NCBI GenBank assembly: GCA_017502125.1
Contig: JAFVVN010000034.1
Span: 16,288 to 80,287, forward strand
Direction of reading: 5' to 3'
DNA: 64,000 nt
From: Bacteroidales bacterium
GTDB taxonomy: Bacteria > Bacteroidota > Bacteroidia > Bacteroidales > UBA932
Under the pieces are notes generated by a model. The model did no database searches. It was not told where the DNA came from and saw nothing but the letters and a program-made list of their open reading frames with translations. The position numbers and the translations under genes are program-made. Positions 1 through 64,000 of this stretch are shown in pieces (positions within the stretch are counted from its first letter, which is position 1; every line of letters begins with the position of its first letter).

Positions 1-1645
1 CACTGGTAATATACTCTGAACTGTATGTAACAGCACCTTCGTTGTCACAGTTCTCAAGAGTAAATGACTTTGCAGCTCTAAGCCAACCAGCCACACCACC
101 GACACCGCAGACTTTTGATCCATAACTTGAACTTTCAACCACAGGTGCAAATGTTACTGCCTTCTTGTTGAGGCAGTCTTTGATAACGATATCCTGTCCT
201 GACGCATTAACCTGAGCGACGATACCCGCAACAGCAACATTCTTATCAGAAGTATTTATCAATTTTGCGGAAATTGTTCCGTCGTTAATACAATTCTCGA
301 TTGTACCTCCATTCATCATCTTTACGATACCAGCCACATAAGCATGATCCGCCTTTTCAAAAGTAACGGTCATCTTGTTTGTACATCCTGAGATTGTACC
401 GCCTGGGGCAAGTGTACTTACGAAAGGGGCATCTCCCTGAGAAGCAGTTGCCTCAAAGTTACCGGCTAGAGTAAGATTCTTAACCGTACCGCTTACGTTA
501 GAGAACAGCGCCTGTGTCGCGTTGCTGCGGGTGATTGTATGACCCGCACCGTCGAGAGTGTATTTGAACTCTGCGGTGATAGGAATAAGGTCCACTTCAC
601 TGTCATCGATATCAGCACCAAGCTTGATCGTATTCGAACCGTCGCCGATCCAACGATAGATCTCCCAATCCTTCTTCTCACCGGTATTATTTACAAATGC
701 AGCAAATTCATTCCAGTCAGCTGCAGAGTTAATCACGCCGTCTCCTGGCTTGAATGCAGGTTTGAATGGGATTATGACACCACCGTCTGAAGCGTGCTGA
801 GTCTTGTCAGCATTTACCTTGAATGATGCAAACTTTCCGTTCACATCCTTGATTGTGAAAATCAAACCACCTTCGTAATTATGTGCAGGAAGACCTACAA
901 TCATGGTAGTTCCCTGTGCAACACCTTCTGCACCACAATCATAACCAATAAAGGCAGTAAGGTTCTTTGGTTCAAGTAGAGCGGAACCATTATCAAACTT
1001 GACCGTCCACTGACCAGCAATATTTCCTCCATCGGCCTGACGTACATAGATATTCTTGATATTATCCTTTACTGTACTGTTTTCAGTATCGATTGTGATA
1101 GCATAGAATGTACTCATATGCTTAAACTGGAAGCTTTCTGTCTCACTATATGCAGCAAGGATATCTGAGCTTGAGTGGAATGACACATACTCACCGCCAG
1201 CCACTGTACGGAACTTCTGCATTGCACCTGTTCCTGATACCTGAATAGTATATACACCATCACTGAATTCCTTGCAATGTGTGCCAGTCACAGCATAGTA
1301 AGGAGGGGTTACACCTTCTACATCAAATGTGATGCTATGCTGATCCTTGCTTACAGAAACTCCTTCCTTACGTTCGTATTCTTCTGTCTCATCGTTGAAG
1401 ATATCCGCCATAGATTTCACACCATTGACAGCGATCACATCACTACTTGTGAAAAGTGTAGGAAACTCTGCTTCATTTTCTTTGTAGTGGATAGCAGTCT
1501 TTGTCTCTGCGCTGTTCACACTACCGGTGAAAGTTACCATCTCTCCCTTCGGAGCGAAGTCGTTCTGGTTTGCCTCTTCTTTCTGGCAGGCAACAATCGA
1601 TGTAGCAGCAAGCGCTACAAGCATAAAATATTTAATAGTGTTCAT
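1..1645 (-). CDS. Fimbrillin/GLUG-type surface lipoprotein (3' end outside window)
   Basis: Reads from ATG at 1645 and is still open at base 1, so about 548 residues are visible. The N-terminus is a lipoprotein signal with lipobox SIVAC and Cys at about residue 20. Next comes a fimbrillin-like beta domain (an ETKTAIHY stretch, then SSDVIAVNG). From about residue 290 there are right-handed repeat units with GLUG-like glycine motifs (VAGIVKMM, VAVAGIVAQV, VGGVAGWL). Such proteins are normally outer-membrane-anchored and exposed or periplasmic; the ligand is unknown. It starts 7 nt after small ORF P1, so it is probably co-translated with it. It resembles the GLUG lipoprotein at 5125-7122 in plan. 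No catalytic motif is visible. An adhesin or binding role is inference. Confidence 0.8.
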   Translation of the reverse strand, partial: MNTIKYFMLVALAATSIVACQKEEANQNDFAPKGEMVTFTGSVNSAETKTAIHYKENEAEFPTLFTSSDVIAVNGVKSMADIFNDETEEYERKEGVSVSKDQHSITFDVEGVTPPYYAVTGTHCKEFSDGVYTIQVSGTGAMQKFRTVAGGEYVSFHSSSDILAAYSETESFQFKHMSTFYAITIDTENSTVKDNIKNIYVRQADGGNIAGQWTVKFDNGSALLEPKNLTAFIGYDCGAEGVAQGTTMIVGLPAHNYEGGLIFTIKDVNGKFASFKVNADKTQHASDGGVIIPFKPAFKPGDGVINSAADWNEFAAFVNNTGEKKDWEIYRWIGDGSNTIKLGADIDDSEVDLIPITAEFKYTLDGAGHTITRSNATQALFSNVSGTVKNLTLAGNFEATASQGDAPFVSTLAPGGTISGCTNKMTVTFEKADHAYVAGIVKMMNGGTIENCINDGTISAKLINTSDKNVAVAGIVAQVNASGQDIVIKDCLNKKAVTFAPVVESSSYGSKVCGVGGVAGWLRAAKSFTLENCDNEGAVTYSSEYITS

Positions 1646-1652
1646 AGCTGTA

Positions 1653-1820
1653 TTAGAATATTTGGTTAAAATCACCCGAACCAATCGGATCTCCTTTAGA
1701 AACATTATCTACTTTTGAACTAGAGCAGAGGATGCCTTCTGCCTTGATCTCAAGTGTTTCGCATGCCGGGGGACAATACGAACATACACTCAAGATGACT
1801 GAGTTATTAGTTGTATTCAT
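1653..1820 (-). CDS. Short Cys-containing peptide P1 (55 aa), LEIKAEGILC family
   Basis: An ATG-to-TAA frame of 55 codons, found by reading the gap between larger genes. The product has no signal peptide. Its core is CPPACETLEIKAEGILCSS and its tail ends DFNQIF. The core LEIKAEGILC is identical in P2 (1864-2028), while the flanks differ, which suggests coding selection. It lies 43 nt downstream of P2 and 7 nt upstream of the lipoprotein at 1-1645. Four cysteines (residues 13, 16, 20, 32) could bind metal or form disulfides. Function unknown. Short proteins with a P-x-x-E-x-x-E-I-x-x-E-G core are, from memory, recurrent unannotated ORFs in Bacteroidales. Confidence 0.65.
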   Translation of the reverse strand: MNTTNNSVILSVCSYCPPACETLEIKAEGILCSSSKVDNVSKGDPIGSGDFNQIF

Positions 1821-1863
1821 ATAATTGATTATTTAATAATTGTTTGTCATATAGCTCAAACCG

Positions 1864-2028
1864 TTAGAATATTTGCTGATAGTCTTCATCAAAATCCATC
1901 GGTTCTCTTTGTGTAATAAGGTCTGCACTATGGCAGAGGATGCCTTCTGCCTTGATTTCAAGTATTTCACATGAAGGTGAACAATACTCTCTTATACACA
2001 AGGCGACTGAGTAATTTGATTTATTCAT
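1864..2028 (-). CDS. Short Cys-containing peptide P2 (54 aa), paralogue of P1
   Basis: A 54-residue frame whose ATG overlaps the last 8 nt of the phosphatase gene, a layout expected for translational coupling. The core CSPSCEILEIKAEGILCHS aligns without gaps to P1, including two cysteines before the LEIKAEGILC block and one inside it. The tail ends DEDYQQIF. No signal peptide or membrane segment is visible, so export would need a non-classical route, or the peptide is cytoplasmic. P2 and P1 are tandem duplicates that have diverged outside the core. Function unknown. Confidence 0.65.
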   Translation of the reverse strand: MNKSNYSVALCIREYCSPSCEILEIKAEGILCHSADLITQREPMDFDEDYQQIF

Positions 2029-3334
2029 ATAATTGGTTATTTAATAGTTTATTATCTTGTTTGACACTTTCAAGTTTTTCTATCATTTCCCTGACATCTT
2101 CCCACCGATAAAAAAGTCCATTAACAGGTGTCAGGTCATTCAGGGCTGTTTCTTTTTCATTTACATAGACTTTGACAATCACATCGTCCTTCTTCTTGTA
2201 AAATACCATCTGAAGGTTAGCACACATTGGTACGGCATCCGACACGTTCCAACTTCCATATGCCTCTTCTATCGAGCAGATCGGATAGCCAGGGATTCCG
2301 AGCAATGTACACAATGGAAGGAAAGCCGAATCATGAGCAAATCTCAGATCAGCTGCAATCTTCGAGTCCTGTCGAAGAGCATCATCTGCTTTTGCTGCAA
2401 AGTCCTTTAAAAGAGTGACCCCCTTGACACGAGTATATTTACCGAACTCCTCAGACACGGCAACCTTTGCATATTTGGCAGCATTGTCTATTGCGCTACA
2501 TTTTGCAAGTTCCTCAAGAGGGATTAAAGGCATCATGTCAATTCCCAGAAAATCCAGATCAAAGCAAATTGCCCAGAAATTAAAAATTCCCATTTCGACT
2601 TCAAATGGATCATTCATAGACCCGATGACATCTGCATCTGTGAAATATAGAGAGAGAAGAGACTTGGGATCCAGATCGGCGCGCATTAAAGAATCAACGA
2701 TCCTCTCAGCATCATCACTAAAATCGTATTCAAACGGGGAATTCAGGTATTCGTTATTGTATTTCTTACCAGCCAGATATGAGACCTCGAGATCGGGTTC
2801 AAGGCTTGAGAGTTCTTCCGTGAAGTTAGCCATGCTCATCAGACAACGGGAATACACCGAGCTTACGCAGCGCACCTGATTTCTCTTCTTCGACTTGAAT
2901 ACCGGCTTTTCCCTCTCGAACATTCTTTGTGCAATCTCCCTATGCTCAACAGCACCAAGAGGCGCCAGTTCGCCATACATTCCGTCATGAGCTTCATAGA
3001 CCGCCTTCATGGCAGAGTACAACGTTTTTCCATCTGCAGTAAGTTTTCCTTCAGCATATGCAGCCGCAAAGCTATCTATAGCCAGCTGCCATGCTTCAGG
3101 ACGCGAAAAATATCGGGAACCGTGTCTGCCGAAATGAGAGATATAGAACGGCTTATATCCATCCTCAGGCTGCGAGATTTCATAAGCCGCATCATAAGAA
3201 TACGGACGATATATGCCGGCACCAGCACTCGGATTCTTCTCCATCCTCTGCATCTGGGTCTGAGCGGGAAGAACAGCAGAGGACAGCAGACTAAGAATCA
3301 GGACAAAAATATGCTTATTAAATTTTGTGGTCAT
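2021..3334 (-). CDS. Secreted histidine acid phosphatase, MINPP (multiple inositol polyphosphate phosphatase) type
   Basis: 437 aa. A type I signal peptide (hydrophobic to about residue 22, cleavage near LPAQ) with no lipobox predicts a periplasmic or secreted enzyme. The clade-2 histidine phosphatase signature is visible: the RHGSR nucleophile loop at about residue 70 and a distal HDSAFLPL (His-Asp) motif at about 334. MINPP-type enzymes of gut Bacteroides remove phosphates from phytate and other inositol phosphates; substrate here is inference. It lies between an EEP-type lipoprotein and two small peptides. A TAAATTTG sequence (3339-3346) sits only 4 nt before the ATG, so any transcript from it would be nearly leaderless. 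More probably it is read from upstream. Confidence 0.85.
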   Translation of the reverse strand: MTTKFNKHIFVLILSLLSSAVLPAQTQMQRMEKNPSAGAGIYRPYSYDAAYEISQPEDGYKPFYISHFGRHGSRYFSRPEAWQLAIDSFAAAYAEGKLTADGKTLYSAMKAVYEAHDGMYGELAPLGAVEHREIAQRMFEREKPVFKSKKRNQVRCVSSVYSRCLMSMANFTEELSSLEPDLEVSYLAGKKYNNEYLNSPFEYDFSDDAERIVDSLMRADLDPKSLLSLYFTDADVIGSMNDPFEVEMGIFNFWAICFDLDFLGIDMMPLIPLEELAKCSAIDNAAKYAKVAVSEEFGKYTRVKGVTLLKDFAAKADDALRQDSKIAADLRFAHDSAFLPLCTLLGIPGYPICSIEEAYGSWNVSDAVPMCANLQMVFYKKKDDVIVKVYVNEKETALNDLTPVNGLFYRWEDVREMIEKLESVKQDNKLLNNQLYE

Positions 3335-3420
3335 AACGCAAATTTACCTTATTGAAATGTCGGATATTTTAGATTATCGGTAAATCAACAGGCGTGATTT
3401 ATAAAATCCAATACGGATCT

Positions 3421-5109
3421 TTAAAATTCCTCTTCATAGATCGACGCATCCGGAATACGGTCTAAACCACCCTGAACCCTATCTTTGAGCTCCTCTACGG
3501 GATACTTTTTCTTGAACGTCATGTCAGTATAGACCGGATAATGGTCTGAGATCATTGATACATCTACTCCAGGACAAGAACTAATGACTTCCGACTTATT
3601 TACAGTGTATTCAATCTGATCGTTCTTCCAAAGGAAGATATAGTCTATACAAGTACTGTTATTAGGATAAGTCACCACATAATTTGGTTTGGTACCAGTT
3701 ACAGATATGGTGTGCCAATACACTCCAATTCCTTCAAATTCTGTCGAGGTACCATTAATTTCCGGCGATCCTGGGGTTGCATTCATATCACCGACCAATA
3801 TGATCGGCTTATCAGAGTTTCCATGATTAGCCTTTATCCAATCATTGATCCGGACAATCTGATGTGCACGATTTTCTCGGTTATGGTGATCCAGATGAGT
3901 CACACAAAACAGAAAGTCATCATACTCTATCACTCCCAGTGAACGTGTCTCATAGCCCTCTGTCAGACATGGCAAATCTATTCTGGCACTACTTATCGCC
4001 TTAAGTTCAGGAGATGCCACAACTGCATTACCATATTCCTCATCTTTTGCAGGAAGAAAATGATAGTTCCAGCCATTCCCGATTTCTGAAGCTAATTGCT
4101 TGGGCTGATTATTCAAGTCGATTGAAAGGATTTTTGTCGACTCAATCTCATTCAAACCCACAATATCAGCCTCGTAATATTTAATTATAGAAGCCGCTTC
4201 CGAATACGAATAATGTCCCAACTGGTCCTTATATTTCTTAAACTTTCCGACATTATAGGTCATAAAAGTAAAGTTTCTGTATTCCACCACCGGCTTCCAA
4301 CCCTTTGAGTTCAGCTTGATGACATTCCTCTTTCCAGGCATTATGCTCACTTTTCCTGGTACTATATCCTTACAATATGTACCCCTATCGGTCTCCACTG
4401 TAACCCTAAGAGTCGTGCCGGACTCAATAAGAGCCTCTTGCATTGATGTCATCAGATACGCTTTTACAGTCTTATCGACACCGACAACACCGTTTACGAT
4501 ATCCATCACGAGACCAGATGCCTTAGGGCTTGATTCCAAGTTCGTAGCACAAAAGACAGAAGAAGATGCCTCGATCATAACCCGTGTAACCTTGGATGCA
4601 TTTACGGGAAGCTGAAAATATAAAAGAAGGGCACCGCTCTGAAGCAAGTCTCCGCCATGCTCTGCCGCCCATTCCTGAGTGAACTTGACATCTGCATATG
4701 TATTTACTCCCTTCAGGCATGCATCATATTCCAGATGTTCTGTTGCATGTACTCCAGTCTGGCTCTGCGAAAGGTATGACCTCTTTTCATAATCCTCGCT
4801 GCCAGCAAGAATGACATCAAACACATTACCTTTTACCACTTTACCGGTAAACGTTGCTTTTTTACCCTCAATAGCAGTCAAAGTGTAAGTTTCAACCGAT
4901 TCTCCAACAACGACAAGTTTATCTGACTGCTTCCAAGAAAGAGACAGCCCCGTATCATCGCCTTTTTCTGTCAAAGAAACTTTTGATTCCAAAGCATCGG
5001 GAAAAGTAGCATGAATAGTCATATTCACACTTTCCGTCATCTCATCTTGCGAACATGACACTGCTGTCATCAAGCAGATCAATAAGAATATATTATATAG
5101 TCTTTCCAT
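3421..5109 (-). CDS. Lipoprotein with fimbrillin-like N-domain and endonuclease/exonuclease/phosphatase (EEP) domain
   Basis: 562 aa. Lipobox AVSC with Cys19. Residues about 28-270 form a beta-rich module clearly homologous to the same region of the neighbour at 5125-7122 (shared AYLMTSMQEA / AYIMTSMQEA, EHGG and NVIKLNS/NIIKLNS blocks). Residues about 277-535 are an EEP fold with all usual catalytic motifs: TYNVG, GLNE (metal-binding Glu), THLDHH, GDMNA, IDYIF and ISDHYPV. EEP enzymes cleave phosphodiesters or phosphomonoesters (DNA, inositol phosphates, sphingomyelin); the substrate cannot be told from sequence. The extreme C-terminus, IYEEEF, matches the tails of the locus's small peptides. 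It ends 86 nt before the phosphatase gene starts. Confidence 0.85.
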   Translation of the reverse strand: MERLYNIFLLICLMTAVSCSQDEMTESVNMTIHATFPDALESKVSLTEKGDDTGLSLSWKQSDKLVVVGESVETYTLTAIEGKKATFTGKVVKGNVFDVILAGSEDYEKRSYLSQSQTGVHATEHLEYDACLKGVNTYADVKFTQEWAAEHGGDLLQSGALLLYFQLPVNASKVTRVMIEASSSVFCATNLESSPKASGLVMDIVNGVVGVDKTVKAYLMTSMQEALIESGTTLRVTVETDRGTYCKDIVPGKVSIMPGKRNVIKLNSKGWKPVVEYRNFTFMTYNVGKFKKYKDQLGHYSYSEAASIIKYYEADIVGLNEIESTKILSIDLNNQPKQLASEIGNGWNYHFLPAKDEEYGNAVVASPELKAISSARIDLPCLTEGYETRSLGVIEYDDFLFCVTHLDHHNRENRAHQIVRINDWIKANHGNSDKPIILVGDMNATPGSPEINGTSTEFEGIGVYWHTISVTGTKPNYVVTYPNNSTCIDYIFLWKNDQIEYTVNKSEVISSCPGVDVSMISDHYPVYTDMTFKKKYPVEELKDRVQGGLDRIPDASIYEEEF

Positions 5110-5124
5110 ATTATCTGATTGAAA

Positions 5125-7122
5125 TTATCTTATTAGTTTTGGTAATGCACTGGAAAGGTCCCATATTGTTTCATCCCACTTGAGCGATCTCGCCACTGAT
5201 GATAATGTAACTCCGGCCATTGCTGTCTTTCCATGGTAAGGATACCAATTGGAACATTCGTTTTCCTTGTAAATTGACCCTTCCTCACCATAGGTACCGA
5301 CGATCAACTTATTGTTTGAATCTGCATTATCCTGATCACACACATACGCCTCAACTCCTTCTATATCCTGAAATATACAACTGAAATTAATATCGGGTAT
5401 TCTATAGCAATCCTTTAAAGTGTGAAACACATAAGTTCTGGCAACAACAGCTCCGGAACTATATTGATTGTGATTTGTACCTGTGGCCTTAATCATTTCA
5501 TTCCATGCAATACATTTCATGACAGATGTCGGTTCCTTGCTTCCGGCATATCCGACAATTCCACCAACCACACGCATTCCTTCGACAGAGGCTGTCGAAT
5601 AGCAATTCTGGATAGTGAGCGGATTCGTGTTTTCATATGATGAGTTTCCAAACACTTCTCCAATGATTCCGCCGGTCTTCTGCATACCACCCTTAATAAT
5701 ACCCGCTGTCCAACAGTCTGATATTTCGCACACATTAGTTGTGCTTCCATCATTGTAATAACCGACAAGTCCACCAGTGCGATATCCAGAGGTGGTGTTG
5801 TCCTTATTGTTGTACACTTCTACATCCGCAGAACATCTCTGAATCGTACCGCTACCAAGAATTCCCACAAGACCTCCTACACCATTGGCCTTTCCATTGA
5901 CAACGCCTTCTACATGTACATTTTCTATCTCTCCGAAATTCTGGGCATTTGAACGTCCTAAATATCCACATAGGATTCCACAAGCCTTACCCTCTGCTCC
6001 CGTAATTTTAGCATCGATGATTGAAAGATTTGCAATTCTTCCGTTCAAGATAGCGACAAATCCTGCATATTCATTGCTGAAAGTCGCAGGGCTGAAATTA
6101 GAAATCGTTCTATTATTACCGTTGAAGTCCAAAGATTTGTTGTAGCTTATGCTTGGCCAAGTGGATATTGCTGACGCATCAATATCATTTACCATAGCCA
6201 CATACTTCTTTTCTGATCCAAGTTTGGATGCCATCAATCTAAGATCCTCAGCAGTTCTCAAGATGTAAGGATCCGATTCTGTACCAACACCTGCAGGAAC
6301 AGTCCAGTTCCGCGAATTAAGCTTGATAATATTTTTCTTTCCGGCCTCAAGCTTAGATTCCCCGGGAATGAACTTTTTGGACCATGTGCCAAGGTTTGAA
6401 ACTACTGTAAGGGTAAGTTCGGTCTCAGCCGGGATATTTGCTTCCTGCATTGAAGTCATAATATATGCCTTGATGACATTATCATCCTGCATATCAGCAT
6501 TATTCATAATAATGGACAACTCATTCGTCCTCTCACCATCAGCGGAATTGGTAGCATAGAAAATCTCATCCTCTGCACTTAAAGTGACAGTCTTGATATG
6601 ACCTGCATCTTCAGGCATCTGGAAATGCAACAGAAGACAGCCATTTTGAATGAGCACTCCACCATGTTCCTCGGCCCAAGCAGAAGTAAACCTTATATCA
6701 TTGTAATCCGACACTCCTTTTAATACAGCATCGTACTTCAGATGATCTACTGACGCTACAGTTGACTGAGTCTGTCCGTGATAAGACCTGTGCAGATACT
6801 CATCACCGGAATATGACAAAATGATATCATAGGAGTCACCATGAACCGACTTTCCTGCAAAGGTTGCCACGTTGCCTTCGTATGAAACGATTTCATACTT
6901 TTCACTAACCTTACCACTTACTACGGTAATATAATCATCTTCATCCCAAACAAGATCAAGAGCGTCGCCAACATCCGAAAAGGTGACCTTCGTCATCTCG
7001 GGAAAAGAAGCTGTAATGTAGACTTTGTCATCCGATGACGGAAGTGGATCAAACTCCTGCTTGACACTACACGCCACGGACATACTCATCAGGCCAGCTA
7101 AAATCATTATTTTCTTATCCAT
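5125..7122 (-). CDS. Lipoprotein with fimbrillin-like N-domain and GLUG repeats
   Basis: 665 aa from the ATG at 7122. An in-frame upstream extension to 7173 was rejected because it overlaps P3 and would bury the lipoprotein signal. Lipobox SVAC, Cys at about 18. Residues about 28-280 are homologous to the N-terminal module of the EEP lipoprotein. From about 290 there is a right-handed repeat region with four clear GLUG motifs (GVGGLVGIL, RTGGLVGYY, KTGGIIGEV, VVGGIVGYA) separated by about 30-50 residues. This plan is typical of surface beta-solenoid proteins, including adhesins. No enzyme motif seen. It follows P3 after 10 nt and precedes the EEP gene by 15 nt, so the three are probably one transcript. 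Confidence 0.85.
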   Translation of the reverse strand: MDKKIMILAGLMSMSVACSVKQEFDPLPSSDDKVYITASFPEMTKVTFSDVGDALDLVWDEDDYITVVSGKVSEKYEIVSYEGNVATFAGKSVHGDSYDIILSYSGDEYLHRSYHGQTQSTVASVDHLKYDAVLKGVSDYNDIRFTSAWAEEHGGVLIQNGCLLLHFQMPEDAGHIKTVTLSAEDEIFYATNSADGERTNELSIIMNNADMQDDNVIKAYIMTSMQEANIPAETELTLTVVSNLGTWSKKFIPGESKLEAGKKNIIKLNSRNWTVPAGVGTESDPYILRTAEDLRLMASKLGSEKKYVAMVNDIDASAISTWPSISYNKSLDFNGNNRTISNFSPATFSNEYAGFVAILNGRIANLSIIDAKITGAEGKACGILCGYLGRSNAQNFGEIENVHVEGVVNGKANGVGGLVGILGSGTIQRCSADVEVYNNKDNTTSGYRTGGLVGYYNDGSTTNVCEISDCWTAGIIKGGMQKTGGIIGEVFGNSSYENTNPLTIQNCYSTASVEGMRVVGGIVGYAGSKEPTSVMKCIAWNEMIKATGTNHNQYSSGAVVARTYVFHTLKDCYRIPDINFSCIFQDIEGVEAYVCDQDNADSNNKLIVGTYGEEGSIYKENECSNWYPYHGKTAMAGVTLSSVARSLKWDETIWDLSSALPKLIR

Positions 7123-7132
7123 AGCACTCTTA

Positions 7133-7264
7133 CTAAAATTCTTCACTATAAACGGGGTTGTCATCCATATCATTCAAAGAACCACTCATAACAAGAATCT
7201 GGTTTTCCAATTCCAATGAAATCTCACAACATTCGGGAGTTGTATAACTGACAATCTCAAGCAT
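7133..7264 (-). CDS. Short peptide P3 (43 aa), distant relative of P1/P2
   Basis: From the ATG at 7264 the product is 43 aa. A longer in-frame start at 7321 gives 62 aa but lies upstream of the best -7 promoter match. The segment SYTTPECCEISLELENQILV aligns with P1 SYCPPACETLEIKAEGIL (pattern P-x-C-E, then an acidic/hydrophobic block), and the tail ends VYSEEF. It is the first gene of the lipoprotein locus and stops 10 nt before the GLUG lipoprotein. Similarity to P1/P2 is modest, so the family link is inference supported by position, size, core pattern and C-terminus. Confidence 0.5.
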   Translation of the reverse strand: MLEIVSYTTPECCEISLELENQILVMSGSLNDMDDNPVYSEEF

Positions 7265-7286
7265 ATAACTATAAAATAAAACATCG

Positions 7287-7294
7287 TAAAGATA
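7287..7294 (-). promoter_or_regulatory. Possible -7 element (TATCTTTA) before P3
   Basis: On the minus strand TATCTTTA differs from the Bacteroidota TAnnTTTG element by one base and lies about 22 nt before the P3 ATG at 7264. No clear -33 TTTG is present. It sits just after the terminator of the preceding transporter gene, which is where the locus promoter is expected. Confidence 0.35.
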
Positions 7295-7367
7295 TGGGAT
7301 TACACAACATAGGGTTTTCACTTTTCCGTAAATCGTGTCAAGAAATCATTTAAAGTGATATGGGTAC

Positions 7368-7410
7368 AAAAAAAACAAGTGAGCTGCCCGTTTGTAGACA
7401 ACTCACTTGT
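7368..7410 (-). terminator. Rho-independent terminator of the DASS transporter gene
   Basis: On the minus strand an ACAAGTGAG/CTCACTTGT stem (7376-7410, 9 bp) is followed by a run of eight T residues. It lies 20 nt after the transporter stop codon and separates that gene from the lipoprotein locus. Confidence 0.8.
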
Positions 7411-7430
7411 GCATAATATTGAGGTTAGAA

Positions 7431-8933
7431 TTAAATCAGTCCTGTTGATCCAAGAACGATCAGCATACCATATCCGAGTACCAGACCGAGAACTCCCATG
7501 ATGAGGCCTGTCTTGATCATATCCTTCTGCTCGATCATGCCGGTAGCGGCTGCGATCGCATTAGGTGGAGTCGAAATAGGAAGCACCATACCAAGGGATG
7601 AACCGATAGCCACACCGATGAGGAGGGTTGAAACGCCACCGAGAGGTGCGAGGTTAGCAGATACAGCCGCACTTGCTCCCACTGCTGCAAGGATTGGAAC
7701 AAGGAGAGAGGCTGTAGCTGTATGTGAAATGAAGTTCGCCATTGCGTAGCAGATCAGACCTGAACCTACGACCATAACCACTGCTGGCCATGAACCGAAT
7801 GGGATAGCGTTGATGAGTGTCTGTGCAAGACCTGTCTCCTGAAGACCTACGCCGAGGGCGAAACCTCCGGCTACCATCCAGAGCACTGACCAGCTGATTT
7901 CCTCAAGGTCACGCTTTGTGAGTACTCCGATGATTGCACATACACCCACAGGGAGCATAGCCACAACGTTTGCATTGACACCTGTCTTCTTGTCAAGAAC
8001 CCAAAGGAGCACTGTGCAGGCGAAAGTGACATAGACTACAATCGATCTCCAGTCCTTCTTGAGTTCGCCCTCAATGTTGAGTTCGATGGACTTTGCCTTG
8101 AATGGGAACAATCTGAGGAGCATCACCCATGCCAGAAGAAGGAGCACGAGAGTAAGCGGAACCATGAAAGCCATCCACTGTCCGAATCCGATCTCGATGC
8201 CGATTTCTGACATATACTTGAGGGCGATTGCATTAGGAGGTGTTCCGATAGGAGTACCCATACCGCCGACATTGGCTGCAATAGGAATTGCAAGAGCAAG
8301 AGCTGTCTTTCCTTTACCGTCAGCAGGGAGAGCCTTGAGGACAGGACCGAGGAAAGTGAGCATCATCGCAGCTGTTGCAGTGTTACTCAGAAACATTGAG
8401 AAGACTCCTGTCACCATGAGGAAGCCCAGAAGGACAAACTTCGGATTCTTGCCGAAAGGCTTGAGCATCACTCGTGCAAGGAAGAGATCGAGTCCTGTCT
8501 TCGAAGCAGCGATTGCGAGAACGAAACCTCCGATAAAGAGCATGATGATAGGGTCTGCAAAGCAATGGAGCAACGACTTATAGCTTGTCTGAACTCCAAG
8601 TACAGCCGGATCAGCATTTTCAAAGAATACAAGGCTGCTGTTCGAAGTGGTAAAAAGAAGGAGAACAACGACCATTACGGAAGTAGTCCATGCTGGAACT
8701 GCCTCAAAGAGCCACATGAGGATGGCAAAGAGGAAGATTGCCAGAGTTCTCTTCTGAATGATGGTCATGCCTGTAATCCAATCCTCTACAGGAAGGCACC
8801 AAACTACCAGAGCCGCTACGATGGCAATGATCAGGCGAATTGCTCTTGAAACTGTCTTGTTATCTCTCTTGGTGGCCTTTTTCCAGTTATGGTAGGACTC
8901 AACAAGCTGATAACCAGGGAAAATCTTAAACAT
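7431..8933 (-). CDS. DASS/SLC13-family sodium:anion (dicarboxylate) symporter
   Basis: 500 aa, highly hydrophobic with about a dozen membrane segments. It has the inverted-repeat hallmarks of the divalent anion:sodium symporter family: SNTATA and GTPPNAIALK in the first half, SHTATA and STPPNAIAAA in the second. Family members import succinate, malate, fumarate, citrate or sulfate with Na+. A dicarboxylate substrate is plausible next to the 2-oxoglutarate enzymes but is inference. The N-terminal ~35 residues are a charged cytoplasmic extension. It has its own strong promoter (8983-9012) and terminator, so it is a single-gene unit. Confidence 0.85.
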   Translation of the reverse strand: MFKIFPGYQLVESYHNWKKATKRDNKTVSRAIRLIIAIVAALVVWCLPVEDWITGMTIIQKRTLAIFLFAILMWLFEAVPAWTTSVMVVVLLLFTTSNSSLVFFENADPAVLGVQTSYKSLLHCFADPIIMLFIGGFVLAIAASKTGLDLFLARVMLKPFGKNPKFVLLGFLMVTGVFSMFLSNTATAAMMLTFLGPVLKALPADGKGKTALALAIPIAANVGGMGTPIGTPPNAIALKYMSEIGIEIGFGQWMAFMVPLTLVLLLLAWVMLLRLFPFKAKSIELNIEGELKKDWRSIVVYVTFACTVLLWVLDKKTGVNANVVAMLPVGVCAIIGVLTKRDLEEISWSVLWMVAGGFALGVGLQETGLAQTLINAIPFGSWPAVVMVVGSGLICYAMANFISHTATASLLVPILAAVGASAAVSANLAPLGGVSTLLIGVAIGSSLGMVLPISTPPNAIAAATGMIEQKDMIKTGLIMGVLGLVLGYGMLIVLGSTGLI

Positions 8934-8982
8934 ATCCTGTTATTTTAGTTAATAAAAATGCGCTCGTTCCGGAAAACGGGCG

Positions 8983-9012
8983 CAAAGTTAACCTTTATTT
9001 ATAATAAAGCAA
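8983..9012 (-). promoter_or_regulatory. Bacteroidota promoter (TTG-N19-TAACTTTG) for the DASS gene
   Basis: Minus strand: TTG at 9012-9010, a 19-nt spacer, and TAACTTTG at 8990-8983, about 50 nt before the start codon. It matches the TTTG / TAnnTTTG consensus used by the Bacteroidota primary sigma factor. The adjacent 9013-9083 stretch holds GTCATTCCGAACC and GTCATCCCGTGCC, which look like copies of a dispersed intergenic repeat. Confidence 0.7.
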
Positions 9013-9083
9013 TTAAATATTTGCTAAAAGATTCCTTGACAGGCACGGGATGACATAACATGCCTGGTTCGGAATGACAGGCT

Positions 9084-10424
9084 TTAGATGATTCCCTGCT
9101 CAAGCATTGCCTGGGCTACCTTCATGAAGCCGGCGATGTTGGCACCTTTGACATAGTTGATGTAACCGTCTGGCTGGGTACCATATTTCACACATGCCTC
9201 GTGAATGTTGGCCATGATGCTGTGGAGTTTCTCGTCCACTTCGGCAGGGCCCCAGCTGATGTGCATGGCGTTCTGGGTCATTTCAAGACCTGAAGTAGCC
9301 ACACCACCTGCGTTCACAGCCTTACCGGGAGCGAACATGATGCCTGCCTTCTGGAATGCTGCAATTGCCTCAGGAGTACATCCCATGTTGGAGACTTCGG
9401 CAGCAAGCCATGTTCCGTTTGCAAGAAGTTCCTCTGCATCAGCACCGGTCATCTCATTCTGGAAGGCACATGGCATGGCGATATCGCACTTGATGCTCCA
9501 TGCCTTCTTTCCTGGATAGAATGTTGCAGAAGGGAACTTGTCAGCGAAAGGAGCGACTACGTCATTATTGGAAGCGCGGAGTTCGAGCATATAGGCAATC
9601 TTCTCGGCGTTCATTCCTTCCGGATCGTAGATTGCACCGTCAGGTCCTGAGATAGCCACTACCTTGGCACCGAGTTCAGTTGCCTTTGTCGCAGCTCCCC
9701 AAGCTACGTTACCGAAACCTGAAAGGGCTATTGTCTTGCCTGCGATGTCCTTGCCGGCCATCTGAAGCATGTGCTGTACGAAATATACAGCTCCGAAACC
9801 TGTTGCCTCAGGACGAAGGATGGAACCACCCCAAGTGAGACCCTTGCCGGTGAGGACTCCTGTATTGTACTGCTGAGCAAGTTTCTTGTACATTCCATAC
9901 ATGAATCCGATCTCACGGCCACCTACTCCGATATCACCTGCAGGAACGTCCTGATCCGGACCGATCACCTTCCAGAGCTCAAGCATGAAGGCCTGGCAGA
10001 AACGCATGATCTCCGCATCTGATTTTCCTCTTGGGTTGAAGTCTGATCCACCCTTGCCACCACCCATTGGAAGGGTTGTGAGGGCATTCTTGAATGTCTG
10101 CTCAAATCCGAGGAACTTGAGGATCGAGAGGTTTACTGACGGATGGAAGCGGATACCGCCCTTGTAAGGTCCTATAGCAGAATTGAACTGGACTCTGTAA
10201 CCTGTATTTGTCTGAACTTCACCATTGTCATCAATCCAAGTCACCTTGAATGTGAGAATACGTTCAGGCTCCACGATGCGTTCAACAATCTTTGCATCCT
10301 CGAATTCAGGGTGCTGGTTGTACACTTCTTCAATAGACTCCAAAACTTCATGTACCGCCTGGAGATATTCTTTCTCGTAAGGATACTTGGCCTGGAGTGT
10401 GGCCATCAAATCTTTTGTGTTCAT
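9084..10424 (-). CDS. gdhA: Glutamate dehydrogenase, hexameric NADP-type
   Basis: 446 aa, the usual length for the bacterial hexameric enzyme. It interconverts 2-oxoglutarate plus ammonia and glutamate in the cytoplasm. Visible: substrate-binding GPYKGGIRFHP at about 92, the catalytic-lysine motif LPMGGGKGGSDF at about 123, PAGDIGVGGREIG, and the Rossmann loop SGFGNVAWGAA at about 235. NADP preference is inferred from family length and motifs. It lies 55 nt after korB with no recognisable promoter between them, so co-transcription with korAB is likely. Confidence 0.95.
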   Translation of the reverse strand: MNTKDLMATLQAKYPYEKEYLQAVHEVLESIEEVYNQHPEFEDAKIVERIVEPERILTFKVTWIDDNGEVQTNTGYRVQFNSAIGPYKGGIRFHPSVNLSILKFLGFEQTFKNALTTLPMGGGKGGSDFNPRGKSDAEIMRFCQAFMLELWKVIGPDQDVPAGDIGVGGREIGFMYGMYKKLAQQYNTGVLTGKGLTWGGSILRPEATGFGAVYFVQHMLQMAGKDIAGKTIALSGFGNVAWGAATKATELGAKVVAISGPDGAIYDPEGMNAEKIAYMLELRASNNDVVAPFADKFPSATFYPGKKAWSIKCDIAMPCAFQNEMTGADAEELLANGTWLAAEVSNMGCTPEAIAAFQKAGIMFAPGKAVNAGGVATSGLEMTQNAMHISWGPAEVDEKLHSIMANIHEACVKYGTQPDGYINYVKGANIAGFMKVAQAMLEQGII

Positions 10425-10479
10425 ATTTAATTATTGGTTATGGTTATTGTCATTCAGATTCCTCAACATACTCAGGGGA

Positions 10480-11499
10480 CTATTTGACTTCCCAAGTCGA
10501 TCCGCTGCGGAGCAGGTCATCCACGCATCGTATCTTCGATTTGGACTTGACTTCCTCCACCTGATCACGTACACCGTCATCGTATGTAACATCCCTGACG
10601 TCACGGATGACACCGAGTGCGACAGGATAGTCAGGATATTTCATGTCAGCAAGCATCATATGGATTCCGACATTCTCCGAGTGTGCGTCATGTACGAGTA
10701 TATCATCCTCAGTCACGCCATTTTCTCCTATGGTCACGACCTTCAGACCCATTCCGTCCAGCATAAGACCCTTGTCACGGTTCTTGCCGAATATCATCCT
10801 TTCGCCGTGACGGAGGACGATTGTTCTGTCTGCACGGACCTCTCTGTCAGAGATCACCTTGTGTGTTCCGTCATTGAAGATCACACAGTTTGTAAGCATT
10901 TCCATCACCGAACAGCCATCGTGTTTCGCAGCAGAGAGCATGATTTCTGATGTAAGCTTCAGTTCCGAATCAAGGCTGCGCGCAAAGAAAGTTCCCTTGG
11001 CTCCAAGAACCAGACTTCCCGGATTGAAGGGATGCTCGACCGTACCATATGGAGAGGTCTTGGAAATCGCTCCGAATTTTGAAGTAGGTGAATATTGGCC
11101 TTTGGTCAGACCATAAATCTGATTATTGAAGAGGATGATGTTTATATCCACATTTCGCCTTATCGCATGAATGAAATGGTTTCCACCGATCGCAAGGGCG
11201 TCACCGTCTCCACAAGCCTGCCATACGGTAAGGTCGGGATTTGCCACTTTTATACCGGTCGAGATTGCGGTCGCACGACCATGGATGCTATGGAAACCGT
11301 AGGTGTTCATATAATATGGAAGGCGTGAAGAACATCCGATTCCGGATACTATCACATACCTTTCCTTATCATATCCCAGAGCCTCTGTCACATCAGGAAG
11401 GGCCCTCTGCAAAGCAGCAAGAACACCATGGTCTCCACATCCCGGACACCATCTTACTTCCTGATCACTTTTGAATTCTTTGAATGTATATCTTGGCAT
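10480..11499 (-). CDS. korB: 2-oxoglutarate:ferredoxin oxidoreductase, beta subunit
   Basis: 339 aa, thiamine-diphosphate-binding beta subunit. Visible: WCPGCGDHGVL near residue 17 (cluster/TPP region), IGCSSRLPYY, the TPP motif GDGDALAIGGNH and FNNQIYGLTKGQ. With the alpha subunit it interconverts 2-oxoglutarate and succinyl-CoA plus CO2, using ferredoxin. The 2-oxoacid preference (2-oxoglutarate rather than pyruvate or isovalerate) is inferred from the two-subunit plan and gdhA next door. It follows korA after 37 nt. Confidence 0.88.
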   Translation of the reverse strand: MPRYTFKEFKSDQEVRWCPGCGDHGVLAALQRALPDVTEALGYDKERYVIVSGIGCSSRLPYYMNTYGFHSIHGRATAISTGIKVANPDLTVWQACGDGDALAIGGNHFIHAIRRNVDINIILFNNQIYGLTKGQYSPTSKFGAISKTSPYGTVEHPFNPGSLVLGAKGTFFARSLDSELKLTSEIMLSAAKHDGCSVMEMLTNCVIFNDGTHKVISDREVRADRTIVLRHGERMIFGKNRDKGLMLDGMGLKVVTIGENGVTEDDILVHDAHSENVGIHMMLADMKYPDYPVALGVIRDVRDVTYDDGVRDQVEEVKSKSKIRCVDDLLRSGSTWEVK

Positions 11500-11536
11500 A
11501 ATGTTTCTTGTTTTTATAGATCCGTTCAGGATGAGA

Positions 11537-13366
11537 CTATAGATTTTCCTTAATGGCAGCGACTATTTCCTGAACGAGGAAAGGCTGTCCCTGGACCTTG
11601 TTGTACTGAGAGTATTGGAACTGCGGATAAATTCCACGAAGATAATTCACGAAATGACCGTTGTTCAGCTCACATACAAGTATCCTGTCGAAATTCGAAA
11701 GAACTTCTTCCGTATTGCGTGGAAGAGGCATGATGTAGTCAAAATGAGCGAAGCTGACCTCAATTCCCTCAGCACGCACATCCTGCACGGCTGAAAGAAG
11801 ATGTCCATAGGTTCCTCCCCAACCGACAACAAGAAGCCTTCCCTTTTTCTGTCCGTTGACCTCAAGTTCCGGAATGTAATCCGCAACCTTCTGCACCTTC
11901 TCGGCGCGTTCCTTCACCATCAGGGCGTGGTTGAGAGGATCTGAAGAGAGGACTCCGTCATGATTCTTTTCAAGTCCGCCCACCCTATGTTCGCATCCGG
12001 CCATTCCAGGCACAGCCCAGCGGCGGACGAGAGTCTCGGCATCCCTTTCAAAAGGCTTGTACGGTCTGTTAGGGAGAGCAAACGGTGGGATGATCTTAGG
12101 ATAGTCCTTCATTGAAGGTATGAGCCATGGCTCTGAGCCGTTGCCAAGGAAGCCTTCTGTCAGGAGGAGCACGGGAGTCATGTGCTCAACGGCGATCTTA
12201 GCAGCGTTGAAGGCTGCGTCGAAGCAACCTGCCGGAGAATGCGCCGCCATAACTACCATAGGACACTCACCGTTGCGTCCATAAAGAGCCTGATTCAGAT
12301 CGGTCTGCTCAGTCTTGGTAGGAATACCGGTAGATGGGCCGGCACGCTGGACATCCACGATTACAAGAGGAAGCTCCGTCATTACCGCAAGTCCCATGGC
12401 CTCGGACTTAAGAGAGAGTCCCGGACCGGATGTGGTGGTCACAGCAAGATTTCCAGCGAAGGCTGCGCCTATGGATGTACATATTCCGGCGATTTCATCC
12501 TCAGCCTGCATTGTCTTGGCTCCCAGGTTTTTATGAATGGCAAGTTCCTCAAGGATTCCGGTGGCAGGGGTAATCGGATAAGAGCCGCAGAAAAGAGGAA
12601 GACCTGATTTTTCTGAAGCTGCAAGAAGTCCCCATGCAGTGGCCTGGTTACCAGTGATGTTCCTATAAAGTCCCTTCGGCTGATGAGCCGGTTCAATATT
12701 ATATGTATTAGGTATCGCCTGAATGTTCGCAGCATAGTTGAAACCATCCTTGAGGACCTTCTTGTTAGGCTCGATCATTTCCGGCTTCTTCTTTCCAAAC
12801 TTCTTTTCAAGATAATGGAAGATGTACTCCATCGGACGGTTGTATATGTAGCAAGCCATACCGAGGGTGAACATGTTCTTGCACTTTGCAACAGTCTTTC
12901 TGTCCAGACCGCTGTCCTTGAGGCTTTCCTCCGTAAGAGTGGTTATCGGAGCTACAATAATAGTCCTGTCCTCTATGTAAAGTTCGGCAATCGGATCGTT
13001 CCTTAATCCAGCCTTTCTGAGTCCCTCCTCGTCAAAGGTATCAGAGTCAATGATAACCATGGCTGTCCTCTTGAGCCACTTGGCATTTGCCTTGAGAGCC
13101 GCAGGATTCATTGCCACCAGCATATCACAGAAGTCACCCGGCGTGGTTATGTGCTCGCTTCCGATATGGACCTGGAAGCCCGACACACCTGAAACAGTTC
13201 CATGAGGTGCCCTGATTTCAGCCGGATAATCAGGGAAAGTAGAAAGTTCGTTTCCAAAGACTGCTGACATATCAGCAAAAAGAGACCCGGTGAGCTGCAT
13301 GCCATCTCCCGAATCTCCCGCAAATCTGATTACAACATCCTTTGTGTCAATAACCTTATGTTGCAT
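11537..13366 (-). CDS. korA: 2-oxoglutarate:ferredoxin oxidoreductase, alpha subunit (gamma-alpha fusion)
   Basis: 609 aa. Residues about 1-190 are the gamma-type domain (RFAGDSGDGMQLTGSLFA). The rest is the pyrimidine-binding alpha domain (GNQATAWGLLAASE, GSYPITPATGILE, QAEDEIAGICTSIGAAFAG, TTTSGPGLSLKSEAMGLA). This fused arrangement is standard for the two-subunit KorAB/VorAB enzymes of anaerobes. It is the first gene of korA-korB-gdhA, with a TAGATTTG element upstream. In Bacteroidales this enzyme supports a partial, often reductive, TCA branch. Confidence 0.88.
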   Translation of the reverse strand: MQHKVIDTKDVVIRFAGDSGDGMQLTGSLFADMSAVFGNELSTFPDYPAEIRAPHGTVSGVSGFQVHIGSEHITTPGDFCDMLVAMNPAALKANAKWLKRTAMVIIDSDTFDEEGLRKAGLRNDPIAELYIEDRTIIVAPITTLTEESLKDSGLDRKTVAKCKNMFTLGMACYIYNRPMEYIFHYLEKKFGKKKPEMIEPNKKVLKDGFNYAANIQAIPNTYNIEPAHQPKGLYRNITGNQATAWGLLAASEKSGLPLFCGSYPITPATGILEELAIHKNLGAKTMQAEDEIAGICTSIGAAFAGNLAVTTTSGPGLSLKSEAMGLAVMTELPLVIVDVQRAGPSTGIPTKTEQTDLNQALYGRNGECPMVVMAAHSPAGCFDAAFNAAKIAVEHMTPVLLLTEGFLGNGSEPWLIPSMKDYPKIIPPFALPNRPYKPFERDAETLVRRWAVPGMAGCEHRVGGLEKNHDGVLSSDPLNHALMVKERAEKVQKVADYIPELEVNGQKKGRLLVVGWGGTYGHLLSAVQDVRAEGIEVSFAHFDYIMPLPRNTEEVLSNFDRILVCELNNGHFVNYLRGIYPQFQYSQYNKVQGQPFLVQEIVAAIKENL

Positions 13367-13410
13367 AACTTGTTGTTAATAAATTTTAATCAAATTCGAT
13401 AAATTAGACA

Positions 13411-13418
13411 CAAATCTA
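13411..13418 (-). promoter_or_regulatory. -7 element (TAGATTTG) for korA-korB-gdhA
   Basis: Minus-strand TAGATTTG, an exact TAnnTTTG match, lies about 45 nt before the korA ATG. No convincing -33 TTTG at the usual distance was seen. Confidence 0.5.
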
Positions 13419-13522
13419 AGCATTTTTCCAATACATTGGATATAAATTCTAACTTTTTTAGTGATTTAGGCATCAGCCCTGCAATTCCGGCAAGGGAATG
13501 ACGGAACCAGACCTCGGGGCAC

Positions 13523-13554
13523 AAAAAAAAGGCAGAGCACAAAAGTGTCCTGCC
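13523..13554 (-). terminator. Rho-independent terminator after the ompH-bamA unit
   Basis: Minus strand: GGCAG-x-CAC / GTG-x-CTGCC hairpin (13531-13554) followed by eight T residues, 20 nt after the ompH stop. The rest of 13367-13522 holds the korA promoter and no evident gene. Confidence 0.75.
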
Positions 13555-13574
13555 TCATGATATTTCTCGTACTG

Positions 13575-14144
13575 TTACTGCATCTGAGTTGCCTGAGCCT
13601 TTGCCTGGAGTTCTGCCTGAAGAGACTCAAGAGTCCTGTCGGCAGGAATGCCAAGAGCCACACGAGCATCAGGAGTCATGTCAGTGAGCTGAGCCGGATC
13701 CACATAAAGGAGAGAACCTTTTTCAAAGACAGCTGCAAATCCCTTTGACTTGGCGAGGTCATTGATAGTATTCTGGGCCTTCTCATAAATTGGAGCCTGA
13801 AGAGAGTTCTGGAGCTGCTGCATCTCCTGCTGGAGGCTCTGCTGAGTCTGCTCGAGCCTTGTCTGGATGTCAAGTATCTCCTTTTCCTTGCTTTCGCGAA
13901 TAGCCGGAGTCCATGTTGAAGCCTTCTGCTGGAACTGCTGAGCCTTGGTCTGATACTCCTCGTACATAGCCATCAGTATCTCTTCGTTGGTCTTCTGATT
14001 CTCCTCAAGAGTAGCTCTCGCCTGATCCATCTCCGGCATAAGCATGATTACTTCGTTGAAATCTATGAATGCGAACTTCAGGTCCTGTGCACCTGCAGCT
14101 ACAGACATTACAGCCATGGCTGCGATCAAAAACATTTTTTTCAT
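13575..14144 (-). CDS. OmpH/Skp-family periplasmic chaperone
   Basis: 189 aa from the ATG at 14144; an ATG at 14156 would add four residues before the signal peptide. Signal peptide MKKMFLIAAMAVMSVAAGA. The mature protein has the Skp layout: a short beta start (KFAFIDFNEVI), a long Gln-rich coiled coil at about 35-125, and a C-terminal beta part. Skp-type chaperones hold unfolded outer-membrane proteins for the Bam complex. It follows bamA by 30 nt, the classic pairing. A second member is at 19250-19864. Confidence 0.88.
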   Translation of the reverse strand: MKKMFLIAAMAVMSVAAGAQDLKFAFIDFNEVIMLMPEMDQARATLEENQKTNEEILMAMYEEYQTKAQQFQQKASTWTPAIRESKEKEILDIQTRLEQTQQSLQQEMQQLQNSLQAPIYEKAQNTINDLAKSKGFAAVFEKGSLLYVDPAQLTDMTPDARVALGIPADRTLESLQAELQAKAQATQMQ

Positions 14145-14174
14145 ATTCCTTATCATTTTTTAATTAATAATCAA

Positions 14175-16766
14175 TTAGAACTGCTGGCCTATCACGAAGT
14201 GGAACTGACTTCCGCCATATCCGTCATGATTGTCGAATCCATATCCCCAGTCAACTCCAAGAAGACCGATCATAGGCAGGAAGACCCTGACTCCGACTCC
14301 GGCCGACCTCCTGATCTGGAAAGGATTGAAATCCCTTATATCCGCCCAGCAGTTACCTCCTTCGAGGAAGAGCAGCGCATAGATGGTCGACTGCGGCTGG
14401 AGGATCACCGGATATCTCAACTCAACAGTAAATTTGTCATATACATTACCTGCATAATAGTTTCCTGTCGTATTGTATGAAGATGTCGCTGTCGGAGTCA
14501 GCATATAGTTCTCATATCCACGAAGGGCAATGATTTCTGAACCGTAGGTATCATATCCTGACATACCGTCTCCACCGACACGGAAACCTTCGAACGGAGA
14601 ATATCCCCAGTTCCTGTTGTAATATCCGAGATAACCGAACTGCGCCCTGGCCATCAGCACGAGGTCTCCGACCAGCTTGGCGAATACCGAACCCTTGAAC
14701 GACCACTTGTGATACTCTATCCACTTGTATCTCGTCTCAGAGGTCTGGAAGTTATAGTCGATATCCTTCCAGCTTTCAACCCTGGTAGGATTACCGTCTG
14801 CATCAAGACGACCATAGTCCTTCTTTCTCAGAAGAGAGTATGGAGGAGTCAACTGGAGTGAGAAGCTGAAGTCCGAACCCTGACGCGGATATATCTGCTG
14901 GTCAGTCGATGTTCTCGAAAGACTGAGTGTATAGCTCAGGTTGTGGGAGATACCCGTATTGAACAGGAAGTTGTACTGCCAGTCCTGAAGCTTATATGTC
15001 TGCCAGCTGAGCTGGTTATAGAGCACGAAATAGTTATCCGGCCATTTGAGGCGCTTACCTATACCCGCGGCAAATCCATACACCTCCATATACTGATCGT
15101 TGTTCAGGATGTTGAAATAGAGGTTGGACATCGTCTGACGGGTATAATAGAGCGACATATTGAGAGATGTCGGCTTCTTTCCGAACAGCCAAGGCTCAGA
15201 GAAGCTTGCAGAGAGACTGGTGTAATAGGTACCGTTCGTCTGGAATCTGATGGAAAGGTTCTGGGCATCTCCAAGAGGCACAGGCCTCCATGCGCTCTTG
15301 TCAAAGAAACGACGGGTGGAGAAGTTGTTGAAGCTGACGCCGACTGTAGCGACAAACGTATTTCCTCCCCATCCTCCGGAAAGTTCCAGCTGGCTGGATG
15401 GCTTCTCAGTCACGTTGTAGACAAGGTCCACGGTGTTATTCAACTGATTAGGGATGATGGAGTATCCCTTTGCAGGATCAGCTATTGCCTCCGGATCGAA
15501 CTGTCCCATCGACGCGATCTCACGGATCGAACGCTCGAAATCAGACTGGCTGAAAAGGTAGCCCGGGCGGGTAAATATCTGACGGCGCACTACCCTTTCG
15601 TTGGTGAGGTCATTGCCGTTGATCACAATATTGTTCAATGTGGCAGGCTTTCCCTCGACCACGCGCATTTCCACATCCACCGAATCTCCCTCGATGTTCA
15701 TCTCCACAGGCTGGAGATTGAAGAAGAGGTATCCGTTGTCACGGTAAAGCTTGGAAACATCGTACTCACTCTGCTTTCCGCCTCCGAAAAGGCGCTTCTC
15801 CATAGTCACGACATCATAGACATCACCCTTCTTGATCATGAGGATATCATTGAGGGTCTCCGTGCTGTATACCGAGTTTCCTGTCCAGGTAATATCCCTG
15901 AAGTAGTATTTCTTTCCCTCGTCTATCTCGAAGTCAATCTGGAGTCTTCCGGGCTCGACATAGTACATCGTATCCTTGACGATTCTCGCGTCGCGATATC
16001 CTGCCTCATTGAAGACACTCAGCATCGCCCTCTTGTCATTGTCATACTCTCCTTCATTGAATTTCTTGGAACTGAAGAAGTTCTGCAGACGCTTGTCCCT
16101 GGTCTTCTTCATGGAGCGGACCAACTTGCTTTCCTTCACATGGTCGGCACCCTTGAAAGTTATTGTCTTGATCTTTACCTTCTGTCCCCTGTCAACCGCG
16201 AACTGAACCCGTATCGCGCTCCGGATGACAGTATCTCTCTTTGTATTGACATCCACCTTGACATTGTGGAAGCCTTTTTCCTTGTAGTATCTCTTGATGA
16301 TTCCCGTCGCAGTCTTGGCCACATATTCCGAAAATTCGCCACCGCGACGAAGGTTCAGACGTTCAAGCAGTTCCTTCTGTTCTCCGCTCTTGACTCCGCT
16401 GAATGTCCACCTTGACACTCGCGGACGCTCTATGATGGCAACCTTCAGAAACGCAGTGTCGCGCGATGCGGAGAGGGAGTCTATGGCGAGAGCAACGTCT
16501 TCAAAGTACCTCTGCATCCAAAGCCTGTTGACAATCGAGGACATTTCTTCCGATGGAACCGTTATCTCCATGCCTTCCTGAAGACCTGTGATCTGACGGA
16601 TCTGATCGGGAGAGAAATAGTTTGTTCCCTCGATCTTCACACCTCCAACAATATATTTCTTAGGATTATTGTAGTCTATCTCGACGCCACTGCCTGCCGA
16701 CTGCGCCATTCCCGGAAGCGCAAGCAGCATCAGCATCGTGAGAAAGACAATATAGCGAGCTTTCAT
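14175..16766 (-). CDS. bamA: Outer-membrane protein assembly factor BamA
   Basis: 863 aa from the ATG at 16766. An upstream in-frame TTG at 16793 lies inside the TATATTTG promoter element and was rejected. Signal peptide ending PGMAQ. Five POTRA-like repeats occupy about 35-440, followed by a 16-strand barrel ending in a C-terminal aromatic (QFHFVIGQQF), the beta-signal pattern. BamA inserts beta-barrel proteins in the outer membrane. The barrel carries a VRGF-like motif in variant form (ALRGYENY). bamD is also in this window (24920-25810). The ompH gene downstream is probably co-transcribed. Confidence 0.93.
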   Translation of the reverse strand: MKARYIVFLTMLMLLALPGMAQSAGSGVEIDYNNPKKYIVGGVKIEGTNYFSPDQIRQITGLQEGMEITVPSEEMSSIVNRLWMQRYFEDVALAIDSLSASRDTAFLKVAIIERPRVSRWTFSGVKSGEQKELLERLNLRRGGEFSEYVAKTATGIIKRYYKEKGFHNVKVDVNTKRDTVIRSAIRVQFAVDRGQKVKIKTITFKGADHVKESKLVRSMKKTRDKRLQNFFSSKKFNEGEYDNDKRAMLSVFNEAGYRDARIVKDTMYYVEPGRLQIDFEIDEGKKYYFRDITWTGNSVYSTETLNDILMIKKGDVYDVVTMEKRLFGGGKQSEYDVSKLYRDNGYLFFNLQPVEMNIEGDSVDVEMRVVEGKPATLNNIVINGNDLTNERVVRRQIFTRPGYLFSQSDFERSIREIASMGQFDPEAIADPAKGYSIIPNQLNNTVDLVYNVTEKPSSQLELSGGWGGNTFVATVGVSFNNFSTRRFFDKSAWRPVPLGDAQNLSIRFQTNGTYYTSLSASFSEPWLFGKKPTSLNMSLYYTRQTMSNLYFNILNNDQYMEVYGFAAGIGKRLKWPDNYFVLYNQLSWQTYKLQDWQYNFLFNTGISHNLSYTLSLSRTSTDQQIYPRQGSDFSFSLQLTPPYSLLRKKDYGRLDADGNPTRVESWKDIDYNFQTSETRYKWIEYHKWSFKGSVFAKLVGDLVLMARAQFGYLGYYNRNWGYSPFEGFRVGGDGMSGYDTYGSEIIALRGYENYMLTPTATSSYNTTGNYYAGNVYDKFTVELRYPVILQPQSTIYALLFLEGGNCWADIRDFNPFQIRRSAGVGVRVFLPMIGLLGVDWGYGFDNHDGYGGSQFHFVIGQQF

Positions 16767-16790
16767 CTGTACCTTCTTAAAACAAAACTG

Positions 16791-16798
16791 CAAATATA
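16791..16798 (-). promoter_or_regulatory. -7 element (TATATTTG) for bamA
   Basis: Minus-strand TATATTTG, 24 nt before the chosen bamA ATG, in the 10-nt gap after uppS. It gives bamA-ompH a promoter separate from nadK-uppS. No clear -33 box. Confidence 0.5.
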
Positions 16799-16803
16799 AG
16801 CAA

Positions 16804-17541
16804 TTATTTTACTTTTCCATAACGCCTGTCGCGTTTAGCATAGGCTTCAAGAGCCTCATTGAAGTCTTTTTCCCTGAAATCCGGCCAAAGTGTATCGACA
16901 AACAGGAGCTCCGTATAAGCACTCTGCCAGAGAAGGTAATTGCTGAGCCTGCTCTCGCCGGAGGTCCGGACGATAAGATCCGGGTCAGGAATGCCTGCAG
17001 TAACCAGATATCTGTCAAAGCCGTTCACATCCATATCGAGGATTTCATCCCGACGCTCCGGACACTCCAGAATCTCGACCGCCATCCTCTTCGCAGCCTG
17101 AAGTATATCCCATTTGCCACTATAGCTGAGGAATATTATGAAAGTGAGGCGGTCGTTATGTGCAGTCCGCTCCATGCAGGAATCTATGATTCGGTTGAGT
17201 CCGTCATCAAGACGTGCTCTGTTGCCGAGCACGACGAACTTAACACCCTCCCTGTCAAGTTCATCCATATAAGTCGCCATAGCCTTGACCATCAGTCCCA
17301 TAAGAGACCCGACCTCAGCCTCCGGACGATTCCAGTTCTCCTCCGAGAATGCAAATATCGACAGGTATTTCACACCTGCCTTGACTGCTGCCTGCACACA
17401 AACATGCACGCTCTCCACACCTTCAAAATGTCCCTGCACCCTTTCCTGACCTCTTTCCTTTGCCCAACGTCCGTTTCCATCCATTATCAGAGAAACATGA
17501 ACAGGCACATTCTTCATTGTTTCAGCACTCATATCGATCAT
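16804..17541 (-). CDS. uppS: Isoprenyl transferase (undecaprenyl diphosphate synthase)
   Basis: 245 aa, typical length. cis-Prenyltransferase making the C55 lipid carrier used by the MurG/MraY enzymes further along. Visible: IMDGNGRWAKERG (catalytic Asp and diphosphate site) near residue 19, FAFSEENWNRP, and the C-terminal RTSGESRLSNYLLWQSAYTE region (split here: RTSGESRLSN then YLLWQSAY). Its ATG overlaps the nadK stop codon by four bases (ATGA), so the two are coupled. Confidence 0.94.
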   Translation of the reverse strand: MIDMSAETMKNVPVHVSLIMDGNGRWAKERGQERVQGHFEGVESVHVCVQAAVKAGVKYLSIFAFSEENWNRPEAEVGSLMGLMVKAMATYMDELDREGVKFVVLGNRARLDDGLNRIIDSCMERTAHNDRLTFIIFLSYSGKWDILQAAKRMAVEILECPERRDEILDMDVNGFDRYLVTAGIPDPDLIVRTSGESRLSNYLLWQSAYTELLFVDTLWPDFREKDFNEALEAYAKRDRRYGKVK

Positions 17542-18356
17542 CTTAAATTTCTGACATCTTCGCCCCAGAAAAGTTTCTCTGTCAGGGCATTTATAAAGTT
17601 GGAATGATTAAGCCGCACCCGCTTAAGCGAAAATTGTGCCACTACAATCTCAATCTCGACATCCTCGCCGACTTCCACCGTCCTGTTGTCCGCAGTCAGG
17701 GAGAACCTCCCGTCGCGGGAATGCATTCTGAGCTTTATGACAGATGTATCGGGGACAACAAGCGGTCTGACATTCAGGTTATGTGGGGAAATCGGGGATA
17801 TGAGAAGCACTTTGGACTCCGGAAGCACGATAGGACCGCCCACACTCAAAGAATAGGCTGTAGATCCTGAGCTGGTGGAAACGACCAGGCCGTCTGCCCA
17901 ATATGTAGGAAGTTTCTCACCATTCAGTTCCACATCCACTCCCAGCATGGCCGCCCCGCTCCTGTGCACCGTTATTTCATTCAAGGCATAGTCCCATAGA
18001 GAGACAGAAGACACCTCCGGCGACACTACAGCCTTAAGCATTGCCCTGTCCTCTATCGTATATTCCCCGTCCAGCAGTGCCTGAGCGACATCTTCAGGGC
18101 GATTTTCCGAAAGGAAGCCTACGCGTCCGAGATTCACGCCGACAACAGGTATCCCACTATCTATCACCAGCTTTGAGGAATATAGAAAAGTGCCGTCACC
18201 CCCGACACTCAGAAGCATATCCGTGTCAGGTGACGGGCTCTCCCCTTCCTCAAGTTCATAGAGGACATGTCCAGCGGCAGAGAGCCTTTCAAAAAGATCG
18301 GAAATCATCCTGTCAGTCTCGCGACTCTCCTTACCTATATACACAGCCAGTCTCAT
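17538..18356 (-). CDS. nadK: NAD kinase
   Basis: 272 aa. Phosphorylates NAD to NADP in the cytoplasm. Visible: the SVGGDGTFLYSS motif (GGDGT) at about 51, NLGRVGFLSE, and the glycine-rich STSSGSTAYSLSVGGPI motif at about 160. Coupled to uppS by an ATGA overlap. A TATTTTTG element (18390-18397) lies upstream, back to back with that of pdxJ. Confidence 0.94.
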   Translation of the reverse strand: MRLAVYIGKESRETDRMISDLFERLSAAGHVLYELEEGESPSPDTDMLLSVGGDGTFLYSSKLVIDSGIPVVGVNLGRVGFLSENRPEDVAQALLDGEYTIEDRAMLKAVVSPEVSSVSLWDYALNEITVHRSGAAMLGVDVELNGEKLPTYWADGLVVSTSSGSTAYSLSVGGPIVLPESKVLLISPISPHNLNVRPLVVPDTSVIKLRMHSRDGRFSLTADNRTVEVGEDVEIEIVVAQFSLKRVRLNHSNFINALTEKLFWGEDVRNLR

Positions 18357-18389
18357 ACTCTTCCTTTGGGTTCAATCAAATTCAGTCTT

Positions 18390-18397
18390 CAAAAATA
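18390..18397 (-). promoter_or_regulatory. -7 element (TATTTTTG) for nadK-uppS
   Basis: Exact TAnnTTTG match on the minus strand, 33 nt before the nadK ATG, in the divergent 112-nt gap shared with pdxJ. Confidence 0.45.
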
Positions 18398-18430
18398 ACA
18401 TATAATTTACAAACTTTGAACTTTATTCCG

Positions 18431-18438
18431 TATTTTTG
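18431..18438 (+). promoter_or_regulatory. -7 element (TATTTTTG) for pdxJ
   Basis: Exact TAnnTTTG match 30 nt before the pdxJ ATG. Same octamer as the divergent nadK element. No -33 TTTG at the usual spacing. Confidence 0.45.
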
Positions 18439-18468
18439 TCTTTTGTAACAGTTAATTGAGCCATCGAG

Positions 18469-19188
18469 ATGACCAGATTAAGCGTCAATATAAACAAGAT
18501 CGCCACCATCAGGAATGCACGTGGAGGCAATATGCCGGATGTGACCAAGGCCGCCCTGGACTGCGAAAGATTCGGGGCTGAAGGCATCACAGTCCACCCA
18601 AGACCGGACGAAAGACATATCAGATATTCTGACGTGCGTCAGATAAGGCCTCTTGTAGCCACAGAGTTCAATATAGAAGGCAATCCGATCAAGTCCTTCA
18701 TTGACCTTGTGCTGGAGGTCATTCCGGATCAGGTCACATTGGTTCCCGATGCCGAAGATGCAATAACATCTAATGCAGGGTGGGACACCGTGAGACATCG
18801 CGATTTTCTCAAGGAAGTGTGCACCGAATTCAGGAGCAAAGGGATCAGGACCTCGATATTCATAGACCCGAAGCCTGAAATGGCTGAAGCAGCCGCCCTC
18901 TGCGGATGCGACAGGGTGGAACTGTATACGGAGGGATATGCCGCCATGTATGCAAAGGACAGGGAAGCTGCGATAGCTCCGTACCTCAGGACAGCGGAGA
19001 CTGTCAGGGACTGCGGACTCGGGCTGAATGCCGGGCACGATCTGAATCTCGAGAATCTGGAATATTTCATCAGGACCATTCCATGGACAGACGAGGTCTC
19101 GATAGGCCACGCGATAGTGTGTGACGCCTTATATATGGGACTTGAGCAAACTATACGGGCATATCTGTCAAAAGTCAGGATTTTTTAA
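18469..19188 (+). CDS. pdxJ: Pyridoxine 5'-phosphate synthase
   Basis: 239 aa, standard length. Condenses 3-amino-2-oxopropyl phosphate with 1-deoxyxylulose 5-phosphate to pyridoxine 5'-phosphate in the DXP-dependent vitamin B6 pathway. Visible: [14 protein letters not shown] at the N-terminus, [14 protein letters not shown] (phosphate-binding and catalytic His) at about 40, QVTLVPD, and [11 protein letters not shown] at about 185. No other B6 gene is adjacent. Confidence 0.94.
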
Positions 19189-19189
19189 C

Positions 19190-19197
19190 TATCTTTG
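19190..19197 (+). promoter_or_regulatory. -7 element (TATCTTTG) for the OmpH-like gene
   Basis: Exact TAnnTTTG match beginning one base after the pdxJ stop codon and 52 nt before the ATG at 19250. It probably drives 19250-22824. Confidence 0.5.
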
Positions 19198-19249
19198 CAG
19201 TTTACGCTCATTTACGCAGGGAAACAAAATTTAAACAAGATAAAACCAA

Positions 19250-19864
19250 ATGAAGAACACATCACTTATCCTCAGCGTCATCTCTCTTGTCGCTGTTGTA
19301 GTTTTCGGAGTGCTGACACTCACAGGCAAAAAGACCGCAAACGTTGAAGCGGCAGAAGGAGAAACAGTAGTGGCAGAAGCCGGCAAAGGCGCAATCGTCT
19401 ACATCGACCTCGACAGGATCCTCATGGACTATGACATGGCCAATGACCTCAGATCGGTCGTTGAGACCAAGGTTCAGAACATTCAGGCTGAGGTCAACAG
19501 AAGAGGCAAGAAGCTTGAGAACGACGTAAAGAGCTTCCAGGAGAAGATTGACAAGGGACTCATGACCCGTTCAGTTGCGGAGGCTCAGGGTCAGAAGCTT
19601 CAGCAGCAGGAAGTTGAATTCAACAACTATGCAGCACAGAAGCAGCAGGAGATCCAGGAGGAGCAGGTGGTGATGATGAACCAGCTCGGCGACGCTATCC
19701 AGACATACCTTGAAAAGTACAATGCAGAGAAGCAGTACGCCATGATCATCACCAACTCAGGCGGAGCACCGGTGATAACGGCTGACGCAAGCCTCGATAT
19801 CACTGAGGACGTTCTTGCCGGACTCAACGAGGAGTATATCAAGACCAAGAACGAGAAAAAATAA
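19250..19864 (+). CDS. OmpH/Skp-like protein, membrane-anchored form
   Basis: 204 aa. One hydrophobic N-terminal segment (about residues 5-26) with no clear cleavage site, so it may remain anchored. An acidic linker is followed by an OmpH core: IVYIDLDRILMDYDMA, a long Gln/Glu-rich coiled coil at about 75-160, and a closing beta segment (AMIITNSGGAPVI). It is related to the chaperone at 13575-14144 but differs in its anchor and linker. It precedes a glycosyltransferase by only 9 nt. Confidence 0.8.
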   Translation: MKNTSLILSVISLVAVVVFGVLTLTGKKTANVEAAEGETVVAEAGKGAIVYIDLDRILMDYDMANDLRSVVETKVQNIQAEVNRRGKKLENDVKSFQEKIDKGLMTRSVAEAQGQKLQQQEVEFNNYAAQKQQEIQEEQVVMMNQLGDAIQTYLEKYNAEKQYAMIITNSGGAPVITADASLDITEDVLAGLNEEYIKTKNEKK

Positions 19865-19873
19865 GGAATAATC

Positions 19874-20995
19874 TTGAAGATAGCCATACTGTCCTGTTTC
19901 TATCCCTACAGAGGAGGTATATCTCAGTTTAACGCATGCCTTTATGGTGAACTGAGCAAAGAGCATATTGTCAAGGCCTTCAACTTCAGCCGGCAATATC
20001 CTGATTTTCTCTTCCCGGGAAAGACCCAGACTGTGACGGCGGACGATGAGGCCGTGCCCGTGGAGAGTGAATCTCTGCTGGACACGGCCAATCCCTTTTC
20101 ATATGCCAGGACCTACCGTGCGATAAGGGACTGGAAACCTGACGTGCTGATTGTAAGATACTGGATGTCATATTTCGCTCCTTCTCTGGGATACATAACC
20201 AGAAGGATGAAGAAACATTGCAAGGTGATATCCATACTGGACAATGTGGTTCCACATGAGCCCCATTTCTTCGATGCCCCTCTGACAAGATATTTTCTGA
20301 AGGGAAGTTCAGGAAGCGTCACCCTGTGCGAGGCTGTATCCGAAGACCTGCTCAAGCTGCAGCCGGATTCACGTTATACAGTCATCCAGCACCCGCTCTA
20401 CTCCCACTTCGGGGAGGCAATGGAAAGGGAGAAGGCAGAGGAGACGCTCGGTCTCGCCCATGGAAGGAAGAACATCCTTTTCTTCGGACTGATCAGAGAC
20501 TATAAAGGGCTGGACATACTCCTCGAAGCATTCAGTAGACTCCCCGATGACTATCAGCTGATCATCGCGGGAGAACCTTATGGTTCCTTTGATAAATATC
20601 AGAGAATCATCGACACGATACCGGGAAAGAACAGGATATCCATGAATCTCAAATATATAAAGGATTCGGAGGTTTCAAGGTATTTTTCAGCTGCAGACGT
20701 GGTGGTGCTGCCGTACAGGAGTGCCACTCAGAGCGGAATAAGCTCAGTTTCATACCATTTCGAAGTGCCTATGATTGTCACCGGCGTAGGGGGATTGAAG
20801 GAGACGATCGGAGACAGAGGCACGGGGCTTGTGGCCAAGGACGGCACACCTGAAGCCATATATGATGAGATCCTGAAATATTTTGAGGACCCTCGCATAA
20901 AGGAAGACTGCATAAGGAATATCCGCGAAGAGAAGGAAAGGCTCTCGTGGAGCACATTTGCCCGCAGACTCATTGAATTCATCGGGCAATTATAA
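19874..20995 (+). CDS. Glycosyltransferase, family 4 (GT-B fold)
   Basis: 373 aa beginning at TTG (19874), 9 nt after the previous stop; no better ATG exists before the conserved KIAILSCFYPYRGG start. The N-terminal Rossmann domain has the glycine loop PYRGGISQF. The C-terminal donor domain shows LFFGLIRDYKGLDILLEAF and an E-x7-E-type region (FEVPMIVTGVGGLKET). Such enzymes add sugars to lipid carriers, envelope glycans or protein glycans; donor and acceptor unknown. No polysaccharide cluster surrounds it. Confidence 0.8.
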   Translation: MKIAILSCFYPYRGGISQFNACLYGELSKEHIVKAFNFSRQYPDFLFPGKTQTVTADDEAVPVESESLLDTANPFSYARTYRAIRDWKPDVLIVRYWMSYFAPSLGYITRRMKKHCKVISILDNVVPHEPHFFDAPLTRYFLKGSSGSVTLCEAVSEDLLKLQPDSRYTVIQHPLYSHFGEAMEREKAEETLGLAHGRKNILFFGLIRDYKGLDILLEAFSRLPDDYQLIIAGEPYGSFDKYQRIIDTIPGKNRISMNLKYIKDSEVSRYFSAADVVVLPYRSATQSGISSVSYHFEVPMIVTGVGGLKETIGDRGTGLVAKDGTPEAIYDEILKYFEDPRIKEDCIRNIREEKERLSWSTFARRLIEFIGQL

Positions 20996-21006
20996 ACAGA
21001 GACGAT

Positions 21007-22824
21007 ATGAGAAGAAGAGTTTCGGCAACAATCTGCAAAGCTGCGCTTGGACTGTCCTTGCTTATGGCTGTACCAGGCCTGTGCGCCGCCCAGGAATACA
21101 GCAACACTCCTGTCACCGTATCAAAGGAGAAGGTAAAGGTGGGAGGTAAGCTATGCTATTCGCACATTGTACTTGAAAAGCAGACCTTGTACTCGATAAG
21201 CAAGGCATATAATGTCAGTATAGACGACATATACAGGTTCAATCCTGCGTTGAAGGAGACAGGTCTGAAAAAGAATTCCATTATCCTGATCCCTTCCCAG
21301 GAAGCATTGCAGGAAGAAAATGTAAAGCCAAAAGAGGAGACTGTCAAAGCAAAGGATGCCGAGGTCAAAGTAAGGGAGACCCCCGTCAAGGCCAAGGAGA
21401 CCCCTGTCAAGGTCAAGGAAACCCCAGTCAAGGCCAAGGAGACTCCTGCCACTCTCGACTCGCTTAAAAGAAGCACCCCTGCCGAACAGGCCAAGGGACA
21501 GAGGATACATATCAGAAAATGGTACGAAGACATAGTCATGATAGCCGACATGTACGATGTAAGCGTAGAGGCCATCATGACAGCCAATAATCTGACAAGC
21601 AAAAAACTGAACAGGAGACACAGGCTCATCATCCCGGCAAAGGAAACCAGACCAGCCACCGATTCCCGTCCTTCAGAGATTCCGGACTCGGAGACAGAGG
21701 GAGTAGCACAGACCGAGGCAGTCTCGCCTTCAGACACTACAGGGGAAGACGGCGGAACAACTCAGGAGTGGTATCTATTCCCTAAGAGCGAAGTAAAGGC
21801 CACCGTACTGCTTCCGATGCGAAACGTGGAGGGAAAGCTCAGCCGCAACAACATGGACTTCTACAGCGGTATGATGCTTGCCGTCTATGACCTGGCACAG
21901 GAGGGAGTCAATACAGACATCACTACATACGACATTACGGATATAAGCACACCTGTCACCAAGGAAGACATAGAGGACAGCGACCTGATAATAGGTCCCA
22001 TAACCACTGCCGATCTCACAAGACTGTTCCAAAGCAGTCCGAAGGCCGGTACAGTGATTTCCCCGCTCGATCCGAGGGCTGAGCGTCTTGTAGCGACAAA
22101 CAGGAACATGGTTCAGGTACCTACTCCACATAGAGCTCAGTATCAGGACCTTGTGGACTGGATCAAAGAGGATATGCAGGAAAACGACAAGGTCTTCATG
22201 TTTTCTGAAAGAGTTGCAAGGAACAATGATGCGATAACTTCCATGAAGGAGGTTATGGATCAGTCAGGGCTGGAGTACACCCCGTTTGCATACAGCATCC
22301 TTGAAGGACGTGACATCATCGAACCATTGAAAGGAATGATGAGCGCGGAGGGAACGAACAGGATATATATTGCATCTGAGAGTGAGGCGTTTGTGAATGA
22401 TGTCGTGAGAAACCTGAACCTGATGCTCCTTGAGGAGTTCGATGTGGTGCTCTATGCCCCATCAAAGATACGCAGTTTCGACACCATTGAGGTGGAACAT
22501 TTCCACAATACATCCATGCATGTCAGCCTGACATATTTCATCAACTACGAAGATCAGGCAGTGAAGGACTTCCTCCTCAAATACAGGGCGCTCTACAACA
22601 CAGAACCTACTCAGTTCGCATTCCAGGGCTATGACATTGCCAGATATTTCATAAGTCTATGCCACAAATACGGAAAGAGATGGCCTGAAAAACTCGAAGA
22701 GAACGAGAAGGCTATGCTCCAGAGCACATTCAGATGCATGAAGCAGGAGAACGGAGGATGGGTGAACAACGGAGTGAGAAGGGTGATATACGGCGAGAAA
22801 TGGTCTGTCAGACAGATAAGATGA
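21007..22824 (+). CDS. LysM-domain protein with periplasmic-binding-like C-terminus
   Basis: 605 aa. A signal peptide ends near LCAAQ. Two LysM-type peptidoglycan-binding modules are visible, at about 50-97 (LYSISKAYNVSIDDIYRFNP) and about 165-212 (MIADMYDVSVEAIMTANNL). Between them lies a low-complexity Lys/Glu/Pro linker with four 7-residue VKxxETP repeats. Residues about 255-600 resemble a type 1 periplasmic binding fold (VLLPMRNVEGKLSRNNMDFY, LIIGPITTADLTRLF). This LysM plus PBP1-like plan recurs in Bacteroidota with unknown role. It converges on recN with 4 nt between stop codons. Confidence 0.75.
   Translation: MRRRVSATICKAALGLSLLMAVPGLCAAQEYSNTPVTVSKEKVKVGGKLCYSHIVLEKQTLYSISKAYNVSIDDIYRFNPALKETGLKKNSIILIPSQEALQEENVKPKEETVKAKDAEVKVRETPVKAKETPVKVKETPVKAKETPATLDSLKRSTPAEQAKGQRIHIRKWYEDIVMIADMYDVSVEAIMTANNLTSKKLNRRHRLIIPAKETRPATDSRPSEIPDSETEGVAQTEAVSPSDTTGEDGGTTQEWYLFPKSEVKATVLLPMRNVEGKLSRNNMDFYSGMMLAVYDLAQEGVNTDITTYDITDISTPVTKEDIEDSDLIIGPITTADLTRLFQSSPKAGTVISPLDPRAERLVATNRNMVQVPTPHRAQYQDLVDWIKEDMQENDKVFMFSERVARNNDAITSMKEVMDQSGLEYTPFAYSILEGRDIIEPLKGMMSAEGTNRIYIASESEAFVNDVVRNLNLMLLEEFDVVLYAPSKIRSFDTIEVEHFHNTSMHVSLTYFINYEDQAVKDFLLKYRALYNTEPTQFAFQGYDIARYFISLCHKYGKRWPEKLEENEKAMLQSTFRCMKQENGGWVNNGVRRVIYGEKWSVRQIR
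21364..21447 (+). repeat. Four tandem 21-bp units encoding VKxxETP
   Basis: In-frame repeat inside the LysM gene: VKVRETP, VKAKETP, VKVKETP, VKAKETP. Synonymous changes separate the units, so the array is not brand new. It encodes a charged linker between the LysM domains and could vary in copy number without a frameshift. Confidence 0.85.
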
Positions 22825-22828
22825 TGAG

Positions 22829-24508
22829 CTATCCCCTCAGAAGGGATTCTGCATTTGCAACGGCAGCGTCAGTCAGCACGGAGCCGCTGAGCATTCGGGC
22901 AATTTCAAGGACTCTCTGATCATCGGAGAGTCTTTTTATTGTGGATATGGCCTTCGAAACTGCAGGGTCGACTTCTTTTGACACAAGATAGTGAGCCTTT
23001 CCTTTGGCTGCCACCTGCGGAAGATGGGTGATGGCAAAGACCTGCATATATGCTCCCATTTCGCATATCATAGAACCCATCTTATCCGCTACACTACCGG
23101 ATACACCAGTGTCGATTTCATCGAATATCATTGTAGGCATATTGGCGAATCTTGAACGCATAGCCTTGAGCGCCAACATTATACGCGACATCTCGCCACC
23201 TGAGGCACATTTTGCTACATCCACAGCATTACGCCCGGTGGATGAAAATCTGAACTGCACGGAATCAGAGCCGGAAGCCGACATAGGAGTTTGAAGGATC
23301 TCCACCTCGAATACAGCATAGGGAAGTTCAAGCCCTCTGATCGAGTCCTGGATACTTTCTGCAAAAGCCCCTGAGGCAGTCCTGCGGGACTCGCTGAGCT
23401 TCCCCGCCACAGTATCAAGTTCACGACCCACCTTCTCAAGTTCGGCCAGGAGTCCGCTGCGTTGCTCCTCAAGCTGAGTGGAATCGAACAGAACACCGGA
23501 GAGACGGTCACGCAGGTCGATCAGTTCACTTTCAGTCCTGCATCCATGCTTCTGGAACAGGCCGTATATCATGGACATCCTGTCCTCAACCTGCTCCAGA
23601 CGTGACTCAGAGATGTCAACCCGTGAATTCATCGTGCAGACCTCGGAGAGTATGTCGTCAAGCTCCCTTCTGCATGAATCCACCCTCTCGGACAGGTCGG
23701 ATGCCACAGGCATGAAGCGTCCCACCTTGGACAATTGACGTCCGGCTTCCTTGAGTGACGCATCCAAAGACAGGATATCGCCTGAAGACGAAGCTGCCGT
23801 GAAAAGGTCCTCCACAGCAGACAGAGAAGTCTTTATTTCCTCGGCATTTGCGAGCTGTTTCTGCTCTTCCTCAAGCTCGGCCAGTTCACCATCCCTGAGG
23901 GAGGCAGCCTCAAGCTGCCTGAACTGGGCCTCATTGTAGTCCCTCTCCCCTGCATATGCAGCAATCCTTGCCTCCAGTGCAGCCAGTTCTGACTTGAGGG
24001 CATTCTGAGTCTTCCACAACCTTGAGCACTCCTCACGGAGCAGGCTGTTTCCGGCAAAATAATCAAGAATCCCCATCTGGAACTGCCTGTCTGAAAGAAG
24101 AAGGGTCTGATGCTGAGAATGAATGTCTATAAGTCTTGAAGAAATATCCTGCAGCACCTGAACCGGTACAGGGCTGTCATTGATAAAGGCTCTTGAGCGT
24201 CCTGACCTATTGACCACCCTTCTTATTATAAGGTGTCCGTCATCCCATTCGACTTCATTTTCCTCAAGAAGGGACTTGAGATCAAATTCCTCAGCCCCTG
24301 TTTCGAATTCAGCCTCGACCACGCAGTTGTCAGCTCCTTCCGAAAGCATTGCAGCATCTGCCTTGGCTCCCATCACAAGTGACAAGGCACCAAGAATTAT
24401 TGATTTTCCGGCTCCGGTCTGTCCTGTAATAATGATCAGACCCTCCGGAAAATCAATCTCCAGAGAGTCTATCAACACATAGTTCCTGACATGAAGCCGG
24501 CTAAGCAT
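22829..24508 (-). CDS. recN: DNA repair protein RecN (SMC-like ATPase)
   Basis: 559 aa, normal length. N-terminal Walker A GQTGAGKSIILGALSLVMG at about 29, a long coiled coil at about 150-370, then an ABC signature region (SGGEMSRIMLALKAM) and Walker B (MIFDEIDTGVSG) near 440-475. RecN bridges DNA ends during recombinational repair of double-strand breaks. It is last in trxB-bamD-rpoZ-recN. A hairpin plus T-run on the opposite strand (22910-22940) lies within its 3' end. Confidence 0.94.
   Translation of the reverse strand: MLSRLHVRNYVLIDSLEIDFPEGLIIITGQTGAGKSIILGALSLVMGAKADAAMLSEGADNCVVEAEFETGAEEFDLKSLLEENEVEWDDGHLIIRRVVNRSGRSRAFINDSPVPVQVLQDISSRLIDIHSQHQTLLLSDRQFQMGILDYFAGNSLLREECSRLWKTQNALKSELAALEARIAAYAGERDYNEAQFRQLEAASLRDGELAELEEEQKQLANAEEIKTSLSAVEDLFTAASSSGDILSLDASLKEAGRQLSKVGRFMPVASDLSERVDSCRRELDDILSEVCTMNSRVDISESRLEQVEDRMSMIYGLFQKHGCRTESELIDLRDRLSGVLFDSTQLEEQRSGLLAELEKVGRELDTVAGKLSESRRTASGAFAESIQDSIRGLELPYAVFEVEILQTPMSASGSDSVQFRFSSTGRNAVDVAKCASGGEMSRIMLALKAMRSRFANMPTMIFDEIDTGVSGSVADKMGSMICEMGAYMQVFAITHLPQVAAKGKAHYLVSKEVDPAVSKAISTIKRLSDDQRVLEIARMLSGSVLTDAAVANAESLLRG
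22910..22940 (+). terminator. Terminator of the LysM gene embedded in recN coding sequence
   Basis: Plus-strand GACTCTC/GAGAGTC 7-bp stem with a 9-nt loop, followed by TTTTTATT. It is 86 nt past the LysM stop and inside the 3' part of the convergent recN. Confidence 0.55.
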
Positions 24509-24518
24509 GGTTCAGCTA

Positions 24519-24836
24519 TTACTCGTCCTGCTTTGCCATTCTATAGGACACCTCACCGTCCTTGAACTCCTCGATGGCCACAAGGCTTGGCTTAGGCTGT
24601 CTCTCGTAATACTTTGAGATCTCTATCTGCTCGCGGTTCTCGAATACTTCTTCCATAGTATCACGGTCATTCTTGAAGTCTTCCAGCTTTCTGGTCAGTT
24701 CCTTCTTCTCCGCGATTGCAATCTGATTAGCCCTTTTTGCAAGCACAACCACAGTCTCATAGATGTTTCCTGTAGGCTCTGCAAGTTCGTTAAGATTTCT
24801 TGTAAGTGTGTTTGTAGGTGTCTTCTTGTTTGCCAT
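24519..24836 (-). CDS. rpoZ: RNA polymerase omega subunit (Rpb6/RpoZ family)
   Basis: 105 aa from the ATG at 24836, preferred over the ATG at 24845. Contains the omega/Rpb6 core: NIYETVVVLAKRANQIA at about 25-42 followed by a charged helix and an acidic end. Omega helps assemble beta' into RNA polymerase. Bacteroidota omega proteins are longer than the 91-aa E. coli form and often lie between bamD and recN, as here. It is 10 nt upstream of recN. Confidence 0.82.
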   Translation of the reverse strand: MANKKTPTNTLTRNLNELAEPTGNIYETVVVLAKRANQIAIAEKKELTRKLEDFKNDRDTMEEVFENREQIEISKYYERQPKPSLVAIEEFKDGEVSYRMAKQDE

Positions 24837-24919
24837 TGTTATCATATTTACTATTTCACTCTGTTACATCAGGAGAGAAATCCCTCCATTTTATTATACC
24901 CTTGGTTTCGACGAGGGTT

Positions 24920-25810
24920 TCATTTTTTTTCAGACTTTTTTGCAGCCTTCTGAATCTTTCTTCTTTCCTTGGCGAAATCCTTTTCAGTCATATCAGACGA
25001 ATCTGTTTCAACCGAATGCCTTCCAAGAGCCTTCTGAGCCCTGTGATATATGGTATCAAGCTCTTTCCTATAGTGAGAATCAGGAATCTCACCTATGAAA
25101 TTATAATAGTCATCCATGAAAGTAAGGTATCTCTCCTTCTGCTTTGCAGGGACGCTGAGATAGGCATATTTATATGAAGACATCGCTATATAATACAGAA
25201 TATCCTCCCTGTAGACGTTATCCGCATCATCCTTGAGCACATTCCTGAAGGCTACTCGCGAGGCCAGGTAATCCTCCATCTTATAATACAGCTTCGCCGC
25301 TTCGTAAGATTTCTTGTCCAGACGCTCGTTGAGTTCCTCCAACATATCGCGACATTCCTGCATATGCTCGTTTTCAGGAAACTCCAGGATGTACTCCGAT
25401 ATTGCACTTATGGTCTTATAGGTAGGTGCCTGATCGAGTTCCCATCGGAGCGTTGACCTATACAGACAGTCAAGACGCAGATACCTCGCCTCCGAAGTGA
25501 ACGGACTGCGCGGGTAGCTCTCAATGAACTGCGCGAAGTTTGTCTCAGCCGTATAATAATCCTTGAACCTGTAATTGCTCAGACCCCAGTAATATCTCAC
25601 GGTGTCATCACGTTCGGTTCCGTTGGTAAGGACACTCAAAGACTCGAAAAGCGAAGCCGCCTTGGAATACTTTCCTTCGTTGAAATACTGGAACGCTCCT
25701 TCATATTTGGCATCAGCATCATTGCTGTTCAGCAGAATCTCATACTGAGACTTGCATGAACACATGGCTGCCGTCGCAACCAGGATTAGAATAAGATTTC
25801 TGAACTTCAT
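24920..25810 (-). CDS. bamD: Outer-membrane assembly lipoprotein BamD
   Basis: 296 aa. Lipobox MCSC with Cys19. TPR-like helical repeats run from about residue 30 to 240 (YEGAFQYFNEGKYSKAASLFE, YYWGLSNYRFKDYYTAETNF). A charged Lys-rich C-terminal tail (about 265-296) is typical of Bacteroidota BamD. It is the essential lipoprotein partner of BamA, on the periplasmic face of the outer membrane. It lies 6 nt after trxB. Confidence 0.9.
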   Translation of the reverse strand: MKFRNLILILVATAAMCSCKSQYEILLNSNDADAKYEGAFQYFNEGKYSKAASLFESLSVLTNGTERDDTVRYYWGLSNYRFKDYYTAETNFAQFIESYPRSPFTSEARYLRLDCLYRSTLRWELDQAPTYKTISAISEYILEFPENEHMQECRDMLEELNERLDKKSYEAAKLYYKMEDYLASRVAFRNVLKDDADNVYREDILYYIAMSSYKYAYLSVPAKQKERYLTFMDDYYNFIGEIPDSHYRKELDTIYHRAQKALGRHSVETDSSDMTEKDFAKERRKIQKAAKKSEKK

Positions 25811-25816
25811 CTTCTA

Positions 25817-26740
25817 TTACTGCATTTTAAGGAATTTTTCAGCATCCAATGCGGCACGGCAGCCTGAGGCCGCAGCCGTAATGGCCTGTCTGTAGTGCGG
25901 ATCCTGCACATCACCTGCGGCAAACACGCCCTCGACATTCGTCTTGGAAGTCTTTCCGTCAGTGACTATATATCCTTCCTTGTCCACTGCAATCCACTCT
26001 CTGAACAGGTCGGAGTTAGGGTGGTGACCGATGGCAAGGAAAAATCCGTCCACGGCTATATCAAAAACCCCGCCATCATTCCTGACAAGTCTTGCTCCTG
26101 TCACTCCGTACTCGTCTCCGAGAATCTCCTGAGTGTTGCAGTTCCACAGAATCTCGATATTCTCTGTGTTCTTCACTCTGTCCTGCATGGCTTCAGATGC
26201 CCTCAGGACATCCCTGCGGACAATCATATATACCTTCTTGCATAGTCCTGCGAGATAGGTAGCCTCCTCACATGCCGTATCTCCACCTCCTACAACCGCA
26301 ACCGTCTTCTTCCTGTAGAAGAATCCGTCACAAGTCGCGCAGGCTGACACTCCAAGGCCCCTGTATTTCTCTTCAGAAGGAAGACCGAGATATTTTGCTG
26401 TCGCTCCGGTGGCAATGATGAGGGTCTGCGCCTGGATCTCATGTTCTCCGTCAATCACGATCGTGAATGGACGCTGAGAAAGATCCGCCCTGGTCACGGT
26501 ACCTGTGCGCATGTCTGTTCCAAGACGCACAGCCTGAGCCTTCATGGAATCCACCAGCTGCTGTCCGGAAATTCCATTCTCGAAGCCCGGGTAATTCTCG
26601 ATGTCGGTGGTTGTAGTCAACTGACCGCCCGGCTGCGAACCTTCGTAAAGAACCGGAGCAATGTTAGCTCTTGAAGCATAAATGGCAGCAGTGTAACCCG
26701 CAGGTCCACCTCCTATAATGAGACAATCTATCTTTTCCAT
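25817..26740 (-). CDS. trxB: Thioredoxin-disulfide reductase
   Basis: 307 aa. FAD-binding GGGPAGYTAAIYASRA near residue 10, redox-active CATCDGFF at about 133, NADPH-binding VVGGGDTACEEA at about 150, and the C-terminal FAD motif GVFAAGDVQDPHYRQ. Transfers electrons from NADPH to thioredoxin in the cytoplasm. First gene of the trxB-bamD-rpoZ-recN unit, with a TATATTTG element upstream. Confidence 0.96.
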   Translation of the reverse strand: MEKIDCLIIGGGPAGYTAAIYASRANIAPVLYEGSQPGGQLTTTTDIENYPGFENGISGQQLVDSMKAQAVRLGTDMRTGTVTRADLSQRPFTIVIDGEHEIQAQTLIIATGATAKYLGLPSEEKYRGLGVSACATCDGFFYRKKTVAVVGGGDTACEEATYLAGLCKKVYMIVRRDVLRASEAMQDRVKNTENIEILWNCNTQEILGDEYGVTGARLVRNDGGVFDIAVDGFFLAIGHHPNSDLFREWIAVDKEGYIVTDGKTSKTNVEGVFAAGDVQDPHYRQAITAAASGCRAALDAEKFLKMQ

Positions 26741-26763
26741 AACATAATTATTTCAGTAACTTG

Positions 26764-26771
26764 CAAATATA
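26764..26771 (-). promoter_or_regulatory. -7 element (TATATTTG) for trxB
   Basis: Exact TAnnTTTG match on the minus strand, 23 nt before the trxB ATG. No clear -33 box. Confidence 0.5.
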
Positions 26772-26803
26772 ACGAATCCCTCGATATTTCCCTCGCTTAT
26801 CTT

Positions 26804-27649
26804 TCAGACTTTCATCAAAATGTGCTTCACTTTTCTGTAGACCCACCCCAGAAGACAGTCCGGCATGATGACTATGAACGGCCAGAATATCTTGTTCAAT
26901 AGTCCGGGCATGGTACCTCTGCGACGATGGAAAGTGGCTCTGAGAGCTCTGTCGACAGCCTTTTCCGGACGGATCATCACAGTCAGACCACGCGCAAGCT
27001 TTCTCAGACTGTCCTTAAGAGGAATCAGAGGAGTATCAACAGCTCCGAAGTATGCATTCGTCACGCTGACACCAGTCTTCTGGCATTCGATCCTGAGTTC
27101 CCTTGAATAATCACGTACAAAACGCTTTGTATTTCCGTACATTCCGATTCCTGGCCAGCTCATCCATGCTGCGAGAGAAGAGATATTGAGGATATATCCC
27201 CTGCCTCTCTCCTTCATGGCACCGACATATTTCCGGCACAGCATCAGAGGGGTATTCATATGAACCATCATTATTAGTCTGAGCATCCGCTCCGAGGTCT
27301 CGGCTATTCCCTGGCAGTACATCACACCGGCATTGTTGACAAGCACCTCCACCTTGCATCCCTCAGCCTCTGTTCTTTCATATACACGGTCAGCCGCATC
27401 CATCGAAGACAGGTCCTGGGCGACTACGAGCACCTTGAATCCCACCTTTACGGAAGCGGGTATGTCATCCGACAACGCAATCTCATTCTTTACAATCCTC
27501 TCCGTCTCAAACAGACCGTTCTCATTAATATCCACAAGCACAAGACTATAGCCTTTCTGTGCCAGCCTCTGGGCATATATCCTTCCCATTCCGGATGCTG
27601 CTCCAGTCACAAGAGCATATACCTCGTAATTCCTGAATTCCTTCTTCAT
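26804..27649 (-). CDS. Short-chain dehydrogenase/reductase
   Basis: 281 aa from the ATG at 27649; an in-frame start at 27721 would overlap the likely promoter area and precede the Rossmann strand awkwardly. Classical SDR motifs: cofactor loop TGAASGMGR at about 16, NNAG at about 102 (VLVNNAGVMYC), catalytic NISSLAAW Ser and Y-x-x-x-K (YGNTK). The aspartate after beta-strand 2 (VLVDINE) suggests NAD(H). A hydrophobic C-terminus (WPFIVIMPDCLLGW) resembles SDRs that act on lipids or steroids. Substrate unknown. Confidence 0.85.
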   Translation of the reverse strand: MKKEFRNYEVYALVTGAASGMGRIYAQRLAQKGYSLVLVDINENGLFETERIVKNEIALSDDIPASVKVGFKVLVVAQDLSSMDAADRVYERTEAEGCKVEVLVNNAGVMYCQGIAETSERMLRLIMMVHMNTPLMLCRKYVGAMKERGRGYILNISSLAAWMSWPGIGMYGNTKRFVRDYSRELRIECQKTGVSVTNAYFGAVDTPLIPLKDSLRKLARGLTVMIRPEKAVDRALRATFHRRRGTMPGLLNKIFWPFIVIMPDCLLGWVYRKVKHILMKV

Positions 27650-27799
27650 TTCGTGCAATTCCTGACTCAAGTTCCGTAAGTAATAAATTATTCCTATAAA
27701 AAACGGGCGCGAAGTTACCAAATTTTAACGGAAATCGAAAAAATATGACTGTTCCACATGGCCCTGGCCCGGATTCAATTTAGAAAACTTCAAAATTAT

Positions 27800-27830
27800 T
27801 TTGGAGAATGCACCGAAATTCATATCTTTG
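27800..27830 (+). promoter_or_regulatory. Canonical promoter (TTTG-N19-TATCTTTG) for the Fur-family gene
   Basis: TTTG at 27800-27803, a 19-nt spacer, TATCTTTG at 27823-27830, then 16 nt to the ATG at 27847. One of the best matches in the window to the Bacteroidota consensus. Confidence 0.75.
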
Positions 27831-27846
27831 CCGCAAACTGAGATAT

Positions 27847-28296
27847 ATGAATTCACACAAATGCCCCAACATCGAGGAGTATAAGAATCTGCTCCGCAAA
27901 CATTCACTCAAGGCTACACCACAGAGGCTGGCTGTTCACGAGGCCATGATGGCGATCGGACATGCGTCTGCCGACATGGTAACTGAATACATAACCAAAA
28001 AAGGTACTACAAAAGTGACCGTGGCTTCAGTATATAACATATTGACAGACATGGCAATGCTTGGCATCTACCATTATCGGCTCAGTGCAAACAACAAGAT
28101 GTACTTCGACGTGAACACCTTCAAGCACATCCACCTCTATGACCAGGAGCACCACATGTTCAAGGACGTGATAGACGACGAGCTCATTTCGATAATAGAG
28201 GCTCACCTCGGACGCAAGAAGTTCAGGGGATATAAGATAGAGGGCATCGACATTCAACTTGTCGGACGCCCTACCAGAAAGAAATATACTGTTTGA
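27847..28296 (+). CDS. Fur-family transcriptional regulator (PerR-like)
   Basis: 149 aa from ATG 27847; a longer in-frame start at 27808 lies within the promoter. N-terminal winged helix (LKATPQRLAVHEAM, VTVASVYNILTDMAML). The metal-sensing region KHIHLYDQEHHMFKDV supplies His/Asp ligands for Fe or Mn. The CxxC pairs of the structural zinc site found in many Fur/PerR proteins are absent. PerR-type metal/peroxide sensing is inference. Its TGA abuts the stop of the convergent CstA-family gene, the two stops forming the palindrome TGATCA. Confidence 0.85.
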   Translation: MNSHKCPNIEEYKNLLRKHSLKATPQRLAVHEAMMAIGHASADMVTEYITKKGTTKVTVASVYNILTDMAMLGIYHYRLSANNKMYFDVNTFKHIHLYDQEHHMFKDVIDDELISIIEAHLGRKKFRGYKIEGIDIQLVGRPTRKKYTV

Positions 28297-29757
28297 TCAG
28301 CCTCTACGGCGAGCCTTGACCACACAGAAGACCATCAGTGCAATGGCAGCCGAAGCTCCGACAACATATCCTATGATCGGGGCAAGATGAAGCCCCCCGT
28401 TCTTATGCGGGGCCATCAGGAAATAGCTGATGCAGACAAATGTCAGGAAAGTTGCAGGGACAGAACACATCCAATGCGACTTTCCTTTCTTTATGAAATA
28501 GGCAGCAGCTGTCCACATGACTATCGCCGCGAGGGTCTGGTTGCCTATTCCCACATATTTCCAGACTGTCGAGAAGTCCATCTTGCAGCAGATGAAGGCA
28601 AGAATGAAAATAGGGATACTGACCATCAGACGCTTGAGAATCGGTTTCTGATCAAGATTCACGAAGTCAGCTATGGTCAGTCTCAGGCTTCTGAATGCCG
28701 TGTCACCGGAAGTTATAGGGCAGGCGACGACACCAATGACCGCAATGACTGCTCCAACCTTGCCGAGCCAGCTCCTGCAGATCATATCCACAGCTATGGC
28801 AGGGGTCACCTTAGTCAGCACTCCGTCAATCATGACACCATTGGTTGCAGCATCATTAAGTCCTTCCGGGCCACCGAAATATGCCATGGCAGCAGTTGCC
28901 CATATCATGGCCACCACACCTTCAGCTATCATGGAGCCATAGAAAACAGGCCTTGCATACTTCTCATTTTTGAGACAACGCGCCATGAGAGGCGACTGAG
29001 TGGAATGGAAACCCGAAATGGCGCCACAGGAAACCACTACGAAGAGCATAGGTACCAGAATGTTGTTCTGAGGGTCGGAATGCCAGTTCTTCAATGTGGC
29101 AGGAGTCAGCTCGATCATCTCATGGGCACCGTTTATGTCGCCTATGATCAGCATCAATCCCACTCCGAATGCCATGAAAAGAAGCGCAGCACCCATCAAA
29201 GGATATACATTGCCGATGATCTTATCTATAGGAAGCAGAGTAGCAAGAATGTAATATGCAAAGACGATATATAGCCATGTTTCCTTATTGATGCCGCTGA
29301 GAGAGGCCAGGAGGTCTGCAGGTCCGGTCACGAAGGAAACACCCACAGCCAGCAGGAGGAAGGAGACCACGACATTCATCACTGTCCTCATGGTCTTTCC
29401 GAGGTTTTCTCCGATGATGTCCGGCATGTTCTTTCCACCGCTCCTGATGGACATCATGCCTGAAAAGAAATCATGGGAAGCACCCATGAAGATGCAGCCG
29501 ATGACGATCCAGAGATAAGCAGCAGGGCCGTAGGCCGCACCCATGATGGCACCGAAGATCGGGCCAAGTCCCGCAATATTCAGAAACTGGATGACAAAGA
29601 CCTTCCATGTTGCCATAGGTTTGTAGTCAACCCCGTCTTCAAGCGCATAGGCCGGAGTCTTTATGGAAGGATCGACACCGAAATGACGCTCAACGATCTT
29701 ACCATATACGACATATCCCACAATGAGGACAAGGACAGAAACAATGAATGTTACCAT
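28297..29757 (-). CDS. cstA: CstA-family transporter (carbon starvation protein)
   Basis: 486 aa with about 13 membrane segments, the shorter Bacteroidota form compared with the ~700-aa E. coli CstA. Family motifs visible: the N-terminal DYKPMATWKVFVIQF block, NIAGLGPIFGAIMGAAYGP at about 60 and a central SGFHSTQSPLMARC. Members take up peptides or pyruvate when carbon is scarce; the substrate here is not known. Promoter at 29781-29811. Confidence 0.88.
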   Translation of the reverse strand: MVTFIVSVLVLIVGYVVYGKIVERHFGVDPSIKTPAYALEDGVDYKPMATWKVFVIQFLNIAGLGPIFGAIMGAAYGPAAYLWIVIGCIFMGASHDFFSGMMSIRSGGKNMPDIIGENLGKTMRTVMNVVVSFLLLAVGVSFVTGPADLLASLSGINKETWLYIVFAYYILATLLPIDKIIGNVYPLMGAALLFMAFGVGLMLIIGDINGAHEMIELTPATLKNWHSDPQNNILVPMLFVVVSCGAISGFHSTQSPLMARCLKNEKYARPVFYGSMIAEGVVAMIWATAAMAYFGGPEGLNDAATNGVMIDGVLTKVTPAIAVDMICRSWLGKVGAVIAVIGVVACPITSGDTAFRSLRLTIADFVNLDQKPILKRLMVSIPIFILAFICCKMDFSTVWKYVGIGNQTLAAIVMWTAAAYFIKKGKSHWMCSVPATFLTFVCISYFLMAPHKNGGLHLAPIIGYVVGASAAIALMVFCVVKARRRG

Positions 29758-29780
29758 AATGCGGTCAGTTTACAGACAAG

Positions 29781-29811
29781 CAAATTTACCCAGTTTCTTT
29801 TTCAAATGCAA
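29781..29811 (-). promoter_or_regulatory. Promoter (TTG-N20-TAAATTTG) for the cstA-type gene
   Basis: Minus strand: TTG at 29811-29809, a 20-nt spacer, TAAATTTG at 29788-29781, 24 nt before the ATG. Confidence 0.6.
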
Positions 29812-29857
29812 CGAAAAAGTGCAGATATGCATCTTTAAGCGGTTATATCAGGAAAAC

Positions 29858-30577
29858 ATGAATACATTCAGGAAAATATTTTTTGCAGCACTTCTGAGCA
29901 TGGGCTGTCTTGCGGCCTGCCAGAAGGACGACACCCTGCGCTACTCCAACGTCACCATGGGAAATGTCGTGGATGGGATCTTCATAAGCGATCAGGGCAA
30001 CAGGTTCAACATCAAGGAGCAGACATGCACAGGACTGTTGGACACGATGAAAAGGGTGATAGTGACATGCGATGTCCTCACCAAGACAGGAGAATCCACC
30101 TATGACATAAGACTCAACGGATTCGCAGATGTCTTCACCAAGGCCCCTGTGGACTCGACCACCGTAACAGATGCTTCTGTCTTTGTGGAAGATCCGTTGA
30201 TGATCCATGAGATGTGGTGTTCGGGAGGTTATATAAATATGTATATTCTCCTCCCTATCAAGGTGGGAAGCCGGACCTCACATCTGATAAACCTTGTCAG
30301 GAACGACGGGGAGGCCGTACCCGGAACATATGAATTCACATTGAAGCACAATGCATTCGGAGAAGTTCCGACAGCAGACGGGATCGGCTACACGATCGGA
30401 GGGACATATGTCAGTTTCCCTGTTACGGGACTCTTCACCGAGGAGAAGGCAGACATCGTGATACATTGGAATTCAGGAAAAGAGGACAAGGAAGATCCCG
30501 ATGCCGAAGACAAAAGAAATTCACTGATATATAAGTGGGAGAAAGGGGACTACGAGCACAGCAATCATCTTTTTTAA
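29858..30577 (+). CDS. NigD-like lipoprotein
   Basis: 239 aa from ATG 29858, which opens a lipoprotein signal (lipobox LAAC, Cys about 19). A start at 29723 would read through the divergent cstA-type promoter and was rejected. The body looks like the NigD family: an N-terminal OB-like part (GIFISDQGNRFNI, then RVIVTCDVL) and a C-terminal beta sandwich (GGYINMYILLPI, THLINLVRNDG). NigD homologues are Bacteroidales envelope lipoproteins of unknown role, first seen near nigerythrin/bacteriocin genes. No immunity partner is adjacent here. Confidence 0.7.
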   Translation: MNTFRKIFFAALLSMGCLAACQKDDTLRYSNVTMGNVVDGIFISDQGNRFNIKEQTCTGLLDTMKRVIVTCDVLTKTGESTYDIRLNGFADVFTKAPVDSTTVTDASVFVEDPLMIHEMWCSGGYINMYILLPIKVGSRTSHLINLVRNDGEAVPGTYEFTLKHNAFGEVPTADGIGYTIGGTYVSFPVTGLFTEEKADIVIHWNSGKEDKEDPDAEDKRNSLIYKWEKGDYEHSNHLF

Positions 30578-30584
30578 ATAAATG

Positions 30585-30614
30585 TTGCAGGTTTGATTTT
30601 TTTTCGTACCTTTG
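30585..30614 (+). promoter_or_regulatory. Promoter (TTG-N19-TACCTTTG) for tRNA-His
   Basis: TTG at 30585-30587, a 19-nt spacer, TACCTTTG at 30607-30614, 20 nt before the tRNA. Confidence 0.65.
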
Positions 30615-30633
30615 CAGTCCCAAAAACCAACAT

Positions 30634-30708
30634 GGTGCCCATAGTTCAGTTGGTTAGAGCGTCAGATTGTGGTTCTGAATGTCGTGGGTTCGAATCCCAC
30701 TGGGCACC
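30634..30708 (+). tRNA. tRNA-His (GTG anticodon)
   Basis: Cloverleaf: acceptor GTGCCCA/TGGGCAC, a D arm with AGTTCAGTTGGTTAGAGC, anticodon stem TCAGA/TCTGA around loop TTGTGGT (anticodon GTG), and T arm GTGGG-TTCGAAT-CCCAC. The extra 5' G at 30634 pairs with C73, the G-1 identity element of tRNA-His. CCA is not encoded. Confidence 0.97.
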
Positions 30709-30711
30709 CTG

Positions 30712-30745
30712 AAAGAGAAAGTCAGCATGGCTTTCTCTTTTTTTT
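30712..30745 (+). terminator. Terminator after tRNA-His
   Basis: A 10-bp AAAGAGAAAG/CTTTCTCTTT stem with a 9-nt loop, followed by more T residues, starting 4 nt past the tRNA. Confidence 0.85.
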
Positions 30746-30750
30746 GTACA

Positions 30751-30784
30751 GTGGGAGTCGGACCCACGGGTTCGTGATAACCCG
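30751..30784 (-). other. Two hairpins resembling the 3' half of a tRNA (possible remnant)
   Basis: Read on the minus strand, CGGGTT/AACCCG makes an anticodon-arm-like hairpin. It is joined directly to GTGGG-TCCGACT-CCCAC, a 5-bp/7-nt T-arm with a near-consensus loop. No matching acceptor, D arm or CCA was found upstream, so at most a decayed fragment or an attachment-site scar. The remaining 30785-31007 contains a repeat (30813-30855), a promoter element and no gene that I can support. Confidence 0.3.
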
Positions 30785-30812
30785 CGCACTATTCTTTTAG
30801 CTTGATTCTTAG

Positions 30813-30855
30813 CGCATTACATTAAAACGCCTGCTCCATCCGCCGCAGGCGTTTT
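30813..30855. repeat. Dispersed palindromic repeat, copy A
   Basis: CGCATTACA followed by an AAAACGCCTGC/GCAGGCGTTTT hairpin (11 bp). The same framework (CGCATTACA-nn-AAA-n-CGCCTGC, 10-11 nt, GCAGGCGT) recurs at 61630-61668, so it is a family rather than a one-off terminator. Confidence 0.7.
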
Positions 30856-30975
30856 AGCTTAAGTGACTGGGTGATTGTAGGTTACGCGTCTTGACGTGAG
30901 GGAGTCCCGCACAATGACATAAGCCGTTGTTTCCATATTTTTGAAGTAATGATACTGAAAATTAAGGAAAAGGAT

Positions 30976-30983
30976 TATATTTG
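30976..30983 (+). promoter_or_regulatory. -7 element (TATATTTG) for the PIF1-like helicase
   Basis: Exact TAnnTTTG match 24 nt before the ATG at 31008. No -33 box at the usual distance. Confidence 0.5.
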
Positions 30984-31007
30984 TAGGGTACTGAAAATTG
31001 GAAGGAC

Positions 31008-33104
31008 ATGGAGAAGGACGAAATTTTTGAAATGGCGGAGAGATATGTGAAGGCCACGGGGAGATCGATATTCTTGACAGGAAAGGCCGGGACTGGAAAG
31101 ACAACGTTCCTCAGATATGTCACGCAGACCACGACCAAGAGGTTTGTGGTTCTTGCCCCGACAGGAGTGGCGGCGATCAATGCCGGCGGTTCTACAATAC
31201 ACTCTTTTTTCCAATTGCCACTCTGCCCGTACCTTCCTGATGTAAAGGAACTTGTGACTGAATATCAGATGCCAGAACGGTACAGGAGCCTTCGCAAGGA
31301 AAGAATCAGGATCATACGCACTCTGGACCTGCTTATCATCGATGAGATATCGATGGTGAGGGCAGACCTGCTCGATGCCGTGGATATGACGCTCAGACGC
31401 TACCGTCACAACGACAGACCTTTCGGAGGAGTACAGCTGCTCATGATAGGAGATGCCCAACAGCTGTCCCCCGTCGTGAAGGAAAACGAACGGCAATATA
31501 TGTCCCAGGTCTACCCTTCCCCATACTTTTTCCATTCAAAGGCCCTGCAGAAACTTCAATATGTCACAATAGAACTTCAGAAAGTGCATCGCCAGAAGGA
31601 TGCGGAATTTCTGGACATCCTAAATGCAATCAGAAAGAATCAGATAGACAAGTCAGTTCTTGACAGGCTCAATTCACGGGTGAGGGCATATGAGACAGAT
31701 GACGATGTGATTCGTCTGACCACGCACAACTCCCAGGCTGATGAGATAAACCGTCGTAAACTCGAAGAACTTCCGGGAAAGCCCGTTACATTCGGAGCCG
31801 GGATAGAGGGGGAATTTCCCGAAAACATCTATCCGGCCGACGAAGTGCTGACACTGAAAAAAGGGGCACAGGTGATGTTCATCCGCAATGATCCGGATGC
31901 AGGATTCTACAACGGCAAGATCGGATGGGTGTCAGAAATCACTGCGACCGGAACCGTTTCCGTCACAGACTCCGACGGGCTGACCATAACCGTCCCTCAG
32001 ATCGAGTGGCCGAACCTGCAGTATGCATTGGACGAGACCACAGGAGAAATCCGGCAAAACGTAGTGGGTACTTTCAGGCAATTGCCCCTTAGGATCGCGT
32101 GGGCCATCACCATCCACAAGAGCCAGGGTCTGACATTTGACAAGGTCATTATTGATGCAGGGGCTGCATTTGCATTCGGACAGGTATATGTAGCCCTCTC
32201 ACGATGCAGGACATTGGAGGGGATCTCCCTTGACAGCCCGATCAGGACCTCATCCATCTACTCCGATACGCATATTGCAGACTTCAACGATTCGATGCCA
32301 GACATTGAAATCGTGAAAAGCAGGCTCGAAAGTGCAGAGAGCTCATATCTCTTCGACATATACCGGGAGATCTTTGATTACGAGAGGATATGCACTACTC
32401 TCGGATGGTTCAGAAAAATATGGAGGGAAAGGCTCCAAAACATATATGAAACCGAATATCAGGAACTTTTGAGGCTCTCCACAAAGGCGGATGAAGCCAG
32501 AAGGACTGCCGGGACATTCAGGGGACAGATCAGCAGGATAGAAGCGGCAGCCACTCCGGATCCGGGATTCCTGAATGAGAGAGTGAGCAAGGCCGCCGGA
32601 TATTTCCTCCCTGTCTTTGATGAGATACGCGGTTATTGCCTAAGGCTTATGGATCTCGAGGTGGACAACAAGGAGGTGGCAAAGAAACTCAAGGAAGCAT
32701 CTGACGAGCTGATAACCTCGCTGGAGATCACATGCAGGAGCCTGGAGATTATTCAGCAAGGAAGATTCTCGATAGAAGAATACGGAAGATGCCGTACAGA
32801 ATGCCTGCTTGAGGACAGGAGCAAGGCAAGGTCCAAGGGAAGAAAGCTTAGGAAACTGGTCAGGGCCGAAGGTGAGGCTGGCTCCGTAAACGAACAGCTT
32901 AGAGCCGAACTTCAGCAATGGAGGACGGCGCGCTTCAAGAAAGACAACATTCCGGCATACTGCATAATGCATCAGAGCACATTGATGTCAATTGCATCAA
33001 TAGTCCCTAAGACAAGGTCTGAACTGTTGAGGATCAAGGGTTTCGGTGAGGAAAGCTTCAAGAAATACGGGGATGAGATACTTGAAATAACCGGCAGATA
33101 CTGA
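31008..33104 (+). CDS. PIF1/RecD2-like SF1B helicase with C-terminal HRDC domain
   Basis: 698 aa. Helicase core: Walker A LTGKAGTGKTTFLRYV at about 24, motif II IIDEISMVRADLLDAV at about 114, motif III GDAQQLSPVV at about 153, and C-terminal motifs AWAITIHKSQGLTFDKVII and YVALSRCRTLEGI near 360-400. After a helical linker, residues about 625-695 form an HRDC-type domain (IPAYCIMHQSTLMSIA, LLRIKGFGEESFKKYG), which binds nucleic acid and is better known from RecQ. 5'-3' unwinding at forks or G-quadruplexes is expected from the family. A short minisatellite separates it from radC. Confidence 0.88.
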   Translation: MEKDEIFEMAERYVKATGRSIFLTGKAGTGKTTFLRYVTQTTTKRFVVLAPTGVAAINAGGSTIHSFFQLPLCPYLPDVKELVTEYQMPERYRSLRKERIRIIRTLDLLIIDEISMVRADLLDAVDMTLRRYRHNDRPFGGVQLLMIGDAQQLSPVVKENERQYMSQVYPSPYFFHSKALQKLQYVTIELQKVHRQKDAEFLDILNAIRKNQIDKSVLDRLNSRVRAYETDDDVIRLTTHNSQADEINRRKLEELPGKPVTFGAGIEGEFPENIYPADEVLTLKKGAQVMFIRNDPDAGFYNGKIGWVSEITATGTVSVTDSDGLTITVPQIEWPNLQYALDETTGEIRQNVVGTFRQLPLRIAWAITIHKSQGLTFDKVIIDAGAAFAFGQVYVALSRCRTLEGISLDSPIRTSSIYSDTHIADFNDSMPDIEIVKSRLESAESSYLFDIYREIFDYERICTTLGWFRKIWRERLQNIYETEYQELLRLSTKADEARRTAGTFRGQISRIEAAATPDPGFLNERVSKAAGYFLPVFDEIRGYCLRLMDLEVDNKEVAKKLKEASDELITSLEITCRSLEIIQQGRFSIEEYGRCRTECLLEDRSKARSKGRKLRKLVRAEGEAGSVNEQLRAELQQWRTARFKKDNIPAYCIMHQSTLMSIASIVPKTRSELLRIKGFGEESFKKYGDEILEITGRY

Positions 33105-33105
33105 C

Positions 33106-33192
33106 GGGAGACAGATGATGGAAGACAGCTGACGGAAGACAGATGACGGAAGACATACTGATGGAAGACATACTGATGGAAGACATACTGAC
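33106..33192 (+). repeat. Minisatellite of 14-15 bp units between the helicase and radC
   Basis: Six units on the theme GGAAGACAnnnTGAY: three of 14 bp, then three near-identical 15-bp units (GGAAGACATACTGAT/C), starting two bases after the helicase stop. The 15-bp part is open in the radC frame (MTEDILMEDILMEDIL), so copy changes would alter any N-terminal extension without a frameshift, whereas a 14-bp unit change would shift frame. Confidence 0.85.
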
Positions 33193-33220
33193 GGAGAAGA
33201 GAGATGAGGAGGACAGCAAA

Positions 33221-33907
33221 ATGAAGATCAAGGAATTGTATCATGATGAGAGGCCGAGAGAGAGGCTGATGGTGAACGGGGCGGAAAGTTTGAGTAATGT
33301 GGAACTTCTGGCCATACTTCTGCGTACGGGAACACAGAGGATGAATGCAGTGGAATTGGCAAGAAGCCTGCTGGACAGTTCACAGGGGTCTGTAGGAGGG
33401 ATAGCCGCCATGTCCATGGACAGGTTGGTGGGGCTCAGCGGAGTGGGACCTGCCAAGGCTGCAACTCTGGCAGCCGCATTTGAACTCGGAAGGAGGTGCG
33501 CCGGAGAGAAGACCACACGGGGACGAAAGATGCTGTCATCTCCGAGGGCCGTCTACAATCTTATGATTCCGCACATGAAGAATCTTGACCATGAAGAATG
33601 CTGGGTGCTGTTCCTGAACAGAGCCAACCATCTCATAGGCAAGGAGAAGATGAGTTCCGGGGGGCTGGAATCCACTCTTATAGACAACAAGAGCATAATC
33701 CGAAAGGCTTTGGAGAAGAAAGCCTCCGGGCTGATTCTCGTGCACAATCACCCTTCAGGGAATCCTCTGCCAGGAACCGCTGACATCACGCAGACCCGAT
33801 TGCTTAAGAAAGGGCTGGAAACATGCGACATATCGCTTATCGACCATGTGGTGGTGGCAGAAAGCAGCTACTACAGTTTTGCAGACGAAGAAGTCGTCGA
33901 ATATTAG
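33221..33907 (+). CDS. radC: RadC family JAB-domain protein
   Basis: 228 aa from ATG 33221, matching the family N-terminus KIKELYHDERPRERL. An upstream in-frame ATG at 33143 would add 26 repeat-encoded residues. A helix-hairpin-helix-like region (LVGLSGVGPAKAATLAAAFELG) precedes the JAMM metal motif: VHNHPSGNPLPGTAD with an upstream Glu (HEECWVLFLN). Role uncertain in the family; a DNA-repair role has been disputed. Confidence 0.92.
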   Translation: MKIKELYHDERPRERLMVNGAESLSNVELLAILLRTGTQRMNAVELARSLLDSSQGSVGGIAAMSMDRLVGLSGVGPAKAATLAAAFELGRRCAGEKTTRGRKMLSSPRAVYNLMIPHMKNLDHEECWVLFLNRANHLIGKEKMSSGGLESTLIDNKSIIRKALEKKASGLILVHNHPSGNPLPGTADITQTRLLKKGLETCDISLIDHVVVAESSYYSFADEEVVEY

Positions 33908-33918
33908 GGACAGGAAAA

Positions 33919-33950
33919 TTTGGAGTTGGCCTGGGAAATGAATATATTTG
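33919..33950 (+). promoter_or_regulatory. Promoter (TTTG-N20-TATATTTG) for upp
   Basis: TTTG at 33919-33922, a 20-nt spacer, TATATTTG at 33943-33950, 51 nt before the upp ATG. Confidence 0.7.
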
Positions 33951-34001
33951 CTTGAATTGCGACATAGATACGGACCTGATACAACTTTTAAACTCATACA
34001 T

Positions 34002-34655
34002 ATGAAAGTCATCAACCTTGGAGAGAAGAACTCTCTTCTCAACAAATTCGTTGCGCAGATGCGCGACAAGAAGATCCAGAAGGACAGCATGCGATTCCGC
34101 AGGAATCTTCAGAGACTCGGCAATATCTTCGCATATGAGATCAGTCAGGTGCTGGAGCATAGCGAGAAGCCTGTGACCACACCTCTCGGCATCGCCAGCG
34201 TCCCTACTCACGACGACAAGATAGTGGTTGCGACCATCCTCAGGGCAGGTCTTCCCCTGCATGAGGGTATATTGGACTACTTTGACGATGCTCAGAACGC
34301 ATTCGTGGCAGCATATAGAAAGTATGACAAGGGAGAGGACTTTCACATCAACATCGAATACTGCAGCACTCCTGACCTGACAGGCAAGACCCTGATTCTT
34401 GCTGACACCATGCTGGCTACCGGAGCTTCACTTGAGATTGCATACAACAGGCTGCGTGAAGAAGGTGAACCTAAGCACACTCATCTCGTATGCCCTATCT
34501 GCAGCGCTTACGCAGTGGAATATATCAAGAAACATCTGCCGGGAGACCGCGTGACCCTGTGGGTTGCAGCCATCGACGAAGAACTCACCAGCCACTCATA
34601 CATAGTTCCCGGTCTGGGTGATGCCGGCGACCTTGCCTACGGTAAGAAGAAATAG
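34002..34655 (+). CDS. upp: Uracil phosphoribosyltransferase
   Basis: 217 aa from ATG 34002; a start at 33948 overlaps the promoter and was rejected. Converts uracil and PRPP to UMP. Visible: ATILRAGLPLHEGI at about 81, the PRPP loop LILADTMLATGASLEIAYNRL at about 128 (LADTMLATGAS), and the C-terminal uracil-binding VPGLGDAGDLAYG. The final YG and GDAGD motifs are characteristic. Confidence 0.92.
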   Translation: MKVINLGEKNSLLNKFVAQMRDKKIQKDSMRFRRNLQRLGNIFAYEISQVLEHSEKPVTTPLGIASVPTHDDKIVVATILRAGLPLHEGILDYFDDAQNAFVAAYRKYDKGEDFHINIEYCSTPDLTGKTLILADTMLATGASLEIAYNRLREEGEPKHTHLVCPICSAYAVEYIKKHLPGDRVTLWVAAIDEELTSHSYIVPGLGDAGDLAYGKKK

Positions 34656-34666
34656 CCATGAGACTG

Positions 34667-34697
34667 CCGCAAGGGACTGAGCTACAGTTCCTTGCGG
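34667..34697. terminator. Hairpin between convergent upp and rpoN
   Basis: CCGCAAGGGAC / GTTCCTTGCGG, 11 bp with one G-T, overlapping the rpoN 3' end. No T-run on either side, so any terminator role is uncertain. Confidence 0.35.
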
Positions 34698-36094
34698 AGG
34701 CGGGCCTTAGGAATGCCGAGCTGATCACGATATTTGGCAATGGTACGACGGGCCACTTTATAGCCCTTTTCCGTCATTCGATCCACCAGTTCATCGTCTG
34801 TGAGAGGCTTATGCTTGTTCTCATTGTCGACACATTCCTGAAGAGCCTTCTTGAGTTCTCTGGTCGACACCTCCTCGCCATCCTGATTTTCAAGGCCCTC
34901 TGAAAAGAAATATTTAAGGGAATAGATACCGAAATGGGTTTCGATATACTTGCTGTTCACGACTCGTGATATGGTGGATATATCGAAACCTGTCTTTTCT
35001 GCTATATCCTTGAGCACCATCGGCTTTAGATTGGACTCATCTCCATCTATGAAATATTCACGCTGATAGTCCACGATTGCCTGCATGGTGCTGAAAAGCG
35101 TATTGTGACGCTGCTTGATAGCCTCCACAAACCACTTTGCAGAATCCAGTTTCTTCTTGACAAATGCTGCAGCCTCCTTCTTCTCACGCTCTGAAGAATT
35201 GGCAGCTTCGATCAGGATATCGGCGTATTTCCTGTTCACCCTCAGTTCGGGCACGGAGAAACGCGGCATCGAGAGGTTGAAGTCACCATCCCTGTATTCC
35301 AGAAGGAAATCCGGCACAATCTGCTGAGCCTGGTCGGCATAGGAGTCATCAATCTGACCTCCCGGCGATGGATTCAGCTTCAGAATCTTGGACATGGCCG
35401 CCTTGAGTTCAGCCTCAGAGAGTCCCATACGGGTCATTATCTTCTGGAAATGCTTGTTGGTGAACTCATTGAAATGATGGGTCAGAATCTTGGTCGCATT
35501 GACGACCTCAGGAGTCTTCCTGAAGTATCTGATCTGGAGAAGAAGACATTCGCGCAGATCTCTGGCACCAACTCCTGCAGGATCGAATTCCTGGATTATC
35601 TTAAGCATGGCCAGCACCTCTTCTTCATCAGTCTCGACATTGGCTCTGAATGACAGGTCGTCCACGATGCTGTCTATGCTTCTGCGAAGATAGCCGTCAT
35701 CATCAAGACTGCCTATTATGAAGGATGCCACCGCATACTGATGTTCAGTCAGATTTCTGTATCCGAGCTGCTCCTGGAGGCTCTGGGTAAAGCTTTCCTT
35801 TACGGAGAAAGTGCTGTACTGAGGACGCTCATCCTTGGTGTTGTAGTTGTCAGACCTCAGACGATAGCTTGGAATGGCATCGTCTTCCTTGTATTCGGAA
35901 AGCGACACCTCGCGAGGAGCTTCATCCTCCTCCTTCTCGGAAGGAAGATCCTCATCAAGGACAGGATTCTCCTCCAGCTCCTTGCGGATCCTCTGTTCGA
36001 GTTCCTGTATCGGCAGCTCAATCAGCTTTATGGTCTGAATCTGAAGCGGAGAAAGCTTCTGCTGCTGCTTTAGTTCCAAACTTTGTTTCAACAT
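34682..36094 (-). CDS. rpoN: RNA polymerase sigma-54 factor
   Basis: 470 aa. Region I is Gln/Leu-rich (LKQQQKLSPLQIQTIKLIE), region II acidic (ENPVLDEDLPSEKEEDE). Region III carries the core-binding and HTH parts (FDISTISRVVNSKYIETHFG) and the RpoN box VARRTIAKYRDQLGIP at about 450. Directs transcription at -24/-12 promoters with bEBP activators, none of which is encoded in this window. No SPOR/LEA gene overlap. Its 122-nt upstream gap (36095-36216) holds no evident gene or consensus promoter. Confidence 0.96.
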   Translation of the reverse strand: MLKQSLELKQQQKLSPLQIQTIKLIELPIQELEQRIRKELEENPVLDEDLPSEKEEDEAPREVSLSEYKEDDAIPSYRLRSDNYNTKDERPQYSTFSVKESFTQSLQEQLGYRNLTEHQYAVASFIIGSLDDDGYLRRSIDSIVDDLSFRANVETDEEEVLAMLKIIQEFDPAGVGARDLRECLLLQIRYFRKTPEVVNATKILTHHFNEFTNKHFQKIMTRMGLSEAELKAAMSKILKLNPSPGGQIDDSYADQAQQIVPDFLLEYRDGDFNLSMPRFSVPELRVNRKYADILIEAANSSEREKKEAAAFVKKKLDSAKWFVEAIKQRHNTLFSTMQAIVDYQREYFIDGDESNLKPMVLKDIAEKTGFDISTISRVVNSKYIETHFGIYSLKYFFSEGLENQDGEEVSTRELKKALQECVDNENKHKPLTDDELVDRMTEKGYKVARRTIAKYRDQLGIPKARLRKEL

Positions 36095-36216
36095 AGTCTG
36101 ACTTTTTTATTACTACTGACTTTTAATATACAGATGTCCCGGCATGACAGTCAAAGGGACAAATCCGACTTAAAACGAGACGGGTCAGGCTGAACATGTC
36201 CGACAATGCGGAAGTC

Positions 36217-36807
36217 CTATCGGACCGGTCTGAGCACCTTCACCGTGTCCACCACAAACGCATGATCCGTATCGACCACCGGGAATGAAATATTCTCCTT
36301 CACCACGAAAGCGCTTGGAAACTCACTCCTGATGCGTTCCAGAAGAGCCATAGCCTCTGATTTGGTTCTGAAGTCCCCTACAGTGACCTTGAAATATGGG
36401 TTTGCATAAGTACGGTATGCCCTTACGTCATGATACAGACTCTCGCAACGTTTCAAGGCCTCCTCGGACTCGACACGGGCGCTCTGCTTGTTATCAAAGA
36501 ATATCCTCACACGGTATCCGCTCAAGGTCCGTCCAGCGTTCTGGCTCAGATGTTCTTCCATGGCCTGGTTCATCGCCTCGGACTGATATACATTGACTTC
36601 AGCATCGCCTCCGTCTGCCTTCCTTGGCATTATGCCGAGAATATTCTTTCCCACCAGAGTGGTATCGACCGCCGATGCGGGACGATATACTATGGAGTCC
36701 ACAAGCATATAGCCTTCCGGCACTACAATTTCCTGAGCCGCAACCTTATTCAGCCCGGAAAGCATGAATGCCATGACAAAAAGGATTAAAGTTTCAGTTC
36801 GTTTCAT
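36217..36807 (-). CDS. SPOR-domain periplasmic protein
   Basis: 196 aa from ATG 36807; a TTG two codons upstream is the alternative. Signal peptide ending NKVAAQ. Residues about 110-185 form a SPOR-like domain (YRVRIFFDNKQSARVESEEA, then FKVTVGDFRTKSEAMALLERI), which binds septal denuded peptidoglycan in characterised proteins. Its start overlaps the end of the LEA14-like gene by 14 nt, so the two are translationally coupled. A cell-division or envelope role is inference from the domain. Confidence 0.8.
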   Translation of the reverse strand: MKRTETLILFVMAFMLSGLNKVAAQEIVVPEGYMLVDSIVYRPASAVDTTLVGKNILGIMPRKADGGDAEVNVYQSEAMNQAMEEHLSQNAGRTLSGYRVRIFFDNKQSARVESEEALKRCESLYHDVRAYRTYANPYFKVTVGDFRTKSEAMALLERIRSEFPSAFVVKENISFPVVDTDHAFVVDTVKVLRPVR

Positions 36808-37273
36808 TTCCAATACTGTTCAATAGTTCCTTCAATGGTATATTTTTTCTTTTAACCGACATCGGAGCTCCCTTTCCATAGGCAGCCTTTGCCGAGATAT
36901 CTACTGTGCACTTATTCAGTTCCTCCGGATCAGTCAGCACCATAAGATCCTTGAAACCAGCACCTTGAGCAAGACTGACATTGGCTTTGAGATTATAGGT
37001 TTCCAAAGATTTTGGGGCCAGAATGAACGGGTCCATCGCCAGCTTACCAATAATCTTGCCAGAATGAATCACCGAGCCGTCAATTTCTGAAATCCTCACC
37101 TGTCTTGCCGGGTTATAGACCTCGGAGGAAATGTAGAGGTCCACGCTTTTGAACCCTCTTGGACTTATGGACTCCAGTTTCACTGATGTCACCCTAATGT
37201 CCTTGATATCCTTGCAGCCTGCCAGACAAAGTGTCAGTATCATGAGCAGGAAGACCGATATTCTATGTTTCAT
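36794..37273 (-). CDS. LEA14-like (WHy-type) lipoprotein
   Basis: 159 aa from ATG 37273; the longer frame to 37378 crosses the miaB promoter and lacks a signal there. Lipobox CLAGC, Cys about 20. The body is one beta-sandwich of the LEA type 2 kind: VTSVKLESISPRGFKSVDLYI, followed by VYNPARQVRISEIDGSVIHSG, with the NPxxxxVxI pattern. Such domains occur in desiccation and envelope proteins; the role in Bacteroidota is unknown. Promoter element at 37304-37311. Confidence 0.7.
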   Translation of the reverse strand: MKHRISVFLLMILTLCLAGCKDIKDIRVTSVKLESISPRGFKSVDLYISSEVYNPARQVRISEIDGSVIHSGKIIGKLAMDPFILAPKSLETYNLKANVSLAQGAGFKDLMVLTDPEELNKCTVDISAKAAYGKGAPMSVKRKNIPLKELLNSIGNETN

Positions 37274-37303
37274 TTGTCTCGATATATAAAGTTTACATTC
37301 ATG

Positions 37304-37311
37304 CAAAGGTA
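37304..37311 (-). promoter_or_regulatory. -7 element (TACCTTTG) for the LEA14-like/SPOR pair
   Basis: Exact TAnnTTTG match on the minus strand, 30 nt before the ATG at 37273, back to back with the miaB element. Confidence 0.5.
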
Positions 37312-37332
37312 ACGATATTCGTCGAAAAATCC

Positions 37333-37340
37333 TATCTTTG
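37333..37340 (+). promoter_or_regulatory. -7 element (TATCTTTG) for miaB
   Basis: Exact TAnnTTTG match. The in-frame TTG at 37338 lies inside it and so cannot be the miaB start; the ATGs at 37356-37370 are 15-27 nt downstream. Confidence 0.55.
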
Positions 37341-37355
37341 TGTCTTGACCAGGAA

Positions 37356-38714
37356 ATGACCATGAACATGAACAGCATAAGACCATTGACAGACCCTTCA
37401 AGACCGAAGGTATATATCGAGACATACGGATGTCAGATGAACGTGAATGACAGCGAAGTCATCCTCTCGATACTTCAGGACGCAGGATATGCCCTGACTG
37501 AAAGCATCGAGGATGCCGATGTAATACTCGCAAACACATGCTCGATCAGGGACAACGCAGAACAGAGGATATGGGGAAGAATCGACCAGTTCAGAATCCA
37601 GAAAAGGAACAGGAACGGAGTGGTGATCGGAATCGTAGGATGCATGGCGGAAAGGCTTAAGGACAAGCTGCTTGAGAAGGTGGACCTTGTTGCCGGCCCA
37701 GACTCTTACAGGAGCCTTCCGGAACTTCTGAAGGCGATCACACCGGAGAGTCCACAGATGAATGTCCTCCTATCACACGAGGAGACATATGCTGACATTG
37801 CACCTGTCAGACTGGACAAGAACGGGGTTTCCGCATTCATATCCATAATGAGAGGATGCAACAACGTATGTTCATACTGCGTGGTACCTTACACAAGAGG
37901 AAGGGAGAGGAGCCGTGACCCTCAGACCATCGTGAATGAGGCGAGAATACTTTTCGAGAACGGCTACAAGGAGGTGACCCTTCTCGGACAGAACGTGGAC
38001 TCATATGCATGGGAATCGCCTGAAGGCAATATGAATTTCCCTCAGTTGCTGGAAGCCGTGGCACTGATAAGTCCCGAGCTGCGCGTCAGATTTTCCACTT
38101 CCCACCCGAAAGACATCAGCGACGAGGTCATCTACACGATGGCGAAGTACGATAACATATGCAAGCATATCCACCTTCCTGTTCAGTCAGGAAGCAGCAT
38201 CATGCTGGAGAAGATGAGAAGAAAATACAACAGGGAATGGTATCTGGAAAGAGTCGGAAAGATCCGCAGCGTCATTCCTGACTGCGGTCTCACGACAGAT
38301 GTGATTGCCGGATTCAGCGGGGAGACGGAGCAGGACCATCAGGACACGCTCAGCCTTATGGAGGAGGTCGTGTTCGACTCGGCATTCATGTTTGCATACT
38401 CAGAGCGTCCGGGAACGCTTGCATCAAAAAAATATCCTGACGACATCCCATATGAAGAAAAGACAAGGAGGCTCAACGAGATCATAGCACTTCAGGGACG
38501 GATGAGTCTGAAGAGCAATGAGAAGGAGGTGGGCAAGGTGATGAAGGTGCTCGTGGAGGGTCCGTCAAAGAAGAATCCAGATGAGCTCTGCGGAAGGGCG
38601 AGCAGCAACAAGATGTGCGTATTCCCGTCGCGCGGGGAGAAGGCAGGAGACTATTGTCAGGTGAAAGTGGAATCCGTGACATCGGCCACACTCATCTGCA
38701 GCCGGATAGACTAA
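37356..38714 (+). CDS. miaB: tRNA-2-methylthio-N6-dimethylallyladenosine synthase MiaB
   Basis: 452 aa from the first of three in-frame ATGs (37356, 37362, 37368); which is used is uncertain. The N-terminal methylthiotransferase domain has the three cluster cysteines (YGCQMNVNDSE, NTCSIRDNAEQR, GCMAERL). The radical-SAM motif MRGCNNVCSYCVVPYTRGRE is at about 165-185 and a TRAM domain closes the protein. It methylthiolates i6A37 of tRNAs reading UNN codons. glpK follows after 12 nt, so read-through is possible. Confidence 0.94.
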   Translation: MTMNMNSIRPLTDPSRPKVYIETYGCQMNVNDSEVILSILQDAGYALTESIEDADVILANTCSIRDNAEQRIWGRIDQFRIQKRNRNGVVIGIVGCMAERLKDKLLEKVDLVAGPDSYRSLPELLKAITPESPQMNVLLSHEETYADIAPVRLDKNGVSAFISIMRGCNNVCSYCVVPYTRGRERSRDPQTIVNEARILFENGYKEVTLLGQNVDSYAWESPEGNMNFPQLLEAVALISPELRVRFSTSHPKDISDEVIYTMAKYDNICKHIHLPVQSGSSIMLEKMRRKYNREWYLERVGKIRSVIPDCGLTTDVIAGFSGETEQDHQDTLSLMEEVVFDSAFMFAYSERPGTLASKKYPDDIPYEEKTRRLNEIIALQGRMSLKSNEKEVGKVMKVLVEGPSKKNPDELCGRASSNKMCVFPSRGEKAGDYCQVKVESVTSATLICSRID

Positions 38715-38726
38715 CACCACATGATT

Positions 38727-40214
38727 ATGGAAAAATACATTCTCGCCCTCGACCAGGGAACAAGCAGTTCAAGGGCCATCGTATTTGACGGACATGGGCA
38801 GACAAAGGCGGTGTCCCAGAAGGAATTCACCCAGATATTCCCGAAACCGGGCTGGGTGGAGCACAATCCGATGGAAATCTGGTCATCACAGGCATCCGTC
38901 ATTGCAGAGGCCATAACCTCAATCGACATAAACGGTCTCAATATCGCCGCAATCGGTATCACAAATCAGCGTGAGACCACCATAGTATGGGATGCCGAGA
39001 CAGGCACACCTGTATACAATGCGATCGTCTGGCAGGACCGGAGGACATCCGAATACTGCGACAGTCTCAAAAGAGACGGGCGCGCGGACCTGATCAGGAG
39101 CAAGACAGGTCTGATCATCGATGCATACTTCAGCGCGACCAAGATCAGATGGATTCTTGAAAATGTGCCTGGAGCGCGTCAGAAGGCAGAAGAAGGGAAG
39201 CTCCGCTTCGGAACAGTGGACACATGGCTCATATGGATGCTGACAAGAGGAGAGGTCCATGTGACCGACGTCAGCAATGCATCCAGGACCATGCTCTTCA
39301 ACATCCACACTCTGGGCTGGGACAAGGAACTCCTCAAGCTCTTCAACATCCCTGAATCGATGATGCCTCAGGTGAAGTCCTCAAGTGAGATCTACGGATA
39401 TACCAAGACCACGCTTTTCGCCCACGAGGTTCCTATCGCCGGAATCGCAGGTGACCAGCAGGCGGCTCTCTTCGGACAGATGTGCACGGAGCCTGGCTCA
39501 GTGAAGAACACATACGGCACCGGATGCTTCCTGCTGATGAACAGCGGTGAAAGACCTATAATGTCGTCAAACAACCTGCTCACGACTGTGGCATGGAAGA
39601 TCGGAGACACCGTAAACTATGCGCTTGAGGGAAGCATATTCGTGGCCGGTTCAGTGGTCCAGTGGCTTCGCGACGGCCTGGGAATCATAAAGTCATCTTC
39701 AGAGGTAGAGGAACTGGCCGCAAGTGTTCCTGACAACGGAGGAGTGTATTTCGTTCCTGCACTGACCGGTCTGGGAGCTCCGCACTGGGACCAGTATGCC
39801 AAGGGAAGCATCTATGGTCTGAGCCGTGGAAGCACAGCCGCACACATCGCAAGGGCCGCCCTTGAGGGAATCGCATTCCAGACAATGGACATCGTGAATG
39901 CAATGCAGAAGGATGCGGGAGTCACATTGAAGGAGCTGAAGGTGGACGGAGGCGCATCAAGGAACAATCTTCTCATGCAGTTCCAGGCAGACATTCTGGG
40001 GACTTCCGTGATCAGGCCTGTCGTGACGGAAACCACTGCACTCGGAGCCGCCTATCTTGCAGGACTCGCTGTGGGATACTGGGAAAGCATCGACCACATC
40101 AAGAGCCAGTGGGGAGTTGACACGGAATTCACGCCATCTGCCGCCCAGGAAAACGTGGAAGAACTCAAGAAAGGATGGGCTGAGGCAATCAGGAGAACAC
40201 TAACCGACAAATAA
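38727..40214 (+). CDS. glpK: Glycerol kinase
   Basis: 495 aa from ATG 38727 (an ATG at 38721 adds two residues). FGGY-family kinase making glycerol 3-phosphate. Visible: [14 protein letters not shown] (phosphate 1 loop), [29 protein letters not shown], and the C-terminal [21 protein letters not shown] ([11 protein letters not shown]). Forms glpK-glpF with 10 nt between the genes; the dehydrogenase glpD is not in this window. Confidence 0.96.
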
Positions 40215-40224
40215 CCGTAACATT

Positions 40225-40983
40225 ATGGAAATGTACATGAAATATCTGTTCGAGTTCATCGGCACGATGGTGCTGATCCTTCTCGGAGACGGCGTATGCG
40301 CCGCCACAAGTCTTGACAAGAGCAAGGCAAAGGGTGCAGGATGGGTGGTGATAACCCTCGGATGGGGATTCGCCGTGATGGTAGGAGTATTCATCTCCGG
40401 TGCAATCTCAGGAGCACATCTCAATCCTGCCGTCAGCCTCGGATGCGCCATCGCAGGAACAATGGAATGGAGCGCTGTGCCAGGCTACATCATAGCCCAG
40501 ATGCTCGGAGGTTTCACAGGAGCTCTTCTCGTATGGATTTTCTACAAAGACCACTACGACGCCACTGCAGATCCTGACACAAAACTCGGCACATTCTGCA
40601 CAATGCCGGCTATAGAAGGTCACAAGGCAAGGAACTTCTTCTGCGAGGCTCTCGCATCATGGCTTCTCGTGTTCGTCATTCTCGTGTTCGGATACGACGC
40701 AAACGTTCCTACAATCGACGCGGAGGGATTGCATCTGCACATCGGAATGGGAGAACTCGGAGCCTTCCCTGTCACCTGTCTGATAATGGCTATCGGCATG
40801 TCTCTTGGAGGAGCTACAGGTTATGCCATCAACCCTGCCCGTGACCTTGCACCAAGAATAGCGCACGCAATCCTCCCTATGAAGGACAAGAGGGACAGCG
40901 GATGGGGATACAGCTGGGTTCCGGTCGCAGGACCGATGGTCGGAGCTGCTCTGGCCGCCCTCACCTACACACTGATTTTCTGA
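40225..40983 (+). CDS. glpF: Glycerol facilitator (aquaglyceroporin)
   Basis: 252 aa, six membrane helices plus two half-helices. The two NPA motifs are SGAHLNPAVSLG at about 69 and GYAINPARDLAPR at about 205. The Asp after the second NPAR marks glycerol-conducting channels rather than strict water channels. It follows glpK, which traps the imported glycerol by phosphorylation. Confidence 0.94.
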   Translation: MEMYMKYLFEFIGTMVLILLGDGVCAATSLDKSKAKGAGWVVITLGWGFAVMVGVFISGAISGAHLNPAVSLGCAIAGTMEWSAVPGYIIAQMLGGFTGALLVWIFYKDHYDATADPDTKLGTFCTMPAIEGHKARNFFCEALASWLLVFVILVFGYDANVPTIDAEGLHLHIGMGELGAFPVTCLIMAIGMSLGGATGYAINPARDLAPRIAHAILPMKDKRDSGWGYSWVPVAGPMVGAALAALTYTLIF

Positions 40984-41006
40984 AATATATGACAGGAGAC
41001 TGCGAA

Positions 41007-42290
41007 CTATAGGAGTTCGAAGAGTTTTTCTGCTATGGAATGGGCCTGGATCGTATCGATCTGGGCCTTATATTTTTCCGAGATCTGCTCGAAGGCCTTC
41101 TTATGGTCTGCCTTTACCGGTTCGGCAGGAGGAGAAGACATCTTGAGAGGGTTTATCGGGGTACCGTTCTTCCACACGCGGAAATCAAGATGCGGACCAG
41201 TCGAACGGCCGGTAGAGCCCACGTATCCGATGACCTCACCCTGACGGACACGCTTGCCCGGCTTGAGACCCTTTGCATATTTCGAAAGGTGGAGATAGGC
41301 TGTAGAATAGACCGAATTATGCCTGATTCTCACCGTATTACCTCCCGCACCTTCATATTTCACACTGGTCACCACTCCGTCACCGATGGTCATGACAGGA
41401 GTTCCCTTCGGAGCCGCATAGTCCACACCTGTGTGAGGACGGACCTTCTTTGTCACCGGATGCTTGCGGGCATATGAGAAGCCCGAGCTGATGCGGGTGA
41501 ACTTCAGCGGCGCCTTCAGGAAGGCCTTTCTCATGCTTTCTCCCTTTTCGTTCCAATATATGTTGCCTCCGTCCTTCTGGTCATACATTATGGACGGGAA
41601 GTCCTCTCCCCTATGGGTGAAGACAGCATAGCGCACAGTATCCACTGCAATGACCTCACCGTCACACATCTTTTCCTCATACAGCACCCTGAAGCGGTCA
41701 CCTTTCTGAAGACCGAAGAAATCCACAGTCCAGGCGTATATGTCCGAAAGGCTCACGATGAGGTTCGGCGAGACACCGGCCTCCGTCATATCCACCCAGA
41801 GTGAGGTGGAGATGGTCACATCCGCATAGCGACGTTCCACAGTGACAGGCTTTTCATGTACCCAGGTGTCATATGGCGGCTGGCACTTGAAGATTATCTG
41901 GGAGGAACGGTCGCGGTCATATATGAGATATTGAAGGACTGGCTCCTCGGCTTCTTCTGAAATGGCTGAGTAATATGCGCTATAGGCATTGCCAACACGG
42001 AGTGTGCGGACATCGAAGACCGGGCCGCATGCCTGAGACAGGTTGTAGGCCTCGGATGCGGAGAGCCCGAGGGATGTGAGAAGAGTTGAGAAAAACTGTC
42101 CGTTCCTGACTTTGCCGTCCACACAGCGCAAGGTGTCAAGTCCAGAAGGAAACCCTCCGGGTCCTATATGACATGATACTGAATCGGAGTGGTCGGAAGT
42201 GGAAAGTCCATCCACTTTCCCTTTTCTACCACAAGACACAAAAATAGCCGCCAAAGCGCACAGAATCAGGATATTATATACTCTTCTCAT
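41007..42290 (-). CDS. Lipoprotein with LytM/M23 peptidase-like domain (HLD in place of HLH)
   Basis: 427 aa. Lipobox FVSC, Cys about 20. An OapA-like/SH3-type central part is followed by a C-terminal M23 domain: PHTGVDYAAPKG supplies the His and Asp zinc ligands and STGRSTGPHLDFRVWKNG the last motif. The canonical H-x-H of active LytM enzymes reads HLD here, so a ligand is changed. It may be a degenerate LytM factor that regulates an amidase, or an Asp-ligand enzyme. It lies divergent from the division gene cluster, which fits an envelope-division role (inference). Confidence 0.85.
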   Translation of the reverse strand: MRRVYNILILCALAAIFVSCGRKGKVDGLSTSDHSDSVSCHIGPGGFPSGLDTLRCVDGKVRNGQFFSTLLTSLGLSASEAYNLSQACGPVFDVRTLRVGNAYSAYYSAISEEAEEPVLQYLIYDRDRSSQIIFKCQPPYDTWVHEKPVTVERRYADVTISTSLWVDMTEAGVSPNLIVSLSDIYAWTVDFFGLQKGDRFRVLYEEKMCDGEVIAVDTVRYAVFTHRGEDFPSIMYDQKDGGNIYWNEKGESMRKAFLKAPLKFTRISSGFSYARKHPVTKKVRPHTGVDYAAPKGTPVMTIGDGVVTSVKYEGAGGNTVRIRHNSVYSTAYLHLSKYAKGLKPGKRVRQGEVIGYVGSTGRSTGPHLDFRVWKNGTPINPLKMSSPPAEPVKADHKKAFEQISEKYKAQIDTIQAHSIAEKLFELL

Positions 42291-42312
42291 TTTTATAAAA
42301 TTTCTTCGGATG

Positions 42313-42320
42313 CAAAAATA
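42313..42320 (-). promoter_or_regulatory. -7 element (TATTTTTG) for the M23 lipoprotein
   Basis: Exact TAnnTTTG on the minus strand, 23 nt before the ATG at 42290. Confidence 0.45.
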
Positions 42321-42341
42321 TAAATAATGTTCATAAGTTTG

Positions 42342-42376
42342 TGGAAAATTTTGGAAAAATGTGGGAGAAAATGGAA
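42342..42376 (+). promoter_or_regulatory. MraZ operator: four TGGRA boxes with 10-bp period
   Basis: TGGAA at 42342, TGGAA at 42352, TGGGA at 42362 and TGGAA at 42372, each separated by exactly 5 nt. MraZ is known to bind TGGGN direct repeats with 5-nt spacers at its own promoter. The array ends 9 nt before the -7 element of mraZ, so bound MraZ would cover the -33 region. Confidence 0.75.
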
Positions 42377-42385
42377 AAAAGTTTA

Positions 42386-42393
42386 TACTTTTG
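42386..42393 (+). promoter_or_regulatory. -7 element (TACTTTTG) of the dcw cluster promoter
   Basis: Exact TAnnTTTG match 24 nt before the mraZ ATG. No -33 TTTG at 19-20 nt; that region is occupied by MraZ boxes. Confidence 0.6.
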
Positions 42394-42417
42394 CATCACT
42401 CAAACTTATGTGACACC

Positions 42418-42870
42418 ATGACTGGATTTTTCGGAAGACATACCGCAAAGATTGATGACAAGGGAAGACTCGTGATTCCTTCTGCCATCAAGAATGCCGT
42501 ACCTGCCGACCAGCTGGAGTTCGTCATCAGAAAGGACATGCACTCCGACTGCCTTGAAATGTACACATGGCAGGAATGGAGCAACATGTCTCAGGCAGTG
42601 AGATCGAAACTCGACCTGGCTTTCGACGACGAGCACATAAGATACTGGAGAACCTACATGAGCAACACAGCCTCAGTGACACCTGATGCCAAACTTGGAA
42701 GAATCAGCATTCCGAAGGAACTTCTTGAAGCTGCCGGAATCACCAAGGAGGTCGTCGTCCTCGGAGTGGACTACAAGGTGGAGATCTGGGCAAAGGAAAA
42801 GATGGACGGAGGATGCCTCTCGGCAGAGGAATTCCGTCAGATGGGAAAGAAGATATCAGGACGCATATAA
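42418..42870 (+). CDS. mraZ: Transcriptional regulator MraZ
   Basis: 150 aa from ATG 42418; the in-frame start at 42361 lies in the operator/promoter. Two SpoVT/AbrB-like half domains with the DKGRLVIPSAIK motif near residue 14 and DAKLGRISIPKELLE near 90 (DxxGR plus IP signature). MraZ forms a ring-shaped oligomer that represses the division/cell-wall cluster. The operator array upstream supports autoregulation. Confidence 0.94.
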   Translation: MTGFFGRHTAKIDDKGRLVIPSAIKNAVPADQLEFVIRKDMHSDCLEMYTWQEWSNMSQAVRSKLDLAFDDEHIRYWRTYMSNTASVTPDAKLGRISIPKELLEAAGITKEVVVLGVDYKVEIWAKEKMDGGCLSAEEFRQMGKKISGRI

Positions 42871-42885
42871 AAAAGGAGGTCTGAG

Positions 42886-43791
42886 ATGTCTGAGTACCAC
42901 ACGCCAGTACTGCTTGATGAAAGCGTTTCAGCTTTGATCGGCTCCACTTCGGGAATATATGCAGACGCCACATTCGGCGGAGGAGGACATAGCTCTGAAA
43001 TTCTCAGACGCCTGTCCCCCGAGGGTCGTCTCATATCCTTCGACAAAGACAGCGACGCCATTGCGAACAGACCCGACGACGAGAGGCTTACCCTCATCAG
43101 GAGCGATTTCAGGTGGATACACAACCACATCCTGAACCAGGGTTACAAGGACGGGATTGACGGAGTGCTTGCCGACCTCGGAGTATCCTCACATCAGTTC
43201 GACACGGCCGAACGCGGGTTCTCATTCAGATACGACGCTCCTCTTGACATGAGGATGAACCAGGAAGCCCAGAGCACCGCAGCCGACATAATCAACGGAT
43301 ATGAGCAGGAGGAACTCGAAAAGATAATGAGGCTTTATGGAGAAGTGGACAACAGCAGGAGGATAGCTCAGCTGATCTGCAAGGCCAGGGAGAATGCAGC
43401 AATCGAAACCACCGTCCAGCTTGGCAGGGCGATAGAAAGCGCACTCCCGAAGTTCGCCGAGCACAAATTCCTCGCCAAGGTGTACCAGGCTCTCAGGATC
43501 GAGGTCAACCAGGAGATGAAATCGCTCGAGAAGTTCCTGAGCGGAGCGGCAAAGTCTCTCAAGGAAGGAGGAAAGATGGTGATAATCACATATCATTCCC
43601 TTGAAGACAGGATGGTAAAGAACTTCATCAAGGCAGGAAACATAGAAGGCAAGGCTGAAAAGGATTTTTATGGAAATATGACGGCGCCTCTCAAAGCGGT
43701 CAACCGCAAGCCGATCCTCCCGCAGGAAAGCGAGATAGCGTCGAACACAAGAGCAAGAAGTGCAAAACTGAGGATAGCGGAAAAGGCATGA
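42886..43791 (+). CDS. rsmH: 16S rRNA (cytosine1402-N4)-methyltransferase
   Basis: 301 aa. Visible: the N-terminal YHTPVLLDESV, SAM-binding DATFGGGGHSSEIL at about 27, LADLGVSSHQFDTAERGFSF at about 98 (GVSSxQ), and MVIITYHSLEDRMVKNF at about 233. Its stop overlaps the ftsL ATG (ATGA). Confidence 0.95.
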   Translation: MSEYHTPVLLDESVSALIGSTSGIYADATFGGGGHSSEILRRLSPEGRLISFDKDSDAIANRPDDERLTLIRSDFRWIHNHILNQGYKDGIDGVLADLGVSSHQFDTAERGFSFRYDAPLDMRMNQEAQSTAADIINGYEQEELEKIMRLYGEVDNSRRIAQLICKARENAAIETTVQLGRAIESALPKFAEHKFLAKVYQALRIEVNQEMKSLEKFLSGAAKSLKEGGKMVIITYHSLEDRMVKNFIKAGNIEGKAEKDFYGNMTAPLKAVNRKPILPQESEIASNTRARSAKLRIAEKA

Positions 43792-44141
43792 AGGGAATGA
43801 AGAGAATACAGTGGAAAGCCATCGGAAAAGCTATCGGAGCCTTCTTCATCTCTCTCGGCAGGGGCGACCTCCTGCTGAGGATGAGAGTCGACAAGGCTCT
43901 ACCTTATATATTATATGCCTTTCTGCTTGGATGCATCAGCATATGGATGAGCTACAGGACTGAGCAGACCATGCTCAAGGTGGAGAAGAACAATGAGAGG
44001 CTGAGGACCCTGAAGATACACAATGCACAGATGACATACGAGCTGGTGGGGCTTGACAGGCTGAGCACGGTGGAATCAATGCTCAAGGAAATGGAATCGG
44101 AAGTGGCGGCTCCGCAGAAACCCGCCGATATATTGAAATAG
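43788..44141 (+). CDS. ftsL: FtsL-like cell-division protein
   Basis: 117 aa. A basic cytoplasmic N-terminus (about 30 residues), one membrane helix (YILYAFLLGCISIWM) and a periplasmic coiled coil (EQTMLKVEKNNERLRTLKI). Topology, size and position between rsmH and ftsI identify it, although FtsL sequences are poorly conserved. It would join FtsQ/FtsB and activate FtsW-FtsI. Confidence 0.8.
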   Translation: MKGMKRIQWKAIGKAIGAFFISLGRGDLLLRMRVDKALPYILYAFLLGCISIWMSYRTEQTMLKVEKNNERLRTLKIHNAQMTYELVGLDRLSTVESMLKEMESEVAAPQKPADILK

Positions 44142-46271
44142 ATGGAGACAAACGGAAATATACAGAAAAGAAAGACCGACAGAGTCAGCGTGATCCTGTG
44201 GGTCCTTTACTGTTTTTTTCTGGCATTGTCAATCGTCCTCATAGTGAAGATATGCGTTCTCCAGTTCGCATGGGAACCGGATCAGGAGCTTGTGAGATAT
44301 TTTCAACCGAAGAGGTATCTGCAGACCGAGAAGCCCGAGCGCGGAGCTATCATGGACTGCAACGGAAAACTTCTGGCGATCTCCACACCGATGTATAACA
44401 TAAACATGGACTGCACCGTGAGGAAGGAAGAGTTCGCAATGGCCAGGACGGCAAGAAGACGCGACTCACTTGAGAACGACTGGAAGGCCAAGGCATGGAA
44501 ACTGAGCCAGGAGCTGCCAAAGGTGCTGGTTGATGACAGCAAGACCGCCGAGGACTATTACAACCTGATAATAAGCAACCGTGAATCCAACCTGAAGGGC
44601 AGGAAGAACGTTCCGATTGCCAAGGGCATAGACCATGAGACCTACCTCAAGCTCAAGGAACTTCCTCTTTTCAACGAGGGACAGTTCAAGAGCGGAATGA
44701 TAAAGACGGAGATAGAAACCAGGCAGTATCCGTATGGCAGCCTTGCCGGAAGAGTGATCGGAGACGTCAGGATAAACAAGGAAAACCCTGAAGAAAGCCG
44801 TTTTGTGGGAATCGAGGGACAGTATGACTACATCCTGCACGGCAAGGAAGGAACGCAGTGGATGAAGCGCACGGACAGAGGGCTGATCGTGGATCAGGAC
44901 AGCGCAATAGTGGATGTGGTGCACGGACAGGATATCAGGACCACTCTGGATATAGACATACAGGACATCGCAGACAGGGCACTCAGGAGCAGGATTGCGG
45001 AGGACGAAGACATCGAGGGAGGCTGTGTCGTGGTGATGGAGGTCAAGACCGGAGCCGTGAAGGCGATGGTGAACCTGCAGAAGAACAGCAAGGGAGAGCT
45101 TGGAGAGAACTTCAACATGGCTATCGGAAGACCGGGTGAGCCGGGATCCATATTCAAGGCGGTGACTCTGGCGACTTTGCTCGAAGACGGCCATGTGAAG
45201 CTGAAGACGAGGATTCCTACCAACCACGGAAAGATGAACGACCTTAGCAAGATCAAGGACGACCAATACATCAAGAACTGGGAAAGGGAGCATAACACAG
45301 ACAGGATAAGCGTTCTGGACGGATTCAAGATATCTTCGAACTATGTGTTCAGAAGACTGGTCATAGACCACTATCAAGATGATCCTCAAGACTTTACGAA
45401 CAGACTGTATGAGTACCACCTGAGCGATTCATATGAGTTTGACCTGAAGGAAAGGGGCGGAACCAGCTCCAAGGTGCACGATTCGGGAAGCAAATACGAC
45501 CTCGCATCCACAGCGATCGGATATCGTGTCATGGAGACTCCGCTGAACATGGTCATGTTCTACAACGCCGTAGCCAACAACGGCAAGCTGATGAAGCCAT
45601 ACCTTATCGAATCATTCGAAGTGGAGGGAGAGAAGATCAAGGAATTCGGTCCTCAGATCCTCAACGGTTCCATCTTCTCCAAGGCTACTGCAGACACTTT
45701 GACAAGGGCGTTGAAGATGGTGACGCTGGAAGGAACTGCGACAAGGCTCAAGAACGCCAAGTGCGTGGTGGCAGGAAAGACAGGAACGGCAAGAATGGTG
45801 CTCAGTCCTGACGAGCTGCCGACTAAAAAGGACCGGTATGTGTCCATCAACGGAGAAAGGAAGTATCAGGCGACATTCGTGGGTTTCTTCCCGGCGGACG
45901 AGCCAAAATACACGGCAATAGTAGCCGTATACACCAAGCTGACCAGGGCAAGCGTCTACGGTGGAGTGATTCCGGCGCTGACCTTCAGGGAGATAGTAGA
46001 CAACCTCTGGTCACTTGACAGCACCTGGGGAGAGACATTCCAGGCAAGGGCAAAGGTTCCGGAAATGCGTCCGGACTATATAGGAACACGAAAAGGAAGT
46101 TCGATCCCGGTTCCAGACGTAATGGGAATGGGACTCAAGGATGCGATATATGCGATCGAGAACAACGGCTACAGGTGTCAGTACGAAGGGGTCGGACATG
46201 TCATAAGCCAGATTCCGTCAGCAGGACAGAACTGTGCGAAAGGTGAATTGATAAAACTTGTGCTCAAATGA
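44142..46271 (+). CDS. ftsI: Septal peptidoglycan transpeptidase FtsI (class B PBP) with PASTA domain
   Basis: 709 aa, longer than E. coli FtsI (588). One N-terminal membrane helix (about 17-38), a pedestal dimerisation domain (RGAIMDCNGKLLAIS), then the transpeptidase: catalytic SxxK in PGSIFKAVTL, SxN in SSNYVFRRL, KTG in VAGKTGTARMV. A single C-terminal PASTA domain (IPVPDVMGMGLKDAIYAIE) is typical of Bacteroidota. Cross-links peptidoglycan at the septum. It begins directly after the ftsL stop and overlaps murE by ATGA. Confidence 0.95.
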   Translation: METNGNIQKRKTDRVSVILWVLYCFFLALSIVLIVKICVLQFAWEPDQELVRYFQPKRYLQTEKPERGAIMDCNGKLLAISTPMYNINMDCTVRKEEFAMARTARRRDSLENDWKAKAWKLSQELPKVLVDDSKTAEDYYNLIISNRESNLKGRKNVPIAKGIDHETYLKLKELPLFNEGQFKSGMIKTEIETRQYPYGSLAGRVIGDVRINKENPEESRFVGIEGQYDYILHGKEGTQWMKRTDRGLIVDQDSAIVDVVHGQDIRTTLDIDIQDIADRALRSRIAEDEDIEGGCVVVMEVKTGAVKAMVNLQKNSKGELGENFNMAIGRPGEPGSIFKAVTLATLLEDGHVKLKTRIPTNHGKMNDLSKIKDDQYIKNWEREHNTDRISVLDGFKISSNYVFRRLVIDHYQDDPQDFTNRLYEYHLSDSYEFDLKERGGTSSKVHDSGSKYDLASTAIGYRVMETPLNMVMFYNAVANNGKLMKPYLIESFEVEGEKIKEFGPQILNGSIFSKATADTLTRALKMVTLEGTATRLKNAKCVVAGKTGTARMVLSPDELPTKKDRYVSINGERKYQATFVGFFPADEPKYTAIVAVYTKLTRASVYGGVIPALTFREIVDNLWSLDSTWGETFQARAKVPEMRPDYIGTRKGSSIPVPDVMGMGLKDAIYAIENNGYRCQYEGVGHVISQIPSAGQNCAKGELIKLVLK

Positions 46272-47743
46272 GACTTGACAGGATATTGAAGGACAGCAGC
46301 TGTCTGTATGACAGCACATATGCTGCGACCGAGGTAAGTACGGTCTGCTGCGATTCGAGGAAGGTTTCCCACGGGTCGCTGTTCGTTGCCATCAAGGGAT
46401 ATGCCAGCGACGGGCATGACTATATAGCCGCATCCATAGGGAAAGGCGCTCGTGTGATTGTCTATGAAGATCAGGCTGCATTTGAAGCGCAGACTGCCAC
46501 AATGGATCTGGAGGGAGTGGTTGCGGTGAAGACGGAATCGTCGAGGCACGCAATGGCCGTAATCGCAGCAAACTTCCATGACAATCCGTCCAATAAGCTC
46601 ACCCTTGTGGGAATCACAGGCACAAATGGAAAGACGACAACGGTGACACTTCTGCACAGGATGTTCACAGCAATGGGATACAACTGCGGACTTCTTTCCA
46701 CAATAGCAAATTATGTGGGTACAAGAGGGACAGAGGCGACGAACACCACATCCGATCCGCTGACCATCAACTCTCTGCTTGCAGAGATGGTCGATGCCGG
46801 ATGCGAATACTGCTTCATGGAGGTGAGTTCTATCGGAGTGGAACAGGAGAGGATCACAGGACTGAAATTCAAGGCCGGAATATTCTCTAACCTTACCCAT
46901 GACCACCTGGATTATCACAAGACCTTTGCCGAGTACCTCAGATGCAAGAAGCTTTTCTTCGACACACTGCCTGCAGATGCCTTTGCCATCACAAACATCG
47001 ATGACAGGAACGGCATGGTCATGATACAGAACACCAAGGCCAAGGTGGTGACCTATTCGCTCAGAAGCATGGCTGACCACACCAGCCGAATTGTGGAGCA
47101 GAGCTTCGAAGGAATGCTCCTCAGGACTGACGGAGTGGAGAGCTGGAGCTGCCTCATAGGTCAGCACAATGCATACAACCTCCTTGCGATATACACCACA
47201 GCCGTGGTACTCGGAGCCGACCCGGAGGAGACACTCGTGGCTATGAGCACACTCAGACCGGCTCCAGGAAGGTTAGAAAACATCAAAGGACCGAAGGATA
47301 TCTCAGTGATCATAGATTACGCCCACACACCTGACGCTCTTGAAAACGTACTCAAGACCCTCAGGGAGATTGCACCGGGAAGAGAGCTTATATGCGTGTT
47401 CGGCTGCGGTGGTGACAGAGACAGGAGCAAACGTCCCGAGATGGGGCTCATAGCCCAGAAGATGGCAGACAGGATCATCGTCACCTCGGACAACAGCAGG
47501 ACCGAAAAGACCACCGACATCATGAATGACATAAAGTCGGGCATGGACATATCCGGAAAGGCCAGGTCGCTTTTCATCGAAGACAGGGAACAGGCCATCC
47601 GCACGGCGATAATGCTGGCCGGAGAAGGTGCCACGATCCTTCTGGCAGGAAAGGGACACGAGACCTACCAGATCACAGGAACGGAAAAGAGACATTTTGA
47701 CGAGAAGGAAATCGTAAGTGAAGCATTCAAGACAATAGAATAG
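46268..47743 (+). CDS. murE: UDP-MurNAc-tripeptide synthetase MurE
   Basis: 491 aa. ATP loop GITGTNGKTTTVTLLHRMF at about 112, Mur ligase centre and C-terminal domains present (IIDYAHTPDALENVL, VFGCGGDRDRSKRPEMG). Adds the third stem residue. The amino-acid selectivity motif, DNPR in meso-diaminopimelate-adding enzymes, reads DNSR here (TSDNSRTEK), so the substrate is probably diaminopimelate but one motif residue is changed. mraY follows after 4 nt. Confidence 0.93.
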   Translation: MRLDRILKDSSCLYDSTYAATEVSTVCCDSRKVSHGSLFVAIKGYASDGHDYIAASIGKGARVIVYEDQAAFEAQTATMDLEGVVAVKTESSRHAMAVIAANFHDNPSNKLTLVGITGTNGKTTTVTLLHRMFTAMGYNCGLLSTIANYVGTRGTEATNTTSDPLTINSLLAEMVDAGCEYCFMEVSSIGVEQERITGLKFKAGIFSNLTHDHLDYHKTFAEYLRCKKLFFDTLPADAFAITNIDDRNGMVMIQNTKAKVVTYSLRSMADHTSRIVEQSFEGMLLRTDGVESWSCLIGQHNAYNLLAIYTTAVVLGADPEETLVAMSTLRPAPGRLENIKGPKDISVIIDYAHTPDALENVLKTLREIAPGRELICVFGCGGDRDRSKRPEMGLIAQKMADRIIVTSDNSRTEKTTDIMNDIKSGMDISGKARSLFIEDREQAIRTAIMLAGEGATILLAGKGHETYQITGTEKRHFDEKEIVSEAFKTIE

Positions 47744-47747
47744 AGAC

Positions 47748-49031
47748 ATGATATATCATCTGATAGAATACTTAAAGGAAATCGGGGTGGACATTCCGGG
47801 AGGAGGACTGTTCAACTACCTGTCATTCAGAGCCATTGCAGCAACCACAATAGCTCTGATGATCTCGATATTCGCAGGAAAGAGAATAATCAGGAAGATT
47901 CAGAAGAAGCAGATCGGAGAAGAGATCCGCGACCTGGGACTTGAGGGACAGATGCAGAAGAAGGGCACCCCTACCATGGGAGGAATCATAATATTCCTGG
48001 CAATCGTAATACCTGTCCTCCTGTTTGCAGACCTGACCAACATATACACCATACTTCTTCTGATAAGCACCGTATGGTTCTTCCTTATAGGTTTTGCAGA
48101 CGACTATATAAAGGTCTTCAAGAAGAACAAGGAAGGAATGAGTGCCAAGGCAAAGCTGGCTGCACAGTCTCTTCTGGGACTTGCCATAGGTCTCGCAGTA
48201 TGCTTCAGCGACCAGATTGTCATAAGGGAACAGGTGAATATAGAGGAAAGTACTTCTGTTTCAGCTACTTCGGACAGCACTGGCACGGCACAGATGGTGG
48301 AGAGACATGATGTCATCAAAAGCACAAAGACAACCATACCGTTCATCAAGAACCATGAGTTCGACTATAAGTGGCTCTCCCCTTTCAAGGGAAAGGCAGG
48401 CTGGTACTGCAAGTGGGCGATCTATGTGCTTATGATCATCGTCGTCATCACTGCATGCTCCAACGGAGTGAACCTTACGGACGGAATGGACGGTCTTGCC
48501 ACAGGAACGTCAGCAATAGTGGGTGTGGTGCTGGGAATATTCGCATGGCTTTCGGGCAACATACTCAATGCCGAATATCTTAACATCATGTACATCCCGG
48601 GAAGCGGAGAGCTTGCAGTATTCATGGCTGCATTCGTAGGCGCGCTTGTAGGCTTCCTCTGGTACAACTCATTCCCGGCTCAGGTGTTCATGGGAGACAC
48701 AGGCAGCCTCATGCTGGGAGGAATCATCGGAGTCTGCGCGATTCTGATCAGGAAGGAGCTCCTGCTGCCCATCCTCTGCGGAATCTTTTTCGTGGAAAGC
48801 CTCTCGGTGATGATGCAGACCTTGTGGTTCAAATATACCAGAAAGAAATATGGTGAAGGAAGAAGGATATTCAAGATGGCACCGCTCCATCACCACTACC
48901 AGAAGGAAGGCATTCCAGCTCTTATCAAGAGACCGGTGAAGGCAATACCTGAGGCAAAGATCGTGGTGAGGTTCTGGATCATAGGAATCATCCTCGCAGT
49001 GGTTACAATAGCATTGTTGAAAGTAAGATAA
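47748..49031 (+). CDS. mraY: Phospho-MurNAc-pentapeptide transferase MraY
   Basis: 427 aa, ten membrane helices. Visible: the N-terminal GTPTMGG, the Asp-rich loop FADDYIKV at about 120, the catalytic NLTDGMDGLATG at about 242, MGDTGSLMLGG at about 317 and the C-terminal MAPLHHHYQKEGI. It carries a longer periplasmic insertion (about 160-215) than the E. coli enzyme (360 aa), as in other Bacteroidota. Makes lipid I on undecaprenyl phosphate. Confidence 0.96.
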   Translation: MIYHLIEYLKEIGVDIPGGGLFNYLSFRAIAATTIALMISIFAGKRIIRKIQKKQIGEEIRDLGLEGQMQKKGTPTMGGIIIFLAIVIPVLLFADLTNIYTILLLISTVWFFLIGFADDYIKVFKKNKEGMSAKAKLAAQSLLGLAIGLAVCFSDQIVIREQVNIEESTSVSATSDSTGTAQMVERHDVIKSTKTTIPFIKNHEFDYKWLSPFKGKAGWYCKWAIYVLMIIVVITACSNGVNLTDGMDGLATGTSAIVGVVLGIFAWLSGNILNAEYLNIMYIPGSGELAVFMAAFVGALVGFLWYNSFPAQVFMGDTGSLMLGGIIGVCAILIRKELLLPILCGIFFVESLSVMMQTLWFKYTRKKYGEGRRIFKMAPLHHHYQKEGIPALIKRPVKAIPEAKIVVRFWIIGIILAVVTIALLKVR

Positions 49032-49041
49032 CAACGGATAT

Positions 49042-50376
49042 ATGTCAAGAGTAGTAGTTTTAGGTGGTGGAGAAAGCGGCGTCGGTTCAGCCGTTCTCGC
49101 AAAGGTAAAAGGATTCGATGTATTTCTTTCGGACATGGGCAGACTGTCCGAAAAATATGTATCGATGCTTGAAGAGTGGAATATCCCGTATGAGCAGGGA
49201 GGCCATTCGGAAGATCTCATCCTCAACGCGGATGAAGTGATCAAGAGCCCGGGTATTCCGGAGACTGCGCCTATGGTGCAGAAGGTGCTTGACAAGGGTA
49301 TCGGCGTGATATCCGAGATCGAGTTCGCAGGAAGATACGACCAGGCGAAGAAGGTGTGCATCACCGGAAGCAACGGTAAGACCACCACGACATCACTCAT
49401 ATATCATCTCCTCCAGCAGGCCGGTCTCAATGTGGGTCTCGGCGGAAATATCGGAAAAAGCTACGCCTACCAGGTGGCGACCGAGCAGCACGACATCTAC
49501 GTTCTGGAACTCAGCAGCTTCCAGCTCGACAACGTATATGACTTCAAGGCCGACATCGCCATCATCACCAACATCACACCGGACCATCTTGACAGATACC
49601 AGTATAACATGGAGAACTACGTGAGGTCCAAGTTCCGCATCACACGGAACATGTCCAGCGAAGACTGCTTCATTTTCTGCTCTGACGATGAGATCACAGT
49701 GAACCATCTGAACCAGATCGTCGTAAAGGCGAAGCAGCTCCCGTTCACCCAGAAGGGCGAAGTGGAGCAGGGAGCCTTCGTGAAGGAAGACAAGATGATC
49801 GTCAGATACAAGGAGCAGGAATGCGACATGTACCTTCAGGAACTCGCTCTAGGCGGAAGGCATAACCTGTACAACTCGATGGCGGCAGCTCTTGCAGCAA
49901 AGGCAATGGACATCGACAACGAGGTGATCAGGGATGGTCTTGCTTCATTCCAGCCGGTGGAACACAGGCTGGAGAAGGTGCTGAGCATCAGGGACGTCCT
50001 CTACATCAATGACTCAAAGGCAACCAATGTGGACGCTGCATGGTATGCCCTTGAGTGCCAGACCAGACCTGTGATATGGATCGTGGGCGGTACCGACAAG
50101 GGCAATGACTACTCTACCCTCGTGGAACTCGCCAGGGAGAAGGTAAAGGCAATCATATGCCTGGGTGTGGACAATGCAAAGATACACGCAGCATTCGAGG
50201 GTGTGGTTCCACAGATGTTCGACGTCACATCTGCACAGGATGCCGTCAAGACAGCAGACAGCATAGCTACCTCAGGTGATGTGGTACTCCTTTCGCCTTG
50301 TTGCGCGAGCTTTGACCTTTTCAAGAACTATGAAGACAGAGGCAGACAGTTCAAGGAGGCTGTAAGAAACCTTTAG
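49042..50376 (+). CDS. murD: UDP-MurNAc-L-alanine:D-glutamate ligase MurD
   Basis: 444 aa. N-terminal UDP-binding VLGGGESGVGSAVLA, ATP loop ITGSNGKTTTTSLIYHLL at about 111, ELSSFQLD, ITPDHLDRY, and the C-terminal YINDSKATNVDAAWYAL. Cytoplasmic, adds D-Glu. Starts 10 nt after mraY. Confidence 0.95.
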   Translation: MSRVVVLGGGESGVGSAVLAKVKGFDVFLSDMGRLSEKYVSMLEEWNIPYEQGGHSEDLILNADEVIKSPGIPETAPMVQKVLDKGIGVISEIEFAGRYDQAKKVCITGSNGKTTTTSLIYHLLQQAGLNVGLGGNIGKSYAYQVATEQHDIYVLELSSFQLDNVYDFKADIAIITNITPDHLDRYQYNMENYVRSKFRITRNMSSEDCFIFCSDDEITVNHLNQIVVKAKQLPFTQKGEVEQGAFVKEDKMIVRYKEQECDMYLQELALGGRHNLYNSMAAALAAKAMDIDNEVIRDGLASFQPVEHRLEKVLSIRDVLYINDSKATNVDAAWYALECQTRPVIWIVGGTDKGNDYSTLVELAREKVKAIICLGVDNAKIHAAFEGVVPQMFDVTSAQDAVKTADSIATSGDVVLLSPCCASFDLFKNYEDRGRQFKEAVRNL

Positions 50377-50379
50377 AAG

Positions 50380-51801
50380 ATGAGCAAGGACAGCAGAAGA
50401 CATAATGAATCCAGCAAGGGAGGATTCTGGAACTTCATCGACAATATCGAAGGTGATAAGGTCGTGTGGGTCATTGTGTTCATGCTGATCATAATATCGG
50501 TTCTCGCCATATTCTCATCCACTTCCCTCCTTAAGGAAGGCAGCAAGGACAGGATGGACTTCATCAAGGACCACATAATTGTCGTGGGAGTAGGTCTCGG
50601 CCTTATATCCGTCCTTTACAACATCAGGAAAATCGGGGTTTTCCGTGTCCTGTCGCAGCTCGGATTCGGGCTGTCGTTCCTTCTCCTCCTTCTGCTTGAC
50701 CTGCATGTGAAGATTCCCGGAGTGCTGAAGGCGGAATATATAAACGGAGCATGGCGTACACTCAGCATCGCAGGATTTCAGGTGCATGTCTTCGAAGTGG
50801 TGAAGGTGTCTATGGTGCTCTATCTCGCATGGGCCCTTCATGCATTCAAGGAAGATCAGGAGGCCCTGCGTAAACGCCAGAAGAGCAAATACATGAAGCT
50901 TGCCAATTCCTTTGCCGGAAGCAAACTCGACTTTCTGAGCAGGCCGTTCTGGAAAAGGACCATATATATGTATCTTCCCATCCTCATAACTTGCGTGATG
51001 GTACTCATGGGAAGCGGATCGAGCGCACTATTCATAGGTGCCATACTCATTGCTGTCCTTCTCATCGGAGGAGCTCCCTTCAAGGAAATCGGAAGTGCTG
51101 CAGCAATAGGTCTCGGACTCCTTCTTGCTATTGTGGGACTGTACAACGCGACCGACGGAAAGGTGTTCCCGATCTTTGAAAGAGTCGCGACAATGACCAC
51201 CAGATTCGAAGCGGAATATGATGTGGACAATCTCAAGACGCTACGGAAGGGCTCAAGAGAATTCTATGAGGAACTGGACAAGATCAAGCAGCCTTACAGC
51301 GCAAAGATAGCCGTGCATGAGGGAGGAATCACAGGAAAAGGAATAGGAGGAAGCACTCAGAAATATGTGGTTTCAAATATATATGGAGACTATATGTTCA
51401 GTTTCATAATTGAAGAATACGGTCTTTTCGGAGGAATACTCGTAATACTTCTGTATGTCAGCCTCCTGGCAAGAGGGGCCTTGATTGCAAGCAAGTGCAC
51501 GAATGAATATGCAAAGATCGCCGTGGGAGGACTGAGCGTCCTGATAACGGGCCAGGCCTTCATGCATATGATGGTGAATACGGACATAGGACCGATGACA
51601 GGACAGACCCTGCCTCTGATAAGTCACGGAAGCTTTGCCTTCATTGTCTTCTGCATCGCGTTCGGGGTCATCCTCTCCATAAGCAGGATGGCGCGAAAGC
51701 AGATTCAGGAAGAGGAAGAGGCAGCGGTGCCACTCTATGAGGGTGAACGTGACGACATACAGGCAAGTCTGGACATACTGGAACAGATAGATGAATTATA
51801 A
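50380..51801 (+). CDS. ftsW: Peptidoglycan glycosyltransferase FtsW
   Basis: 473 aa, SEDS family with about ten membrane segments. Visible: the AWRTLSIAGFQVH loop, SGSSALFIGAILI, GGITGKGIGGSTQKY and the C-terminal GQTLPLISHGSFAFIVFC, the classic SEDS signature near the catalytic cavity. Polymerises septal glycan from lipid II with FtsI. 3 nt after murD; its stop is one base before the chosen murG ATG. Confidence 0.94.
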   Translation: MSKDSRRHNESSKGGFWNFIDNIEGDKVVWVIVFMLIIISVLAIFSSTSLLKEGSKDRMDFIKDHIIVVGVGLGLISVLYNIRKIGVFRVLSQLGFGLSFLLLLLLDLHVKIPGVLKAEYINGAWRTLSIAGFQVHVFEVVKVSMVLYLAWALHAFKEDQEALRKRQKSKYMKLANSFAGSKLDFLSRPFWKRTIYMYLPILITCVMVLMGSGSSALFIGAILIAVLLIGGAPFKEIGSAAAIGLGLLLAIVGLYNATDGKVFPIFERVATMTTRFEAEYDVDNLKTLRKGSREFYEELDKIKQPYSAKIAVHEGGITGKGIGGSTQKYVVSNIYGDYMFSFIIEEYGLFGGILVILLYVSLLARGALIASKCTNEYAKIAVGGLSVLITGQAFMHMMVNTDIGPMTGQTLPLISHGSFAFIVFCIAFGVILSISRMARKQIQEEEEAAVPLYEGERDDIQASLDILEQIDEL

Positions 51802-51802
51802 T

Positions 51803-52933
51803 ATGAGATATAGAACACTCAAGGTCATAATAAGCGGAGGGGGTACGGGAGGACATATCTTCCCTGCCCTTTCCATCGCTAATAAACTGAAGGAAGTCAA
51901 TCCCGACACCGAAATTCTTTTCGTCGGTGCAGAAGGAAGGATGGAGATGGAGAAGGTACCGGCAGCCGGATACAGGATAATCGGGCTGCCCATCGCCGGG
52001 CTGCAGAGGAAGCTGACACTCAGCAATCTTGCCCTGCCATTCAAGGTGATGAAAAGCATCAGGATGGCGCGCAGAACCTTGAAGGAATTCAAACCTGACA
52101 TCGCAATCGGAGTTGGAGGTTACGCGAGCGCTCCCCTTCTTTGGGCAGCGGGACAGTTGGGGATTCCGACGCTGATTCAGGAGCAGAACGGATTTGCAGG
52201 ACTGACAAACAAGATACTGGGAAAGAAGGCCAGGAGCATATGTGTGGCATACGAAGGGATGGAGAGGTTCTTCCCGGCTGAGAGAATCGTGCTGAGCGGA
52301 AATCCGATAAGGAAGGATATCGTACCTGCAACCGCGCAGATGAGAAAAGAAGGATATGATTTCTACGGTCTGGACCCGGAGAAAAGACATATATTCATCG
52401 TGGGAGGAAGCCTCGGAAGCAGGACCCTCAACGAGGCGATGCAGGGCTGGATTATGGACGGATGCCCTGGCGGGAAGGACATGGAGGTCATCTGGCAGTG
52501 CGGAAAATACTACAGGCCTTCAGTGGACAGGTTCATGGAGGAGATGAAATCAGCCGGCAAGGACGTATCATGGATCCGCCACTCGGACTTCATACAGAGG
52601 ATGGATCTGGCATATGCTGTGGCTGATGTGGTGATATCACGTTCGGGAGCAAGTTCAGTGTCGGAATTGTGTGCCGCCCACAAGGCGACCATATTCGTAC
52701 CTTCCCCAAATGTGACTGAAGACCACCAGACCCATAATGCCATGGCCCTCGTGAACAAGGAGGCCGCCCTCATAGTCAGGGACGCAGAAGCAAGGGAGAA
52801 ACTGATGGAAACTGCCTGCGGGCTGCTGGAAGACACGGAGAAGATTGCCAGACTGGAGAAGAACATCTCGGAACTGGCACTGCGTGATGCCGCAATGACC
52901 ATAGTGGACGAAATTTACAGAATACTGGAATAA
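51803..52933 (+). CDS. murG: UDP-GlcNAc:lipid I GlcNAc-transferase MurG
   Basis: 376 aa from ATG 51803; an ATG at 51791 overlaps ftsW and adds four residues. GT-B enzyme with IISGGGTGGHIFPALS at the N-terminus, GVGGYASAPLLWAA at about 105, and the C-terminal SRSGASSVSELCAAHKATIFVPSP with ATP/UDP-sugar contacts. Converts lipid I to lipid II on the inner face of the membrane. Confidence 0.95.
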   Translation: MRYRTLKVIISGGGTGGHIFPALSIANKLKEVNPDTEILFVGAEGRMEMEKVPAAGYRIIGLPIAGLQRKLTLSNLALPFKVMKSIRMARRTLKEFKPDIAIGVGGYASAPLLWAAGQLGIPTLIQEQNGFAGLTNKILGKKARSICVAYEGMERFFPAERIVLSGNPIRKDIVPATAQMRKEGYDFYGLDPEKRHIFIVGGSLGSRTLNEAMQGWIMDGCPGGKDMEVIWQCGKYYRPSVDRFMEEMKSAGKDVSWIRHSDFIQRMDLAYAVADVVISRSGASSVSELCAAHKATIFVPSPNVTEDHQTHNAMALVNKEAALIVRDAEAREKLMETACGLLEDTEKIARLEKNISELALRDAAMTIVDEIYRILE

Positions 52934-52961
52934 TTTCTAAGACATCAATTACAGAAAGGAT

Positions 52962-54290
52962 ATGACACATATATATTTCATAGGAATCGGCGGAATCGGA
53001 ATGAGTGCCATAGCAAGGTACTACAACGCCAAGGGGTACAAGGTCAGCGGATACGACAAGACACCTTCCCCTCTGACTCACGAACTTGAGTCAGAAGGAA
53101 TCGAAGTGCATTATGAAGACAACATCGACTTCATTCCGAAGGATGTTGCTGAAACTCTGGTGGTGTACACTCCGGCTATTCCTGCAGATATGGGTGAACT
53201 TGTATATGTCAAGGAAAACGGCTACAGGGTGGTCAAGAGGTCCAAGATGCTGGGAGAGATCTCCGAGGGTCAGAGGTGCATGGCAGTGGCAGGAACCCAT
53301 GGCAAGACCACCACAAGCACGATGACAAGCCATCTTTTCATGGACTCCGGAGAGGGATGTTCAGCCTTTCTGGGAGGAATATCGAAGAACTACGGCACCA
53401 ACCTGCTCATAAGTCCCAATGACGTCATTGTGGCCGAGGCAGACGAGTTCGACAGGTCGTTCCTCCAGCTTTTCCCGGAAATCGCAGTCATCACCTCGAT
53501 GGACGCAGACCATCTGGACATATACGGAGATGCAGAGCACGTACAGGAGGCATTCAAGGCTTTCGCCTCCCAGGTGAGCGGGACCGTGATCATCAGGCAT
53601 GGACTTGACATTACGCCAAAGGACACTTCCGCACGCATATTGACATATTCATTCGGTAATCCTGAGGCGGACTTCCATGCCGAGCCGCTTGAGGACGGGC
53701 ATTTCAACCTCCATTATCCCGGCGGTGTGATCGAGGACTGCGTGGTGGGAATCCCAGGCTGGGTGAATGTGGAGAATGCGACTGCCGCGTCAGCCATTGC
53801 GCTCACATATGGAATCGCACCGGAAAAGATAAGGAAGGCACTGGCCTGCTTCAGCGGAGTCAAGAGAAGATTCGACATCCAGGTGAAGAAGCCGGGATGC
53901 GTATACATAGACGACTATGCCCATCATCCTCAAGAGATTACGGCGGCTCTGAGTTCCATAAGGAAATCATATCCTGAATCCCGGCTTACAGCCGTATTCC
54001 AGCCGCACCTGTATACGAGAACAAGAGATTTTGCTCCGGAATTCGCCAAGGCGCTCAGTCTTGCGGACAAGGTCATCCTTCTGGACATATATCCAGCACG
54101 CGAACTTCCGATTCCTGGCGTTACGTCGGAGATCATATTCAAGGACATCACTGCCGGAAAGGTACTTCTCAAGAGAAGCGAGCTCATGGATTATCTGAAG
54201 GATGAGCCGGTGGAGGTGCTGGCTACATTAGGAGCAGGAGACATCGACAGGTTCGTGGGTGAAATAGCCCGAATGCTTGAAAACAGATGA
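52962..54290 (+). CDS. murC: UDP-MurNAc:L-alanine ligase MurC
   Basis: 442 aa. IGIGGIGMSAIARYY at the N-terminus, ATP loop AGTHGKTTTSTMTSHLF at about 111, EADEFDRSFLQL, and IDDYAHHPQEITAAL at about 311. First Mur ligase step. Its stop overlaps ftsQ by ATGA. Confidence 0.96.
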   Translation: MTHIYFIGIGGIGMSAIARYYNAKGYKVSGYDKTPSPLTHELESEGIEVHYEDNIDFIPKDVAETLVVYTPAIPADMGELVYVKENGYRVVKRSKMLGEISEGQRCMAVAGTHGKTTTSTMTSHLFMDSGEGCSAFLGGISKNYGTNLLISPNDVIVAEADEFDRSFLQLFPEIAVITSMDADHLDIYGDAEHVQEAFKAFASQVSGTVIIRHGLDITPKDTSARILTYSFGNPEADFHAEPLEDGHFNLHYPGGVIEDCVVGIPGWVNVENATAASAIALTYGIAPEKIRKALACFSGVKRRFDIQVKKPGCVYIDDYAHHPQEITAALSSIRKSYPESRLTAVFQPHLYTRTRDFAPEFAKALSLADKVILLDIYPARELPIPGVTSEIIFKDITAGKVLLKRSELMDYLKDEPVEVLATLGAGDIDRFVGEIARMLENR

Positions 54291-55066
54291 AGAAGATACT
54301 GAAATATATTCTCGTGACACTACTCGCAGTCATTCTTGCGGGATGTCTGGTCGTATCGTATATCGCCGGCATCAGATCACGCAAGCCTCTGATCTGCAAG
54401 GGCATCAGGATTGAAATACTGGACAGCACCGAGAATGGTTTCGTAAGCGCATCAGATGTCAGAAGATTCATAGACCGGAGTTACGGCATTGTGATCGGAG
54501 AGCCTCTGGACAGCATAGACCTGACAAAGATCGAGCATATCGTGGACAGCAGGAGCGCAGTCCGAAAGAGCCAGGCCTTCGTTACCAGGGACAGCCTGCT
54601 CAATATAAAGGTGACACAGAGAAGACCGGTGGTAAGATTCCAGAAGAGGGACGGGGGTTTCTATGCCGACGCGGACGGATATATATTTCCGCTTCAGAAC
54701 ACATATGCTTCCCATGTCCAGATTGTGGATGGGAATATCCCGCTTGCAGCCAACAGCGGATACAAAGGGGATATCGCAGACCCGGAGGAGAAGGAATGGT
54801 TCAGAAAGGTCATGAATGTGATCAACCATATGGAAGGCAGCAAGGTGTGGAAAGGGAAGATCGTGCAGATCTCGGTGGACGGAAAAGGCGAACTGGTCCT
54901 TATCCCGAGGGAAGGGAACGAGAGGTTCCTTTTCGGGCAGCCGAACTCGCTGGAGGAGAAGTTCATGAAGATGGAGAAGTACTATACGACCATCGTCCCT
55001 GAGAAAGGGGCTGACCGCTACAGGACAGTGGATGTCAGATTTGAAGGACAGATTGTATGCAGATGA
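54287..55066 (+). CDS. ftsQ: Cell-division protein FtsQ
   Basis: 259 aa. A short cytoplasmic start, one membrane helix (about 5-27), a POTRA-like domain (about 40-110, GIVIGEPLDSIDLTKIEHIV) and a beta domain. Sequence conservation is low but topology and position between murC and ftsA are diagnostic. Organises FtsL and the divisome. The next gene, ftsA, is 190 nt away, the only large gap in the cluster. Confidence 0.88.
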   Translation: MKKILKYILVTLLAVILAGCLVVSYIAGIRSRKPLICKGIRIEILDSTENGFVSASDVRRFIDRSYGIVIGEPLDSIDLTKIEHIVDSRSAVRKSQAFVTRDSLLNIKVTQRRPVVRFQKRDGGFYADADGYIFPLQNTYASHVQIVDGNIPLAANSGYKGDIADPEEKEWFRKVMNVINHMEGSKVWKGKIVQISVDGKGELVLIPREGNERFLFGQPNSLEEKFMKMEKYYTTIVPEKGADRYRTVDVRFEGQIVCR

Positions 55067-55071
55067 TAAAA

Positions 55072-55244
55072 TTCGCAAATGCGAAAGACCTTATATCTGA
55101 GACCTTTAGGTCGAAAGTAAGTCCCCTTTCCGAGAAAGGGGATTTAGGGGATAGGTAACGTAAACAAAAGAAAGTGCGGTGGGAATAAGTTTCGCAAGTC
55201 TCACCAATCTTCGAATAATCAACAACTTATCACTTGCGAAACTT
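55072..55244. repeat. Repeat-rich intergenic element between ftsQ and ftsA
   Basis: Four hairpins: TTCGC/GCGAA (55072-55085), GACCT/AGGTC (55101-55112), CCCCTTTC/GAAAGGGG with a 3-nt loop (55123-55141), and a perfect 13-bp inverted pair AAGTTTCGCAAGT (55187-55199) / ACTTGCGAAACTT (55232-55244). No ORF and no consensus promoter. It may be a small non-autonomous element or a regulatory leader for ftsA. Confidence 0.6.
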
Positions 55245-55256
55245 GAGTAAAGATAT

Positions 55257-56690
55257 ATGGAAATGACAGATAAACACATTGTGGCAATAGACCTGGGCAC
55301 ATCCAAGATAGCCCTGACCGTGGCGAAGGTCAACGGTAAGGATGTGCAGATAGTTTATTACAAGGAGACCCCGTCTGCAGGAATCCGCTACAGCGGCGTC
55401 TTCAATGCAAGCCATGTGACAGGACCGCTCACAGAGGCTGTACGTGAGGCCGAAGAAAGTCTTGGAATCAAGATCACACAGGCAGTGGTGGGAATGTCGA
55501 GATATCCGGTCCGCCAGGAGAGCAATACGGGAAAGATCGAAGACAGAGGCTTCGGAACGGATATAACCGTGGAGGACATCGCTGCCCTGAAGAGCTTTGC
55601 CCAAGATTCATACCCTCTGGCAGACCCGGGCAAGGAGGCAATCTACGGTGCTGTGGCCCAGTCATTCTCAGACGGAGAGAACTTCCAGCTCATCGAGAGC
55701 GACATAATCGGAATGGCAAGTGATGTGCTGGAGGGCAATTTCAAGATATTCATCGGAAAGAAGAACGACATCACCCAGATGGACCGTGCCATGGACAAGG
55801 CTGGTCTATCGGCTGCGCGCAAGTTCTTCACAGCCGATTCCACAGCCAATGCCGTTCTTGAATATTCAGAAATGGAGAACGGAGTGGCACTCATCGATTT
55901 CGGCGCAGGCTGCACATCGGTATCCATATATCATGGGAACATAATGCGTCACTATGCCTCCATCCCGTTCGGGGGCAAGAATATCACCGACGACATCAAG
56001 AGAGAGTGTCAGATATCAGAAAGGCTTGCTGAAAACATAAAGATGGCCTTCGGAGCATGTATGCCTGACAGACTCCAGAGTCTGAGCGAAAAGATAATAC
56101 ATATAAGAAGCAACAGCACTGAACCTGACAAGCAGCTTCCTGTGAAATATCTTTCTGAGATCATCACGGCCAGAGTGGAGGAAATCATGACAGCCATCTT
56201 ATATGAAATCCAGGAAAGCGGATTCGCCGACATGCTCAGAAGCGGAATCGTGGTGACAGGAGGAAGTGCTCAGATCCCTAATCTGGGAAGTTTCATCAAC
56301 GAACTGTCCGGATTCAGGGTAAGGACAGGTTATCCTCGAAGATTCTTCTCATGTCAGGGATGCGACGGACTCGGGGAGACAAGCGCAGCAACAAGCGTGG
56401 GACTCATCCTCGCGGCAAACGAACAGTCTGAACTCAATTGTGCACTGCCTAAGGGAGAGGAGATAATCGAAACCGGGGCAAGCGAGGCAGACACCCCTGA
56501 CGGCATGCTCTTCTCTGACAAGGCTATGGAAGGAGTGGAAGTGGCAGAAACCGAGACCAGGGAGAGCGGAAAGTCGAAGGAGAAGGCCAGGAAACCTCAA
56601 AAGCCGACTGTGACATGGGGCAGGAAGGTCAGTGACTTCGTAGGAAACATCTTCGACACAGTTATGAACGACATGGACAGCGAAAACTAA
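55257..56690 (+). CDS. ftsA: Cell-division protein FtsA
   Basis: 477 aa (ATG 55257 or, two codons on, 55263). Actin-like ATPase: VAIDLGTSKIALTVAK phosphate 1 loop, the SHS2/1C domain, VALIDFGAGCTSVSIYH, and VVTGGSAQIPNLGSF. A C-terminal linker ends in an amphipathic helix (VSDFVGNIFDTVMNDM) that should bind the membrane. Tethers FtsZ; ftsZ starts 4 nt later. Confidence 0.95.
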   Translation: MEMTDKHIVAIDLGTSKIALTVAKVNGKDVQIVYYKETPSAGIRYSGVFNASHVTGPLTEAVREAEESLGIKITQAVVGMSRYPVRQESNTGKIEDRGFGTDITVEDIAALKSFAQDSYPLADPGKEAIYGAVAQSFSDGENFQLIESDIIGMASDVLEGNFKIFIGKKNDITQMDRAMDKAGLSAARKFFTADSTANAVLEYSEMENGVALIDFGAGCTSVSIYHGNIMRHYASIPFGGKNITDDIKRECQISERLAENIKMAFGACMPDRLQSLSEKIIHIRSNSTEPDKQLPVKYLSEIITARVEEIMTAILYEIQESGFADMLRSGIVVTGGSAQIPNLGSFINELSGFRVRTGYPRRFFSCQGCDGLGETSAATSVGLILAANEQSELNCALPKGEEIIETGASEADTPDGMLFSDKAMEGVEVAETETRESGKSKEKARKPQKPTVTWGRKVSDFVGNIFDTVMNDMDSEN

Positions 56691-56694
56691 GATT

Positions 56695-57957
56695 ATGGAA
56701 GGATATATCGACGGCATTGACCTCACCCCTACCGACTGGGTGACGGCAGATTCAATAATAAAAGTGATCGGAGTGGGCGGCGGCGGATGCAACGCAGTCA
56801 ACTACATGTATAACCAGAGAATCGAAGGATGTACCTTCGTGGTGTGCAACACGGATTCTCAGGCCCTTGAAAAATGCGATGTTCCCATCAAGATCCAGCT
56901 CGGAGAAGGTCTGGGAGCGGGTACCAACCCTACGGAGGGCAGAAACGCCGCTCTGAATTCGCAGGATGAGATCGCAGCCAAGGTACTGGACAACAACACC
57001 GACATGCTTTTCATCACGGCGGGAATGGGTGGCGGTACCGGAACAGGTGCGGCCCCTGTGATAGCTGCCATGGCCAAGAAGAAGGGCATCCTCACTGTGG
57101 GTGTCGTGACGATTCCATTCAGGAATCAGGGCAATGAAACAATGTCCAAGGCCATCGACGGCATCAATGAGCTGGAAAAGAACGTGGACAGCCTTCTGAT
57201 AATCGATAACGAGAAGCTGTTCGACTTCTACGGAGACCTGCTGCTTCAGGAAGCCTTCCCGAAAGCTGACGAGGTCCTTGCAACTGCAGTTCGCGGAATC
57301 ACTGAGATAATAAAGAAACGAGGCTATATCAATGTGGACTTCAAGGACGTGAAGACCATGATGAAGAACAGCGGCATGGCCTTGATGGGATGTGGAACCG
57401 GAACCGGGGAAAACAGAATTGAAGATGCAGTGCGAAATGCGCTGGAATCGCCACTCCTGAACGATTTTGACCTGACCACGGCGAAGAATGTCCTGGTAAA
57501 CATCACAGTGGGAATGAACGAGCAGGGAATGACGATGACCGAACTGGGTCGCGTGAGCCAGCTCATCAAGGAATACACCGGCAAGGCCAACAACTTCAAG
57601 AGCGGAATCGTGTATGAAGAGGATCCGGAATTCGGGGACAGGGTGAACATCACAGTTATAGCCACAGGATTCAGGATGAGCATGCTCCTGCCGATGAACG
57701 ACCTTGGAAACATAATCACGATAGACAGCGACTTCGTATATGACAAGGCTGCCTCTGCTTCGGAAGGCGGGATCGAACTTCCTGAAATCCGCAGTCAGAA
57801 GATTGGATACAACAATGCCGACATCCGCAAGAAACTCATATTCGAAGACGGAACCCGCCCGGCACTGCTTGTGACGGAAGGACAGGACAAGAGCGAGCTG
57901 GAGAATACAGCCGCCATCAGAAGAAAGACATCAGGTGCAGGAAAGCGAGAGGAATAG
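56695..57957 (+). CDS. ftsZ: Cell-division protein FtsZ
   Basis: 420 aa tubulin-like GTPase forming the Z ring. Visible: GVGGGGCNAVNYMY near residue 26, the GTP-binding GMGGGTGTGAAPVIA at about 108 and the T7 loop NVDFKDVKTMM at about 207. After the globular domain (to about residue 325) a tail of about 95 residues ends AGKREE. The usual conserved C-terminal FtsA-binding peptide is not obvious. Last gene of the cluster; no terminator is visible before gltX. Confidence 0.95.
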   Translation: MEGYIDGIDLTPTDWVTADSIIKVIGVGGGGCNAVNYMYNQRIEGCTFVVCNTDSQALEKCDVPIKIQLGEGLGAGTNPTEGRNAALNSQDEIAAKVLDNNTDMLFITAGMGGGTGTGAAPVIAAMAKKKGILTVGVVTIPFRNQGNETMSKAIDGINELEKNVDSLLIIDNEKLFDFYGDLLLQEAFPKADEVLATAVRGITEIIKKRGYINVDFKDVKTMMKNSGMALMGCGTGTGENRIEDAVRNALESPLLNDFDLTTAKNVLVNITVGMNEQGMTMTELGRVSQLIKEYTGKANNFKSGIVYEEDPEFGDRVNITVIATGFRMSMLLPMNDLGNIITIDSDFVYDKAASASEGGIELPEIRSQKIGYNNADIRKKLIFEDGTRPALLVTEGQDKSELENTAAIRRKTSGAGKREE

Positions 57958-57966
57958 GATTTTTTG

Positions 57967-57974
57967 TATATTTG
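57967..57974 (+). promoter_or_regulatory. -7 element (TATATTTG) for gltX
   Basis: Exact TAnnTTTG match 10 nt after the ftsZ stop and about 40 nt before gltX. No -33 box. Confidence 0.5.
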
Positions 57975-58018
57975 CGCCCGGTTCGTCAAATCACCGGACT
58001 GATTAAAGAATAATGACA

Positions 58019-59656
58019 ATGGAAAGAAAGACAAGAGTTCGTTTTGCACCGTCTCCAACAGGCCCGCTTCATATGGGCGGAGTCAGGACTGCACTCTATA
58101 ACTATCTCTTCGCGAAACAGCGCGGAGGAGACTTCATCATCAGAATCGAGGACACCGATTCACAGAGATTTGTCCCTGGAGCCGAGAAATATATAATCGA
58201 AGCCCTGAACTGGTGCGGCATCATCCCTGACGAGGGTGTTGATGCAGAAGGAAATATTGTGGAGACCGCTTCAGAGCGTCATCCGCATGCCCCTTACAGA
58301 CAGAGCCAGAGAAAGCCTCTCTACCGTCAGTATGCAGAGCAGCTTGTTGCGGCAGGTCATGCATATTACGCGTTCGACACCGCCGAGGAGCTGGGAGCCA
58401 AGCGCGCTGAAATGGAGGCGGCAGGACAGACATTCATCTATGGTCAGACCACAAGAATGGGTCTTCGCAACTCACTCTCCATTCCTGAAGCAGAGTGGAA
58501 GGAACTTCTTCAGACACGCACCGACTGGACAATCCGCTTCAAGATGCCTGAGGACAGGGTCGTGAAGATGGACGACCTGATCCGCGGTCATGTGGAGGTG
58601 AACACATCGACTCTCGACGACAAGGTGCTCTGGAAAAGGGCTGACGAACTGCCTACATATCATCTTGCAAACATAGTCGACGACCACCTGATGGAGATCA
58701 CAGAGGTTATCCGAGGAGAGGAGTGGCTTCCGTCGCTTCCGCTTCACTACCTCCTCTACGAAGCCTTCGGATGGACTGACACACAGCCTCGTTTCGCACA
58801 TCTGTCCCTCCTTCTGAAGCCTGACGGAAAGGGCAAGCTCAGCAAGCGCGACGGTGACCGCCTCGGTTTCCCTGTCTTCCCTCTCAAATGGGTGAACGCC
58901 GAGGGCGAAGTGTCACGTGGATACCGTGAGGACGGATATTTCCCTGAAGCTTTCGTGAACCTTCTGGCAATGCTCGGATGGAATCCGGGAACAGAACAGG
59001 AACTCTTCTCACTTGAAGAGCTTGTCGGAGCATTTTCACTTGAGAGAGTGGTCAAGTCAGGAGCACGCTTCAATGCAGAAAAGGCAAAATGGTACAACAA
59101 GGAGTATCTCCGCATGAAGCCTGTGGAGGAACTTGCTTCACAGTTCATTCCTGTGCTCGAGTCACACGGCCTCCAGATCGTGGACTGCCCGGCATGCGCC
59201 CTCACTGCCGGTTCCGAGATGACTGTAAACGGAGCTGACTTCGAGAACAGGATATTCTCACGTCAGTATGTGGAAAGAATCGTGGCTCTGATTCAGGAAA
59301 GGGCGACATTCGTTGCAGACTTCTGGGACATCGCTCCATACCTCTTCGTGGCTCCTGCCGCATTCGTGGAGAAGGATGCCGCAAAGTTCTGGAAGGAAGA
59401 GAACTATACCCTTGCCCTCAAGGTGGCCGACTTCATCCTCGGATTCGAAGGAGAATTTACCAAGGCAGCCCTTGAAGGACCGCTTGAAGAATATATCCGC
59501 AGCAACGAATGGCCTATGGGCAAGGTGATGAACTGCCTCAGACTCGCAATGGTCGGCGGATCTAACGGTCTTGGAATCGCAGACATCGTGACCCTTATCG
59601 GCAAGAAGGAGTTCGCGAAGAGAATCGACTTCATCAAGAACACGCTCGGCTGCTAA
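58019..59656 (+). CDS. gltX: Glutamyl-tRNA synthetase
   Basis: 545 aa from ATG 58019 (an ATG at 58013 adds two residues). Class I synthetase: RFAPSPTGPLHMGGVRTALYN (HMGG is the HIGH motif; quoted in parts RFAPSPTGPLHMGG), RIEDTDSQRFVPGAE, and KLSKRDGDRLG as the KMSKS variant at about 276. Charges tRNA-Glu. A terminator follows at 59674. Confidence 0.95.
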   Translation: MERKTRVRFAPSPTGPLHMGGVRTALYNYLFAKQRGGDFIIRIEDTDSQRFVPGAEKYIIEALNWCGIIPDEGVDAEGNIVETASERHPHAPYRQSQRKPLYRQYAEQLVAAGHAYYAFDTAEELGAKRAEMEAAGQTFIYGQTTRMGLRNSLSIPEAEWKELLQTRTDWTIRFKMPEDRVVKMDDLIRGHVEVNTSTLDDKVLWKRADELPTYHLANIVDDHLMEITEVIRGEEWLPSLPLHYLLYEAFGWTDTQPRFAHLSLLLKPDGKGKLSKRDGDRLGFPVFPLKWVNAEGEVSRGYREDGYFPEAFVNLLAMLGWNPGTEQELFSLEELVGAFSLERVVKSGARFNAEKAKWYNKEYLRMKPVEELASQFIPVLESHGLQIVDCPACALTAGSEMTVNGADFENRIFSRQYVERIVALIQERATFVADFWDIAPYLFVAPAAFVEKDAAKFWKEENYTLALKVADFILGFEGEFTKAALEGPLEEYIRSNEWPMGKVMNCLRLAMVGGSNGLGIADIVTLIGKKEFAKRIDFIKNTLGC

Positions 59657-59673
59657 CCGATACATTATTCTGG

Positions 59674-59717
59674 AAAGTCGGAGAGAAGGTCTATCTTTTC
59701 TCCGACTTTTTCTTTAT
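59674..59717 (+). terminator. Rho-independent terminator of gltX
   Basis: AAAGTCGGAGA/TCTCCGACTTT, an 11-bp stem, followed by TTTCTTT, 17 nt past the gltX stop. Confidence 0.85.
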
Positions 59718-59798
59718 CCTGCTTCGATAAATCTCGACACCTATCAATATCCAGCACAACACTGATAATATGATAGAAATGACTGATGACGGATGCAT
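59691..59798 (-). CDS. Tentative 35-aa single-span membrane peptide
   Basis: ATG-to-TAG frame: a hydrophobic helix (VISIILSVLCWILIGVEI) followed by a very basic end (RSRIKKKSEKR), the layout of a small N-out/C-in membrane protein. It starts 3 nt after the stop of another tiny hydrophobic frame (59802-59897). The last codons run into the gltX terminator stem, which weakens the case. No promoter seen. Could be chance or the tail of a decayed gene. Confidence 0.3.
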   Translation of the reverse strand: MHPSSVISIILSVLCWILIGVEIYRSRIKKKSEKR

Positions 59799-59801
59799 AA
59801 T

Positions 59802-59897
59802 CTATATACCATTTTTATAGTAGAACAATCCCAAAACCAATGTACTTACTGCTATAACTACTCCGATAGTGTAGGTCATGAAAATAGAGCCAGACAT
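59802..59897 (-). CDS. Tentative 31-aa membrane peptide or gene remnant
   Basis: Frame MSGSIFMTYTIGVVIAVSTL then VLGLFYYKNGI, one hydrophobic span. The frame stays open upstream (FSQKAIWRLFFNDM) to a stop but has no usable start. A second frame from 59953 or so (MSNGKKNHSVKKRFGDY) runs into it, so this may be a frameshifted small membrane gene. The rest of the 486-nt gap (59898-60142) holds a weak hairpin with T-runs (60037-60078) and the rpiB promoter. Confidence 0.25.
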   Translation of the reverse strand: MSGSIFMTYTIGVVIAVSTLVLGLFYYKNGI

Positions 59898-60111
59898 ATC
59901 ATTAAAGAATAATCTCCAAATCGCTTTTTGACTGAATGGTTCTTCTTCCCGTTACTCATCACAAAAATAAATTAAATTCAACAAACCTCAAAATCAAGCG
60001 CTCCGGTGCAAAGAAAGAATATATCTGCCGGAAAAGTGTTGTTTTTGATGAAAGACAACAAAGTTTTTCTTTTTTTTATTGAAATTTCTTTTTTTTAGCC
60101 TGCGTCAGGCT

Positions 60112-60119
60112 TATCTTTG
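60112..60119 (+). promoter_or_regulatory. -7 element (TATCTTTG) for rpiB-truB
   Basis: Exact TAnnTTTG match 23 nt before the rpiB ATG, after a T-rich tract. Confidence 0.55.
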
Positions 60120-60142
60120 CGTCCAAAATCAACATTTCGGAT

Positions 60143-60577
60143 ATGAAGATCGGAATATGCAACGACCACGCTGGCGTGGAATACAAGAACAGACTTGTGG
60201 AATATCTCACAGGAAAGGGCTATGAGATGGTAAATTTCGGCACTGACACTACATCAAGCATGGACTATCCTGACGTGGCTCATCCTCTGGCAACTGCAGT
60301 TGAGAATGGCGAAGTGGAACTTGGAATTGCATTCTGTGGCACAGGAAACGGAATGGCGATGGCTCTCAACAAGCACGAGGGCATACGCGCAGGACTATGC
60401 TGGTCTGTCGAAATCGGCAAACTCATCAAGCAGCACAACAACGCCAATATCCTCGTCATGCCGGCTCGATTCATTCCGTTTGAGACAGTCATCGAAATCT
60501 GCGATGCATGGCTCAATGAAGAATTCGAGGGGGGACGTCATCAGGGACGCATAGACAAGATACCTTGTAAACAATAA
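60143..60577 (+). CDS. rpiB: Ribose-5-phosphate isomerase B
   Basis: 144 aa, usual length of the RpiB/LacAB family. Visible: CNDHAGVEYKNRLVEYL at the N-terminus, MDYPDVAHPLATAVENGE, FCGTGNGMAMALNKHEGIRA (given here as FCGTGNGMAMALNKHEG), and HNNANILVMPARF. Interconverts ribose 5-phosphate and ribulose 5-phosphate. truB begins 3 nt later. Confidence 0.94.
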   Translation: MKIGICNDHAGVEYKNRLVEYLTGKGYEMVNFGTDTTSSMDYPDVAHPLATAVENGEVELGIAFCGTGNGMAMALNKHEGIRAGLCWSVEIGKLIKQHNNANILVMPARFIPFETVIEICDAWLNEEFEGGRHQGRIDKIPCKQ

Positions 60578-60580
60578 GAC

Positions 60581-61618
60581 TTGGAAGCATTGATACTGAC
60601 TCCGGATTCTCCGACCCTTTCAAGGAACATAGAGGATTATCCGGAAGGGATTATAATCCCGATAGACAAACCATACAGATGGACATCGGCGGACGTGATC
60701 AGAAAGGTCAAGTACGCCGCTATCCGTCATTTCGGGAAGAAGAACCTCAAGGTGGGTCATGCCGGCACCCTTGACCCGCTGGCAACAGGAGTTCTTCTGG
60801 TGTGCATAGGCAAGGCGACAAAACTGGCCGAGGCACTTCAGTCGCACGACAAGGAATATGTCGCCGGAGTTACCTTCGGTGCCACCACTCCGTCATATGA
60901 CCTGGAAAAGGAGATTGACAGGTTCTTCCCGTATGACCATATAACCTACGGATCTGTTGCCGAGGCTCTGCCCGGCTTCATAGGAGAGCAGGACCAGATC
61001 GCTCCCCTCTTCTCTGCCAAATCAGTGGACGGAGTCAGGGCATACGAACTGGCCCGCAGGCTGTATAAGGCCTCCGTCAGAGGAGAGGTGATCACAACCC
61101 CCGCCCCGTCTGACGACGGACACCCCGTAGATGGCATGTCACAGCCCACCTCACCTATCTCTGAGGCAAGCCTTGACGAGACAGCCAGAGAACTTATCAG
61201 GGTATCAAAGATCAATATTACTGAATTGGAGCTGATTGAATTCACCTCTGGTCTCAGTAGTCCGGAAAGCGGACTGGGTAGAGGGGGAGAAAACCCTGCT
61301 ACCCCCCTGGCCGCAGGGGGAGGGACCCGCTCCGAAGGAGTGGGAGGGGTTGTTTTCTCCCCCTCTACCCAGTCCGCTTCGAACAGAATCAATGTCACGG
61401 ATAACTCTGCATTAGGACTGCCACGAGCAGTTATCCGCATGGCATGCAGCAAAGGAACATATGTCAGAGCCTTTGCACGTGATCTGGGAGAGAAGTTGGG
61501 CAGCGGAGCACATCTGGACTCACTTCAGAGGAGCCGCAGCGGAGAATTTCGCGTGGAGAACGCCCTGACAGTAGACCAGGCCATCGCTCTCCTCGCCTCA
61601 CCCTCAACACTCAACTAA
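60581..61618 (+). CDS. truB: tRNA pseudouridine(55) synthase TruB with an inserted palindrome
   Basis: 345 aa beginning at TTG (60581). Catalytic Asp in GHAGTLDPLATGVLLVC at about 63, IPIDKPYRWTSADVIRKVK, and the C-terminal CSKGTYVRAFARDLGEKLG. Modifies U55 in the tRNA T-loop. Two expansions lie between the catalytic core and the last motifs: a Pro/Ser-rich stretch near 172-205, and about 40 residues encoded by the palindrome at 61267-61379 (GRGGENPATPLAAGGG). The frame is kept through it. A typical TruB without these would be about 240-300 aa. Confidence 0.92.
   Translation: MEALILTPDSPTLSRNIEDYPEGIIIPIDKPYRWTSADVIRKVKYAAIRHFGKKNLKVGHAGTLDPLATGVLLVCIGKATKLAEALQSHDKEYVAGVTFGATTPSYDLEKEIDRFFPYDHITYGSVAEALPGFIGEQDQIAPLFSAKSVDGVRAYELARRLYKASVRGEVITTPAPSDDGHPVDGMSQPTSPISEASLDETARELIRVSKINITELELIEFTSGLSSPESGLGRGGENPATPLAAGGGTRSEGVGGVVFSPSTQSASNRINVTDNSALGLPRAVIRMACSKGTYVRAFARDLGEKLGSGAHLDSLQRSRSGEFRVENALTVDQAIALLASPSTLN
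61267..61379. repeat. 113-bp cruciform-like palindromic element inside truB
   Basis: Perfect 28-bp arms (61267-61294 and 61352-61379, beginning AAGCGGACTGGG). They enclose two smaller hairpins, CCCCCTG/CAGGGGG and CCCGCTCC/GGAGTGGG, so a three-way folded structure is possible. The surrounding truB frame stays open. Confidence 0.85.
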
Positions 61619-61629
61619 CTATCCCTCAA

Positions 61630-61668
61630 CGCATTACACCAAATCGCCTGCGTCATTTGCCGCAGGCG
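61630..61668. repeat. Dispersed palindromic repeat, copy B
   Basis: CGCATTACA followed by a CGCCTGCG/CGCAGGCG hairpin, 12 nt after the truB stop. Same framework as copy A at 30813-30855. No T-run, so not an ordinary terminator. Confidence 0.7.
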
Positions 61669-61710
61669 TGTTCCCGTAAAACGCTGATACACAACGGAAT
61701 AGCAACAAAG

Positions 61711-63051
61711 ATGCAGAAACCGACAGGAACATACTCATACAGGAATATATGGAGAGTTGCATACCCCATCCTGATCAGTCTGGTGATGGAACAGATGATC
61801 GGTCTGACTGACACAGCCTTTCTTGGAAGGGTCGGTGAGATAGAACTGGGAGCCTCTGCCATAGCCATCGTATATTATATGGTCCTGTTCATGATCGGCT
61901 TCGGTTTCAGTCTCGGTGCACAGATAATCATCGGCAGGAGAAACGGAGAAGGAAGATTCTCCGAAACCGGAAAAGTGTTCTGGAACGGTATATATTTCCT
62001 GTTAGGCCTCTCCGTGGTGATCATTGCCGGTTCGGAACTGCTTTCGCCTTGGCTGATGAAGCTCATGGTTTCATCCGAAGACATATATACTGCTGCCCTA
62101 AGTTATGTACGCTGGCGCCTGCCGGGAATGGTCTTCGCTTTCATGACTGCAATGTACCGTGCCTTCTATGTGGGCACGACCCAAACCAAGACCCTGACTC
62201 TCAACTCAGTAGTCATGGTCCTCTCCAACATTGTGTTCAACTGGATACTGATATTCGGAAAGTTCGGCCTTCCGGCTTTGGGAATCACAGGAGCCGCGAT
62301 AGGATCCAGTCTTGCCGAACTCGTTTCCCTCATATTTTTCGTCGCATATACAAGGCTGAGGTGCGACCGTAGGAAGTACGGACTTGAAAAGGCTGCCGGA
62401 TTTGATGCAGGCGAGCTTAAGAACATGATGCCCGTGTGTTCATGGACCATGATCCAGAACACCATATCCGTATGCACCTGGTTCATATTCTTCCTGTTCA
62501 TAGAGCATCTGGGAGAACGTGCCCTTGCCGTCTCCAACATCACACGTGGAGTTTCAGGCCTGCTATGGGTGGTGCTTCAGGCATTTGCAGCAACATGCAG
62601 CACACTGGTCAGCAACATGATAGGAGAAGGGCACCAGGACAAGGTCATGTCTCTGGTCAAGAGAATCCTGAAACTTTCATATGGGATAGTCAGCGTCATG
62701 ATAATACTCTTCTGCATGTTTCCTCAGGCGCTGGCACGCATATACACAGACATTCCTGACCTTGTAACCGCCTCTGTCCCGGCCATGGTGGTCATGTGCA
62801 CCTCATATTTCATCAACGTGGGAGGACAGGTATTCTTTCTTGCTGTTTCGGGAACGGGAAGCACAAAGACAGCCTTCCGTCTGGAACTTATAGCTCTATT
62901 CGTATATATGGTATACTGCTATGTGATCATCAGTGTTCAGAAGGCAGATGTCGCCATATGCTGGACCGCCGAGCATGTATATGCGGGAGTGCTGCTGATC
63001 TGCAGCTGGTGGTATATGAGAAGCGGACGCTGGAAGAACAGAAGGATATGA
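61711..63051 (+). CDS. MATE-family multidrug/cation exporter
   Basis: 446 aa from ATG 61711; an in-frame TTG at 61657 lies inside repeat copy B and was rejected. Twelve membrane segments in two six-helix halves. Start YSYRNIWRVAYPILISLVMEQMIGLTDTAFLGRVG is the family pattern (given in part: MEQMIGLTDTAFLGRVG). NorM/DinF-type proteins expel drugs or metabolites using Na+ or H+; substrate unknown. It converges on the metallopeptidase gene with 5 nt between stops. Confidence 0.9.
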   Translation: MQKPTGTYSYRNIWRVAYPILISLVMEQMIGLTDTAFLGRVGEIELGASAIAIVYYMVLFMIGFGFSLGAQIIIGRRNGEGRFSETGKVFWNGIYFLLGLSVVIIAGSELLSPWLMKLMVSSEDIYTAALSYVRWRLPGMVFAFMTAMYRAFYVGTTQTKTLTLNSVVMVLSNIVFNWILIFGKFGLPALGITGAAIGSSLAELVSLIFFVAYTRLRCDRRKYGLEKAAGFDAGELKNMMPVCSWTMIQNTISVCTWFIFFLFIEHLGERALAVSNITRGVSGLLWVVLQAFAATCSTLVSNMIGEGHQDKVMSLVKRILKLSYGIVSVMIILFCMFPQALARIYTDIPDLVTASVPAMVVMCTSYFINVGGQVFFLAVSGTGSTKTAFRLELIALFVYMVYCYVIISVQKADVAICWTAEHVYAGVLLICSWWYMRSGRWKNRRI

Positions 63052-63056
63052 CACGT

Positions 63057-63701
63057 CTACAGAAGACGATGCTGTTTTATTTCCTTGGACATCACATAAT
63101 CCAGCGGATACCTGGCTTTCGAAAGAGCCGCCCTCTGAGCCAGTTTCAAGGCAAGCGGATCCTTATCCTCCATTAGTTTCAGGAGATTATCGGTGCAGAC
63201 ATGCTCCAGCAACAGATGAAAGGGCTGTCCATGATCGTGGTGACGCAGGTGACAGAGTTCATGAAGGAGTATATAATCCTGCAGCACCCGTGGCAGGCGC
63301 ACAATATTCAGATTCAGGTTTATGTTGTTCCTGGTCGAACAGCTGCCCCAGTTTGTGGCGTTGTGCTTGATGGTCACCTTGTTATACTCAAAACCATATC
63401 GTGCTGCCAGTTCAGCCAGCCTCGCAGGCAGTTCCCTTTTGGCCTGGTTCCTCAACTCCTCCACTTCCTTGGGATCGGCCGGTGTGTAATCCCCGTACTT
63501 CTCCCTCTGCCTGGCCATGATGTCCAGCACCCAGTCCCGTTTCAGCATGAAAAACGCCTCGGCAGCCAGATAGGGCACCATATACGGCACAGTGACACTG
63601 ACTCCCTTGACCGGATGCACACGTATGGAAATCCGTCTGGCCCCCTTACGCTTGCGAAAGAGGACATCCCCGATCTGCTGATATGTGAGCAACTTTTCCA
63701 T
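63057..63701 (-). CDS. YgjP-like (DUF45/M48-type) zinc metallopeptidase
   Basis: 214 aa. Zinc motif HELCHLRHHDHGQPFH (HExxH plus a downstream His) at about 143-158, preceded by NWGSCSTRNNINLN at about 117, which is the diagnostic WGSC motif of the YgjP family. No signal peptide, so cytoplasmic. Substrate unknown; some relatives sit with restriction or repair genes, but not here. The 173-nt gap to rpsO holds a promoter and a hairpin. Confidence 0.87.
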   Translation of the reverse strand: MEKLLTYQQIGDVLFRKRKGARRISIRVHPVKGVSVTVPYMVPYLAAEAFFMLKRDWVLDIMARQREKYGDYTPADPKEVEELRNQAKRELPARLAELAARYGFEYNKVTIKHNATNWGSCSTRNNINLNLNIVRLPRVLQDYILLHELCHLRHHDHGQPFHLLLEHVCTDNLLKLMEDKDPLALKLAQRAALSKARYPLDYVMSKEIKQHRLL

Positions 63702-63771
63702 TCATCATTTTAATGCGAAGATAGTCATATTTCCTCAATAAGTGAAAGGGGAAATATTTTCGGACAATAGA

Positions 63772-63801
63772 TTGTTTTGTCGAATTTTATGATTATCTTT
63801 G
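63772..63801 (+). promoter_or_regulatory. Promoter (TTG-N19-TATCTTTG) and hairpin leader for rpsO
   Basis: TTG at 63772-63774, a 19-nt spacer, TATCTTTG at 63794-63801. A TCCCG/CGGGA hairpin follows at 63813-63828 in the 5' leader of about 70 nt. Confidence 0.6.
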
Positions 63802-63874
63802 CGCCCGCAAAATCCCGGAACTTCGGGACAATGGCAATAAAACATAATCATTAACCTCTTAATTTTTTCAAAAG

Positions 63875-64000
63875 ATGGCTGAATATTTGGCACCAGAGAA
63901 AAAACAGGAGCTTTTCGAGAAGTACGGAAAGTCTAATACTGACACAGGTTCTCCAGAGAGCCAGGTGGCATTATTTTCCTACCGTATCGCTCACCTTACC
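63875..64000 (+). CDS. rpsO: 30S ribosomal protein S15 (3' end outside window)
   Basis: The first 42 codons are visible: MAEYLAPEKKQELFEKYG, then the family motif NTDTGSPESQVALFSYRIAHLT (given here as TGSPESQVALFSYRIAHL). S15 binds the central domain of 16S rRNA. The full protein is about 89 aa, so roughly half is present. Confidence 0.93.
   Translation, partial: MAEYLAPEKKQELFEKYGKSNTDTGSPESQVALFSYRIAHLT

Follow-up and report, generated by a model that had tools for sequence, protein, structure and literature searches.

What do the three small open reading frames P1, P2 and P3 encode, which stand between surface lipoprotein and phosphohydrolase genes in the window (the whole 64,000-nt stretch of DNA analysed here)? 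The first-pass annotation offered cofactors, chaperones, signals and ribosomally made peptide precursors; of these, the precursors are favored by a leader motif and by association with an enzyme set, and the others are less supported. In our reading, P1 and P2, and less surely P3, are probably ribosomally made precursors of a RiPP-like, lasso-related system that lacks the usual lasso peptidase.

Table 1. Small frames and neighboring genes in the window; leader/tail boundaries in P1 and P2 are placed by lasso numbering
Feature	Coordinates	Strand	Description
P1	1653..1820	-	55-aa small protein; BLASTP with P2 and leave-out profile
P1 leader part	~1728-1820		Residues 1-31
P1 predicted tail	~1653-1727		From Cys32
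P2	1864..2028	-	54-aa small protein; BLASTP with P1 and leave-out profile
P2 leader part	~1936-2028		
P2 predicted tail	~1864-1935		
P3	7133..7264	-	43-aa small protein; looser family member
Fimbrillin-like lipoprotein, downstream of P1	1..1645	-	831 aa in full contig; truncated by window start
Histidine phosphatase, His_Phos_2	2021..3334	-	Pfam match
Lipoprotein	3421..5109	-	Fimbrillin-like N-terminal domain and Exo_endo_phos domain
Lipoprotein	5125..7122	-	Related N-terminal domain and GLUG match; immediately after P3

All three frames noticed at first pass are present, on the minus strand (Table 1); the start of P3 was taken as its ATG, whereas the ORF listing begins it at a GTG further upstream. 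Their placement at lipoprotein starts or at the phosphatase stop is borne out by the measured spacings: the stop codons of P1 and P3 precede a lipoprotein ATG by 7 and 10 nt, respectively, and P2 has an 8-nt overlap with the end of the phosphatase gene. P2 is followed in tandem by P1, with 43 nt from the stop of the former to the ATG of the latter. The Exo_endo_phos lipoprotein starts 15 nt past the stop of the GLUG lipoprotein and lacks its own peptide. The histidine phosphatase is presumably phytase/MINPP-like, and no Pfam match reached the cut-off for the lipoprotein behind P1.

BLASTP aligns P1 with P2 over their full length (50% identity, E = 6e-18), with a score reached by none of 2000 shuffles. 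P3, which carries one extra residue ahead of the ILVMS region, gave no BLASTP alignment with P2; its score against P2 was matched by 134 of 2000 shuffles and that against P1 by none. A leave-out profile built from 155 relatives, P1-P3 excluded, and run on 1368 window segments scored P2 at 8.5e-13, P1 at 3.6e-11 and P3 at 0.0013. A second leave-out profile of narrower scope, made from 54 rows selected by pattern, recovered P1 and P2, and scored P3 at only E = 1.6, below an unrelated 30-residue segment (E = 0.0022; E = 0.021 in the 155-relative profile) that lacks YxxP and is taken for a chance match. Because of this score, the membership of P3 is partly positional. Judged by sequence, family membership is secure for P1 and P2 and weaker for P3, in line with the earlier description of P3 as a looser version; nothing else in the window was convincing as a member. 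The cysteines that had been seen as paired are not a general family trait: among 158 profile-collected members, 121 have Cys and 24 have Ala at position +1, the first residue of the predicted tail.

The peptide family, which has no name in Pfam or NCBIfam, is matched in 50 of 61 sampled genomes of the genus (among the matches listed), with at least 19 matches in the source genome GCA_017502125.1, and homologues also occur in other Bacteroidales families; one isolate with the peptide unit is Phocaeicola barnesiae DSM 18169 (L220). Of the 154 testable members (4 of 158 had too little downstream DNA), 136 end between -25 and +40 nt from the start of a lipoprotein gene, as called by our own lipobox rule, vs 25 of 1308 control ORFs judged at the same limit after exclusion of motif-bearing ORFs. 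In wider Bacteroidales rows, chosen by a DNA pattern, 61 of 63 passed this lipoprotein test (7 of 70 were left out for lack of room), and 2 of 10 rows titled as non-Bacteroidales groups passed; of these two, L224 is nearly identical to Bacteroidales copies and the pass of L219 is due to chance. Fourteen of the 154 members fail the lipobox rule within -60..300. Among these failures, L163 has a lipobox-like start missed by the rule, L111, L170 and L068 are followed by products that look exported without a lipobox, and the next gene is membrane permease-like for L024 and peptidase-like for L102. Because family members precede lipoproteins at many loci, a phosphohydrolase-specific role was rejected, and the earlier tie of the peptides to a single surface locus or to phosphohydrolases does not hold.

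The lipoproteins encoded behind the peptides have an N-terminal domain in common (187-188 of 188 in a search of a small database whose entries have signal peptides in common), and 123 of 184 carry Lys two residues past the lipid Cys. In both features they resemble fimbrillin/Mfa_like_1 lipoproteins; at E<=0.01, two of the 34 N-domains match PF13149 (Mfa_like_1). Solved-structure searches gave no clear relative of the N-domains and nothing useful for the kinase-set proteins described below, and a small literature search found no paper on a peptide partner of fimbrillin/Mfa_like_1 lipoproteins.

Members of the family share one architecture, a constant leader half followed by a variable tail. YxxP is present in 158 of 158 profile-collected members, Ser(+3) in 146 and Ile/Val(-2) in 114; once pattern-selected members are added, Ser(+3) is found in 204 of 216, much of which the pattern itself imposes. 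General features of RiPP precursors are combined here: (i) a short gene, (ii) a conserved leader, (iii) a variable core, and (iv) an RRE in the genome. Across 65 cassette pairs, pN/pS is 0.45 for the leader and 0.40 for the tail, but in the proposed dN/dS check the P1/P2 pair itself, with dN 0.317 and dS 0.36, has a ratio near 1 (0.114/0.228 in the 16-codon core, 0.424/0.43 in the flanks).

Near-identical blocks of ~100-140 bp, with unrelated DNA on both sides, are shared by some cassettes, and one block pair is inverted relative to each other on contig JAFVHZ010000102.1. Such blocks could mean that the conserved 5' half is a DNA recombination site shuffling promoters and lipoprotein cassettes, with the peptide as a by-product. 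However, the motif codons vary nearly as freely as those of the lipoprotein genes and leader pS is 0.585 (65 pairs), so conservation acts at the protein level and this explanation is very improbable; exchange between like leaders may occur as a side effect. Codon use at the motif is near background (176 of 216 ORFs; ~58 pattern-selected ORFs are forced to TCN at Ser in this count), with a slight preference for C-ending codons, e.g. GGC at 0.51 vs 0.36. An RNA element was rejected as well, given the varying motif codons and no Rfam match in 1-7500. Anti-phage defence was dismissed, the sole match being that of P2 to a helicase model (12.9 bits), and a plasmid search with one relative as query gave no match.

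The spacing from peptide stop to lipoprotein start is tight (median 14 nt; 136 of 140 within -25 to +40) and shows no preference of reading frame (45/54/41), which disposes of a frame-shift fusion to the lipoprotein. The same two features speak for a cis-acting upstream ORF: its translation, or stalling on it, would be coupled to that of the lipoprotein or control it, and its product would have no role in trans. We regard this explanation as unlikely, since the tails are under purifying selection inside cassette lineages, P2 and P1 stand in tandem, some members have no lipoprotein behind them (L322 and L336 precede an HprK-like gene; also L084), and the association with kinase and PqqD genes would be unexplained. 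Translational coupling could exist in addition to a precursor role.

The type of lipoprotein is tracked by the tail and hardly by the leader: correlating peptide similarity with that of the mature lipoproteins gives a Spearman coefficient of 0.11 for tails (reached by 0 of 200 permutations) and 0.04 for leaders (20 of 200). This pattern would arise if the peptides were dedicated chaperones or targeting factors in the cytoplasm, docking on a shared partner by the constant half and recognizing the cognate lipoprotein by the tail. Yet physical linkage alone can yield the correlation, the tail resembles its cognate lipoprotein no more than it does the rest (a tail mimicking the lipoprotein was likewise discarded), and a chaperone would not account for the co-occurrence with an exporter and a kinase; we consider a chaperone quite unlikely.

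The precursor reading draws on that co-occurrence. The source genome encodes an ABC protein, an HprK-like kinase, an S24-like protein and NTP_transf_5 on contig C28, away from P1-P3, with PqqD alone on a separate contig, C27. The kinase has an SGTGKST motif invariant in 9 sequences; its name comes from weak matches (PF07475, E = 0.1; TIGR04352, 16.3 of 200 bits), and no HprK is among its PDB matches. We take TIGR04352 to denote the HPr-rel-A type of PqqD/kinase systems, which are similar in having PqqD near an HprK-related kinase but different in view of this score far under the cut-off. In the S24-like protein, G33, S35, M36, P38, H73, R74, G87, D88 and G89 are invariant (12 sequences), in agreement with the S24/S26 Ser peptidase pattern of a G-x-S-M-x-P motif, whose Ser is presumably catalytic, together with another conserved residue of presumed catalytic role. 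PF00717 (S24) is above the cut-off in L337 and below it in the source genome (18 of 23.3 bits), and L267 has no match.

Among the 61 genus genomes, PqqD occurs in 53, the source genome included, and the HprK-like kinase in 54; peptides were found in all 33 genomes where the kinase match is strong, in 15 of the 21 where it is weaker, and in 2 of the 7 that have none. The exceptions are G032 (30 peptide matches among the matches listed and PqqD, no kinase match), G018 (one peptide, neither enzyme found), G070 and G098 (peptides and kinase, no PqqD match), and G013, G063, G069, G072, G092 and G097 (enzymes, no peptide at E<=0.1 among the matches listed). In a set of 247 genomes from the order, the kinase is present in 15 of the 16 that have a peptide match and in 19 of the 231 that do not (p = 7e-14, Fisher test with genomes treated as independent), several of the 16 peptide matches being weak (E 1e-4 to 7e-3). 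The G298 match falls in a 370-aa frame, and L068 is another G298 peptide. The association holds within Mfa_like_1-positive genomes (9/1/3/21, p = 4e-5, same test and assumption), with 6/0/16/191 in the remaining ones. Restricting the kinase to matches at E<=1e-50 leaves 15 genomes, 12 of them with a peptide; conversely, a kinase match of this strength is found in 12 of the 16 peptide genomes. In G230 a peptide but no kinase was matched, 19 of 34 kinase-positive genomes have no peptide match, and in G155, G242 and G244 the kinase match is strong and the peptide was not detected. No precursor-like small ORF at 15 kinase-set loci passed our uncalibrated filter.

In three other Bacteroidales genomes, the peptide is clustered with the full set: peptide-HprK-S24-PqqD-NTP5-ABC (L336), peptide-lipoprotein-HprK-S24-PqqD-NTP5-ABC (L337), and PqqD-NTP5-HprK, then peptide and lipoprotein after a gap of two genes, then S24-ABC with a single gene intervening (L338). 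Clusters that combine peptide, lipoprotein and the set are thus known from two other families. A further cluster, L339, has peptide, lipoprotein, ABC and kinase only. A peptide lies <=5 kb from the kinase, a distance picked post hoc, in 4 of 15 genomes vs 0.24 expected. Leader type also differs with the exporter: for five genomes with exporter B, G[FIM]AxS occurs in every one of the 14 peptides read out of 24 listed, and it occurs in none of those from the source genome, which has exporter A, among the matches listed. Leaders of an intermediate kind are seen in two genomes with exporter A, G306 (GFMAAS) and G322 (AFLANA).

The closest comparison is with lasso peptides. In the BsfA study (PMC10368454), BsfA-type precursors have Y-17, P-14 and I/V-2, and with an I(-2)A variant Ser3 was identified as the site that the kinase BsfK phosphorylates. 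Phosphorylation still took place when Y-17, P-14 and L-12 were replaced one by one or jointly, and cleavage was reduced only by the triple change. Precursors of this kind, as in the bsf cluster (PMC10368454), come with a PqqD-type protein (B1), a kinase (K), a nucleotidyltransferase (N) and an ABC exporter (D). The YxxP(-17/-14), Ile/Val(-2) and Ser(+3) of our family have the offsets of such a lasso precursor, and the family's genomes likewise have PqqD, HprK-like, nucleotidyltransferase and ABC genes. The YxxPxL leader is matched in YxxP and loosely in Leu, position -12 being mostly V/T/C/I (Leu in 5% of 216 members); Asp/Glu at core 7-9, the lasso ring position, is found in 105 of 216, within an acidic tail. 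In contrast to lasso systems, an S24-like protein is present instead of the lasso peptidase PF13471, and the precursors are dispersed ahead of lipoprotein genes. PF13471 exceeds its cut-off in only 1 of 61 genus genomes (G013) and reaches E<=0.001 in 5 of 61, none being the source genome; a standard lasso system was therefore rejected.

For P1 and P2 as precursors, the following pathway may be proposed: (i) PqqD would bind the YxxP leader, (ii) the HprK-like kinase would phosphorylate Ser(+3), onto which NTP_transf_5 may add a further group, (iii) the S24-like protein would cut just ahead of CxS, at about Leu31/Cys32 in both peptides, and (iv) the ABC protein would export the tail. The exported tail might then, as a guess, serve as a ligand, cap or ornament for its own surface lipoprotein. 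It is a tentative and rather doubtful extension that each surface lipoprotein has one peptide, a shared RRE, kinase, S24-like peptidase and exporter maturing many peptides that, phosphorylated or decorated at Ser(+3), leave the cell and are attached to, or displayed by, the adjoining fimbrillin-like lipoprotein.

The precursor reading would predict both a modified residue and a cleavage site, give abundant unnamed small genes of gut Bacteroidales a testable function, and supply candidate substrates for PqqD and HprK-like genes without a recognized adjoining precursor. It would connect a lasso-like maturation set, lacking the usual peptidase, to adhesin-type surface lipoproteins. If each lipoprotein indeed has its own peptide, the surface repertoire would be open to reassortment.

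All three small frames proposed in the first-pass annotation are present, and P1 and P2 are clear paralogues. The kinship of P3 is less uniform: a 155-member profile made without P1-P3 recovers it (E=0.0013) and its location ahead of a lipoprotein start gives extra support, but under a narrower profile it reaches only E=1.6 and an unrelated segment ranks above it. No Pfam or NCBIfam model matches P1-P3 at E<=1, and the same models give only stray matches, each in one member, among 57 family members. A 30-residue stop-to-stop segment containing EGCLCAS matches two family profiles (E=0.0022 and 0.021); it lacks YxxP and is probably a chance match.

Features of the peptide locus, in order of transcription, and the EGCLCAS segment
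Feature	Coordinates	Strand
P3	7133-7264	minus
GLUG lipoprotein	5125-7122	minus
Exo_endo_phos lipoprotein	3421-5109	minus
Histidine phosphatase	2021-3334	minus
P2	1864-2028	minus
P1	1653-1820	minus
Fimbrillin-like lipoprotein		minus
EGCLCAS segment	~62803-62895	minus

Relatives of the peptides occur in 50 of the 61 sampled genomes of the genus (31-member profile, E<=0.1), with 19 matches in the window's own genome, and in 16 of 247 genomes of the order set (related profile, E<=0.01). Placement was assessed for 158 distinct members from 175 loci, 154 of them with sufficient downstream DNA. A lipoprotein start lies within -60 to 300 nt downstream of 140 of the 154 (median gap 14 nt) and within -25 to 40 nt of 136, versus 25 of 1308 other 35-70 aa ORFs of the same loci at the latter limit. 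Scanning named genomes with a DNA pattern yielded 80 matches across 79 stretches, mainly from Bacteroidales MAGs, many of ruminant origin, and also from Phocaeicola barnesiae, one Phocaeicola MAG and Candidatus Limimorpha equi; 61 of the 63 Bacteroidales matches with enough room showed the same placement. The downstream lipoproteins have a common N-terminal domain of up to ~250 aa (187-188 of 188) and diverge beyond it. The adjacent GLUG and Exo_endo_phos lipoproteins likewise have a common N-terminal domain (41% identity) and different C-terminal domains. The histidine phosphatase has family matches in 128 of 151 genus genomes, at most 10 per genome; in G032 (58% identity) and G073 (36%), the two genomes inspected for this, one such phosphatase directly precedes a peptide and lipoprotein, as in the window.

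Selection acts at the protein level, and the peptide consists of two modules, a constant leader with YxxP and a variable tail. The P1-P2 pair, for which a dN/dS comparison had been proposed, is by itself near neutral outside the core, but across 65 of the 94 family pairs whose lipoproteins are related, the leader half has a pN/pS of 0.45 and the tail one of 0.40, compared with 0.38 for the lipoprotein. Codon use at the conserved motif, compared in 176 of 216 ORFs, is close to the lipoprotein-gene background apart from some shifts. Among 134 members, similarity between tails tracks that between lipoproteins (0.11; 0 of 200 permutations) and similarity between leaders barely does (0.04; 20 of 200); no link is seen between leader and tail (-0.025; 162 of 200). 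The peptide could instead have a cis-regulatory role as an upstream ORF, or have one in addition to a role as precursor. Some cassettes carry a near-identical leader block of ~100-140 bp flanked on either side by unrelated DNA (loci L198 and L235 on contig JAFVHZ010000102.1, and L109, L063, L120 and L139; one pair oppositely oriented), possibly through cassette exchange or inversion.

One of 57 members matched the paeninodin lasso model (E=0.098), which taken alone is noise; it prompted a test for lasso-type processing genes. The lasso leader peptidase PF13471 exceeds the cut-off in one of the 61 genus genomes (G013, where it lies ~6 kb from PqqD in a lasso-like locus, L283), and PqqD/RRE PF05402 is found in 53. 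In several of 20 PqqD neighbourhoods, PqqD is accompanied by an HprK-like kinase, an ABC exporter, and an S24-like protein or NTP_transf_5. PqqD stands without these neighbours in G032 and in the window's own genome, where it is on contig C27 and the other four genes are together on C28. Both the kinase and the peptidase are named from motifs and from matches of modest strength. Of the 55 genus genomes with PqqD or kinase, 49 have peptides, compared with 1 of the 6 that lack both (p=4e-4); by strength of the kinase match, peptides are present in 33/33, 15/21 and 2/7 genomes with a strong, a weaker and no match, respectively.

Across the 247 order genomes, the kinase is present in 15 of 16 peptide-positive versus 19 of 231 peptide-negative genomes, an association not explained by Mfa_like_1 content. 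The peptide lies within 5 kb of the kinase, a distance picked post hoc, in 4 of 15 genomes (0.24 expected, p=3.7e-5). In L336 (G054) it is 38 nt ahead of the kinase of a full set, with no intervening lipoprotein; L337 (G286) has peptide, lipoprotein and all five genes in a row; L338 (G306) holds them inside ~12 kb with other genes interspersed; and in L339 (G187) the genes seen together are limited to those for peptide, lipoprotein, exporter and kinase. The PqqD/NTP_transf_5/HprK-like genes of L338 adjoin genes that by eye resemble capsule-export genes. The exporters fall into two separate types, and the leader type goes along: in five exporter-B genomes, including G105 of the window's own genus, G[FIM]AxS is found in 14 of 14 peptides read, of 24 listed; among genus members with exporter A the usual form is EG[VI][IL]CxS; G306 and G322 (exporter A) have intermediate forms.

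No literature linking fimbrillin-type genes to RiPPs or small upstream proteins was found by title or abstract start, with subscription papers and preprints mostly outside the scope; this silence is weak evidence of absence. The available part of a Bacteroidales RiPP survey has PqqD once only, in the reference list, and lacks fimbrillin (PMC10352776). A rumen survey describes lasso clusters with kinase, PqqD and nucleotidyltransferase genes (PMC7533575). In the bsf lasso system, the cluster encodes a PqqD-type B1 protein, a kinase and a nucleotidyltransferase, the precursor carries Y(-17), P(-14) and Ile(-2), and the residue modified by the kinase was identified, in a variant, as Ser3 (PMC10368454). 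When the present family is numbered in this way from its invariant Tyr, all 158 members have Pro(-14), 146 have Ser(+3), 121 have Cys(+1) and 114 have Ile/Val(-2). Mutants from the bsf work count against the processing proposed below: phosphorylation there does not strictly need the YxxPxL residues (PMC10368454). By analogy, we infer that in the P1-P3 family the RRE (PqqD) would bind the leader, Ser(+3) would be phosphorylated, the S24-like protein would cut before CxS, and the tail, roughly 20-25 residues, would be exported.
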